Source of the DNA: Planctomycetota bacterium | Lineage (GTDB): Bacteria > Planctomycetota > Phycisphaerae > SM23-33 | DNA: 44,040 nucleotides | NCBI GenBank assembly: GCA_024275995.1 | Contig: JAJRYB010000021.1 | Span: 1 to 44,040, forward strand | Reading direction: 5' to 3' | Part shown: positions 1-44,040 of the stretch, one piece after another | Layout: each line of letters starts with the position of its first letter | Position numbering within the stretch: position 1 is the first letter of the stretch | Program-made: the position numbers and the translations under genes | The notes under the pieces: generated by a model | What the model was told of the DNA's origin: nothing | Database searches by the model: none | The model's input: the letters and a program-made list of their open reading frames with translations, nothing else

Positions 1-74
1 AACAGGTAGATAATGCAGGCGCCGGCGAGGCGAAAAAGCCCGCCGTTATTGGACTCCGACGAAAGGGGCGAGAG

Positions 75-296
75 ATGAACAGGACTGCTCTTATCGTAGC
101 CCTGGCGTGCATGGCGGTATCGCTTGCGTGCATCGGCTATGCCATCGCGGGAGTTATCCGCGGAGACTTCGGAATGTGGACCTTGCCTTTCGCCTGCCTG
201 CTCGCGGGGCACCTGCTGGCGGGACTCATAGCCGTTGGACTTCTCGCAAAGGCCCGTTCGGGAACCTCCTGCTGCGGCGGGGAGGGCGAATCATGA
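75..296 (+). CDS. small two-segment membrane protein
   Basis: A 73-residue hydrophobic protein with two likely membrane helices (about residues 5-27 and 34-58) and a Cys-Cys pair near the C-terminus (SGTSCCGGEGES). A strong ribosome site (GAAAGGGGCGAG) lies just before the ATG. Its TGA overlaps the ATG of the next gene (ATGA), so the two are surely co-translated and may form a small membrane complex. I do not recognise a family and assign no function. Confidence 0.7.
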   Translation: MNRTALIVALACMAVSLACIGYAIAGVIRGDFGMWTLPFACLLAGHLLAGLIAVGLLAKARSGTSCCGGEGES

Positions 297-481
297 TCTG
301 GTACTGGCTGGTGGCTTCGATCGTAGTGTGGCTGCTGTCGGCGGCGTGTATTATCGGCACGCTATACGAACTGGGCGCCGGAAAAGCCGACCTGAAGAAA
401 GGCGACTTCTGGGGCGGCATTTTCTTCCACGGAGCTACCGCAATTCTGGCGTTGTGGCTGTTCGTCAAGGCGCTCGGATAG
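293..481 (+). CDS. small membrane protein, overlaps the preceding gene
   Basis: A 62-residue protein starting MIWYWLVASIVV. It has one helix at residues 2-24, a short hydrophilic loop with KADLKKGDFWGG, and a second helix at about 42-60. The start is fixed by the ATGA overlap with the upstream gene. The stop lies six bases before the likely GTG start of the radical SAM gene, so all three read as one operon. Function unknown; the pairing of two tiny two-helix proteins is what can be said. Confidence 0.65.
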   Translation: MIWYWLVASIVVWLLSAACIIGTLYELGAGKADLKKGDFWGGIFFHGATAILALWLFVKALG

Positions 482-486
482 GTTGC

Positions 487-2124
487 GTGGTCCGCGAGAT
501 ACCACAACCGAAAGTCCTGCTCATTTCCCTGCTGGGGGGCACGGACAACGTCGGCGTGAAGTATCTGCACGCTTCTCTCATGCAGGCCGATCGAGATTCA
601 TCCGTCCTGTTCCTTCCGTCCGAAGACCCGGCCGCGATGGCGCCGGCGGCGGAATTCATCGACCGGGGGCGATTCGACATCGTGGGCATAAGTTTCATGA
701 CCGCCTTTTTGCCCAAGGCGACCGCCCTGACGCGAGCGATCCGCGATCGCTGCGGGAAGCGCGTGACGATCGTATGGGGCGGGGTGCATACCACCATTGC
801 CGCAGAAAGTTGCCCGCCCGGTGCGGACTACCTGTGCGTCGGAGAGGCGGAAACGGCGTTCGTCGAGTTCGTGGAACGATTCCGCGACGGTAGCGAAGGC
901 GAAGTGGAAGGTTTCAACCGGCCCGGAGATTCATCCTTCACAGCCTGCCCCCCCGCCGGCGACCTGGACGCCCTGCCGTTCCCGCATCACTACCCGCCCC
1001 GCACATACGTCATGGACCGCGGAAAAGTACGTGTCATGACGCCGCGCCTGTTCCGCAGGCACTCGCACTATGCCGGAAGCTTTCTGGACATTCTCACCGC
1101 GCGGGGATGCCCGTACCAGTGCAGCTATTGCTCGAACCACCTGCTCCAGAAAATCTACGGCAGGGACCTCCGCAAGAGAAGCCCGGAAAACGTCCTCGCG
1201 GAAATCCACCGCAACGTCGCCGAATCGCCGGTGCGGTTCAACTACGTGTATCTCAACGACGATTGCTTCATCGCGCACAGCGATCAATGGCTGGAAGCGT
1301 TCGTGGAGGGATATCGCGACATCGGCGTTCCGATTGTTTTCAAGGCCATTCCCGCGGTCGTTACCGAGCGGAAGATTCGCATATTATGCCGGGCGCCGGT
1401 GGGGTTCGCGCTGTGCGGACTACAGAGCGGTTCGGAGCGGACAAACCGGGACATCTACAATCGCCCATTCTCGCGGGAAAAGTTTTTGCGATGCGCCCGG
1501 CTGCTTCATCGTCACGGGATACCGGCGACCTACGATGTGATCGTGGACAATCCCTACGAGACGCCGGACGACTGGCGGAAGACGATCGAACTGGTCGGCT
1601 CGCTGCCTTCTTCGGCGTATCTGCTGCTCTACTCGCTGACGTTTTACCCTAACACGCTTCTGTACGAGCGAGCCAGGGCGGACGGTTTGGACGTGGACGC
1701 GCATAGGAATAAATCGCAGGTGATAATCGAGAGGCGATCTCGCGAGGCGCAACTGGTGCGCCTGGCGATGCTGATACCCAAGGAGATACCGCTCGCCCTG
1801 CTGAACAGCGACACCCGCATTACCCGACTGGCGACACGAACGCTGGCGGCGACGGGAAGGGCGATTCTGGAACCGCTGCGCATGTTGCGCCTGGCGAGGC
1901 TCTCGCAGCAGAAGAACCCGCGACGACTGGTGCGGCTGCTGCGCGATTACGGGCGGGAATTCTGCCGGAAAATGTTCTTCCCGCGACGAATGAAGGAAGG
2001 GTACCGACCGGAGATCGTGTTTTCGTCGCCAAAACCAAAACGCGATTCCGGGAAGGGATTGCATCCTCCCCGGAGCGAAGGTACAATGCCCGGCTCGTTT
2101 GACGATAGTGAAAGGACGTTTTGA
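487..2124 (+). CDS. B12-binding domain radical SAM protein
   Basis: A 545-residue protein. Residues about 7-135 form a cobalamin-binding-like Rossmann domain (LISLLGG, DIVGISF, WGGVHTT, GEAE). The radical SAM core follows with C208-x3-C212-x2-C215 (RGCPYQCSYC) for the 4Fe-4S cluster that cleaves S-adenosylmethionine. This is the layout of B12-dependent radical SAM enzymes that methylate or rearrange unactivated carbons in lipid, hopanoid, bacteriochlorophyll or natural product pathways; the substrate cannot be read from sequence. The C-terminal 130 residues are basic and helical. A GTG start at 487 is chosen because it lies just past the previous stop with AGG upstream and directly precedes the first beta strand. 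The TGA overlaps the next ATG by one base. Confidence 0.85.
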   Translation: MVREIPQPKVLLISLLGGTDNVGVKYLHASLMQADRDSSVLFLPSEDPAAMAPAAEFIDRGRFDIVGISFMTAFLPKATALTRAIRDRCGKRVTIVWGGVHTTIAAESCPPGADYLCVGEAETAFVEFVERFRDGSEGEVEGFNRPGDSSFTACPPAGDLDALPFPHHYPPRTYVMDRGKVRVMTPRLFRRHSHYAGSFLDILTARGCPYQCSYCSNHLLQKIYGRDLRKRSPENVLAEIHRNVAESPVRFNYVYLNDDCFIAHSDQWLEAFVEGYRDIGVPIVFKAIPAVVTERKIRILCRAPVGFALCGLQSGSERTNRDIYNRPFSREKFLRCARLLHRHGIPATYDVIVDNPYETPDDWRKTIELVGSLPSSAYLLLYSLTFYPNTLLYERARADGLDVDAHRNKSQVIIERRSREAQLVRLAMLIPKEIPLALLNSDTRITRLATRTLAATGRAILEPLRMLRLARLSQQKNPRRLVRLLRDYGREFCRKMFFPRRMKEGYRPEIVFSSPKPKRDSGKGLHPPRSEGTMPGSFDDSERTF

Positions 2125-2270
2125 TGGGACAGCGACGAGACAGGTTGAATCGGCGCCTTGAGAACCAGAAGGCGACGCGACTCAAGAACGGGCGGCGCAA
2201 GGGTAAAGAGCGCGCCCGCAGGGCTGCACGCCTCGAGGCAAGACAAAACCAAAACGCCGCTTCCGAATAG
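2124..2270 (+). CDS. 48-residue Arg/Lys-rich protein
   Basis: A short gene beginning MGQRRDRLNRRLENQKA and ending QNQNAASE. About 40 percent of residues are Arg or Lys and there is no hydrophobic core, so it would bind nucleic acid or another acidic surface, or be unstructured. Support for being real: its ATG overlaps the preceding TGA (TGATG), GAAAGGA lies 8-9 bases upstream, and the frame is clean to TAG. Family not recognised. Confidence 0.55.
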   Translation: MGQRRDRLNRRLENQKATRLKNGRRKGKERARRAARLEARQNQNAASE

Positions 2271-2347
2271 CATCCGGCGGCAGGGTTTCCACCATCCTGC
2301 GTGCATGCGCACTTCATCGGGGGGCAAACCGCCTGACGGCGTCATCT

Positions 2348-2376
2348 CTGGCAAAATGCACGCTGGAGGATATACT
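2348..2376 (+). promoter_or_regulatory. predicted promoter of lpxA
   Basis: CTGGCA (2348-2353) and TATACT (2371-2376) are separated by 17 bases. The -10 matches the sigma-70 consensus at five of six positions and the -35 at four. Transcription would begin near 2383, giving a leader of about 50 bases before lpxA and separating lpxA from the radical SAM operon. Confidence 0.5.
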
Positions 2377-2432
2377 ACGTCCATAATGCAGGTTTGAACG
2401 CGCTACCAGGCCGGCCCGGAAGGAGCCGTTTT

Positions 2433-3260
2433 ATGCCCGTAATTCATCCAACCGCGATTGTAGATCCCGACGCGAAAATTGCCGACAGCGCGGAGGTCGG
2501 CCCGTACTGCATCGTCGAGAGTGACGTGGAAATCGGGGAAGGTACCGTCCTGCGAAACCATGTGGTCGTGCGACGGCACACGAGCATCGGCAGGGGGAAT
2601 CTCCTGGACTCAAACGTGGTGCTCGGCGGAGAGCCGCAGGATTACGGCTTCGACCCCAAGAGTGTCACGTACCTCAAGATCGGCAACGATAATATTTTTC
2701 GGGAAGGGGTGACGATCTCACGCGCTACCGGCGAGGGCAACTCGACCGTTATCGGAAGCAGGGGCTACTGGATGTCCAACAGCCACGCCGGGCACAATGT
2801 GACGGTCGACGACGACGTTATTCTGGTGAACGGTTCGGGCCTGGGGGGGCACGCCAGGCTGGGACGCAGGGCGATACTCTCGTCGAACGTGATGATCCAT
2901 CAGTTCACATGGATCGGCGAAGGCGTGATGAGCCAAGGTCAGGCCGGGGCGGCGATGCACGTTCCTCCGTTCTGCATGTTCGCCAACATCAACTGCCTGG
3001 TGGGCCTGAACGTAACGGGCCTGCGCCGCGCCGACGACATCACGAACGAAGACCGGCGGCAGATCAAGGATGCATTCTCCATTCTCTACCGGGCGCGACT
3101 GACGCCGGCGGAGGCGCTGGCGAAGATGGACACCCGCCACGACTGGGGCGCCGCGGCGGGCAGGTTCCTGGATTTCGTGCGTCGCGCGATATCGGCTGAG
3201 AAACCTTTCAACCGCGGCTTGATGCCACTGCGGCGCCGGAATCGTCAAGTCGCATCGTGA
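2433..3260 (+). CDS. lpxA: acyl-[ACP]--UDP-N-acetylglucosamine O-acyltransferase
   Basis: First step of lipid A synthesis: transfer of a 3-hydroxyacyl chain from acyl carrier protein to UDP-GlcNAc in the cytoplasm. The 275-residue protein is a left-handed beta helix of hexapeptide repeats (residues 1-185) with a helical C-terminal part. SNSHAGH (H118, H121) aligns with the E. coli region holding H122 and catalytic H125; HQFTWIGE and GLNVTGLRR are also family-typical. GGAAGGAG eight bases upstream fixes the ATG; an in-frame TTG 39 bases earlier is rejected. No lpxC, lpxD or fabZ is adjacent, unlike the usual proteobacterial cluster. It implies a lipopolysaccharide-type outer membrane. Confidence 0.88.
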   Translation: MPVIHPTAIVDPDAKIADSAEVGPYCIVESDVEIGEGTVLRNHVVVRRHTSIGRGNLLDSNVVLGGEPQDYGFDPKSVTYLKIGNDNIFREGVTISRATGEGNSTVIGSRGYWMSNSHAGHNVTVDDDVILVNGSGLGGHARLGRRAILSSNVMIHQFTWIGEGVMSQGQAGAAMHVPPFCMFANINCLVGLNVTGLRRADDITNEDRRQIKDAFSILYRARLTPAEALAKMDTRHDWGAAAGRFLDFVRRAISAEKPFNRGLMPLRRRNRQVAS

Positions 3261-3284
3261 CGCCAGAGGAGCGGCCCGGACTGC

Positions 3285-3313
3285 TTGCAATTTACAGAAC
3301 CGACCATTAGGAT
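3285..3313 (+). promoter_or_regulatory. predicted promoter of the hom-apgM-lysC operon
   Basis: TTGCAA (3285-3290) and TAGGAT (3308-3313) are separated by exactly 17 bases, each matching four of six consensus positions. It lies in the 83-base gap after lpxA, 31 bases before the hom ATG, and its -10 runs into a 19-bp dyad listed separately. Confidence 0.5.
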
Positions 3314-3329
3314 TCTGTCCGACAGAGTC
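3311..3329. promoter_or_regulatory. 19-bp dyad over the hom -10 and start region, putative operator
   Basis: GATTCTGTCCGACAGAGTC is an inverted repeat with nine-base arms around a central C; eight of nine pairs are Watson-Crick and one is T-G. It overlaps the last bases of the predicted -10 and covers the expected transcription start, a repressor-site position. It could instead form a short RNA hairpin at the 5' end of the message. The regulator is unknown. Confidence 0.4.
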
Positions 3330-3343
3330 GGGAAAGGAACTTC

Positions 3344-4675
3344 ATGACGGATGTGCAGGACGTTCTGGGCGTCGCACTGGTCGGCTGTGGAACGGTCGGC
3401 GGCGCCGTCGCCGAAATTCTCACGCGAGACCGGTCGATTCTCGAAGAGAGGATCGCCCGGCATATCGAACTGCGCCACATCGTCGACGTGGACTTTACAA
3501 ACGCCAAAAAGATCGGCCTGGACGAGAAACTCTTCCGGTCCGATCTCCAGGAAGCGCTGGACGACGAGGGCGTCTCGGTCGTCCTCGAGTTGATCGGTGG
3601 AACCACGATCGCCAAAGACCTCAGCGAGCGGGCCCTGCGCGCCGGAAAGCACGTGGTGACGGCAAACAAGGCGCTCCTTGCGCATTACGGAATCGAATTA
3701 TACGCCCTGGCGCGGGACAACGGCGTGTGTATCACCTTCGAGGCGAGCTGCGCCGGGGGTGTCCCGATCATCCGCGCCCTTACGGGCGGACTGATCGCCA
3801 ATCGGATCGACGCGTTGTACGGTATCGTCAATGGCACATGCAATTACATCCTCACCGCCATGACACGGCGCGGACAGACCTATGCCGAAGCGCTCGCCCA
3901 GGCCCAGAGAGACGGCCTTGCCGAGGCGGACCCGACACTCGACGTGAGCGGCGCGGACTCAGCCCACAAGCTGGCGATCCTGGCGTCGCTGGCGTTCGGG
4001 CAGAGGATCGACCTGGAAGCGATTCACGTCTCAGGCATCGATTCGCTCGACCCGCGCGACGTCGCCTGCGGACAGGAACTCGGATACGTCGCGAAACTGC
4101 TGGCGATCGCCCAGCGGCGAGACGATGGGCTTTCGCTCCGCGTCCGAACGGTGTTCATCTCGAAGGAGCATCCGCTTGCGTGGGTCTCCGGTCCGTTCAA
4201 CGCCGTCAGCGTGTACGGGCACGCCACGGGACACACGATGTACTACGGGCGCGGCGCCGGTGGAATGCCGACAGCCTCCGCGGTCGTCGCGGATATCGCA
4301 GCCGTCGCCACAGGCGCCGCGCAGCGAACCTTCGACGGGCTACCGTTGTGGCCCGATCTTCGGGAACCCGCCGAGCAACTTCCGATCGACGCCGTCAACA
4401 GCCGCTACTACCTGAGAATGACCTGCCATGACCGTCCCCGCGTCATCGCCGCCATCGCGGACATCCTCGGGAGGCGCGATATCAGCATAAGCTCCGTGCT
4501 CCAGCACGAACCGGACGAAAACGAGGAACGTTTCGGCGTTCCGATTATCATCACGACTCACAAGGCCAACGAAGGCAACGTCCGCAAGGCCCTGCTGGAA
4601 GTCGACGATCTTGACGTCGTAAAGTCCGGTAGCGTATGTATCGGAATCGTCGACGAGCACGAGGAGCAGTTGTGA
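3344..4675 (+). CDS. hom: homoserine dehydrogenase
   Basis: NAD(P)-dependent reduction of aspartate semialdehyde to homoserine, the branch point to threonine and methionine. The protein is 443 residues. The Rossmann motif VGCGTVGGAV is at residues 13-22, the catalytic domain carries IVNGTCNYILTAM and GLAEADPTLDVSGADSAHK, and a C-terminal ACT domain (about 370-443) would sense an amino acid such as threonine. GGGAAAGGAAC precedes the ATG. It opens a three-gene operon; the next gene starts one base after its stop. Confidence 0.93.
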   Translation: MTDVQDVLGVALVGCGTVGGAVAEILTRDRSILEERIARHIELRHIVDVDFTNAKKIGLDEKLFRSDLQEALDDEGVSVVLELIGGTTIAKDLSERALRAGKHVVTANKALLAHYGIELYALARDNGVCITFEASCAGGVPIIRALTGGLIANRIDALYGIVNGTCNYILTAMTRRGQTYAEALAQAQRDGLAEADPTLDVSGADSAHKLAILASLAFGQRIDLEAIHVSGIDSLDPRDVACGQELGYVAKLLAIAQRRDDGLSLRVRTVFISKEHPLAWVSGPFNAVSVYGHATGHTMYYGRGAGGMPTASAVVADIAAVATGAAQRTFDGLPLWPDLREPAEQLPIDAVNSRYYLRMTCHDRPRVIAAIADILGRRDISISSVLQHEPDENEERFGVPIIITTHKANEGNVRKALLEVDDLDVVKSGSVCIGIVDEHEEQL

Positions 4676-4676
4676 C

Positions 4677-5867
4677 ATGAAATACGCAATCGTCATCCCG
4701 GATGGAGCGGCCGACGCGCCGCTGGACGAACTCGACGGAAAGACGCCGCTGGCGGCGGCGTCCACGCCGAACATGGACTGGATCGCCGCAAACGGACGAT
4801 GCGGAACGGTGTCGAACATCCCCGCGAAGATGCCCTGCGGATCGGACGTGGCGATACTGTCCGTTCTGGGGTACGACCCGGTAAAATGCTACACGGGACG
4901 CGCCCCCCTGGAAGCCGCGGCACAGGGCTTGGACGTAGATCCAGACCAGTGGATATTCCGATGCAATCTCGTCACCGTCGTGGACGAGGCGATGGAGGAT
5001 TACTCCTCCGGGCACATCACCACCGAGGAGGCCTCGGCACTGATATCGGAACTCAACCGTCTGCTCGGCGGTCAGCGAGTGCTGTTCCACGCGGGTGTCA
5101 GCTATCGCCACCTGGTGACGATCGACGGCGATTTCGACGTTACGACCACCCCGCCGCACGATATTCTCGGCGAGACGATCTGGGGGCGCCTGCCCAGTGG
5201 TAGCGGTTCCGAGATATTGCGAACGCTCATGGACCGCAGCCAGGCCGTGCTCGCCGAGCACGAAATAAATACGGTCCGTCGCGATCTGGGCGAGAACCCC
5301 GCAACGATGATCTGGCTGTGGGGGCAAGGCAAAATGCCTCGGATGGACAGCTTCGAGCAGCGATTCTCCGTGCGCGGCGCAGCCATCACGGCTGTGGACC
5401 TCGTCCGTGGAATCGCGAAGCTCATCGGGTGGGATGTAATCGAGGTTCCGGGCGCCACGGGGTACGTGGACACGAATTACCCCGGCAAGGGCGCCGCGGC
5501 GATAGAGGCGTTGCAGGATCACGACCTTGTCTGCGTACACGTTGAAGCGCCGGACGAGGCCGGTCACAGCGCAAACGCGCAGAGCAAGGTCGAGGCAATT
5601 TCGCGAATCGACGAGCACGTCGTCGGGCCGCTGCTCAGGCGACTGCAAACCGAGGGCGAGGACGGCTGGCGAATGCTCGTGCTTCCGGACCATCCCACGC
5701 CGTGCGCCGTAAGGACACACACGTACGACGCGGTGCCGTTCGCGATGGCGGGAACGCGCATCGAAAGCGTCGTCGCAAGCGAGTTTACGGAGTCCGCCGC
5801 CAACGAGTCGGACCTGCACGTTCCCCGCGGCTGCGAGCTGATGGAGTTCTTCCTGAAGGTGCGATAG
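4677..5867 (+). CDS. apgM: ApgM-type 2,3-BPG-independent phosphoglycerate mutase; possible homoserine kinase analogue
   Basis: Alkaline-phosphatase-superfamily metalloenzyme of 396 residues, archaeal ApgM type. Visible metal and catalytic motifs are IPDGAAD (D9), PCGSDVA (S56, the phosphorylated serine), EAPDEAGHS, and LPDHPTP plus HTYDAVPFA near the C-terminus. Known family role: interconversion of 3- and 2-phosphoglycerate. Such genes that sit next to hom, thrC or lysC have been annotated in comparative genomics as a predicted functional analogue of homoserine kinase, and the location here, between hom and lysC and with no thrB in the window, fits that alternative. Sequence alone does not separate the two roles. 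Confidence 0.8.
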   Translation: MKYAIVIPDGAADAPLDELDGKTPLAAASTPNMDWIAANGRCGTVSNIPAKMPCGSDVAILSVLGYDPVKCYTGRAPLEAAAQGLDVDPDQWIFRCNLVTVVDEAMEDYSSGHITTEEASALISELNRLLGGQRVLFHAGVSYRHLVTIDGDFDVTTTPPHDILGETIWGRLPSGSGSEILRTLMDRSQAVLAEHEINTVRRDLGENPATMIWLWGQGKMPRMDSFEQRFSVRGAAITAVDLVRGIAKLIGWDVIEVPGATGYVDTNYPGKGAAAIEALQDHDLVCVHVEAPDEAGHSANAQSKVEAISRIDEHVVGPLLRRLQTEGEDGWRMLVLPDHPTPCAVRTHTYDAVPFAMAGTRIESVVASEFTESAANESDLHVPRGCELMEFFLKVR

Positions 5868-5888
5868 CGACGGAGTATTTCTGCGAAA

Positions 5889-7160
5889 ATGAGCATTGTA
5901 GTAATGAAATTCGGCGGTACGAGCATTGCGGACGCGGAAAAGATTCGCGCCGCCGCACGACGTGCCATTCGAACCGGCAAACGCGGACACCAGGTCGTCA
6001 TGGTGGTCTCGGCGATGGGCAAGGCCACCGACGTTTTGACGGAACTGGCCCGGAAGGCATCCAGTGGAACGGAACCGCCCAGGCGGGAGATGGACCAGCT
6101 TCTCGCCACGGGCGAACAGGTGACGATCTCGCTGATGGCGATGGCGCTGGAGGCGGCGGGCGCGTCGGCGATAAGTTTCACCGCCGGGCAGATCGGAATG
6201 GTCACCGACGACGTGCACACCAAGGCGAAGATCAAGAGCATAGACGTCCGGCGGATTCACGAGCAGCTCGACGCGGGCAAGATCGTGATTATCGCGGGTT
6301 TCCAGGGCGTAACGGAAACGGGCGCGGTCACCACGCTCGGTCGCGGAGGCAGCAACGTTACACTCGTCGCCATTGCGGCGGCGCTGAAGGCGGAGGTCTG
6401 CGAAAACTACACGGACGTGGACGGTATTTTCACCGCCGATCCGCGTATCGTTCCAAGCGCCAGGAAGATCGAGCGGATCAGCTATGACGAGATGCTCGAA
6501 CTGGCGAGCCTCGGCGCGAGCGTCCTGCACAATCGCGCGGTCGAGTTCGCCAAAAAGTACGACGTGCCAATTCACGTGAGAAGCAGTCTGCACAATCGAA
6601 AAGGAACAATGATCGTGGCTGAGACGGAATCAATGGAACGCATCGTGGTGAGCGGCGTGGCGTTGAAGGGCGATCTGGCGCGGGTCACTTTGCATGACGT
6701 GCCGGACACGCCGGGCGTCGCGGCAAGGATTTTACACGCCATCGCAATCGGCGGCATCGTCGTTGACGACATCATCCAGACTATCGCGGGTAAGAGGAAA
6801 GCGACGGTGAGTTTCACTGTCGAGTTTTCCGATCTGTCCGATGCCAGGAAAGTGATCGCGAAACTCTGCAAGACTCTCAAGTGCAAGGCGATTTTCGAGG
6901 ACCACCTCGCGAAGGTCTCCGTCGTCGGCGTCGGGATGCGAATTCACACGCACGTCGCCGAACGGATGTTCGCGACGCTCGCCAAGGCGAAGATCAACAT
7001 CGAAAACATAACCACGAGCGAAATCAAGATTTCCTGCCTGATAGATCGCGGACAGGGAAAGCGGGCCATGCGCCTCATCCACGACGCCTTCAATCTCGGA
7101 AGGAAAAAACCGGGCGCTGGAAAAAAGAAAAAAAAACCGCACGCTCATAAGGCATCCTGA
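5889..7160 (+). CDS. lysC: aspartate kinase
   Basis: Phosphorylates aspartate, the first step toward lysine, threonine and methionine. The 423-residue protein starts MSIVVMKFGGTS (kinase signature at residues 7-12), has GRGGSNVTLVAIA and NYTDVDGIFTADPR in the amino acid kinase domain, and two ACT domains (about 265-400) for feedback control. The C-terminus ends in an unusual lysine-rich tail (GRKKPGAGKKKKKPHAHKAS). Third gene of the hom-apgM-lysC operon; 21 bases separate it from apgM. Confidence 0.93.
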   Translation: MSIVVMKFGGTSIADAEKIRAAARRAIRTGKRGHQVVMVVSAMGKATDVLTELARKASSGTEPPRREMDQLLATGEQVTISLMAMALEAAGASAISFTAGQIGMVTDDVHTKAKIKSIDVRRIHEQLDAGKIVIIAGFQGVTETGAVTTLGRGGSNVTLVAIAAALKAEVCENYTDVDGIFTADPRIVPSARKIERISYDEMLELASLGASVLHNRAVEFAKKYDVPIHVRSSLHNRKGTMIVAETESMERIVVSGVALKGDLARVTLHDVPDTPGVAARILHAIAIGGIVVDDIIQTIAGKRKATVSFTVEFSDLSDARKVIAKLCKTLKCKAIFEDHLAKVSVVGVGMRIHTHVAERMFATLAKAKINIENITTSEIKISCLIDRGQGKRAMRLIHDAFNLGRKKPGAGKKKKKPHAHKAS

Positions 7161-7171
7161 CGAAACATTCC

Positions 7172-8029
7172 ATGCCCGCTGAGAGGCACATTCGACGGAA
7201 CGTTCGCGCCCACGACGGAATCGCCGCCGAGTACGACGCCATTCACGCCGAGCTTCTCTGCCCCGCGGAGCAGCAGCGTCTCAAGCTCAAGTTGAAATGG
7301 GCCGTCGGGGCGATCCGGACGGAGTCCGTCAGTGGGAACCGTCCGCCGCACGCTCTCGATTTCGGCTGCGGGACCGGAAACCTTACGCGGCTCCTGATCG
7401 AGATGGACTTTGGCGTGACGGCTGGGGACGTCTCGACGAAACTCCTGCGACGAGTGCGAGACAAGCTGGGCGCGCCAGCCGGCATGCTCGAAACGATGCG
7501 CCTCAACGGGTACGATCTTGCGGGCGTTCGCGACGGGACGTTCGACCTCGTCGCGACGTATTCCGTTCTGCATCATGTAGCCGATTACGCGAAGATCGTG
7601 GACGAACTCGCGCGCGTCACGCGCATCGGCGGAGTTGTGTTCATCGACCACGAAGCGACGGGCGTGCAATGGTCGGACGATCCGGGCTGGAAGGCACTCC
7701 AGGCAATCGCCTCTGCCAGCGCGCCGCGCACGTCGTGGTGGCGAAAACTTCTCCAGCCACGGCGATACTGGCGGCGGCTGAGGCGACTGATCAATCCGCG
7801 ATACCAGAGCGAGGGCGACATTCACGTCTGGCCGGACGATCATATCGAGTGGGATATAATCGACTCGTCGCTGCGCAAAAGGGGCTTCGAAATTATCCTG
7901 TGCGAAGACTACCTTTTCCCGAGTCCATATTATCCTCAGGAAGTGTTCGAGGAATACAAGGACAGGGTGCGGGACATACGCCTGCTCGTTGCCCGCAGGA
8001 GCAGCCCCGGCGAAAGGAGCGGGAAATGA
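7172..8029 (+). CDS. class I SAM-dependent methyltransferase
   Basis: A 285-residue protein with motif I ALDFGCGTGNLTRLL, an acidic residue after strand 2 (TAGDVS), and the post-II region FDLVATYSVLHHVADY followed by ELARVTRIGGVVFIDHE. This is the small-molecule or lipid methyltransferase fold. The C-terminal half has a basic patch (RKLLQPRRYWRRLRRL) that might bind a membrane or anionic substrate. It starts 11 bases after lysC, so it may be co-transcribed, and overlaps the following nuclease gene by ATGA. Substrate unknown. Confidence 0.8.
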   Translation: MPAERHIRRNVRAHDGIAAEYDAIHAELLCPAEQQRLKLKLKWAVGAIRTESVSGNRPPHALDFGCGTGNLTRLLIEMDFGVTAGDVSTKLLRRVRDKLGAPAGMLETMRLNGYDLAGVRDGTFDLVATYSVLHHVADYAKIVDELARVTRIGGVVFIDHEATGVQWSDDPGWKALQAIASASAPRTSWWRKLLQPRRYWRRLRRLINPRYQSEGDIHVWPDDHIEWDIIDSSLRKRGFEIILCEDYLFPSPYYPQEVFEEYKDRVRDIRLLVARRSSPGERSGK

Positions 8030-8664
8030 GCAAATCCGGAGCGCGACGTAAAAAACTTTCTTCCGCGCAGAGGCGGGCTGGATACGCAATCAGGCGAGGC
8101 ATCCCGGTGGCGATTGTCCTGGCCGTGATGGCAGCGATCTTCATAGCGGATCGGGCCGGGGTGTTCGGTGTCGCGCCGCAGGGCGACATGGAAAAATACC
8201 ACGACAGGGAATTTCGTGTCGCGCGGACTATCGACGGAGACACGATCGACCTGGACGTTCCCGACGTTAATCACCGTACGACCCGCGTGCGTTTCTGGGG
8301 CGTCGACACGCCGGAGACCCTCAAGCGAAACACGCCCATCCAGCACTTCGGGCCCGAAGCGAGCGCGTTCACCAAGAAGGTGACGCTCGGAAAAACCGTT
8401 CGTGTGCTACTCGATCCCGCACGCACGCGCGACAGGTATGGCAGGCTCCTGGCATATATCATTCTACCCGACGGACGCATGCTCAACCGCGTGCTCGTAG
8501 CCGAGGGATACGGCTACTCCGACCCGCGGTTCGAACACCGGTTCCTGCGAGAGTTCCGCAACTTGCAGAAAAAGGCGAAGAGTTCGCGCGCAGGCTTGTG
8601 GAAGCGCGTGCGAAAGGAAGACCTGCCCTACTACTATTCGAACCTGCGCCTGGCAACCCGTTGA
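8026..8664 (+). CDS. membrane-anchored thermonuclease (SNase-like) protein
   Basis: A 212-residue staphylococcal-nuclease-fold protein. A basic N-terminus and one helix (about residues 24-42) would anchor it with the domain outside the cytoplasm. The domain shows TIDGDTIDL (D70, D72), RVRFWGVDTPE (R89, D94, E97) and RDRYGRLLAYI (R137, R140), matching the calcium ligands and the Arg-Glu-Arg catalytic set, so it is probably an active calcium-dependent nuclease. The ATG overlaps the methyltransferase stop; CGAAAGGAG lies upstream. The longer in-frame extension is only the shadow of the methyltransferase. Confidence 0.85.
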   Translation: MSKSGARRKKLSSAQRRAGYAIRRGIPVAIVLAVMAAIFIADRAGVFGVAPQGDMEKYHDREFRVARTIDGDTIDLDVPDVNHRTTRVRFWGVDTPETLKRNTPIQHFGPEASAFTKKVTLGKTVRVLLDPARTRDRYGRLLAYIILPDGRMLNRVLVAEGYGYSDPRFEHRFLREFRNLQKKAKSSRAGLWKRVRKEDLPYYYSNLRLATR

Positions 8665-8694
8665 AGAAGTCGCTCTGTCTTGCGATGAGAAGTT

Positions 8695-8722
8695 TTGGAA
8701 CGGGCGGCGAATTTGCTACAAT
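8695..8722 (+). promoter_or_regulatory. predicted extended -10 promoter of the superoxide reductase gene
   Basis: TTGGAA (8695-8700), a 16-base spacer, then TACAAT (8717-8722) preceded by TGC, an extended -10 element. A start near 8729 gives a leader of about 54 bases. It lies directly after the nuclease gene and would free the stress gene from that operon. Confidence 0.5.
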
Positions 8723-8782
8723 TGCATCGGTCGTTGAAGAACAAAATTGCGATTGCGCCGAACCAGGCGGAAAGGACAAGTC

Positions 8783-9178
8783 ATGGCTGCCAAACAGTTC
8801 GAAATGTACGAGTGCTGCTCTCAAGACTGCGATTTGATCGTGGAGGTAGTCCAGCCGGAATGCTGCGAACAGGGCGGCGAGTTCACCTGCTGCGGCGAGA
8901 AGATGGGACGACTGGAAGAAAAGACCGCGGACTTCAAGACCGAAAAACACGTTCCTGTCGTCGAAAAGGTCGACGGCGGCGTGAAGGTGACGGTCGGCAG
9001 CACGCCCCACCCGATGGAAGAGGATCACTGGATCCAGTTCATCGAGGTCTGCTCCGCGGGCAAACTATACCGGCAGTATCTCAAGCCAGGCGACCCGCCG
9101 GAGGCTTTCTTCCCGATCGACGCCGACGGACTCGTCGCCCGCGAGCACTGCAACAAGCACGGGCTCTGGAAAAACTGA
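8783..9178 (+). CDS. dfx: superoxide reductase (desulfoferrodoxin)
   Basis: Reduces superoxide to hydrogen peroxide without releasing oxygen; typical of anaerobes and microaerophiles. The 131-residue protein has the His4-Cys iron site of centre II: EKH (H56), STPHP (H76), EDHW (H82), and [10 protein letters not shown] (C123, H126). The N-terminal domain resembles desulforedoxin with TCCGEKM (C36, C37), but the first cysteine pair is spaced unusually (C11, C12 and C16 instead of CX2C) and there is an extra C27-C28. GAAAGGA before the ATG at 8783 is preferred over an upstream start adding [12 protein letters not shown]. Confidence 0.9.
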
Positions 9179-9206
9179 TCGCTGCGCGGTTAACGGCCTG
9201 CATTGC

Positions 9207-9281
9207 GATTATCAAAAAGTCCCGGCTTGGCCTTCGCGCGCGGAGATTATCAAAAAGTTTCGGATTGACCTTCGCGCGCGG
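9207..9281. repeat. 38-bp tandem repeat spanning the end of the minus-strand gene
   Basis: Two 37-base copies (9207-9243 and 9245-9281) share 33 positions, with one base between them. Both start GATTATCAAAAAGT and end CCTTCGCGCGCGG. On the minus strand the second copy encodes the last residues and TGA of the membrane protein gene, and the first repeats the tail with its own stop (AREGQAGTF then stop, against AREGQSETF). It looks like an old tandem duplication that left the gene intact. Confidence 0.85.
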
Positions 9282-10065
9282 GTTGATGCAGGTCGAACGC
9301 CAGCTTTCCACGGATGGATTCCAGCCTCTGCGCGCGCTTTCCGATCCGCCCCACCAGCAGCATCATGGGCTGACGCCGCTGATCGGAGAACGTGATAATG
9401 ATTCGTCCGAACCCAAGCAACCTCTCCAGGAAGTCCCCGGTGTCCAGGCGGGTGCTGTACTCTTCGCGTGAGATCTGCTCACCGGTCTCGGTAGGTCCGA
9501 CCTGGATATTCATATAATTCGGCGTAATGGCGACGTAATAGAACAGCCCGCGAATCCACGATATCGCAATCGCCAGCGCGAAGACGAACGCGAAACACAG
9601 GTAGGCGATCCAGTTCATCGTGAAGGCGATGTACCCGAACGCACGGAGCACCGCCCACAGCCAGCCCATAAAAACCAGCCAAAGCACCAGTACGAGAATA
9701 ACGAGCACCAGTATCATCAGCACTTTCACGCTCATCTCGTATTCGTCGACGAGAAAGTTCAGAAAGAACACCCCCAGCCAGATTCCCCCTACGATTCTCG
9801 AACCGGTCCCACCGGGCTGGAGGAACGCCATCGCGACGCAGGCGCAGAGTGCGGCGATGATCGTGGGAATATAGAGCACCTTCCGGCTCCAGCCGAAGAC
9901 AACCAGCCATTCGTTGATATCCGGATCGTCGCGGAGCTGATTTCCGACGCGGGTCCGCGTGCGAAGCGTCTTTCTCAGCATCAGCCATCCAAGCCCGCCG
10001 GCGAGCAGCAGGAAAAACGGAACAAGGAAGATAATCCACTTGGTGGTATCCCATTGCGCGAGCAT
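9250..10065 (-). CDS. multi-pass membrane protein of unknown function
   Basis: A 271-residue protein with about five membrane helices (near residues 11-29, 62-82, 90-108, 114-137 and 143-168), then a cytoplasmic-looking region of 100 residues (YYVAITPNYMNIQVGPTETG, LLGFGRIIITFSDQRRQPMMLLVGRIGKRAQRLESI). That tail has the beta-rich feel of a membrane-attached PH-like domain (bPH2/YdbT), which is a guess. GAAAGGGTG before the ATG supports the start. It follows the lipoprotein gene by about 70 bases and converges on the superoxide reductase gene. Confidence 0.75.
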   Translation of the reverse strand: MLAQWDTTKWIIFLVPFFLLLAGGLGWLMLRKTLRTRTRVGNQLRDDPDINEWLVVFGWSRKVLYIPTIIAALCACVAMAFLQPGGTGSRIVGGIWLGVFFLNFLVDEYEMSVKVLMILVLVILVLVLWLVFMGWLWAVLRAFGYIAFTMNWIAYLCFAFVFALAIAISWIRGLFYYVAITPNYMNIQVGPTETGEQISREEYSTRLDTGDFLERLLGFGRIIITFSDQRRQPMMLLVGRIGKRAQRLESIRGKLAFDLHQPAREGQSETF

Positions 10066-10093
10066 ACACGCACCCTTTCTTCCGCCCGAACAC

Positions 10094-10151
10094 GCCGGAT
10101 CAAGCCAACAGAAAACCAGGAACCCGGAGGCAAGCGTTACTTGATCTCGGC
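10094..10151 (-). other. inverted repeat flanking the stop of the lipoprotein gene
   Basis: CTTGATCTCGGC (10140-10151), which is the 3' coding end next to the TAA at 10137-10139, is complementary to GCCGGATCAAG (10094-10104) apart from one bulged base, with a loop of about 35 bases. There is no U tract, so it is not a classical terminator; it may still fold in the message between this gene and the next. Confidence 0.4.
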
Positions 10152-10694
10152 CATTATGTACTGCCGATCCCAGTTGCCTTCGCTGTTGACCCGCACGGTT
10201 ATGCGGTACTTGCCGGGCGGAATCTTCGTAACCTTCTCATACGTGCGATCGTGGAACCAGCCGAACTCCTTGAGCTGGAGCTCTTTGCCCGGCTTCATCC
10301 CGGCGACCGCGTCGCACTTGTACATCACCTGCTGATCGACCTTGCCGCCCTTAACCGGATTGACGATAACGTCGGCCTGTTTGAACTTGCCGAGTTTCTT
10401 CGTGTCCAGCTCGAATTTTATCTTCGGGTTGGACGACACATCGTCAACCTTCCAGAGCTGCTCGCTGCCGTCCTTGCCGCCAGGTTCGGTCTTTTCACCG
10501 TCAATCCAGACGGTGATATAGTGCCCCTGGAACATTTCCTTTTCGGCGGACTTTGCGGGAGTGGCGCTCGTCGTTCCGTCGGTGTCCTTATCGCCTTTGC
10601 CCCACCTGCCGAGATCGACATTAATGTCCGCGCATCCCATCGCGCCCACCAGAACCAGCAACATCGTCGCCGCAATCGTCTTTCGCATTTGCAT
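10137..10694 (-). CDS. predicted lipoprotein, unknown function
   Basis: A 185-residue protein with a basic start (MQMRKT), a hydrophobic stretch and a lipobox-like GAMGC (C21), so probably lipid-anchored in the envelope. The mature part is beta-rich with FQGHYITVWIDGEKTEPGG near the middle and a C-terminal segment (KIPPGKYRITVRVNSEGNWDRQYIM) resembling a small immunoglobulin-like or carboxypeptidase-regulatory strand pattern. AGGGA eight bases before the ATG at 10694 supports this start over an upstream one adding 34 residues. No family recognised. Confidence 0.7.
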   Translation of the reverse strand: MQMRKTIAATMLLVLVGAMGCADINVDLGRWGKGDKDTDGTTSATPAKSAEKEMFQGHYITVWIDGEKTEPGGKDGSEQLWKVDDVSSNPKIKFELDTKKLGKFKQADVIVNPVKGGKVDQQVMYKCDAVAGMKPGKELQLKEFGWFHDRTYEKVTKIPPGKYRITVRVNSEGNWDRQYIMAEIK

Positions 10695-10863
10695 TTGTCC
10701 GGTCCCTGTCTTTTCGGCGCCGGAATTGAAAACCCATGCGACCACCGGCGCCGTCTCGGCGTTCGCTGAGGGTGCAATAATATTCGAATCCTGCATTCAG
10801 ATTGCCCGGCGAGGGCTTTCTTGTCAAGCGCGAACCTTCCGGGCGACCGCGTCGCGAAAAACC

Positions 10864-10891
10864 TTGCACGCACCGGCGCCTTGCGTATCAT
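10864..10891 (+). promoter_or_regulatory. predicted promoter of enolase
   Basis: TTGCAC (10864-10869), a 16-base spacer and TATCAT (10886-10891, five of six consensus bases). A start near 10898 would give a leader of about 230 bases before the eno ATG, which would contain the folded element at 10943-11060. The -35 is weak. Confidence 0.35.
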
Positions 10892-10931
10892 GTCCAATTC
10901 CGGCCGACGCCGGGAAACGTTAGAGCGATGA

Positions 10932-12434
<1,503 letters not shown>

Positions 12435-12465
12435 TCCCGGCGATCGGCTTGCCGCGACAGGACGA

Positions 12466-12933
12466 ATGATCGGATTCGTCATGCTGAGCGGCGCCGGCGT
12501 GTGCGTCATCGCCGCCGTTGTGCTGCTGCCCGCTTACGCCTCCAGGATGGAAACGGAATATCGTCGCGACTGCCTCCGGTCGGAGAATGCCGATCGCCTG
12601 GCGGAGCTTGCCGCCCTGGAAAAACTCGAGCGCGACCTTCGCAACGGTGACGAGGTTCTCATCCAGCGCCATGCGGAAAGTACGCTGGGCCTGCGCCCCG
12701 ACAGCGCTATCGTGGATGAGTACGACCTGTCGGAGACAGTCTCTCCCCCGCCGCTGGTGCGCTTCCGGCGGCAGGAACGTCCGGACAATCCGTCCGGCGT
12801 TTTGATCCGCATGGGGCAAAGACTGAAGAATCCGGCGACGCGACGAGGGCTTTCCCTGCTTGCCGTCGCGATGCTGGTGGCGGCTATGTTCCTCTTCCAG
12901 GCGCCGCAAGGTGAATCTTATCGGCGATATTGA
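12466..12933 (+). CDS. FtsB/DivIC-like septum formation initiator protein
   Basis: A 155-residue protein from this start. A membrane helix (FVMLSGAGVCVIAAVVLL) is followed by a coiled coil rich in Leu, Glu and Arg (METEYRRDCLRSENADRLAELAALEKLERDLRNGD cut into heptads) and the ESTLGLRPDSAIV segment seen after the coil in DivIC/FtsB proteins, which act in the division complex. Unusually there is a second helix near the C-terminus (LSLLAVAMLVAAMFLF). ACAGGACGA supports the ATG at 12466; an ATG at 12406, overlapping eno and adding [20 protein letters not shown], is a real alternative. Its stop lies inside the 44-bp repeat. Confidence 0.65.
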   Translation: MIGFVMLSGAGVCVIAAVVLLPAYASRMETEYRRDCLRSENADRLAELAALEKLERDLRNGDEVLIQRHAESTLGLRPDSAIVDEYDLSETVSPPPLVRFRRQERPDNPSGVLIRMGQRLKNPATRRGLSLLAVAMLVAAMFLFQAPQGESYRRY

Positions 12934-13038
12934 AGAGTCCCGAGCCATGCGAGGAATTTTCGATGCGAAATGTTGCCCACGTCGAGTGATAAACCTTATC
13001 GGCGATATTGAAGAGTCCCGAGCCATGCGAGGAATTTT
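12917..13038. repeat. exact 44-bp direct repeat at a convergent gene junction
   Basis: The same 44 bases occur at 12917-12960 and 12995-13038 (period 78), beginning CTTATCGGCGATATTGAAGA and ending GAGGAATTTT. The second copy encodes the last 13 or so codons and TAA of the minus-strand metalloprotease; the first repeats that tail in the intergenic space and also contains the last bases and TGA of the plus-strand FtsB-like gene. Complete identity points to a recent duplication. Confidence 0.95.
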
Positions 13039-13988
13039 TTCTCGATGGTGTCTATCCCCTTGCCGAAGACATGCTCGATGGCCTTGACGTCCGCACCCCT
13101 GCCTGTATGGTGCTCGCGGAAATATTCATAAAACTTGCCCAGCAGCCCCCGCTTCTGCATGTACATCACGAAATATCGCGCCTGGGCGTAGTTGAGGCCC
13201 ATCAGCTTTCCGCGGAAATCCCGCCTGGTCACCAGCTCGCGAAGCGGCCGAAGCGTTCCCCTGCGGATCGCCGTCTTCAGCGCCGGCAGACGCCAGTTAA
13301 CGTAGCCGATGATGCCCTTCGGCCGGATGCGGCACTGTTCGTGAAGGCTTCCCAGCCCCTCGTTGAACCACGTCGGAACGTCGGGAAAATCGTAGACGAT
13401 CAGGGCGTGCGTAAGTTCGTGCACCAGCGTTCCGCCACCGGTCCCTATATTCATGACCATCGTGCGATCCCAGGAACGGTAGTACCCGAAGTACGAAACT
13501 TTCTCGTCGCCGAGGAGTTTTTTGGCCCAGTAGCGATAGCTCTTTTCATCCTTGAACAGAAGTATGCGTATGACCTTGTCGGGCTTCTTGCGGAAATAGT
13601 CGGCCCACATCGCTTCCGCGGCTGCGACGATCGTGTGATCGGCGTACGCACGGACGGTTCTGCGAGGCATGTTTCCGACGATAACGAAGGGCGGCGAGAT
13701 GATTGTCGCAAAGCTCCGATCGAGCTTCCTGCCAAGCGCCTCCGCCTCACGCCGGCACGAGTCCATGAGTTTGCGGGAGGGGTATTTTTCCTCCGGACCG
13801 GTGCGTGCGGGCCGGCTACCGGCCATCAGCGAAACGGGCGCAGGACCGCGGGAGGAAGCGGCGTTGCGATCGGACCCGAGCGTGACGGCAGCGGTATCCG
13901 TAGCCTCCGGCGAGAGCGCCACTCCCACCGCCAGGCCGACGGTCAAACCGACCAGCACGACGATACTCCATCGCACGATAGTGTTCAT
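12996..13988 (-). CDS. peptidase-MA-like zinc metalloprotease, exported
   Basis: A 330-residue protein with an N-terminal signal or anchor helix (residues 7-25) and the zinc site HELTH (H190, E191, H194) with a third ligand in WFNEGLGS (E210), the gluzincin arrangement of peptidase-MA-like/DUF1570 proteins common in planctomycetes. It would act outside the cytoplasm on unknown proteins. The ATG at 13988 puts the hydrophobic segment at the N-terminus; a start at 14027 would add 13 residues ahead of the signal. Its 3' end is duplicated downstream. Confidence 0.8.
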   Translation of the reverse strand: MNTIVRWSIVVLVGLTVGLAVGVALSPEATDTAAVTLGSDRNAASSRGPAPVSLMAGSRPARTGPEEKYPSRKLMDSCRREAEALGRKLDRSFATIISPPFVIVGNMPRRTVRAYADHTIVAAAEAMWADYFRKKPDKVIRILLFKDEKSYRYWAKKLLGDEKVSYFGYYRSWDRTMVMNIGTGGGTLVHELTHALIVYDFPDVPTWFNEGLGSLHEQCRIRPKGIIGYVNWRLPALKTAIRRGTLRPLRELVTRRDFRGKLMGLNYAQARYFVMYMQKRGLLGKFYEYFREHHTGRGADVKAIEHVFGKGIDTIEKKFLAWLGTLQYRR

Positions 13989-14027
13989 GTTATCTTCGAC
14001 ACATGAATGAAAGAACGGTTCGCGCAA

Positions 14028-15701
14028 TCAGGTGAGAAAATCCGTGCGCTGCGGATGCAGAATGCGCCTCAGCTTCTGCAGGGCGTGGATCTCGATCTGA
14101 CGCACGCGCTCTTTGGAAATCCCCAGCCGCCTGCCGAGCTGATCGAACGTCTTGGTTCTGCCGAAGCTGTCCAGGCCATAATGATCGATAAGGATCAGCC
14201 GTTCGCGCGTAGTGAGCTGGGTCAGGACACTGTCGATGCTCTCCCGCAATTCGGAAACGTTGGCCTCGTTCGGATCGTACGATCGCAAGGCGGCGGCGAT
14301 GTCCAGCACTTCGTCGCAGCCGGTGCTGAAACGGTCCAGCAGGAACCGTTCCCGCGGTACGGATCTGGCGAAATTCCGCATGATCGCCCACGAAGCATAC
14401 GTCGAGAAACGGTTCCCGCGCGAGTAATCGAACTTCTCGACCGCCTGCATGAGCGATACGTTTCCATCGCTGATCAGTTCGAAAAGCGTCTGCGGGCCGC
14501 GGACGTGACGCTTGGCGATCGATACCACAAGGCGAAGGTTCGCGCGGACGATCTTGTTCTTGACCACGTTGGCTCGCAACAGCAGGGCCTCGACCTCCTT
14601 GAGCTGACCGGTACGGATTCGATTCACGTCTATACTTTTGCGCAGATGGTCCGCCCTGTATTTCAGGTAGTTGTACATTCGGAACAGGCTCCGCTCTCGA
14701 TTGACGTCGAGCAGGGGCACGTCATACAAAGACCTCAGGTAGGGCGGCAGGCCGGGAGGAGCCTTTACCATCGATTTCCTGGGCGCCTTGTTGTCCGATT
14801 CGTCCGTTTCCGCCAGGATAATCTCGTCGGCGTTCGGCAGGTCGAATTGCGGATTGTAGACGTAGTTGATGGGGCGATTGAGCAGTTGCATCGCCCGCAC
14901 TTCGTTAATCACGCGATAGACGCTGCCCCGCGTGCGATTGTATCGCTGCGCCAAAACATTCACCGGCACGCCCCTCAGGAAGCACCGGTAGATGATCATT
15001 TTCTGCTGCTCGCCCAGAGACACTTCCCTTGCGGGGAAGATCGCATCGTCCGGATGCTCCTGGTCGTACTTGCGGATCGTGTATCGAATCGTCTCGACCG
15101 CCCTGCCGGTTCTCGCCGCCAGCCGCTTTGCTACGTCGTTCAGGCAGCACTGCGTAAACTTCGCCATTCGTCGCGCTCGTCGCAGGATGTCCCGCCGCTC
15201 CGAAGCGGTCATCTGCGTGAACTGCATCGATCGCAACACCTGCCGGCGACAAGACTTCACGAACCGGTCGACGGAACTTTCCAGGAACGCCACGCGCCGT
15301 TTTCCATCCGGGAAAATCAGGCGGCGGGCGGGCAGGCCGCGACGGCGCCAACGCTGGATCGTCTTGGTCGATACGTTGAATCGTCGCGCCAGCGATGATG
15401 TATCGTGAACGGGTTCAGGGTAATCGCCCGTGCGAAGTTCAAAACTCTCACAGACGTCCAGCATCAGGCGAAGCAGATCGTCGCGCAGAGACTTTCCGGA
15501 TAACGGTTCGGAAAGGACATCGCGCCGCGGGCGGTAGCCCGTCAGACGAAACACCACGAAGGCATACGGGTACTCGCGATTTGGCTCGATGATCCGCAGC
15601 AGGACTTCGGCGGCGTCTACGTATCCCTTGCGAAGACGGAGCAAACCTGCGGTAAGCTCCGTGGCCAGCTCCTCCATGGGCTTGTTCAGGTATTTCCGCA
15701 T
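14028..15701 (-). CDS. sigma-70 family RNA polymerase sigma factor with N-terminal HTH domains
   Basis: A 557-residue protein. After a helical N-terminal domain, a MerR-like helix-turn-helix (SLARRFNVSTKTIQRWRRRG) and two further HTH-like segments (LNDVAKRLAARTGRAVETIRY and VNVLAQRYNRTRGSVYRVI) precede a sigma core: region 1.2 (PPYLRSLYDVPLL), region 2 (NLRLVVSIAKRHV, LFELISDGNVSLMQAVEKFD, RFSTYASWAIM) and region 4 (LTTRERLILIDHYGL, TFDQLGRRLGISKERVRQIE). Similar long sigma factors occur in planctomycetes. GAGGA nine bases before the ATG at 15701 supports this start; another ATG lies at 15725. It follows a sigma-54-type activator gene on the same strand. Confidence 0.85.
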   Translation of the reverse strand: MRKYLNKPMEELATELTAGLLRLRKGYVDAAEVLLRIIEPNREYPYAFVVFRLTGYRPRRDVLSEPLSGKSLRDDLLRLMLDVCESFELRTGDYPEPVHDTSSLARRFNVSTKTIQRWRRRGLPARRLIFPDGKRRVAFLESSVDRFVKSCRRQVLRSMQFTQMTASERRDILRRARRMAKFTQCCLNDVAKRLAARTGRAVETIRYTIRKYDQEHPDDAIFPAREVSLGEQQKMIIYRCFLRGVPVNVLAQRYNRTRGSVYRVINEVRAMQLLNRPINYVYNPQFDLPNADEIILAETDESDNKAPRKSMVKAPPGLPPYLRSLYDVPLLDVNRERSLFRMYNYLKYRADHLRKSIDVNRIRTGQLKEVEALLLRANVVKNKIVRANLRLVVSIAKRHVRGPQTLFELISDGNVSLMQAVEKFDYSRGNRFSTYASWAIMRNFARSVPRERFLLDRFSTGCDEVLDIAAALRSYDPNEANVSELRESIDSVLTQLTTRERLILIDHYGLDSFGRTKTFDQLGRRLGISKERVRQIEIHALQKLRRILHPQRTDFLT

Positions 15702-16154
15702 CCGCCGCTGTCCTCTGCCGGCCATCGGCAATATGCCCCAACCCACATCATCACACGCGGCCTGGTTATTCGCTCGGGCGCCCCGCCCAAACTTCCGCGC
15801 ATAGCGCAACATTGCAAAACCGGCCGGGGCATTCCCCCATCCGCTGCCCCGCGATACAACTGCTCGAACAACAGTACAACATCCTCAGGCGAAGGGCTAC
15901 GCTGCTTGCGGCTGTGACCGAAAGCATGCTCCCCTCCGTGTGCATATCCTGCGCCACACCAACACCAACTACGTGCAACATTGTACCTGGAAGCATAACA
16001 TATTGTATTTAAAGGCGTTATGAATAAATGATTCTTGCGCCCGGATGAAATCGAACCGCCCTTGAACTCTCGATGAGTCTTATTACCCGCCATACCATGC
16101 ACATAATGGGCAATATTTCCCATGGCCCCGTCAGCTCGGTACCCGCGTTCGATT
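15702..16154. other. 453-base intergenic region with an AT-rich core
   Basis: No convincing gene. The stretch at about 15970-16035 is clearly richer in A and T than its surroundings and contains TACAAT twice on the minus strand, so it probably holds the promoter of the sigma gene, though no pair with a good -35 can be chosen. ATGGG and CCCAT around 16107-16124 make a short hairpin. One arm of the inverted repeat at the activator gene's 3' end also lies here. Frames crossing this region are Cys- and Trp-rich and not protein-like. Confidence 0.5.
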
Positions 16155-16163
16155 TCACTCCGG
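16040..16163 (-). other. inverted repeat including the stop of the activator gene
   Basis: GTTCGATTTCACTCCGG (16147-16163) contains the TGA of the activator gene, whose stop codon is at 16155-16157. The opposite orientation of the same sequence, CCGGATGAAATCGAAC, lies at 16041-16056, missing one base. The loop is about 90 bases and no U tract follows, so a role as terminator is doubtful. Confidence 0.4.
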
Positions 16164-17672
16164 CCGGCGAATGTCGTACTTCTTCATGCGATAGCGAATA
16201 TTGTCCCTGCTGATGCCCAGCGTCTGGGCCGCCTTCGTCTGGTTCCAGTTGCTCTCGCGCAGAGCGTTGGTGATGATCGCCTTCTCGTTGGCGGCCAGTA
16301 CCGACCCGCTCGTGATTTGCGCAGCCTGCCCACCGTTTAACTCGCCGGGCAGGTGCTCAAGATGAATCGTCGTCGGCTCGTCGCCGGTTTCTCCTGCGCC
16401 GCGGCACAGAAGGCACGCGCGCTCGAGCGTGTTCTGAAGCTCTCGTATATTTCCCGGGAAGTCATACCTCGCCAGTGCCGCGACCGCTTCCTGCCCGATC
16501 TCCGGCACGGACATTTTCAATTCCCCGGCTAGATGTTTCAGGATGTGCTCCGCCAGGAGGGGGATGTCCTCCTTGCGATTTCGCAACGGTGGTATCTCGA
16601 TTGGAAATACGTTCAGGCGATAGAACAGATCGTCGCGGAACCGTCCGGCGGACATTTCTTCCGACAGGTTGCGGTTGGTCGCGGCGATTACCCGAACGTC
16701 GCACGCGATTGCCGAGGCTCCGCCGACGCGAACGATTTCCTTCTCCTGCAAGACTCTCAGGAGTTTCACCTGAACATCCGGCGCAATCTCCGCAACCTCA
16801 TCCAGAAATATCGTTCCACCGTCGGCAAGTTCGAACCGCCCCAGCTTTCGACCGGTAGCACCCGTGAAGGCACCGGCCTCGTGCCCGAAAAGCTCGCTTT
16901 CCAGCAACGTTCGCGGAAGCGCCGCGCAGTTGACCGCGATAAAAGGACGCTCCGAACGTGCCGAGTTGGCGTGTACGAACCTCGCGGCCAATTCCTTTCC
17001 CGTTCCCGTCTCGCCGAGCAGCAGCACCGTCGCCGACGAACTCGCCACGCGCATGATCAGGTCGCGCACTTCCTGCATCCCCGGACTTGTGCCGATCATC
17101 TCGTTTTGCGAGCGCATTTCCTGGCGAAGCCCGCGATTGTCCTTACGGAGGCGATCGTACAGCTTGGCATTGGTCACTGCTATCGCGGCGAGGTTCGCGA
17201 ACACCTGCGCCAGCTTCATATCCTTTTCGGTGAATTCCCCGCCCTGAATGGGATTGATCAGCTCGACGACGCCAAGCCGGTCCCCTTTGCTTGTCAGCGG
17301 CGCGACGATCAGGCTTCGCGTCTCGAAGCCGACCAGCTGGTCGATCTCCTTGAAGTGCGAGTCCTCCCGCGTCACATCGCCCACGATAGTCGGACGCCCG
17401 GTACGCATGACCATGCCCGACACGCCGGCGTCCTCGTCGTATTCCATGCCGACAAGCTGGGTCGCCCGATCCCCCACGGCAGCGCGAAAAACCTGCTTTT
17501 TTCGCGCCTTATCGAACATGATGACACTGGAGGCTTCCGCTCGCATCACCGCTGCCGCGGTGCGCGCGATGGCGTCGAGCGTCTCGTCCAGCTCGCGGGT
17601 CTCATTGATAACAGCCGAGGCGTCAACGAGGGCTGCGAGTGTTTCGGCAGATAGATCGCTGGTTCCGTACAT
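16155..17672 (-). CDS. sigma-54-dependent transcriptional activator (GAF, AAA+, Fis HTH)
   Basis: A 505-residue NtrC-family protein with a GAF sensor (about 15-170) in place of a receiver domain. The AAA+ domain has Walker A GETGTGKE (220-227), the sigma-54 contact loop GAFTGA (267-272) and Walker B TIFLDE (287-292). A Fis-type HTH ends it ([23 protein letters not shown]). It would remodel sigma-54 polymerase in response to a ligand or redox state sensed by GAF; the GAF segment resembles FhlA/NorR-type sensors only in a general way. ATG at 17672 is preferred to a TTG 36 bases upstream. Confidence 0.9.
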
Positions 17673-17718
17673 GGGATAACCGTCCCGCACCCGTATCGGC
17701 AAATCCAACGGCAGGCAC

Positions 17719-19407
17719 TTAATCGAGCAGGTATTTCAACCGTCGGATATGCCTCAGGTACGGCGAGTTTTCCTTATCCTTCAGCGCTGCGTCGCACGTC
17801 TTCATGGCGCTATCGCGTGCCGTCGCCGCCCGTTGTGTCAGCTCGTCCATGATTTTCTGATCCGCACTCCCTGACCGTTTCATTCCATCGATGCGCATCT
17901 GGTACAGGTTGTACAGTCCCGCATAAGCGACGGCGAGTTGCCCCTCGTACGTCCAGGAGTTATTCACCCCCGCGTAGCGAACGGCCTGATCGAAAACCTT
18001 GATCGCGCTGTTGAAGGACTTTTCAGCCGACGTCGCCACTTTCGTCGGGTCGGACACGTACGAGGCGATTTTGCCAGCCAGGTTCGGAAGTTTACCGTCC
18101 CTCTTGCCCATCAGGGTCCACAGGGTTTTTAATTCGGAAGCTATGTCCTGCGCCAATGCCCTCATTGCCAGTTGGTCCACGCACATCCTGGCGGCGAGCA
18201 TGTCCGCCTCGCCGGCCGACGCTGAACTTTCCGGACGAGGACTGGTGGAACCGCTTCGGGCAACCTTCGCTTCCAGATTCGCAGCCAAGCGCAGGTGCGT
18301 CGATGCCGATTCGAACGCGTCCAGTGCATCCTTTTCATGTTTCTTCGCCATGCCCAGCGCGTCCGAGAGTTTCTCGGCGTTATGCTCGACCTGCAGGTAA
18401 GGCTTATCGAGTTCCTTCGTGACCAGGTCCTTCTGCCTGGCATTTGTATCGCCGACCTCATTACGCGCCGCCGCGATTTTCTCTGCACTTTCCTGCCTGG
18501 CCTTTGCGGACTGCCCCTTCAATTCCAGGTCTTTCTTCTGCGTTTTCAGCGAGCTGATATCGTAATCGTAACGTGCGATATTCGCCTCGTTCCGGCCGGC
18601 GACTTTCTCCTTCGCCAAAGCCTTCTCCAGCAGGTTCAGGCCCTCTCTTCCGGACGCCAGTCGGCTGTCCGTTCGTAACTTGCCCGCCTGCGCCCGAAGA
18701 TTAGAGGTCGCCACGCTCAGGGCGTTGCGGGCTTTGGTCTTCTCCGCGATTTTCGCGTCGATATCGGAAATTTGTTTTTTTATCGCCGCCTGCTGGTCTT
18801 TGGACTGCTTGATGATCTCATTAAGATCGTCGTTGCTCACCTGCGACAGGAGGTCATAGTATTCGATCCGGTTGAGTTGAGCGTTCAGGATCTGCACCGC
18901 CTCGCGAATCCTGTCCGCGGCGTATCGCGCAGCCTGTCGTTGAGACGCCGTTTTCGCGGCATGGTACTCACCCCGCAGCATGACGATCCGACCCAGCGTC
19001 GCCTCGGCGAGAGCCTTGGTGGCGTCGTCGGCAGCGGCACAACGCGAGATGGCTTTCTTCAGGGCCGAAGCGGCCTCTTTGAGCACGTCCAGTACCTTCG
19101 GGTTCATTGCCGATGCGGGAAGAACCTGAACCTTATTAGTATCGGAATCCGGAATAATCGTGCCGGGAGGCAACGGAGAGATCAACTCCACATTGTCGCC
19201 GCTCTTGTATTTGTAGACGGGGTTCGCCCACAGCGCAGAGGCCTTGGCATATCGCCGCTGAGCCTTCGCGGTTTCCTCCATCAGCGCCTGAGAGTCGGCG
19301 GTGGACCGTCCTTCGGAACAGCCGGGCAACAGACCTGCCTGGACCGCACAGGCGAACAGTAAAACGCCGAGAGTCAAGCTACGTTCATGCACGTTTTTAT
19401 CTCCCAT
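17719..19407 (-). CDS. large coiled-coil lipoprotein, unknown function
   Basis: A 562-residue protein with a signal peptide and lipobox LLPGC (C30). The mature protein is almost wholly helical and charged: long coiled-coil stretches at about 190-370 (repeated Lys, Glu, Ala and Gln, e.g. [20 protein letters not shown]) and a helical C-terminal part with TPR-like spacing ([16 protein letters not shown]). It could bridge the outer membrane and the periplasm. The ATG at 19407 gives a proper signal peptide. It sits next to the envelope block upstream. Family not recognised. Confidence 0.75.
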
Positions 19408-19461
19408 GCTTTCCACCACTACGACGCCGTCATGGCATCCTGATCGTCGCGTAGTTTTTTA

Positions 19462-20148
19462 TCACGACGGGGACATTTTTGCAATGTTCCTCCCCAGTAA
19501 ATCGTCCTTGCCGGCCGTGGTATCGGCCTGGTCGGCATTCTGGAACCCCCGCACGGCGCGAAGCACTTCCATCGCGTCGTCGAGGCGGGTGGTGTAATCC
19601 CTGCCTCGCATTCGTCCCGGAGCACACAACAACACTACCCCCTCGCGCACTTCCATGCTCACGCCGTCGTCGGCGAACTTACCGCACGAACCGGCCAGCA
19701 CATCCGCCATCGCCCCGCTACCGCGGTAATTCCACAAGCCAAGGCGTCCATCGCAGCGCTGCAGCGCCGGCGCCTGGGTATCCTTCCACATCAGAACGCC
19801 GGGCAGGCGCAGGTGCGTCTCCAGCACGACCATGCAATAATGCCGTGTCAGGCGGCGCGTCCCGTGCCCCAGCTCGCTGCGGAAGTCGAACTCCCGCAGC
19901 GGCACACCCTCCGTTCGCCCATAGGCGACGTTATAGGCCCTTGCGCTGTGCCCGCTGTGCATAAGTGTAAACTCGGCGTATCGTCGCGCGATGTCAAAGG
20001 GATCGTCTGCGGAGAACCGCAGATCCATTTCATTGGCCTTGCTCGCCAGGCGACGGGTCCGCTTCAACTGGCGCAGGCCCATCACCACGAACGAGACCGT
20101 CGACGCAATCAACACGCCGATCAGTAATGCCATGAACGCCGTTTGCAC
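19462..20148 (-). CDS. single-pass membrane-anchored protein, unknown function
   Basis: A 228-residue protein with one N-terminal helix (MALLIGVLIASTVSFVVMGL), a basic stop-transfer segment (RQLKRTRRLASKAN), and a soluble alpha/beta domain with several short hydrophobic strands (HYCMVVLETHLRLPGVLMW, SMEVREGVVLLCAPG). Start uncertain: GTG at 20148 (used) or ATG at 20133, neither with a good ribosome site. Gene order suggests co-transcription with the cytochrome-like gene upstream and the lipoprotein downstream. Confidence 0.65.
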   Translation of the reverse strand: MQTAFMALLIGVLIASTVSFVVMGLRQLKRTRRLASKANEMDLRFSADDPFDIARRYAEFTLMHSGHSARAYNVAYGRTEGVPLREFDFRSELGHGTRRLTRHYCMVVLETHLRLPGVLMWKDTQAPALQRCDGRLGLWNYRGSGAMADVLAGSCGKFADDGVSMEVREGVVLLCAPGRMRGRDYTTRLDDAMEVLRAVRGFQNADQADTTAGKDDLLGRNIAKMSPS

Positions 20149-20166
20149 GCGCCAACCCGCCGTCCG

Positions 20167-21432
20167 TCAGATCGGCAGGTCCCCTTTCTTCTTGTCGCCC
20201 GTCTTCTCGTCCGTGGAGGGTGCGGTCTCCGATGCAGGAAGTGCCGGACGTCCGGAGAGGTTCAGCTTCATGCCGAACGGTGGCTTCCACAGAACACGAT
20301 AGTTCGGCGAGATCGGACCCTTAAGCGAGCGAATCCACGCGTGGATTTTCCGATAGCTCGCTTGCCTGCGATTGCGGAACGCCTTGGGCTCAATCTTGCC
20401 CGGGTGCTGGTATTCCGCCTGGTCCTTCGGAAGTGCATATTGTAACAGAAGCGATTTCGCCGGATTGTCACGATAGATCAGGCGACGCCCGTTCTTCGAG
20501 TACGAACTGAGGATCAGGAAATTGGTGTAATCCACCTTTTCGTATTTTCCTGACACGCTGAAGAGTTTCAGCCCGCCCCGGGCAACGTCTCCACCGTGGC
20601 AATGTGCAGCCGCACAGTACTGCGACACAATCGGCCAGACCCGGCTGCGAAACTCGGTCATGAACTTCGGATCGGTGCGCACTTCGATGTCCCTGCGAAA
20701 CGACGTGTCGTCCCGGTCGATTTTGCCGAGCATGTAAACCACTTTTCGCGAACGGGACAATGCGCGGAAGGCGTCGTCGGCGCCGGGCGCCTCGAACTCG
20801 TCCCGGCCACGCATCGACTTGATGAAACGCTCGATCACGTCATTCTTGAAATTGATTGACACGGCACTATCATCCTCGCGGATTTCTTCGAGGCGAATTT
20901 TATAGATATCCTCAATACTGACAAGCCACTCGGGTTTCAACCTTGTCGAACTGCCCCAAGGCTGCGTCGTGCGGGGTTTGGGCCCAGGCTCGTCTTTGGG
21001 TTCAACCTTCGAGAGCGCGGCCGCCTTCAGGCGGGACTCGATCTGCAGCGATAATGCCCGCGCCTTGACATTGTTGCGGAGCTTCAACGCCCTTGCGATG
21101 GCCTTCTTCGCCTCTTTATACAACTCGGCCTTGAAGGCCCACTCGGCAAGCTTGTATTGATCCTCGAAACTCTTCGGATCGGCCTTTGCGCTGAGCTTGA
21201 GATACTTATCCTCCGGCGTGACGACGTCCGTTATGGACACGATCTGGTCCTTCGCGACCGTCACGACAACACCGCTGTCCGTCTTGATCTGGACACTTCC
21301 GTCGTCCTGCTTGACCACCTCGCCCCTCAGTTCATGGCCGCCCTTCAATTGAACGATTTTAACGCCGCCATAAACGGAAACGCAGATCAGCAGCACAGCG
21401 AGCATCGCTACGAGAACAGATGTTTTGCTCAT
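20167..21432 (-). CDS. exported cytochrome-like protein with small beta domain and CX4CH motif
   Basis: A 421-residue protein: signal peptide (1-22), a small beta domain (about 25-70, LKGGHELRGEVVKQDDGSVQ followed by IKTDSG), a TPR-like helical part (about 75-140), and a C-terminal domain with C273-A-A-A-H-C278-H279-G-G. CX4CH followed by a GGLKLFS segment resembles the heme-motif region of planctomycete cytochrome-domain proteins (PSCyt type), where CX4CH variants are frequent. Heme attachment is inferred, not shown. GAGGTG before the ATG supports the start. It may work in the envelope next to the ExbB/ExbD block. Confidence 0.75.
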   Translation of the reverse strand: MSKTSVLVAMLAVLLICVSVYGGVKIVQLKGGHELRGEVVKQDDGSVQIKTDSGVVVTVAKDQIVSITDVVTPEDKYLKLSAKADPKSFEDQYKLAEWAFKAELYKEAKKAIARALKLRNNVKARALSLQIESRLKAAALSKVEPKDEPGPKPRTTQPWGSSTRLKPEWLVSIEDIYKIRLEEIREDDSAVSINFKNDVIERFIKSMRGRDEFEAPGADDAFRALSRSRKVVYMLGKIDRDDTSFRRDIEVRTDPKFMTEFRSRVWPIVSQYCAAAHCHGGDVARGGLKLFSVSGKYEKVDYTNFLILSSYSKNGRRLIYRDNPAKSLLLQYALPKDQAEYQHPGKIEPKAFRNRRQASYRKIHAWIRSLKGPISPNYRVLWKPPFGMKLNLSGRPALPASETAPSTDEKTGDKKKGDLPI

Positions 21433-21471
21433 GGTACACCTCGTAATAAACTACACAGGCGGTATCGGAGA

Positions 21472-21517
21472 GCGTCCGGGGAAACCTTCCCCTTCCGCGT
21501 CCTGCCCGTCTCCGGGC
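21472..21517 (-). other. two hairpins between tRNA-Cys and the cytochrome-like gene
   Basis: Transcribed after tRNA-Cys are a GCCCG/CGGGC hairpin with a GAGA tetraloop (21504-21517) and a GGGGAA-GGT-TTCCCC hairpin (21478-21492) with an outer GCG/CGC clamp. No U tract follows. They could be a processing or attenuation signal between the tRNA and the gene. Confidence 0.35.
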
Positions 21518-21543
21518 CGGACCATTTTCCGAACCTGCGATAA

Positions 21544-21617
21544 AGGCGGCAGTGGGATTCGAACCCACGAATAACGGATTTGCAATCCGTCGCCTTGGTC
21601 CGCTTGGCTATGCCGCC
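21544..21617 (-). tRNA. tRNA-Cys (GCA)
   Basis: A complete 74-nt cloverleaf. Acceptor stem GGCGGCA pairs with TGCCGCC, the discriminator is U73 as expected for tRNA-Cys, the anticodon stem ACGGA/TCCGT carries the loop TTGCAAA with anticodon GCA, and the T arm is GTGGG-TTCGAAT-CCCAC. The CCA end is not encoded. It lies between the giant TPR gene and the cytochrome-like gene, in the same direction. Confidence 0.96.
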
Positions 21618-21664
21618 GCTTACTCGTGCGCCACTATAACCTTATCATCGGCAGCGTCAACGCC

Positions 21665-24600
21665 TTAACCTGCAAGCTTCTCCGCACGGGCCTGGATGGC
21701 GTTGAACCTCGCCCTATACTTTAACCCGCCAAGCGAAGGATAGTCCGCACGTAATTGCCTTATCCGCAGCGCCAGCGTGGACATTACTTCCGGGTTCTTC
21801 GAGTATCCATTGAGCAGGAAGTCGCAGTATTCCACCTGTATCCGCCAATAAAAGTCCGGAAACGCCACCGGGTCGATACCGGCCATCATGTCCTTGTAGA
21901 GACGCCTGGCCTCCTCCAGGTTCCGCAGATGACTGTACGCCCTCGCCATCCCCAGCACGTTAGGCAGATCGACCGGGATTCCGGCCTTGGCGCCTTGCCG
22001 CAGGTCCGCAATGGACTCCGTGAGTTTTTTGACGACGATCGCCAGGCGCCGTTCGCGCTGCTCTTTGGAAAGCGGCTTGCCGTCCGGACCCTTCCCGTCG
22101 AGATACCTCAACGCCTTGATAACGGCGCCGGCCTTGCTGGAACGTTCGATGTTAACGCCGAACTCCGTCTTCAGTACATCCAGATGCTGCGCCGCGAGTT
22201 TGCGGATGACGGCTTCGTTTTTAACGGCGCTGCGGATGGCGGACAAATCGGCGGCGAATCGCTTGTCGAGCTTAACCGCTTCTTCCCCGCGCCGTTTGTC
22301 GTCGTACGCGCGGCATTCCTTGAAAAGTTCCAGGCATTTTTTATAGAGGTTGTCGGCCTCTTTCTGTTTTCCGCGCAACTGCGCAGCCTGCCCCGCCTCG
22401 AGCAGCGCGTCGGCGTACATCTGCGTCAAGGCGTACCTCTGCGATAGCGGCAGAGGTTTGGGCTGATTCGCGCTGTCGAAAAGCGTTTTGGCGAAGCTCA
22501 GGAACGTTTCCTGGTAAGTCGCCAACTCGCTTTTTTTATCCTCGTCGCCTCGGAGGTTTTCGATGCGATCCCTAATCTGCGAAACGACCAGTCGGATCAG
22601 GTCCTCAGCCTGTCCCGGATGCCGCTTTCCGAACTCGCGAATTTCCTTGATCGCATCTTGAGTCTGGCGGTTCTCGATCATCTTCCGGATGCGGTAGTCC
22701 GTTACTTCGCCGAGCACAGGCGTCGATGGCCATTCCCCGGGCAGCCTGCTCAGTGTGTCCAGCGCAATGCGTTTCTGGTCCATAACCTCGTAGTAGACAA
22801 CGGCTGCGTTGAATGCCGATCGCGCCCCCCAGGCCATCAGTTCGTTCCGGTCCGTCTTGCCGGTCATTTTTTCGGCTTGCGCCTTTGCGTCCCTGGCGTA
22901 GCCCAGAAGGTCGCGCGTCAGCTTGCGCGGAGGATCTATCTTGACGACTTTTTCACGGAGCTTTTCGTCCAGTACGCGATCCACGCGCGTATTCAGCGCC
23001 TGGAATCGGGAATACATATACGTCGGCAGGTTTGACGGCACGCGATTGTATGCACGGATCGCCTCGTCCATCCATTTGAGGATTTCATCGTTTGACTCGG
23101 CGAATCTGGCCTTTTCCGCGCAGGCCTGCCCGAGGTCGAAGTTCCATCCCAGCGACTCGGGCTTCTTGCCCCACTCGGGGTTTTCCACCAGCGTCTTGAG
23201 CGCCTCGATGTACTCGTTACGCACCTCGGCGGGAATTGGTTTGCGATCGCTGCGCAGCCGATCTATGAACGCATAGTACAACTTCACCGAAAAAATCGAC
23301 GCCTGTGCGGCGCTGACATGCCCGGCGTGGTCCCTCGCCACCGCAAGGAAGTTTTTTCCCGCTCCCCTTGCGTCGCCCTGGCGGTTAAGCACAAGCCCCA
23401 TCTGCCACAACGCCGTCGGCCGGAGCATCTGCGCCAGTTTCGTCTTCCGTTCCAGGACCTTCGCCACCAGTATCCTGCTCTTTTCGAGCGCTTCGGGCGA
23501 TTCCTGCGACGCCTCGGAGATCGCCACCGCCAGCAGGATCAACGCGTTGAGCTTGTCGTAATCTTCCCTGCCGCGATACTTCGACGCGATGATGGAAAAA
23601 AATGCCGCCCGGATGCCCGGGTCCGTGTGCTTGTCCACGAAATCCAGCAGCACCTTCTGGGCCAGGAGGTCGTACTCGGCCGCCTTTTCCGGGTCTTTCC
23701 CGCGGATGCTCGACGCCCAGTTCTCGTACAGGTAATTCAGGAGCATTGCCGTCTTTACGTCCGCCTGGAGTTGGGCGTTTTTGCCCAGCAGTTTCCGGCT
23801 CTCGCGCTCGAAGTTGTCTACTGCCGATTTCGCCTCGGGGAACTTGCCCCACTCGATCAGGTTTCGTGCGATCTCGAACAGCGTGAGCATTCGCACTCCC
23901 GAACCGGTCTCCTTGACGCCCGCCGAGATCACCTCATTGAGGTATTCTGCCGCCTGGGCGTGCAGACGGTCCCGCTCTGAGAGCTGCCCTTCGGAGCGGG
24001 CCCACTCCCGCGCCATGATTCCACAGCCGCGAAGGGCTGCGTACTTCACGCCGCTTTCGTTGTCGCCACTAGCGAACTCGCCCAGTCCTCCGATACCGTC
24101 CCGCAGCAGCGACGCCCTGCGATTGCGATGCTCGGCGTCGATCGGCATCGCCATGGCGCGATAGCAGCGAATCCAGCCAAGACGGTAACGCAACTGCTTC
24201 TGGAGGTCCTCCATCAACGGAACGACCGTAACGAGCTTTTCCAGGTCTCCCCGCCAATCCTGCAACTTCTCGGTTGCGCGGACGTCCATGTCGGCAAGAA
24301 TCTTCGTAGCCTCGCCGGTTTTTTTCACGATCAGGTCGCGGTCTTCCTGCCCGCCCTGGAGGTACAGAAGCTTGCGGAGGTACGGCTCGATGTACATCAG
24401 GCCCATCGTCTCGGCAAGCTGGAGGCGGTACTCGTAATGTTTGACCAGCTCTTCGTCCGTCGTCGCCTGTTTCGTCATCTCGACGACCTTCCGCAGGGCG
24501 ACGATCGCCTCGTCCAGCAGCCTGCTTCGAACGGCAACGTCGCCGGTCCGTCCCGCCAGCGCTATCTTGCTTGTGGCTATCCAGAGGTAGTCCTTTACCC

Positions 24601-24829
24601 CTCCGGTTCCGGTTCCGCGAACCTCTTTCGCCAATTCGTCCAGCAGCTCGGTCATTCCCATGCCCGAAAGGCGATTGGCCAGCTTGCCGGAGTCCATGTT
24701 CTCGTAGGCGCTTTTGCCATTACCCTGCGCCGCCAGGGGCGCAGCAAAAGCCGCGAAGGCCAGTATCACCAACGCAATTCGCCATTGGACCCTCAAACGC
24801 CCGATCAAAGCTGTCTCAGCAATACGAAT
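21665..24829 (-). CDS. giant exported TPR/helical repeat protein
   Basis: A protein of about 1054 residues: signal peptide (hydrophobic core IALVILAFAAFAAPLAAQG) followed by helical repeats throughout, with TPR-like pairs such as AEYDLLAQKVLLDFVDKH and WGKFPEAKSAVDNFE. It likely scaffolds protein contacts in the periplasm. It closes the ExbB-ExbD-ExbD run. Start: no ATG, GTG or TTG has a good ribosome site, but AAGGAG (24839-24844) lies nine bases before an ATT codon at 24829 that gives a well-formed signal peptide, so ATT initiation is proposed; TTG at 24808 or 24796 are alternatives. Confidence 0.75.
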   Translation of the reverse strand: MRIAETALIGRLRVQWRIALVILAFAAFAAPLAAQGNGKSAYENMDSGKLANRLSGMGMTELLDELAKEVRGTGTGGVKDYLWIATSKIALAGRTGDVAVRSRLLDEAIVALRKVVEMTKQATTDEELVKHYEYRLQLAETMGLMYIEPYLRKLLYLQGGQEDRDLIVKKTGEATKILADMDVRATEKLQDWRGDLEKLVTVVPLMEDLQKQLRYRLGWIRCYRAMAMPIDAEHRNRRASLLRDGIGGLGEFASGDNESGVKYAALRGCGIMAREWARSEGQLSERDRLHAQAAEYLNEVISAGVKETGSGVRMLTLFEIARNLIEWGKFPEAKSAVDNFERESRKLLGKNAQLQADVKTAMLLNYLYENWASSIRGKDPEKAAEYDLLAQKVLLDFVDKHTDPGIRAAFFSIIASKYRGREDYDKLNALILLAVAISEASQESPEALEKSRILVAKVLERKTKLAQMLRPTALWQMGLVLNRQGDARGAGKNFLAVARDHAGHVSAAQASIFSVKLYYAFIDRLRSDRKPIPAEVRNEYIEALKTLVENPEWGKKPESLGWNFDLGQACAEKARFAESNDEILKWMDEAIRAYNRVPSNLPTYMYSRFQALNTRVDRVLDEKLREKVVKIDPPRKLTRDLLGYARDAKAQAEKMTGKTDRNELMAWGARSAFNAAVVYYEVMDQKRIALDTLSRLPGEWPSTPVLGEVTDYRIRKMIENRQTQDAIKEIREFGKRHPGQAEDLIRLVVSQIRDRIENLRGDEDKKSELATYQETFLSFAKTLFDSANQPKPLPLSQRYALTQMYADALLEAGQAAQLRGKQKEADNLYKKCLELFKECRAYDDKRRGEEAVKLDKRFAADLSAIRSAVKNEAVIRKLAAQHLDVLKTEFGVNIERSSKAGAVIKALRYLDGKGPDGKPLSKEQRERRLAIVVKKLTESIADLRQGAKAGIPVDLPNVLGMARAYSHLRNLEEARRLYKDMMAGIDPVAFPDFYWRIQVEYCDFLLNGYSKNPEVMSTLALRIRQLRADYPSLGGLKYRARFNAIQARAEKLAG

Positions 24830-24890
24830 GGCCGTAAACTCCTTCGGCGTGAGTAAAATGAAGGGTTGCACAATTCCTCGCGATGGACAG

Positions 24891-25406
24891 TCAGTCCTCC
24901 GCGACGAAAACAACATTCTTGTATTTAGCCAGGACCGCCGCGTTGAACGCCTCGAGCGCGTGACGCCACGCGACGTCATCTCTCGGTTTGATGATCACCG
25001 GCACTTTCGTAGCAGCTTCACCCAGCGCCAGCTTCCGTCCCTCGAGCAGTTCATAGAGCTTCCTGGGCGTCTTGATACTCACGCTCACCTTGTCCACGTC
25101 ATACAGGCAGCCGGTCATCCGCTGCGTCTTGGCGTCCATTGCCGGTATCACGTTGATCGTGATCGGGAGAAGGTCCGTGACCACCGGATCATCCTCGCTC
25201 TTCGTGGGAAGCGTGCCGGGGATCTGCCCTTCCGCCAGGCGAAAGTTGAACGCCAGCAGGAAGAACAGAAGCAGTTGGAACGTCACGTCGATCATCGGCG
25301 TCAACGGCGGCTGCATCTTCGCCTTCGGACGTTCGCGTTTCTTTCGCTGCGAAACGAAATGCGTCGTTTCGTCGCCTTCTATATGATATTTCGTGTCGCG
25401 TGCCAT
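24891..25406 (-). CDS. ExbD/TolR family protein (second copy)
   Basis: A 171-residue biopolymer-transport protein with a long basic N-terminus, one helix preceded by PLTPMIDVTFQL (D40 is the conserved membrane aspartate of the proton path), and a periplasmic domain of about 110 residues. ExbD/TolR pairs with ExbB/TolQ to turn ion flow into work on the envelope. It starts two bases after the stop of the first ExbD gene. The two ExbD proteins differ greatly outside the helix, so they are likely distinct subunits rather than spares. Confidence 0.9.
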   Translation of the reverse strand: MARDTKYHIEGDETTHFVSQRKKRERPKAKMQPPLTPMIDVTFQLLLFFLLAFNFRLAEGQIPGTLPTKSEDDPVVTDLLPITINVIPAMDAKTQRMTGCLYDVDKVSVSIKTPRKLYELLEGRKLALGEAATKVPVIIKPRDDVAWRHALEAFNAAVLAKYKNVVFVAED

Positions 25407-25408
25407 GA

Positions 25409-25930
25409 TTATTGGTCCGAACCCCGCTCCTTCAACAGCGCACTGAATTTAACTTTCGCTATCTTCACGTCGGCGGCGGCGTCCATTACATGTTTGACAT
25501 ACTCGAACGCCACGCGATGATCCGCCCGTATCTCAACGTAGAACTTCGTTTTCCTGTCCGAGGCGGCTTTCTTCCTGTCGCCCAGGATCTTCTTCAGCCC
25601 ATCGTAATCGTCGACGTCGATCTTCTTCTTGCTGATCATGTAGTACTTGGCCATGCCGGCATCGAGGGGATCGACCGCCTCGGGGCTTCTATCGCCACTG
25701 ACGGAAAGAATGTTCACTACCACCCGGTTCGGAACACCCAGTTTTTCCTCTTCGACGGCCTGGCTCCGATAGGGACGATGCAGAGACAGGTTCGCCAGCT
25801 CGTCCGAGGCCATCTGCCCGGCGAGGATGAAGAAAACGATCAACTGGAAAGTCACGTCGATCATCGGCGTCATGTTGAAGTCAACGCCGCCCTGTCCTGT
25901 GCCTTTTTTATAGACCCTGCTCTTGGCCAT
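25409..25930 (-). CDS. ExbD/TolR family protein (first copy)
   Basis: A 173-residue protein with the signature MTPMIDVTFQLIVFFILAG (D25) in its single helix and a periplasmic domain ending in VEIRADHRVAFEYVKHVMDA, where ExbD and TolR proteins carry the same strand-helix motif. GAGGTG before the ATG at 25930 supports this start over one ten codons earlier. It is 60 bases downstream of exbB and two bases before the second ExbD gene. Confidence 0.9.
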   Translation of the reverse strand: MAKSRVYKKGTGQGGVDFNMTPMIDVTFQLIVFFILAGQMASDELANLSLHRPYRSQAVEEEKLGVPNRVVVNILSVSGDRSPEAVDPLDAGMAKYYMISKKKIDVDDYDGLKKILGDRKKAASDRKTKFYVEIRADHRVAFEYVKHVMDAAADVKIAKVKFSALLKERGSDQ

Positions 25931-25990
25931 TGCACACCTCATCCCGAGCTTGCGACGCATCTGCGCCTTTTTCGCCCGGAAGATCGACGA

Positions 25991-26644
25991 TTATTTCTTG
26001 CCCGGCCTGAAGGCCGAGATCAATTCCTGCGACGAAAGCATTGCTTCGCTGGTCAGCTCGTCGATGCGGTTTCGCATCACGGCGAACACCGCCAGTGCGG
26101 GAATCGCGATTGCCAGGCCAAGCAGCGTCGTAACCAGTGCGATGCCGATATCATGGGCGAGATCGGCTGGATTGGGCTGCCCTTTCTGCACGATCGTAAA
26201 GAACGCGTTGATCATGCCCCAGACCGTTCCAAGCAGTCCGAACATCGGCGAGATATTTCCAATAAGGTTCAGCCACTCTATGTGACGCAGCAGCTTGGTC
26301 GTGCGTTCCTCCGCCGCCTCTTCCATCGCGCGTTCCATCGCGGGGTATCCGTGCGGCGCCTCGGTGAGGGCGGCGTGCACAAGATGGCTGAGGAAGTCCG
26401 GCTCCTGCGCCGTAACCTCGATCGCCTCCTTGTACTGCTTCCCGTCGAAGAGTTCCTGCACCTGCTGCCTGGCGGCCTCGGGAAGCAGGTTCACCCTCCG
26501 GATCGAGATGAAATGCTCCACGATAATCGCCAGCGTTCCGATACTCATCAACCAGAGCAGGATCCCGATTATTCCACCACCAGGCCAGACCAGGACCTTG
26601 AAATAATTCATGCTTTCGCCGCTTGCTTGCGCCAAGAAATCCAT
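25991..26644 (-). CDS. exbB: MotA/TolQ/ExbB family proton channel protein
   Basis: A 217-residue inner-membrane protein with three helices: about 23-45, then NLIGNISPMFGLLGTVWGMI and IGIALVTTLLGLAIAIPALA, the conserved channel-forming pair of the family. A cytoplasmic loop of about 70 residues lies between helices 1 and 2, as in ExbB/TolQ. With the two ExbD proteins it should form a proton-driven rotary or piston-like motor; the partner it drives is unknown, since no TonB, TolA or flagellar gene is nearby. AAAGGAGA precedes the ATG. Confidence 0.92.
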   Translation of the reverse strand: MDFLAQASGESMNYFKVLVWPGGGIIGILLWLMSIGTLAIIVEHFISIRRVNLLPEAARQQVQELFDGKQYKEAIEVTAQEPDFLSHLVHAALTEAPHGYPAMERAMEEAAEERTTKLLRHIEWLNLIGNISPMFGLLGTVWGMINAFFTIVQKGQPNPADLAHDIGIALVTTLLGLAIAIPALAVFAVMRNRIDELTSEAMLSSQELISAFRPGKK

Positions 26645-26771
26645 TCACCGTCTCCTTTATCAAACTTTCAGTCGTCGACGCACTCCACCAACGGCGGATT
26701 GCTCCATAATTGTGGACGGAATCCGATCGACAAAGTTACTTTTGCAATTCAACTGTCAAAAAACTTGCTTT

Positions 26772-27827
26772 TCAACTGCCGAGCTTCTTGAGCTCGTTCA
26801 GTGCCGATTTGGAAAATTTACCGCTCCCTGCGCCGACCTTCGTCAGCGCCATTCGCGCCGCCTGCTTGTTTCCAAGCTCTATGTTCACAATCCCCGCCAG
26901 GTACAGCGCCTCGGATGTCTCCTGTGCCTGGGGGTAGAAAACCACCACCCGCATAAAGTTCAGACCGGCCTGGAGAAGCATCCGGCGGTCCTTTGCCTTG
27001 CGATATTTGATCAACTGGGCCTTCCCTCGCAACAGAAGCGCCTGGGAGAGCTGCTCCGGCGTGAACCTTTTCAGGCTCGGCTCGATGATTTCGAGCACCT
27101 TGTCCGCCTGCCGGCGATCGATAAACGCCCTGGCGGCTTCCAGCTTCGTCTGAAGCCCCGCCGTCGAGGGCGTTTTAGCGCCACCGCCCGGCGTGACGCT
27201 CTGGCTGCCGGTAAGCTGCTCGGCGAGTTTCGCCGCCTTTTCCGCACGACCTTCCGCGAGATACAGCTTCATAAGCAACCGGCGCACCGCCGTTCGGTAA
27301 GCGCCGGCCTTAAGCTTTCCATCCTTCGCTTCCAGCAGGACGATAGCGCCGGCGTTTTCTTTCGACCCTTTCACGGCCGCTTTGGACGGCGCCAGGCGGA
27401 TCGACCGGGAAAGATTGTCCTTCGAAGATGCGTTCTCGTCGGTAATCGCCAGCCATTCCCTGACGGCGCGGGCAAGCAGGCCTCCACGCTTGAGCGCCAG
27501 AAGGCGGCGGGCACGAATCAGCTTTTTCCTCCAGGCGACGGACTCGGCCTTGCGGGCTTTATCGTAGGCGCCGACGGCCTGGGCGTACCGCTTTGCTTCC
27601 AGGAGTTTCTCCGCCTTGTTGAAAAGCGGACTCCTGTCGAGACTTATCGTGGAGACATCCGCCAGATCCTTGGCTCTCAGACCGCCGCGCGTTCGGATAG
27701 TGATGGAGAACTCGTCGGCGCTCTTGACCGTCACGCCGGAATAAGGCAGCCCGCCCACCACCACGTCATCGGCAAACGCCATCGCTGACGCGGCTAGCAC
27801 TGTCAGGAATATCGTTGTCTTTCGCAT
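26772..27827 (-). CDS. exported protein with small beta domain and TPR-like repeats
   Basis: A 351-residue protein: signal peptide (MRKTTIFLTVLAASAMAFA), a small beta domain (about 22-65, GGLPYSGVTVKSADEFSITI) and helical repeats to the C-terminus with TPR-like helix pairs (KAEKLLEAKRYAQAVGAYDK, LLRGKAQLIKYRK). The order signal, beta domain, repeats is shared with the cytochrome-like protein 6 kb away. It follows the VWA gene closely and leads into the ExbB-ExbD-ExbD genes, so it is likely a periplasmic part of that complex. ATG at 27827 has AAGAGG upstream. Confidence 0.8.
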   Translation of the reverse strand: MRKTTIFLTVLAASAMAFADDVVVGGLPYSGVTVKSADEFSITIRTRGGLRAKDLADVSTISLDRSPLFNKAEKLLEAKRYAQAVGAYDKARKAESVAWRKKLIRARRLLALKRGGLLARAVREWLAITDENASSKDNLSRSIRLAPSKAAVKGSKENAGAIVLLEAKDGKLKAGAYRTAVRRLLMKLYLAEGRAEKAAKLAEQLTGSQSVTPGGGAKTPSTAGLQTKLEAARAFIDRRQADKVLEIIEPSLKRFTPEQLSQALLLRGKAQLIKYRKAKDRRMLLQAGLNFMRVVVFYPQAQETSEALYLAGIVNIELGNKQAARMALTKVGAGSGKFSKSALNELKKLGS

Positions 27828-27841
27828 GGGCGCCTCTTGCG

Positions 27842-28978
27842 TCAATCCTGGTCGGTAATCGCCAGGAACCGTCCACCGTTTTCCCTGGCGATGGTTTGCA
27901 TGACCTTCACCGCCTCGGGATGCTGCTGGGCGACGTCTCCACCGTAAAGGTAGGTGTTTATCAATACCTTATGGTCCCTGTTGCGCGCACGGATCGCGGC
28001 AAGGACCTTTTCATTATCGGGAAACTCCCCATCGGTCAGCAGGTAAATCAGTTTGCCCGGCCTCTTGTTCGATTTATCCAGAACGTCGAAGGCGCGCAGC
28101 AGGGCCGGTATCGGATTGGTCCGTCCTCGAGTATGTATTTTCTTGAGGAACCTGGCAGCCTGGAGCTTGTATTCCCTCGTCGCCGGAACGAGCCGTCTCT
28201 GGCCAAACTCGATCGGCGGTCCTGCGGCGAACATGATGATGTGAAAATCCTGCACTTCTTTGAGCCGCGAGATCGAACGCCCCATGGCGTTACGAACGAA
28301 GTCGAACGTATCGATCATCGAACCGGACCGGTCGATCACGAAAACGACATGGTGAGCGTTTCCACCGCTGCCGTAGAAAGTACTGCGTGGACCCTTCGCG
28401 CCGCCCGTGTTCAACCCCAGGGGCGACATGTCCCCGGACGGCGTCCCCACGCCTTGAAGCGCTATCAGGCGAGGGCGTTTCGTCTTGACCGTTGTTTCCT
28501 TCTTGGAAAACTGCTTGCGGACAAGCTTCTTCTGCTGGTTCTTGAGGCTCTTGGTCTTGTTCGGGTTCATCCTGGCGCCGGGGTCGTCGGACATGAAGGC
28601 GTCCGGGATAATTACCTGTGCGGACCCCTCCTCCACCACCACTATCATCACGGCGAAAACCATGATCAGGAACAGGCCTACGTGGAAGAACAGGCTGATC
28701 ACCCATGGCATGACGTGCGCCATCGCCGTCATCACGACGTCGTCTTCGGCGTGAAGTTCGTCTTCCTGTCCGTCGGAAGCCCCTTCCGGCGCATCCATAG
28801 ACGTGGGCGCAGCGCTTCCCTGTACCGCATTGGGCGGTACTTTGGGCTGAGGCAATGACGCAAGCCCTGCCGGCACCGAAACTCTCTTGCCGCACTGGGG
28901 GCACTTCACGAGACTTCCGGGGGCTGCCTCTATGCCAAGCAGCTTTCCGCATTTTTCGCATCGAAATTCAACAGCCAT
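27842..28978 (-). CDS. zinc-ribbon, membrane-anchored VWA domain protein
   Basis: A 378-residue protein. A cytoplasmic N-terminal zinc ribbon (C7, C10, C26, C29) and linker are followed by one helix (about 91-115) and a VWA domain outside the membrane with an intact MIDAS: DRSGS (D216, S218, S220), the RGRTNP threonine and LTDGE. VWA domains bind protein ligands through a metal ion, often in multi-subunit envelope or chaperone complexes. AAGGAG eight bases before the ATG fixes the start. It is the first gene of the six-gene block that includes ExbB and two ExbDs. Confidence 0.87.
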   Translation of the reverse strand: MAVEFRCEKCGKLLGIEAAPGSLVKCPQCGKRVSVPAGLASLPQPKVPPNAVQGSAAPTSMDAPEGASDGQEDELHAEDDVVMTAMAHVMPWVISLFFHVGLFLIMVFAVMIVVVEEGSAQVIIPDAFMSDDPGARMNPNKTKSLKNQQKKLVRKQFSKKETTVKTKRPRLIALQGVGTPSGDMSPLGLNTGGAKGPRSTFYGSGGNAHHVVFVIDRSGSMIDTFDFVRNAMGRSISRLKEVQDFHIIMFAAGPPIEFGQRRLVPATREYKLQAARFLKKIHTRGRTNPIPALLRAFDVLDKSNKRPGKLIYLLTDGEFPDNEKVLAAIRARNRDHKVLINTYLYGGDVAQQHPEAVKVMQTIARENGGRFLAITDQD

Positions 28979-29040
28979 GAGTAGGCTCCTTATACTCGTA
29001 TCCACGGACACACGCAAGACCTATCCGCCGAGACAGGTAC

Positions 29041-29070
29041 ATTATACCTTATACCGTATACCGTAACGCT
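29041..29070 (-). promoter_or_regulatory. predicted promoter of the VWA-ExbB-ExbD block, with heptamer repeats
   Basis: On the minus strand, three tandem heptamers GGTATAC-GGTATAA-GGTATAA (29042-29062) end in a perfect TATAAT -10 (29041-29046). No good -35 is visible at the usual distance. The start would be near 29034, about 56 bases before the VWA ATG. The repeats could be overlapping -10 boxes or an activator site. Confidence 0.45.
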
Positions 29071-29112
29071 CACCTTTCGGTGCGCCTACGTTAAACACCC
29101 GAGGGTACGTAG
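29068..29112 (-). other. paired hairpins downstream of the zinc-ribbon mini-gene
   Basis: On the minus strand, CTACGT/ACGTAG (29086-29091 with 29107-29112) encloses an ACCC-TC-GGGT core, and the next hairpin is GCGCACC-GAAA-GGTGAGC (29068-29085) with a GNRA loop. They sit between the mini-gene and the VWA promoter and could end the upstream transcript, though there is no U tract. Confidence 0.35.
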
Positions 29113-29146
29113 TTGTGTCGTCCATTGTTTCGCAGTGCGATTTCCT

Positions 29147-29383
29147 TCATGACGCTCTCTGCCTGACGACGGCGGAGCGGGAATGGACGGTACGATGCTC
29201 CGCTGGAAGGTTCCCCTCTACGTGGGATGCTTCTTCCGGCTGGACGCCGGGCATGGGAAACCGCGCCAGTGCATCCGGCACGTCAACAACCCTGCCGCAA
29301 TGAGGACACCTTGTTTGGGTGGATTTGTCCCCGACTAACGGAACACCCCCGCCGCAACGGGTACATCGGAAGTTCGCGCTCAT
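29147..29383 (-). CDS. 78-residue zinc-ribbon protein, paralogue of the VWA protein's N-terminus
   Basis: Begins MSANFRCTRCGG and has a second CPHCG knuckle, so four cysteines bind one zinc. Its first 45 residues align with the N-terminal ribbon of the neighbouring VWA protein (same spacing and the following DVPDALARFPMP against SVPAGLASLPQP). The rest (EGNLPAEHRTVHSRSAVVRQRAS) is low in hydrophobic residues. It may be a stand-alone adaptor or the remains of a duplicated VWA gene. GGAG eight bases before the ATG at 29383 supports translation. Confidence 0.55.
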   Translation of the reverse strand: MSANFRCTRCGGGVPLVGDKSTQTRCPHCGRVVDVPDALARFPMPGVQPEEASHVEGNLPAEHRTVHSRSAVVRQRAS

Positions 29384-29700
29384 GGCCATCTCCAATCGCA
29401 GATGCCTGGTTCCGCCGGAAGGAGTTCGACCGTCCGGCCTGTCGAAACTGCCTCATCTGAACACCAGTACCGATCGGATGATGTATGAGTGCCGCCGGGC
29501 GCTTAAGGATATTTTATCGCGCCCTTCCACATTAATATAACCCGCCGCGCGGCGAAATGTTAACAGGAAACCGAACCTTTTTTTCAGAATCGCACGATCA
29601 ATACCGGCACGTGCGGATCGTCCGGAAAAACGGCTTCCTTGCAAAAGACACAGATGCGCTTTTCCTCTTGAACCGATTTAATGTATATTCCAGACACCGT
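29384..29700. other. 317-base divergent intergenic region
   Basis: No gene is supported. The region holds an AT-rich stretch and a perfect 12-bp palindrome CGCCGCGCGGCG (29543-29554) flanked by ACATT (29530-29534) and its complement AATGT (29556-29560). It lies between the minus-strand zinc-ribbon gene and the plus-strand tRNA-Leu, so it may hold promoters or an operator for both; TATATT at 29684-29689 could be a -10 for the tRNA but has no partner. Confidence 0.45.
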
Positions 29701-29782
29701 GCGAGGGTGGCGGAATTGGCAGACGCGCCAGGTTTAGGTCCTGGTCCTGAAAGGGGTGCAGGTTCGAGTCCTGTCCCTCGCA
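29701..29782 (+). tRNA. tRNA-Leu (UAG)
   Basis: A complete 82-nt class II tRNA. Acceptor GCGAGGG pairs with CCCTCGC, the discriminator is A73 as required for leucine, the anticodon arm CCAGG-TTTAGGT-CCTGG carries anticodon UAG, there is a long variable arm, and the T arm is CAGG-TTCGAGT-CCTG. CCA is not encoded. It is the only clear plus-strand gene in the right two thirds of the window. Confidence 0.96.
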
Positions 29783-29842
29783 ATCGGAGGTCGATTTTAG
29801 AACCTGTACTGTGGTAACTCCGTGCGCCGCGCGGAGCGGATT

Positions 29843-31363
29843 TCAGGCTTTGACCGCCGACGGATCGGCAGCCTTGGCTTTCTCGCCCACGCGCCTGGCG
29901 TGAAAGCTCATCAGCGAAACGTAGAAGAATCCGAACGCGAAGATCAGCAGGAACGGCGCGGTGATCGCCGATTGTATGTGTAGCAGGCTCAACGCGACGC
30001 ACCCGCTCATGTAGACGCCGAAGGCGAACTCCACGTAAGGCAGCCAGTCGCCTTTACGTTTTTTGCGCTCCGGCGCAGACTCGGAGGAAGGACGAACGCC
30101 CCCGCCGTACTTCGGCGTACGGACGAACTCGCTCTTTTTACCGAGCAGCGCCTCGATGATCGCCTTGGCATTCGAGACGCACAGGCCTACGCCAATCGCC
30201 ATCATTATGGGCATGTATTTCAGCACGACGCGCCAGTCGCCAAAGAGCACGTACTGGCTGGCGGTGTAGAATACCGCCGCCGACAGCGTCGCCAGCGTGA
30301 ATACGCCGATATCAAACGCGCCCCGCAGGAACGTTCCGCCTTCCATCGGGACGGTCTGGAGATACATAGCCGGGAACATCATGAGCACCAGCAGCAGCAT
30401 GTACAGGTGCATCGTGAAGCATGTCAGGTGGAAAAACGCCTCGACCTTGACCTTAAGAGGCGCCTTGGACAGCAGCACCTTGGGAAGCAGTTTCAGCGCG
30501 GTCTGCGCCCCGCCCTTGGTCCAGCGGAACTGCTGCGCCTTGAAGGCGTCCATTTCCGGGGGAAGTTCCGCCGGGGCCGTCAGGTCCGGAAGGAACACGA
30601 ACTTCCACCCCTTGAGCTGGGCGCGATATGACAAGTCGAGATCTTCGGTCAGCGTATCGTGCTGCCAGCCCCCTGCATCCTGAATGGCGGACGTTCGCCA
30701 CGTTCCGGCGGTACCGTTGAAACTCATGAACCGCTGGCTGCGATTGCGGGCTACGTGCTCGATGGCGAAGTGCCCATCGAGAAAAATCGCCTGCGAGCGG
30801 GTCAGGAGGCTGTCGTTGCGATTGAGATGCGCCCATCGTGTCTGGACGACGCATATTTTCGGATCGGTGAAATAGTCGATGCTGCGTTTGAGGATGTCCG
30901 GCGCGGGAATGAAGTCCGCGTCGAATATGGTGACGAACTCGCCCTTGGCGGTCTTGAGTCCGTTTTCGAGCGCCCCGGCCTTATATCCCGACCGGTCCGA
31001 ACGGTGGATGTACTCGATATCGAAGCCCTTCTCGCGGGCCTCATCGACCGCCTTCTGCGCGATCGAGCACGTTTCGTCCGTGCTGTCGTCGAGCACCTGT
31101 ATCTGGAGACGGTCCCGGGGATAGTCGATCCGGCAGGTCTCTTCGATAATCCTGAGCGCGACGTACTGCTCATTGTACATCGGCAGTTGCACCGTGACGC
31201 GGGGAGGAACGTCGAAGCGCCCCTGGAGTTTCGGAACTTTGTGACGATGGCGATAGTACAGGTACACCAGAACGTAGCGATGGAAGCCGTACAGCGACAC
31301 CATCACAAGGGCAAAGGTGTACACAACCATGAAAACGTCTTTGGCAAGCGCAGCCCAGTCCAT
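29843..31363 (-). CDS. family 2 processive glycosyltransferase, membrane-bound
   Basis: A 506-residue GT2 enzyme of the cellulose/mannan synthase-like type. An N-terminal helix (about 10-36) is followed by the catalytic domain with LDDSTDE (D92, D93), FDADF (D148, D150), TEDLD (D241) and QQFRW (277-281), the D,D,D,QxxRW set of processive beta-glycosyltransferases, and then at least five membrane helices. It would build and export a beta-linked polysaccharide. No PilZ domain, BcsB or hydrolase partner is adjacent. AAGGA six bases before the ATG at 31363 decides the start against the ATG two codons earlier. Confidence 0.87.
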   Translation of the reverse strand: MDWAALAKDVFMVVYTFALVMVSLYGFHRYVLVYLYYRHRHKVPKLQGRFDVPPRVTVQLPMYNEQYVALRIIEETCRIDYPRDRLQIQVLDDSTDETCSIAQKAVDEAREKGFDIEYIHRSDRSGYKAGALENGLKTAKGEFVTIFDADFIPAPDILKRSIDYFTDPKICVVQTRWAHLNRNDSLLTRSQAIFLDGHFAIEHVARNRSQRFMSFNGTAGTWRTSAIQDAGGWQHDTLTEDLDLSYRAQLKGWKFVFLPDLTAPAELPPEMDAFKAQQFRWTKGGAQTALKLLPKVLLSKAPLKVKVEAFFHLTCFTMHLYMLLLVLMMFPAMYLQTVPMEGGTFLRGAFDIGVFTLATLSAAVFYTASQYVLFGDWRVVLKYMPIMMAIGVGLCVSNAKAIIEALLGKKSEFVRTPKYGGGVRPSSESAPERKKRKGDWLPYVEFAFGVYMSGCVALSLLHIQSAITAPFLLIFAFGFFYVSLMSFHARRVGEKAKAADPSAVKA

Positions 31364-31496
31364 GGACATTCCTTACGGCGTCATATTCTGCGTTTTTTGC
31401 GCGCGGCGATCGCGCACATTATCCATTCGACATTCTACCGGCACATGCATGAACCGTTCAAGAGAGAGCATGCTGGAAATTCGACATGAAAGCAAG

Positions 31497-31916
31497 CTAC
31501 AGGCATCCGCGAATGGCGTCGGCGAGTTGCTCCATTCGTCCTTCGGGGTATTCGCCAGCCGGCCAGTTGAACGTAAACGCGCCTCCGGGGCTGCGGGGAA
31601 TCACGTGGAAGTGAACGTGGTCAACGACCTGCCCCGCAAGACGCCCGTTGTTCTGGAGAACGTTCACGCCTTCGCATCCTGTCGCAGAGCGAACCGCGCC
31701 GACAAGGGCGGGCAGGTGCCGCATCGTCGCGGCCAGTGCGTCGGGGGGCATCTGGTCCACGGTCGACCAGTGCGGTCGGGGAATCAGAAGGACGTGTCCC
31801 GGGGCGACGGGGCCGATATCCATAAATGCCAGCGCCGCCTCGTCTTCGAGAATTTTCGCAGAGGGAATATCCCCGGCTGCGACCTTGCAGAAAATGCAGT
31901 CCGGATCGATGTTCAT
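31497..31916 (-). CDS. HIT family protein (Hint-like nucleotide hydrolase)
   Basis: A 139-residue histidine triad protein. DCIFCKVAAGDIPSAKI at the N-terminus and the active-site HVHFHVIPR near the C-terminus are diagnostic. Family members hydrolyse nucleoside phosphoramidates or dinucleotides such as adenylylated lysine; the substrate in bacteria is usually unclear. GTGAGG before the ATG supports the start. It lies just downstream of rplQ on the same strand and may be read through from the ribosomal operon. Confidence 0.9.
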   Translation of the reverse strand: MNIDPDCIFCKVAAGDIPSAKILEDEAALAFMDIGPVAPGHVLLIPRPHWSTVDQMPPDALAATMRHLPALVGAVRSATGCEGVNVLQNNGRLAGQVVDHVHFHVIPRSPGGAFTFNWPAGEYPEGRMEQLADAIRGCL

Positions 31917-31974
31917 GCCCTCACCTCACCACGATGTCCGCGAAAAATCGCCCGAACGTTCCACCGCTGCGATG

Positions 31975-32652
31975 CTACTTTTCTTCGTCGCCTTTTTCAA
32001 CATCGGTGTCTGCGTCGGCGTCATCGCCTTCGACGGCGGTTTCCTGCTCTTCGCCGGCGTCGGCATCTGCTTCGTCGGCGATGGCAGCAACCTGTTCGCC
32101 GGAGGCTTCCGGCGTATCATTTTCGGCGGGAGTTTCGGCCTGAACGACGCCGGCTGCCTTGCGCCGCTTGGCAGCCCGGCGCTTACGGCGTCCACCACCG
32201 GCCTTTTCTTCCCCGTCCGCCGAGGCGCCTACCTCTTCGACAAGCTGCAACACCACCTGCACGCCTCCGTCGCCGATTCGGCGCTCGCTCAGACGGATGA
32301 TGCGCGTGTAACCGCCGGGGCGGTTGGCGAAGCGCGGGGCGATTTCGTCGAACAGCACGTCGATGATCGTCTTTCCGCGCTGCGACTTTTTATTCCATCG
32401 CTCGGTGTAATCGCGATCGTCATTGACCGCGTGACGAACCTGCAACAGTTGTATCGCGCGCCGGCGAGCGTGCAACGTGCCCTTTTTGGCGGTTGTGATC
32501 AGTCGCTCCACGAAACGCCGCAATTCCTTAGCCTTGGCTTCGGTGGTGCGGATCGCGCCGTGCTCGATCAGAGACGCGGCCATGTTCCGACGAAGCGCCT
32601 TGCGATGGCTCGTCGTTCTGCTTAACTGTTTTCCTGCAATGCGATGACGCAT
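31975..32652 (-). CDS. rplQ: 50S ribosomal protein L17 with acidic C-terminal extension
   Basis: The first 130 residues are ordinary L17 (MRHRIAGKQLSRTTSHRKAL, then NMAASLIEHGAIRTTEAKAKE), which lies near the peptide exit tunnel. The protein is 225 residues, nearly twice the usual length: a basic patch (RRKRRAAKRRK) is followed by about 70 residues rich in Glu, Asp and Ala without Cys or Trp. Such a tail is probably disordered and exposed on the ribosome surface. Last gene of the ribosomal cluster. Confidence 0.95.
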   Translation of the reverse strand: MRHRIAGKQLSRTTSHRKALRRNMAASLIEHGAIRTTEAKAKELRRFVERLITTAKKGTLHARRRAIQLLQVRHAVNDDRDYTERWNKKSQRGKTIIDVLFDEIAPRFANRPGGYTRIIRLSERRIGDGGVQVVLQLVEEVGASADGEEKAGGGRRKRRAAKRRKAAGVVQAETPAENDTPEASGEQVAAIADEADADAGEEQETAVEGDDADADTDVEKGDEEK

Positions 32653-32694
32653 GATTCTGCAACCTTATGTTCGGGCCGACGGCCAATTTCGTGG

Positions 32695-33714
32695 TTACTC
32701 GTCCTTGGCCTCTGCCGGTGGTTCCACGATTCTGGGCAGGTTCATTCCCAGCGACAATCCGAGATCCTGCAACTTACGTTTCACTTCGCGCAGCGAGGTC
32801 TTTCCGAAGCTGCGAATCTCCAGCAACTCGGACTCGACCATCGAGGCAAGCTGTCCGACCGTCTCGATCTTCGCCGCTTCCAGGCAATTATTCGCCCGGA
32901 CGGATAATTCCAGCTCCTGTGCGCTCATGGAGAGCTTACGCTGGAGTTCGGCGTCGACTTCGGGCTGGACCTGTTGCGCACCGGACTCCACGATCTGCTC
33001 GCCAAGCTCGAAATACTGAACGAACGGGTTCAGGTGCTTGCGAAGGATTTTGGCGGCCTCGACCATCGCCATTTCCGGGGTGATCGTACCATTGGTCCAG
33101 ATTTCCATCACCAGGCGATCGTAATTCGTACGCTGTCCGACGCGGGTGTCCTCGGTGCGGTATCGCACCCGAGTTACGGGCGAATACGACGCGTCGATGT
33201 AGATGCGCCCGATCTCCTGATCGGTATCCGGATCGATCGCGTCGTCGGCGGGCACGAAACCACGCCCGCTCTTCACCTGCATTTCCATGTCGAAGATCAC
33301 GTTGTCCGTGAGCGTCGCCAGCGTCAAGTCACCGTTGATGATCTCGATGGACGGATCGGTTTCGATCATGTCCGCCGTCACCGGTCCCTTGACCTGGCTG
33401 CGAAGGCGAAGCGTCCGTGGATCATCCGTGTGCGACTTGACCACGAGGTTCTTGACGTTCAGGATGATATCCGTAACGTCTTCCATCACGCCGGGGATCG
33501 TCGTGAACTCGTGCTCGGCGCCCTCGATTTTCACGCTCGTCACGGCAGCGCCTTCGAGACTGCTGAGAAGGATGCGCCGCAGCGCGTTTCCAACCGTCGT
33601 GCCAAATCCGCGTTCGAACGGTTCGATTACGAAACGTCCGTACGTCGGCGTGGACACCTGTTGATTGTTTACTACCCGCGTTGGCAATTCTAGGCCGCGC
33701 CACCTGATTCGCAT
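32695..33714 (-). CDS. rpoA: DNA-directed RNA polymerase subunit alpha
   Basis: A 339-residue alpha subunit. The N-terminal dimerisation and assembly domain shows PFERGFGTTVGNALRRILLSS and EGAEHEF, and the C-terminal domain, which binds UP elements and activators, has ELSVRANNCLEAAKIETVGQ and FGKTSLREVKRKL. Length and order are normal: it sits between rpsD and rplQ as in most bacteria. GGGAGG lies nine bases before the ATG. Confidence 0.97.
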   Translation of the reverse strand: MRIRWRGLELPTRVVNNQQVSTPTYGRFVIEPFERGFGTTVGNALRRILLSSLEGAAVTSVKIEGAEHEFTTIPGVMEDVTDIILNVKNLVVKSHTDDPRTLRLRSQVKGPVTADMIETDPSIEIINGDLTLATLTDNVIFDMEMQVKSGRGFVPADDAIDPDTDQEIGRIYIDASYSPVTRVRYRTEDTRVGQRTNYDRLVMEIWTNGTITPEMAMVEAAKILRKHLNPFVQYFELGEQIVESGAQQVQPEVDAELQRKLSMSAQELELSVRANNCLEAAKIETVGQLASMVESELLEIRSFGKTSLREVKRKLQDLGLSLGMNLPRIVEPPAEAKDE

Positions 33715-33772
33715 TGACCTATGCCTCCCTAAAATTCTGGCTTTAGTTTCATTGAGTCGTCTGGAAGGCGGG

Positions 33773-34393
33773 CTACCGGCCGCAGAACTCTACGATGAGT
33801 TGCTCTTCCACCGGAATCATTACATCATCCCGCGTCGGCATGGCGATGACTTCCGCCTCGAGCTTGGGCATGTCAAGTTGCAGCCAATTCTGCACGTGCG
33901 GTTCGCCCAGTTCTTCCAAACGCTGACGGATGAGATTCTTCGATTTATCGGACGGCTTGACCGATATCCTGTCACCTACACGCATGAGGTAGCTGGGAAC
34001 GTTCAACCGCCTGCCATTGACGTAAATGTGTCCGTGGGTAACCGTCTGCCTCGCCGCGGCGCGCGATTCGCCGAATCCGAGCTTGTAGACCACGTTGTCC
34101 AGCCTGCGTTCGAGAATTCTAAGCAGCGCGGCGCCGGTATCGCCCTTCTGACGCTCGGCCATGCGAAAATACCGCATGAACTGCTTGTCGCGAACGCCGT
34201 AATACCGCTTGACCTTCTGCTTCTCGCGCAGGCGCGTACCGTAATCGCTGGTCCTTCCGCGGCGCCAGTTGTGCATCCCCGGGGGATACATGCGCCTCTC
34301 GAGCTTTCCGCTCTCGGACCGCGCGCCTTTGAGCATGAGGTTCACGCCCTCGCGCCGGCTCAATCTATCTGTTGGACCCGTGTAACGTCCCAT
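33773..34393 (-). CDS. rpsD: 30S ribosomal protein S4
   Basis: A 206-residue S4 protein that nucleates assembly of the small subunit body. Central features are RLDNVVYKLGFGESRAAARQ and the S4 RNA-binding domain with GHIYVNGRRLNVPSY. The N-terminus has no zinc-binding cysteines, so this is the C-minus form. GR at the C-terminus (VEFCGR) resembles the usual VEFYSR/VEYYSR end. Confidence 0.96.
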   Translation of the reverse strand: MGRYTGPTDRLSRREGVNLMLKGARSESGKLERRMYPPGMHNWRRGRTSDYGTRLREKQKVKRYYGVRDKQFMRYFRMAERQKGDTGAALLRILERRLDNVVYKLGFGESRAAARQTVTHGHIYVNGRRLNVPSYLMRVGDRISVKPSDKSKNLIRQRLEELGEPHVQNWLQLDMPKLEAEVIAMPTRDDVMIPVEEQLIVEFCGR

Positions 34394-34430
34394 TTAATTC
34401 TGTGCTCCTTGCCCTTCTGCGCCAGAGAAC

Positions 34431-34820
34431 CTAGACCCGCCGCTTCTTGCGAGGACGGCATCCGTTGTGCGGGATGGGCGTAACGTCCTCGATCGAGAGG
34501 ATTCTCATTCCAGAAGCCTGAAGTGAGGTGATCGCACTTTCCCGTCCACTGCCCGGACCCTTGACCCGTACTTCTATCTCGACGAGGCCCATTTTCTTCG
34601 CCTTACCGGCCGCCTGCGCCGCCGCACGCTGTGCGGCAAACGGCGTACTCTTGCGAGAGCCTTTGAAACCCATCGTGCCGGCCGATTCGCTGCACAACAC
34701 GTCACCATTCATGTCCGTCATGGTGATAAGCGTGTTGTTGAACGTCGCGCGAATGTGCGCTATTCCGCGCCCGACGTTCTTTCGTATCCTCTTGCTCTTA
34801 CTTTTGCGTGCCTGGGCCAT
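34431..34820 (-). CDS. rpsK: 30S ribosomal protein S11
   Basis: A 129-residue S11 of the platform, next to the mRNA exit. Family motifs [30 protein letters not shown] and the C-terminal [18 protein letters not shown] are all present. The N-terminus is basic. It starts three bases after the rpsM stop. Confidence 0.97.
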
Positions 34821-34823
34821 GTC

Positions 34824-35207
34824 TTACCGCATCTCCTTGACCGACTTCTTCCCGGCGACGGTCTTTCGCGGACCCTTTCGGGTACGCGCATTGGTCTTCG
34901 TGCGCTGTCCGCGAACGGGAAGCCCGCGACGGTGGCGAAACCCGCGATAGCAGGAAATATCGCGCAGACGCGCAATATGCTGCTGAACCTGGCGGCGAAG
35001 TTGACCCTCGATCACGTAATCGTTCGTCAAAATGCCACCGATCGCCGACAGCTCGCTTTCGGTCAGGTTCTTCGCGTGGATGTTCGGATCGATCTCCGCC
35101 TTCCGGCAGATCTCCACCGCGAACTTCGGTCCGATCCCGTATATGTACCTAAGCGCGATTCTCGTCGGTTTGTCGTTCGGAATGTCTACACCGGCAACAC
35201 GCGGCAT
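34824..35207 (-). CDS. rpsM: 30S ribosomal protein S13
   Basis: A 127-residue S13 of the small-subunit head. MPRVAGVDIPNDKPTRIALRY at the start and SCYRGFRHRRGLPVRGQRTKTNARTRKGPRK near the end (cut here at family-typical parts such as HRRGLPVRGQRT) are diagnostic. It lies between rpmJ and rpsK as usual. Confidence 0.97.
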   Translation of the reverse strand: MPRVAGVDIPNDKPTRIALRYIYGIGPKFAVEICRKAEIDPNIHAKNLTESELSAIGGILTNDYVIEGQLRRQVQQHIARLRDISCYRGFRHRRGLPVRGQRTKTNARTRKGPRKTVAGKKSVKEMR

Positions 35208-35228
35208 ACGCTGTTCTCCTTGATCCGG

Positions 35229-35342
35229 CTACCCTTGCCGCTGCTTGTGCTTGGGGTTCGTGCAGATCACCCGCAGCACGCCTTTTCGGCGGATAATCCT
35301 GCATTTCTCACAAATACGTTTTACTGAAGTTCTGACTTTCAT
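35229..35342 (-). CDS. rpmJ: 50S ribosomal protein L36
   Basis: A 37-residue protein: [20 protein letters not shown] and then [19 protein letters not shown]11, C14, C27 and H32 form the zinc site of the C-plus form. AAGG is placed eight bases before the ATG. The gene lies between map and rpsM, where infA is often found as well; infA is not present here, because only 43 bases separate rpmJ from map. Confidence 0.96.
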
Positions 35343-35385
35343 CTCGCTACCTTGTTCCTGGGGAGAGAACGAAATCCGCTCTCTC

Positions 35386-36159
35386 TCATGCCGTCAGCAC
35401 CATCGGGCCACCGGCCGTTACCGCCACTGTATTCTCAAAATGCGCCGAAGCTTTCCGGTCATGCGTTACGACGGTCCAACCATCCGGACACAGTTCCACT
35501 GAATAGTGCCCGAGGTTCACCATCGGTTCAATCGCCAGCACCAGCCCTTCCGCAAGCTCGATATCGCACGCCAGCAACTCGCGCGACACGAAGTTCGGAA
35601 CCTTCGGATCCTCGTGCATCGAGGAGCCTATTCCATGCCCGACGAACTCACGAACCACCGCAAATCCTTCGCCTTCGACATATTCCTGCATCGCCCGCGC
35701 GACGTTACTCCACTTCTGGCCGGGCCGGCACATCCTCGTCGCCATTTCCAGCGAGTTACGAGTCACTTCCACCAGTCGCCGCACGTTCGGCGGGACATCG
35801 CCAACGAGGTACGTCTCGGCCGCATCGCCGCACCAACCGTCCAGTTCGACGCCGAAATCCACGCTGACAACGTCGCCTTCGCGAATCTTGCGCTTCGACG
35901 GAATCCCATGGACCACCTGCTCGTTCAGCGACACGCAGATATTCCCGGGGAACGGACCGGCACGACCTCGTCCGGGAACGCCTTTGAACAGGCATCGCCC
36001 GCCTTGGGCTTTGCAGAGGCGAGAAGCCTCGCCGTCCAATTCTTCAGTTGTCAAGCCGGGTGAAATCATCTCGCCCAGCCTCTCCAGCACCAGGCGGACA
36101 ACCCGTCCGGTTTTCCGCATCTTCTCGATCTTCTCCGGCGTCTTCAGGCGGACCGCCAT
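35386..36159 (-). CDS. map: methionine aminopeptidase, type I
   Basis: Removes the initiator methionine from nascent proteins. The 257-residue enzyme has the dinuclear metal ligands of the family: [19 protein letters not shown] (two Asp), [12 protein letters not shown] (His), and LAIEPM plus HFENTVAVT (two Glu). There is no N-terminal SH3 or zinc extension. It is encoded between adk and rpmJ, the common secY-adk-map order. Confidence 0.95.
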
Positions 36160-36168
36160 GATCGCACC

Positions 36169-36834
36169 TCAACAGTTCGCACGGAGCTTATCGAACTCAA
36201 CCACCATCTCCGCCAGCACGTCGTCTGCCTCGCCGCCGCCGTCGACGTCGATGACCTTCAGTCCATCCCGGTCGCGGTAGTACGCGATCACCGGTTCGGT
36301 CTGCTTGTAATACGTCTCCAGGCGTTCCCGAACGACCTGTTCCGTGTCGTCCGCGCGCTGGGTCAATTCCGAACCGCACGCATCGCAAACGTTGTCCTTC
36401 CGTGGCGGCATGAACGTCAGATGGTATATCTTGCCGCACTTCCCGCAGGTACGTCTTCCGGTAATCCGCTTGACGATCAAGTCGTCCTCCGCCGTCATCA
36501 CCACAACGGCGTCCAGCGGTTTACCGGCCTTGTCCAACTGCTCGTCGAGCGCGGAAGCCTGGGGAACGGTTCGTGGAAACCCGTCCAGCAGCAGCCCGCC
36601 CGCAGCGGTGCACCGTGTAATAGCGCCGGCCATTACTTCCACGACGGTCTCGTCGGGAACAAGCTGCCCGGCACTCATGTATTCGCCCAACTTCCTGCCA
36701 AGTTGCGAACCGCTGTCCTTTTCCGCGCGGAAAATATCTCCGCTGGACAGGTGGTCCATATCGAACCGCTCGGCAAGGCGTTTCGCCTGGGTGCCCTTAC
36801 CGGCGCCCGGAGGTCCCATCAGCACTATTCTCAA
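36169..36834 (-). CDS. adk: adenylate kinase
   Basis: Interconverts ATP, AMP and ADP. The 221-residue protein has the P loop GPPGAGKGTQAKRL, the AMP-binding HLSSGDIFRA and LLDGFPRT, and a long LID domain with a zinc site (CGKCGKIYHLTF and, later, CDACG), the form seen in Gram-positive and many other bacteria. Its start overlaps the end of secY by four bases. Confidence 0.96.
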   Translation of the reverse strand: MRIVLMGPPGAGKGTQAKRLAERFDMDHLSSGDIFRAEKDSGSQLGRKLGEYMSAGQLVPDETVVEVMAGAITRCTAAGGLLLDGFPRTVPQASALDEQLDKAGKPLDAVVVMTAEDDLIVKRITGRRTCGKCGKIYHLTFMPPRKDNVCDACGSELTQRADDTEQVVRERLETYYKQTEPVIAYYRDRDGLKVIDVDGGGEADDVLAEMVVEFDKLRANC

Positions 36835-38558
36835 CGGTATGCTCCCTTGATTCGCGTACTTCCACCAAGGAAACCACCGTAATTACGCATCACGAGATTC
36901 GCCTCGATCCGCTGGACTATGTCCAGCGCCACGGAGACGACGATCAGCAGTCCGGTCCCGCCGACGAACGCGGATATCCTGAACGGGATTCCAAGCATGT
37001 TATTGATCGTCATCGGGATGACGGCTATGACGGCGAGGAACGCCGCACCGCAGTAGGTAATCCTCTCCATCACGCGCTCGAGATACTCTGCCGTTCTCCT
37101 GCCCGGTCGCAAACCCGGGATGAAATGCCCCTGATCGCGCAGGTTATCGGCCATGTCTTTTGGTCTGAACTGGATGGTGGTCCAGAAATACGCGAAGAAG
37201 AATATCAGCCCGATGTATATCACCGTGTAGGTGTAGCTGCGCATCTGGAACGCATCGGCGAGCGTCTGTGTCAGGGCATTGTTCCAGTTCGACTGGAGCC
37301 AGTTAAACAGCACGTTCGGGAATATCATCAGCGACGAAGCGAAAATAATCGGCATGACGCCGCCGTGGTTCACCCGGAGCGGCATGTATTGCCTCTGTCC
37401 GCCGTAAACGCGCCGTCCCCTCGTTTGTTTTGCCTGCTGGATCGGAATTCGCCGCTGTCCCTGCGTAATGAGGATCGCGCCGGCGACGATGAAAATGAAA
37501 GCGCCCATAAGGAACAGGATTTTGATCGCGCCGATCTTTCCGGTGTCACCACCGGTCAGGCTGAAGCTCACCATTGAGCTGAGATCGACGATGGCGCCGG
37601 GCAGCCTCGCGACGATACCCGCCATGATCAGCAGACTGATTCCGCTACCGATACCGTATTCGTCTATCTGCTCGCCCAGCCACATCAGGAATACAGTTCC
37701 CGCCGTAAGCCCGAGGATCCCGATGAGGTAGATCAACGTGGAATCGGCTACTTCCGGATACAAAAGCCCCTGCTTGCGCATAAAGTTTATCCAGAAGACC
37801 GCCTGGATGACACAAAGCACGACGGTCGCGTATCGCGTGTATTCCTGGATCTTCTTCTGCCCGACGGGGCCTTCCTTCTGGAGGCGTTCCAGCGCGGGAA
37901 CGACCGTCACGAGAAGCTGGAAGATGATCGACGCCGAGATATAGGGCATAATTCCAAGCCCGAACAGCGTGGATTGCTGGAGGTTTCCACCGGTGAACAT
38001 ACTCAGGTATTGCAGGGCCTGACCCCACGGTCCCTGCTCGGCGGCGCCCATGATCTCCTTGATCCTGTCGGAGTTCAGACCGGGCAGCGGGATGTGGAAA
38101 CCAATCCGGTAGATACACAGTAGCGACAGCGTGAATATCAGTTTCCCAAGCAGTTCGGGAATCGCGAAGATATTTTCGAGAACGCGCCGGATTCTGGATT
38201 CCGCCCACAGGGCGTAGTAGTACACCCCGGCGATAAGCAGACCGGTAACGATTTTCAGAACGGGAGTCACCAGCTCGCGCGTGGTGAACGGTCCATCGGC
38301 CAGGATGAGCAGATCTCCCACGGCGCCGCCTACCAGGCGCAGCGTCAGGGACGCCAGGACCGCCGTGGTAGCCCAGCGAAAGATATCGAACGCCGAGGAC
38401 GCGCGGATCACCAGGCCGGCAGCGACAAGGAACACAAGCCCCTCGATAACGCTGACAATCCGCGTCGTGCCGATCGCGCCCATGCCGTCGATCGCCAGCA
38501 TGATGCCGACAATACCCAGTACAACGGCGATCAGAAGTCTGATGAATCGAAAGTTCAT
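36831..38558 (-). CDS. secY: protein translocase subunit SecY with N-terminal membrane extension
   Basis: Channel subunit of the Sec translocon. The canonical part begins near residue 127 with NIFAIPELLGKLIFTLSLL and IYRIGFHIPLPG (plug region) and keeps YISASIIFQLL, PALERLQKEG and the C-terminal GTGLLIVVSVALD. The protein is 575 residues against about 440 usually. The extra 125 residues contain about four hydrophobic helices (near 6-25, 35-53, 62-85 and 95-118). No start codon lies close to the canonical start, so the extension appears to be translated as part of SecY. Confidence 0.93.
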   Translation of the reverse strand: MNFRFIRLLIAVVLGIVGIMLAIDGMGAIGTTRIVSVIEGLVFLVAAGLVIRASSAFDIFRWATTAVLASLTLRLVGGAVGDLLILADGPFTTRELVTPVLKIVTGLLIAGVYYYALWAESRIRRVLENIFAIPELLGKLIFTLSLLCIYRIGFHIPLPGLNSDRIKEIMGAAEQGPWGQALQYLSMFTGGNLQQSTLFGLGIMPYISASIIFQLLVTVVPALERLQKEGPVGQKKIQEYTRYATVVLCVIQAVFWINFMRKQGLLYPEVADSTLIYLIGILGLTAGTVFLMWLGEQIDEYGIGSGISLLIMAGIVARLPGAIVDLSSMVSFSLTGGDTGKIGAIKILFLMGAFIFIVAGAILITQGQRRIPIQQAKQTRGRRVYGGQRQYMPLRVNHGGVMPIIFASSLMIFPNVLFNWLQSNWNNALTQTLADAFQMRSYTYTVIYIGLIFFFAYFWTTIQFRPKDMADNLRDQGHFIPGLRPGRRTAEYLERVMERITYCGAAFLAVIAVIPMTINNMLGIPFRISAFVGGTGLLIVVSVALDIVQRIEANLVMRNYGGFLGGSTRIKGAYR

Positions 38559-38664
38559 ACTATTTAACTCGCCTGCTCCATGCAGGTTTTTTCGTGCGGC
38601 CTTGGCTGCACCATTTCAGTACCCGGGATCTCTCCCGATGATTCCTGTGTTCCGTACCGGATTT

Positions 38665-39111
38665 TTACACCGTTTCAATCGTTCCGCCCGCGGCTGCGAT
38701 CTTCTCCAGCGCGGAGGCGGAAAATTTCGTCGCGAATACCGTTAACTTCTTCTTCAGGTCGCCGTTCCCAAGCACCTTCACGGGCTTTTTCGCATCCTCG
38801 ATGAGCCTTGCCCGCTTCAACGCCTCGCCGTCCACGCGCGAGCCGTCATCGAACTTTTCGTCGAGGCTGGCGACATTCACGATCTGGAATTCCTTGCGGA
38901 AGTCGGCGTTACTGAATCCCCGCTTCGGAATCCTCGCCAGCATGGGGTTCTGTCCACCCTCGAAGCCCAGAAGCGAACCGGTTCCTCTCCGCGAACCGTA
39001 TCCCTTGTGCCCGCGGCCTGAGGTCTTACCCTTGCCCGAACCGATACCGCGTCCGATGCGCTTGCGACGCTTATACTTTCCGGCAGATTGTAGAATTTCG
39101 TCCAACTTCAT
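38665..39111 (-). CDS. rplO: 50S ribosomal protein L15
   Basis: A 148-residue L15. The glycine- and basic-rich N-terminus (RIGRGIGSGKGKTSGRGHKG) and GFEGGQNPMLARIPKRGF are diagnostic; the globular C-terminal part follows. It overlaps the end of rpsE by four bases, leaving no room for rpmD (L30), which lies here in many bacteria. Confidence 0.97.
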   Translation of the reverse strand: MKLDEILQSAGKYKRRKRIGRGIGSGKGKTSGRGHKGYGSRRGTGSLLGFEGGQNPMLARIPKRGFSNADFRKEFQIVNVASLDEKFDDGSRVDGEALKRARLIEDAKKPVKVLGNGDLKKKLTVFATKFSASALEKIAAAGGTIETV

Positions 39112-39617
39112 CCGACGTTCACTCCTCGCAGAGCGCCTATCATCTCGGCAGTCCGCAATTTCTTCAACGCGTCCATACCCGCCTTGAGCAGGTTCTTGGG
39201 CGTTGTGGACCCGTATGCCTTGGTCAGCAGGTTGCGAATACCCGCCAGCTCGAACAGTGGACGAATCATCTTTCCGGCAATCACGCCCGTACCTTCCGAT
39301 GCCGGCACCAGGACCACGTGCGACGCGCCGACACGTCCGGAGACCGCGTGTGGAATACTGGAATGCTTGCGATTGATGGCGACCATGTTCTTCTTCGCGT
39401 CCGCGATAGCCTTCTCGACGCCCTGCGGAACGGAATTGGCCTTTCCATATCCGATTCCGACGTTCCCGCTGCGATCGCCAACCACGACGAGCACGCCGAA
39501 GCTGAATCGACGTCCGCCTTTGACGACTTTCGCGTATCGGTCGATCTTGATGACCGTATCTTCCAGGACGCCTCCGCCATCGAGACTCTCAGGTTCGTTT
39601 GTACGCTGCAACGCCAC
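39108..39617 (-). CDS. rpsE: 30S ribosomal protein S5
   Basis: A 169-residue S5, important for decoding accuracy. IDRYAKVVKGGRRFSFGVLV, GYGKANSVPQGVEKAI and the C-terminal STTPKNLLKAGMDAL are present. The start is GTG at 39617 with GGAG nine bases upstream, giving the N-terminus MALQRTNEPES. The gene ends inside the rplO start. Confidence 0.96.
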   Translation of the reverse strand: MALQRTNEPESLDGGGVLEDTVIKIDRYAKVVKGGRRFSFGVLVVVGDRSGNVGIGYGKANSVPQGVEKAIADAKKNMVAINRKHSSIPHAVSGRVGASHVVLVPASEGTGVIAGKMIRPLFELAGIRNLLTKAYGSTTPKNLLKAGMDALKKLRTAEMIGALRGVNVG

Positions 39618-39638
39618 GATAGAAAGCTCCTGCCAGTG

Positions 39639-40007
39639 TTAAAATTCCAGACCGCCTTTGCGTGCTGCGTCGGCAAGCTCGCGGACGCGCCCGTGGTACG
39701 GATATCCGTTCCTGTCGAACACCACTTTCTTGATGCCCGCCTGAACTGCTTTGGCCGCCAGCGCCGCACCAACCACCTTGGCGGCGCTTTTGTTCCCGCC
39801 ATAATCCACGTCGTCGCGGAGCGGACTTTCGATGGACGAAGCGGCCACCAGCGTCTTTCCACCGCTGTCGTCCACGATTTGTGCATAGATGTTGTTGTGG
39901 CTGCGGAAAACGGTCAGGCGCGGTCGCTCCACCGTACCGGTGATGTGCTTTCGCACCCGTCGTTTGCGTCGCTGCCTACGTCTTGTTTTTTTCAGGGTTG
40001 GCTTCAT
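39639..40007 (-). CDS. rplR: 50S ribosomal protein L18
   Basis: A 122-residue 5S rRNA-binding protein: basic N-terminus, [20 protein letters not shown], and [20 protein letters not shown] with the usual C-terminal GLEF. It lies between rplF and rpsE in the standard order. Confidence 0.96.
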
Positions 40008-40043
40008 GATCTTCTCGCCGTTTCTCGTCCGTCCGGTCTGTTC

Positions 40044-40622
40044 TTACGCGCCTCCGGCTGCGAAGGCCTTTCCGACCTTCCGACGGATGTGCTCCCCGGC
40101 GTATCTAATACCCTTGCCCTTATATGGTTCGGGCGGACGCGCCTTGCGGATCCGTGCGGCCAACTCTCCGACGGCCTGCTTGTCCGCGCCCTTGACGGAA
40201 AACCTCGCCGGTTCACTATCGCCGCGAGCCTGCGGGGTTGTCACTTCCACGGTGACCCCGGCGGGTACATCGAACACCACCGGATGGCTCCTGCCACACG
40301 TCACCGACAGTTTCTGTCCCTGCAATTGAACGCCGTACCCGACGCCGTAGACTTCCAGCCCCCTGGCGAAGCCTTCCTTGCAACCCTGCACCATGTTGGC
40401 GATCAGGCTGCGAGTCAACCCGTGCAGAGATCGACCGGAGCGATCGTCGTTCCTGCGATCGACGATAACCTGCCTGGCCGCCTCGTCGACCTTCACGGTA
40501 ATCTCAGGCCGGTGAGTCCAGGTGAGTTTGCCCACCGGACCCTCGACGGTTACGGTTCGCCCGGAAAGGCTTACCTTGACGCCTTCGAGAATCGGGATTG
40601 GTTTTTTTCCTACACGTGACAT
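40044..40622 (-). CDS. rplF: 50S ribosomal protein L6
   Basis: A 192-residue L6 with two copies of its alpha/beta domain. MSRVGKKPIPI at the start, LIANMVQGCKEGFARGLEVY in the middle and the C-terminal signature RPPEPYKGKGIRYAGEHIRR are all clear. Confidence 0.97.
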   Translation of the reverse strand: MSRVGKKPIPILEGVKVSLSGRTVTVEGPVGKLTWTHRPEITVKVDEAARQVIVDRRNDDRSGRSLHGLTRSLIANMVQGCKEGFARGLEVYGVGYGVQLQGQKLSVTCGRSHPVVFDVPAGVTVEVTTPQARGDSEPARFSVKGADKQAVGELAARIRKARPPEPYKGKGIRYAGEHIRRKVGKAFAAGGA

Positions 40623-40638
40623 AGTTTCTCAGCCTTCA

Positions 40639-41037
40639 TCAGCAAACGGTGCAAAGCACCTCGCCGCCAATGTTTCCCTCGCGGCATTTTCGATCGCTCA
40701 AGATACCCTGCGAGGTCGAGATAACGGCGATACCCATCCCATTCAGCACGCGGGGCAATTTCGACGCGCCGCGATACAGTCGCCGTCCGGGCCTGCTGGC
40801 ACGCTTGATTTCCGTTATCACGTCTTCGCCCATCGGCCCGTATTTCAGATATACGCGCAACAGGCCTTGCTTGTTGTCTTCTACCCGCCGATGGTCCTCG
40901 ATGTATCCTTCTTCCTTGAGGACGCGGCAGATGCCTTCGCAGGTCTTGGACGCGCGAATGTTCACGGTCGTATGCCGCGAACGCAGTGCGTTGCGGATCC
41001 GCGTCAACATGTCGGCAATCGGGTCAGACAGACTCAT
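40639..41037 (-). CDS. rpsH: 30S ribosomal protein S8
   Basis: A 132-residue S8, which binds the central domain of 16S rRNA and in E. coli also represses the spc operon. MSLSDPIADMLTRIRNALRS at the start and the C-terminal STSQGILSDRKCREGNIGGE are diagnostic. Confidence 0.96.
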   Translation of the reverse strand: MSLSDPIADMLTRIRNALRSRHTTVNIRASKTCEGICRVLKEEGYIEDHRRVEDNKQGLLRVYLKYGPMGEDVITEIKRASRPGRRLYRGASKLPRVLNGMGIAVISTSQGILSDRKCREGNIGGEVLCTVC

Positions 41038-41053
41038 CGTGTTCCATTCCTCA

Positions 41054-41239
41054 TCACCAACTGGCCTTCTTCATCCCCGGGATCTTGCCCTCGTTCGCGA
41101 GGGTTCGCAGGCAGATTCGGCAAATCCGAAACTTGCGATACACGCTGCGCGGGCGACCGCACAACTGGCATCGCCGGATCGTCCGACTGCTGAACTTCGG
41201 GGGACGCTTCGCTTTTGCTATCTGGGCTTTCGTCGCCAT
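41054..41239 (-). CDS. rpsN: 30S ribosomal protein S14, zinc type (type Z)
   Basis: A 61-residue short S14 with the four zinc cysteines in [20 protein letters not shown], the C-plus form. [18 protein letters not shown] is the usual C-terminus. About 106 bases lie between it and rplE, with a small CCGG-bounded AT-rich segment but no gene. Confidence 0.96.
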
Positions 41240-41345
41240 AACTTCATTGACCTTTTATTGATCTTCAGGCTTTCTCGCCGCCGGAAAATACTAAAAATAC
41301 CGGACGCTCCACCCTTCGTGTCATGTTCGTAATGCAAATTACCGT

Positions 41346-41891
41346 TTATTCCTTGCGGAAAGGCATTCCCAGAAGGCTCAGCAACTCGCGAGCCTCTTCG
41401 TCGGTCCCGGCGGAGGTCTGGAAAGCGATGTTCATTCCCTGCACCACCGTTACGCTGTCCGGATCGATCTCCGGGAACACCGTCTGCTCGATAAGTCCCA
41501 TGTTGTAATTGCCGCGCCCGTCAAACGCCGAGGGGTTCAACCCGCGGAAGTCCTTCACGCGGGGGATCACCAATGAAACCAGCCGGTCCAGAAACTCCCA
41601 CATCCGTTTTCCACGGAGCGTCACCTTCAGGCCGACCCGCATACCGGCCCGCAGCTTGAAATTGCTGACCGACTTCCGCGCCCGCGTAACGAGGGGCTGC
41701 TGGCCGGTGATAAGGGCGAGTTGCTTGGTGGTCTCTTCCAACTTGTTCTTTTCCGTCTCCGCGTCTCCGATGCCCATCGACACGACGATTTTCTTCAACC
41801 TCGGAATGGCCATCGGGTTTCCGTACTGAAAACGATCCTTCAGTGCGCCCGTCGCCTCGTTCTTATATTTTTCTGCGAGCCGCGCTACCAT
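41346..41891 (-). CDS. rplE: 50S ribosomal protein L5
   Basis: A 181-residue L5, which contacts 5S rRNA and P-site tRNA. IPRLKKIVVSMGIGDA, GQQPLVTRARKSVSNFKLR, and IPRVKDFRGLNPSAFDGRGN are conserved. It begins three bases after rplX. Confidence 0.97.
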   Translation of the reverse strand: MVARLAEKYKNEATGALKDRFQYGNPMAIPRLKKIVVSMGIGDAETEKNKLEETTKQLALITGQQPLVTRARKSVSNFKLRAGMRVGLKVTLRGKRMWEFLDRLVSLVIPRVKDFRGLNPSAFDGRGNYNMGLIEQTVFPEIDPDSVTVVQGMNIAFQTSAGTDEEARELLSLLGMPFRKE

Positions 41892-41894
41892 GGG

Positions 41895-42236
41895 TTATAC
41901 CTGCCTGGCTTTCTTAACCTCGCCCAGCGACTGGCCGGACTTCTTGGCGTACCGTTCTTTCGACCCGTCCGGGGTGATACGAAACCCCACGCGGGTCGGC
42001 TGATTCGTCTTGGGGTCTACGGGCAGAACGTTGGAAATGTCGATAGGCATTTCCTTCTGGATGCGTCCACCCTGCGGATGCTGTCGCGACGGGCGAAGGT
42101 GCTTGTACACGCGGTTGGCGCCCTGGACGATCACCTTCCTCCTGGACCCGTCCACGCGCAGCACCTCGCCGACCTTTCCCTTGTCGTCGCCGGCGATAAT
42201 CATCACCATGTCGCCTTTTTTCAAATGCGTCGCCAT
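41895..42236 (-). CDS. rplX: 50S ribosomal protein L24
   Basis: A 113-residue L24 with the KOW motif at its N-terminus (KKGDMVMIIAGDDKGKVGEV) and VIVQGANRVYKHLRPSRQHP. The ATG at 42236 gives the normal N-terminus (MATHLKKGD); an in-frame upstream start would overlap rplN and add eight residues. Confidence 0.95.
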   Translation of the reverse strand: MATHLKKGDMVMIIAGDDKGKVGEVLRVDGSRRKVIVQGANRVYKHLRPSRQHPQGGRIQKEMPIDISNVLPVDPKTNQPTRVGFRITPDGSKERYAKKSGQSLGEVKKARQV

Positions 42237-42240
42237 ATCC

Positions 42241-42627
42241 TCACACCACCTCTGAAGCAAGTGACACGATTTTCATGAAGTTCTTCTCGCGAAGCTCTCT
42301 CGCCACTGCGCCGAAGATACGGGTTCCCTTGGGGTTCCTGTCCTCATCGACGATCACCACCGCGTTCCTGTCGAAACGCACGTAGCTTCCATCTTCTCGC
42401 CGCAGGGGAAACGCCGTGCGGACTATTACGCACCGGACAATGTCGCCCTTCTTGACTTCCGAACCCGGCATCGCTTTCTTGATTGAACAAATTATGATAT
42501 CGCCCACCGACGCCGTCCTGCGGGTAAAACCCTGCCTGCGCGTCGAACCGCCAAGCACCCTGATGCAACCCACTTCCCGGGCACCGGTGTTGTCGGCCAC
42601 TGCCAAACGCGTCTCTTGCTGAATCAC
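42241..42627 (-). CDS. rplN: 50S ribosomal protein L14
   Basis: A 128-residue L14 at the subunit interface. The GTG start at 42627 gives [20 protein letters not shown], matching the universal N-terminus, and AAGGG lies eight bases upstream. [20 protein letters not shown] and the end [12 protein letters not shown] complete the family pattern. Confidence 0.96.
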
Positions 42628-42631
42628 AGGA

Positions 42632-42940
42632 CTAACCCTTATCCACTGATATCTGGATATTGCTCGCCGACGTGCGGACCACCCGCAACAGTCGCCACGA
42701 CTTGCTCTTGCTCAACCTTCGACAGGGCACGATCTCCACGACGTCGCCGAGGCCCGCCTTGTCGGCCGGATCGTGTACTGCGATCTTCCTCCGACGACGC
42801 GCGTATTTACCGTACTGAGGGTGCTTGACCTTGCTTTCGACGACCACGTGGATCGTCTTATCGCCACCGGTCGAAGCCACCTTTCCCGTCCGGACCTGCC
42901 GAACCGCCGCGGGTTTCTTTGTCTCGTTAGTATCGCTCAT
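42632..42940 (-). CDS. rpsQ: 30S ribosomal protein S17
   Basis: A 102-residue S17. [34 protein letters not shown] and [20 protein letters not shown] are family-typical. It has about 12 extra N-terminal residues ([15 protein letters not shown]) compared with E. coli. Confidence 0.95.
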
Positions 42941-42954
42941 ATGCCTTCAAGTTC

Positions 42955-43182
42955 TCACTTGGCGCCGCCGGGGACCGCCTGGTTTTGAGCGCCCGCCAAT
43001 TCGCGCTCGCGGATAATCGTCAACAGACGCGCAATGTCCCGCTTGGCCTTGGTAATCAACGTGGGATCCTCGAGTTTTTCCGTGACCGCCTGCGCCCGGA
43101 TATCGAACAAATGCCGATGCAGACGCTCCAGCTCGGTCCGGAGTTCCTCGTCGTTCAATTCTCGAATTTCACTGATCTTCAT
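42955..43182 (-). CDS. rpmC: 50S ribosomal protein L29
   Basis: A 75-residue two-helix protein at the exit tunnel: MKISEIRELNDEELRTELER, LFDIRAQAVTEKLEDP and ITKAKRDIARLLTIIRERE. A ten-residue Gln/Gly tail follows the normal end. Confidence 0.95.
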   Translation of the reverse strand: MKISEIRELNDEELRTELERLHRHLFDIRAQAVTEKLEDPTLITKAKRDIARLLTIIRERELAGAQNQAVPGGAK

Positions 43183-43194
43183 GCTGCCTGAACC

Positions 43195-43620
43195 CTAAAG
43201 TGCCTGTCGACGATGCAGCAGGCGGCATCGAACGGGCATTTTCGCCGCGACACGACGAAGCGCCTGCTTGGCTGTGTTTTCGTCTACGCCGGCGATCTCG
43301 TAGAGAACCGTTCCGGGTTTGACCACGGCTACCCAGTTCTTCGTCTCGCCCTTGCCCTTGCCCATTCGCGTTTCCAATGGCTTTCCGCTGATCGGCTTGT
43401 CCGGAAAAATCCGGATGTAAACCTTGCCTTCGCGATGCAGAAAGTGCGTAGCCGCCACGCGACCCGCTTCGATCTGCCGCGCGGTCACCCATGCCGAATC
43501 CATGCTCTGCAATCCGTATTCACCGAACACCACGGTGTTGCCTCGCGTAGCCATCCCGCGATCGCGGTTCGAACCACGCTGCTGCCTGCGGTGCAATACT
43601 CGTTTAGGCATTAATGCCAT
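43195..43620 (-). CDS. rplP: 50S ribosomal protein L16
   Basis: A 141-residue L16 near the peptidyl-transferase centre. [38 protein letters not shown] and [17 protein letters not shown] are diagnostic. The ATG at 43620 has AGGTG upstream; the usual MLMPKR start corresponds to residue 3-4. Confidence 0.96.
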
Positions 43621-43737
43621 CGTGACACCTGTTTATTAGAAATCGAACTGCAACGTTAATCCAAACACTCTACTGCCTTGCCCGAAAACATCGGCCTCCC
43701 GTTGGTCGGCCTTGCCAAACGTGCTACTCAAAGGTTA

Positions 43738-44040
43738 TTACTCTTTGGCTTCCTGGCCGCCGGACTCATTTGCCTGCGGCGAAGATGTCTTGGGTTCTTC
43801 CGTTGTCCGTACTTCGTTCTGCGTCGGCGGCTGCTCGGGTGCCGGCTGCTCGTCGGACTGCGCCTTGGCTTTGGCTTCGGCTGCTGCCGTGGCGGCTTCC
43901 TTCGCCTGTGCAGCTCGCTGCACCGCACCCAGACGCGATCCACCCGGTCTTGCCGTCGGAACCGGCGGCGCCTCGCGTCCGCCGCGACCGCCGCGACCAC
44001 GTCCGCCGCCACCGCCGCGACCACGTCCGCCGCCACCGCC
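43738..44040 (-). CDS. rpsC: 30S ribosomal protein S3, C-terminal extension only (partial)
   Basis: The open frame enters from the right edge and ends in TAA at 43738. Its 100 visible residues are low complexity: an RGG-like stretch (GGGGGRGRGGGGGRGRGGRG), a short PPVPTARPGGSRLGA linker, then an Ala/Lys/Glu/Gln region (AAQAKEAATAAAEAKAKAQS) and a Pro/Glu/Ser end. Identity as S3 rests on position: rpsC precedes rplP in this operon in nearly all bacteria, and S3 can carry basic C-terminal tails. The KH domains lie outside the window. Confidence 0.7.
   Translation of the reverse strand, partial: GGGGGRGRGGGGGRGRGGRGGREAPPVPTARPGGSRLGAVQRAAQAKEAATAAAEAKAKAQSDEQPAPEQPPTQNEVRTTEEPKTSSPQANESGGQEAKE
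43987..44040. repeat. 24-bp tandem repeat encoding an RGG-like tail
   Basis: Two perfect copies of a 24-base unit (43987-44010 and 44011-44034, starting ACCGCCGCGACCACG) and the beginning of a third run off the window. Each unit encodes GGGGGRGR on the minus strand, so copy number changes would lengthen or shorten the S3 tail in frame. Confidence 0.9.

Follow-up and report, generated by a model that had tools for sequence, protein, structure and literature searches.

The locus described here raises the question of what an ExbB-type channel, two ExbD-type proteins, a VWA protein and two exported TPR proteins, all encoded side by side, do in the envelope of a planctomycete. It lies in a window of 44,040 nucleotides (the whole stretch of DNA that was analysed, contig C130) from a genome of 2.64 Mb that is 97% complete. 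The earlier note had taken these genes for a distinct ion-driven system, as yet undescribed, with the VWA and TPR proteins as its load or track. The distinctness of the system holds, given that the block is conserved as a unit and persists in genomes without detectable TonB. The novelty does not, since the class had already been reported in 2025 (PMC12204202). With a probability of about 0.8, the block encodes a member of the vWA-transducer class, a machine that transmits proton-driven force across the envelope. This reading draws on sequence, structure prediction and comparative genomics, from which we infer a physical complex, a heterodimer of the two ExbDs, a gripping partner and a cellular role.

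Layout and conservation of the block

Open reading frames and Pfam searches bear out the order and the small gaps first noted for this same-strand run. Six intact genes occupy the minus strand from 21665 to 28978, in the order VWA, small TPR, ExbB, ExbD1, ExbD2 and giant TPR, separated from one another by 2 to about 127 bases. The features of the block and its flanks are the following:

29147..29389, minus strand: short zinc-ribbon ORF, at the site of a second VWA transducer in relatives
27842..28978, minus strand: VWA protein of 378 aa, most likely a force transducer (Pfam, alignment, AlphaFold2, Foldseek), with zinc ribbon (residues 1-40), membrane helix (79-115) containing Ser95-x3-His99, linker (117-193) and VWA domain with MIDAS (199-378)
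26772..27827, minus strand: exported protein with a small beta domain and TPR-like repeats
25991..26644, minus strand: channel of the ExbB/TolQ/MotA family, pore threonines T140 and T173
25409..25960, minus strand: ExbD1 (TolR/ExbD), membrane Asp35, position-A clade
24891..25406, minus strand: ExbD2 (TolR/ExbD), membrane Asp40, position-B clade
21665..24808, minus strand: exported alpha-solenoid/TPR protein of giant size (1047 aa, TTG start)
20167..21432, minus strand: conserved seventh gene, with signal peptide, SH3-like domain, TPR pair and C-terminal CX4CHG motif
19462..20148, minus strand: small membrane-anchored protein, often next downstream (8 neighbourhoods)
17719..19419, minus strand: coiled-coil putative lipoprotein, often downstream (7 neighbourhoods)

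Pfam detects VWA and a weak zinc ribbon, MotA_ExbB (7e-30), ExbD in both ExbD proteins (5e-14 and 8e-12) and TPR signals. None of the six proteins matches an NCBIfam gliding or Tol equivalog at the curated cut-off, where weak CpoB/YbgF-like TPR signals are the only trace, one of them in the small TPR protein. A PHROGs search gave nothing useful, and the block's genes are absent from the main text of the P. limnophila essential-gene paper.

The conservation of the block was evaluated in relatives from the Phycisphaerae/Phycisphaerales of the Planctomycetota, most of whose genomes are MAGs. In a first survey of 40 neighbourhoods, the identical six-gene order was found almost throughout the family and also in other families of the class. 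A second survey applied family HMMs to 78 named loci, which partly overlap the first set, so that the two counts are not independent; 65 of these loci have enough flanking DNA to be judged. Motor genes were found in 59 of the 65, ExbB with two or more ExbDs plus the giant TPR gene in 56, and all six genes in 51, which places the six-gene order far beyond chance. The VWA and TPR genes are thus conserved neighbours of the motor genes, as the earlier note had proposed to check. A third ExbD is present in 9/65 loci and a second VWA gene lies upstream in 12/65. By HMM score, the third ExbD (L080, L081, L087, L088, L106, L109, L112, L114 and L136) is one more protein of the second type. In six loci the VWA match has no motor gene within reach, and these look like stand-alone VWA proteins. 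Outside the class, several planctomycete genomes have a VWA protein with Ser-x3-His adjoining ExbB and ExbD genes. The block is near-universal in Phycisphaerae and often the sole motor of the ExbB/TolQ family in the genome. The short ORF upstream of the VWA gene, in which the zinc ribbon is the sole part of a VWA transducer present, is probably the remnant of a lost or decayed VWA transducer paralogue.

The conserved region extends downstream to the seventh gene and, less often, to the two genes that follow it. Thirteen homologues of the seventh gene adjoin other copies of the block, and most of them carry the CX4CHG motif; this motif is of the planctomycete cytochrome-like kind and may point to a redox link. 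A tRNA-Cys gene (21544-21617, minus strand) separates the giant TPR gene from the seventh gene, and a tRNA-Leu gene (29700-29783, plus strand) marks the upstream boundary, beyond which a GT2 glycosyltransferase is encoded (29843-31369, minus strand). Further downstream, positions 14028-17708 (minus strand) encode a sigma-54-type regulator with a GAF domain, followed in this listing by a long and unusual factor of the sigma-70 family; this second protein recurs near the block in four relatives.

The motor, the VWA protein and the exported TPR proteins

The ExbB protein aligns with TolQ structures across the pore region, and both pore threonines are invariant (70/70 rows each). At the expected TonB site the serine is kept in 64/70 rows and the proline in 67/70, with the correspondence in TM1 based on motif spacing. 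At the position aligned with the tryptophan that touches TonB/TolA, most rows have V, I or L instead, a point against the VWA protein as a TonB/TolA-like transducer. The membrane aspartate reported earlier for both ExbDs is retained without exception (70/70 and 75/75 rows). A search of the PDB using ExbD1 gave no match. In a tree of 135 ExbDs, the sequences split by gene position, with the first after ExbB (A) separated from the second (B). L117 and L122 alone depart from this split, apparently because their position labels were displaced when an over-long overlapping ORF was filtered out. ExbD1 and ExbD2 thus form two ancient clades and an old, maintained pair, which suggests that each needs the other and fits a 5:2 motor built around an obligate heterodimer.

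The VWA protein is probably more than a neighbour of this motor. Its S95 and H99 are invariant across 30 aligned proteins, and Ser-x3-His falls within the membrane helix in 52 of the 56 VWA relatives that have one, compared with none of 349 membrane segments from unrelated neighbouring genes used as control. In TonB and TolA, a Ser-His pair makes the contact with ExbB/TolQ (PMC12215075). Conservation does not extend to the Leu-x3-Ser half of SHLS, which also counts against the transducer reading. The helix has no proton-binding Asp. In the close family the helix is followed by a conserved IP-x4-S-x2-PGG stretch, which may correspond to the motor box of the linker in the vWA transducer class; a loose form of the pattern matches just 21/52 proteins. 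The distance between helix and VWA domain hardly varies, and in 42 of the 45 cases measured it is 96-119 residues. From the VWA alignment, AlphaFold2 models the zinc ribbon confidently and the VWA domain very confidently, with a long helix and a disordered stretch (117-193) between them. The zinc ribbon is found in most of the VWA family here and, because of the topology, sits in the cytoplasm.

The MIDAS of the VWA domain is intact, as had been claimed: D216 and S220 are invariant, and S218, T287 and D316 are each at least 90% conserved. Foldseek places the domain nearest, among PDB entries, to the VWA/I domains of calcium-channel alpha2-delta, inter-alpha-inhibitor and integrins. The protein therefore follows the plan of TonB and TolA, that is, helix, linker and globular tip, with the tip swapped. 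Because it joins the TonB/TolA Ser-x3-His helix to a linker and a globular tip, it is most likely a TonB/TolA-like force transducer that binds the motor, rather than the load or track it had been taken for. For the same reason, the earlier denial of any TonB or TolA here is wrong in so far as the VWA protein is a part of that kind, and correct in that the block has no separate TonB gene. A TonB-like protein in the operon, which the note had named as a sign against a distinct machine, occurs only in the form of the VWA protein itself.

The giant protein is indeed exported and made of helical repeats, as described before, although not of 1054 residues, since this length would need an ATT start. 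There is no ATG near that position, and TTG at 24808, which gives 1047 residues and a clear signal peptide, is most simply taken as the start. The predicted structure is a solenoid of about 46 helices with a mean pLDDT of 88. Its Foldseek matches, all of low TM-score, are solenoids of a generic sort, among them the Campylobacter flagellar periplasmic scaffold, and are uninformative.

Relation to Ton, Tol-Pal and other known systems

Gene content was surveyed in 60 relatives, 39 of them of high quality, with the absence of TonB, TolB and receptors judged by a single Pfam model each. ExbD is present in all 39 high-quality relatives, TonB_C in 13 and the TonB-receptor Plug domain in 12; TonB_C was thus not detected in 26 genomes that all have ExbD. 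TolB_N was found neither in the window's genome nor in any of the 39, and in only one of the 60. INDEPENDENCE from Ton and Tol is seen in ten high-quality genomes (G003, G008, G012, G016, G021, G023, G030, G035, G039 and G044) that have exactly two ExbDs, both encoded by the block, and in which HMM searches gave no match to TonB_C, Plug or TolB_N. Because these ten genomes carry only the ExbDs of the block and no detectable TonB, receptor or TolB, the block is independent of Ton and Tol-Pal and, within the sensitivity of the HMMs, must work without them there.

In the window's genome, the sole TonB_C match is on contig C62, next to a TonB-dependent receptor and with no ExbB or ExbD adjacent. 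This lone TonB (L077, G000:C62, 6500-9814) has a Ser-x3-His helix of its own. The only other MotA/ExbB match in the genome is a flagellar MotA, and the ExbB/ExbD set of the block is the sole non-flagellar one found. Given that no motor genes lie beside it, the C62 TonB may borrow or share the motor of the block. A Pal-like lipoprotein with lipobox, coiled coil and OmpA domain is also encoded (L206, 3343-4062, G000:C131), with equivalents in L207-L215. Such a protein is present in 10/10 genomes examined, in which TolB is absent, and it is unlinked to the block.

Among known systems, the closest is the group of inner-membrane vWA proteins described by Williams-Jones et al. in 2025 from the PVC group, which have an SHLS helix and a linker of about 100 residues, are encoded close to tolQ, a pair of dissimilar tolRs and a gene for a TPR protein, and are proposed to transduce force (PMC12204202). 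The block is a member of this class. It shares the single N-terminal membrane helix with an SHLS-type Ser-x3-His (the Leu-Ser half not being conserved here), the disordered linker of about 100 residues, the VWA tip, and the adjoining tolQ, heterologous tolR pair and TPR gene. Unlike the published transducers, it adds the N-terminal, cytoplasmic zinc ribbon, a second and giant TPR gene after the ExbDs and the conserved, cytochrome-like seventh gene. The class-wide near-universality, the genomes free of Ton and Tol and the resemblance in architecture, part for part, to the Agl-Glt core are also new with respect to the published class.

This core, described by Luciano et al. in 2011, consists of the TolQ-like AglR, the TolR-like AglQ and AglS, the transducer GltG (FHA, TM, TonB) and a pair of exported TPR proteins, GltD (1191 aa) and GltE (471 aa); in bacteria that do not glide, the genes form a single cluster together with GltC (PMC3169522). 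The block likewise has clustered genes for one TolQ-like and two TolR-like proteins, a TonB-type transducer and a large and a smaller exported TPR protein. The match of six block parts to six core members is one of architecture. Where GltG has an FHA domain and a TonB tip, the VWA protein has a zinc ribbon and ends in a VWA domain. With Tol-Pal (TolQ-TolR-TolA-TolB-Pal-CpoB), the block has in common a TolQ/TolR motor, a TolA-type helix motif, a TPR partner in the operon and a Pal-like lipoprotein elsewhere in the genome. It differs in the lack of a TolA C-terminal domain in the transducer, in two unlike TolRs and in the unlinked Pal-like gene, and classical Tol-Pal is rejected, since TolB_N was detected in none of the 39 high-quality relatives. 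With TonB-ExbB-ExbD it shares the motor family, the Ser-x3-His helix and the long linker, whereas the VWA tip takes the place of TonB_C and the block occurs in many relatives without TonB or receptors.

These likenesses leave other readings to be weighed. The block could be a mere ExbB-ExbD engine for a TonB encoded elsewhere, with the VWA and TPR genes as bystanders, as the motorless TonB on C62 beside its receptor and the single non-flagellar motor set of this genome would allow. This is very improbable in view of the 26 high-quality relatives with ExbD and no TonB_C, of the ten genomes that have the two block ExbDs alone, and of the motor-docking motif that the VWA helix itself carries; the TonB-free genomes speak strongly against a TonB engine alone. 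It is hardly credible that the VWA protein belongs to the second published vWA family, the transpore-helix type, in which it would replace ExbD inside the pentamer. That family does have single-helix VWA proteins next to tolQ genes (PMC12204202), but here two ExbDs with their Asp are present, which speaks against the replacement, and the VWA helix has Ser-x3-His and no Asp.

A surface motility or transport system of the Agl-Glt type, in which the motor would drag the VWA/TPR assembly or polysaccharide along the envelope, is unlikely, though less so than either of these. The architectural match to the Agl-Glt core (PMC3169522) speaks for it, as does the GT2 glycosyltransferase that precedes the block and is found near it in five relatives, which by analogy may hint at a polysaccharide cargo in the style of Agl-Nfs. 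Nonetheless, the published core is itself present in non-gliders (PMC3169522), and no outer-membrane parts like GltA, GltB or GltH were seen in the block. Moreover, the block is spread almost throughout the Phycisphaerae. This class is not known for gliding.

Proposed mechanism and role

In the preferred reading, that of a vWA-type force machine, ExbB5 and the ExbD1-ExbD2 pair would make up an inner-membrane rotary motor of 5:2 stoichiometry, in which proton flow would turn or step ExbB5 around the ExbD axle. The Ser-x3-His helix of the VWA protein would dock on, or ride, the rim of ExbB, as in TonB and TolA, and the flexible linker would span into the periplasm, pulling or releasing the tip. 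Because its MIDAS is intact, the tip would be suited to metal-dependent gripping of a partner. The best candidates are the solenoid and the small TPR protein, given that these are the other conserved exported members, and they may form a scaffold that relays force to the cell wall or the outer membrane. In Myxococcus, the zinc ribbon of GltJ recruits or regulates its complex, and the cytoplasmic zinc ribbon of the VWA protein may act in an analogous way.

We think that the role of the block is a housekeeping one in the envelope, namely Tol-like coupling of the outer membrane to the cell wall or division, and not nutrient import. The near-universality of the block, the absence of TolB and the Pal-like lipoprotein found in all ten genomes examined favour such a core role; it counts against a Tol-like role that the block shows no genomic link to this Pal-like partner. 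It may tentatively be proposed that the vWA motor is a class-wide stand-in for Tol-Pal in Phycisphaerae, in which the ExbB-ExbD1-ExbD2 motor, an integrin-like VWA rod, the giant periplasmic TPR scaffold and the Pal-like lipoprotein would tie the proton gradient to contacts between the outer membrane and the cell wall. The block parallels the Agl-Glt core complex, itself found in bacteria that do not glide, and its VWA-tipped output widens the outputs of ExbB/TolQ motors beyond the textbook TonB and TolA. Since the usual redundancy of Ton and Tol-Pal is absent here, the role of vWA transducers is directly testable in these bacteria.
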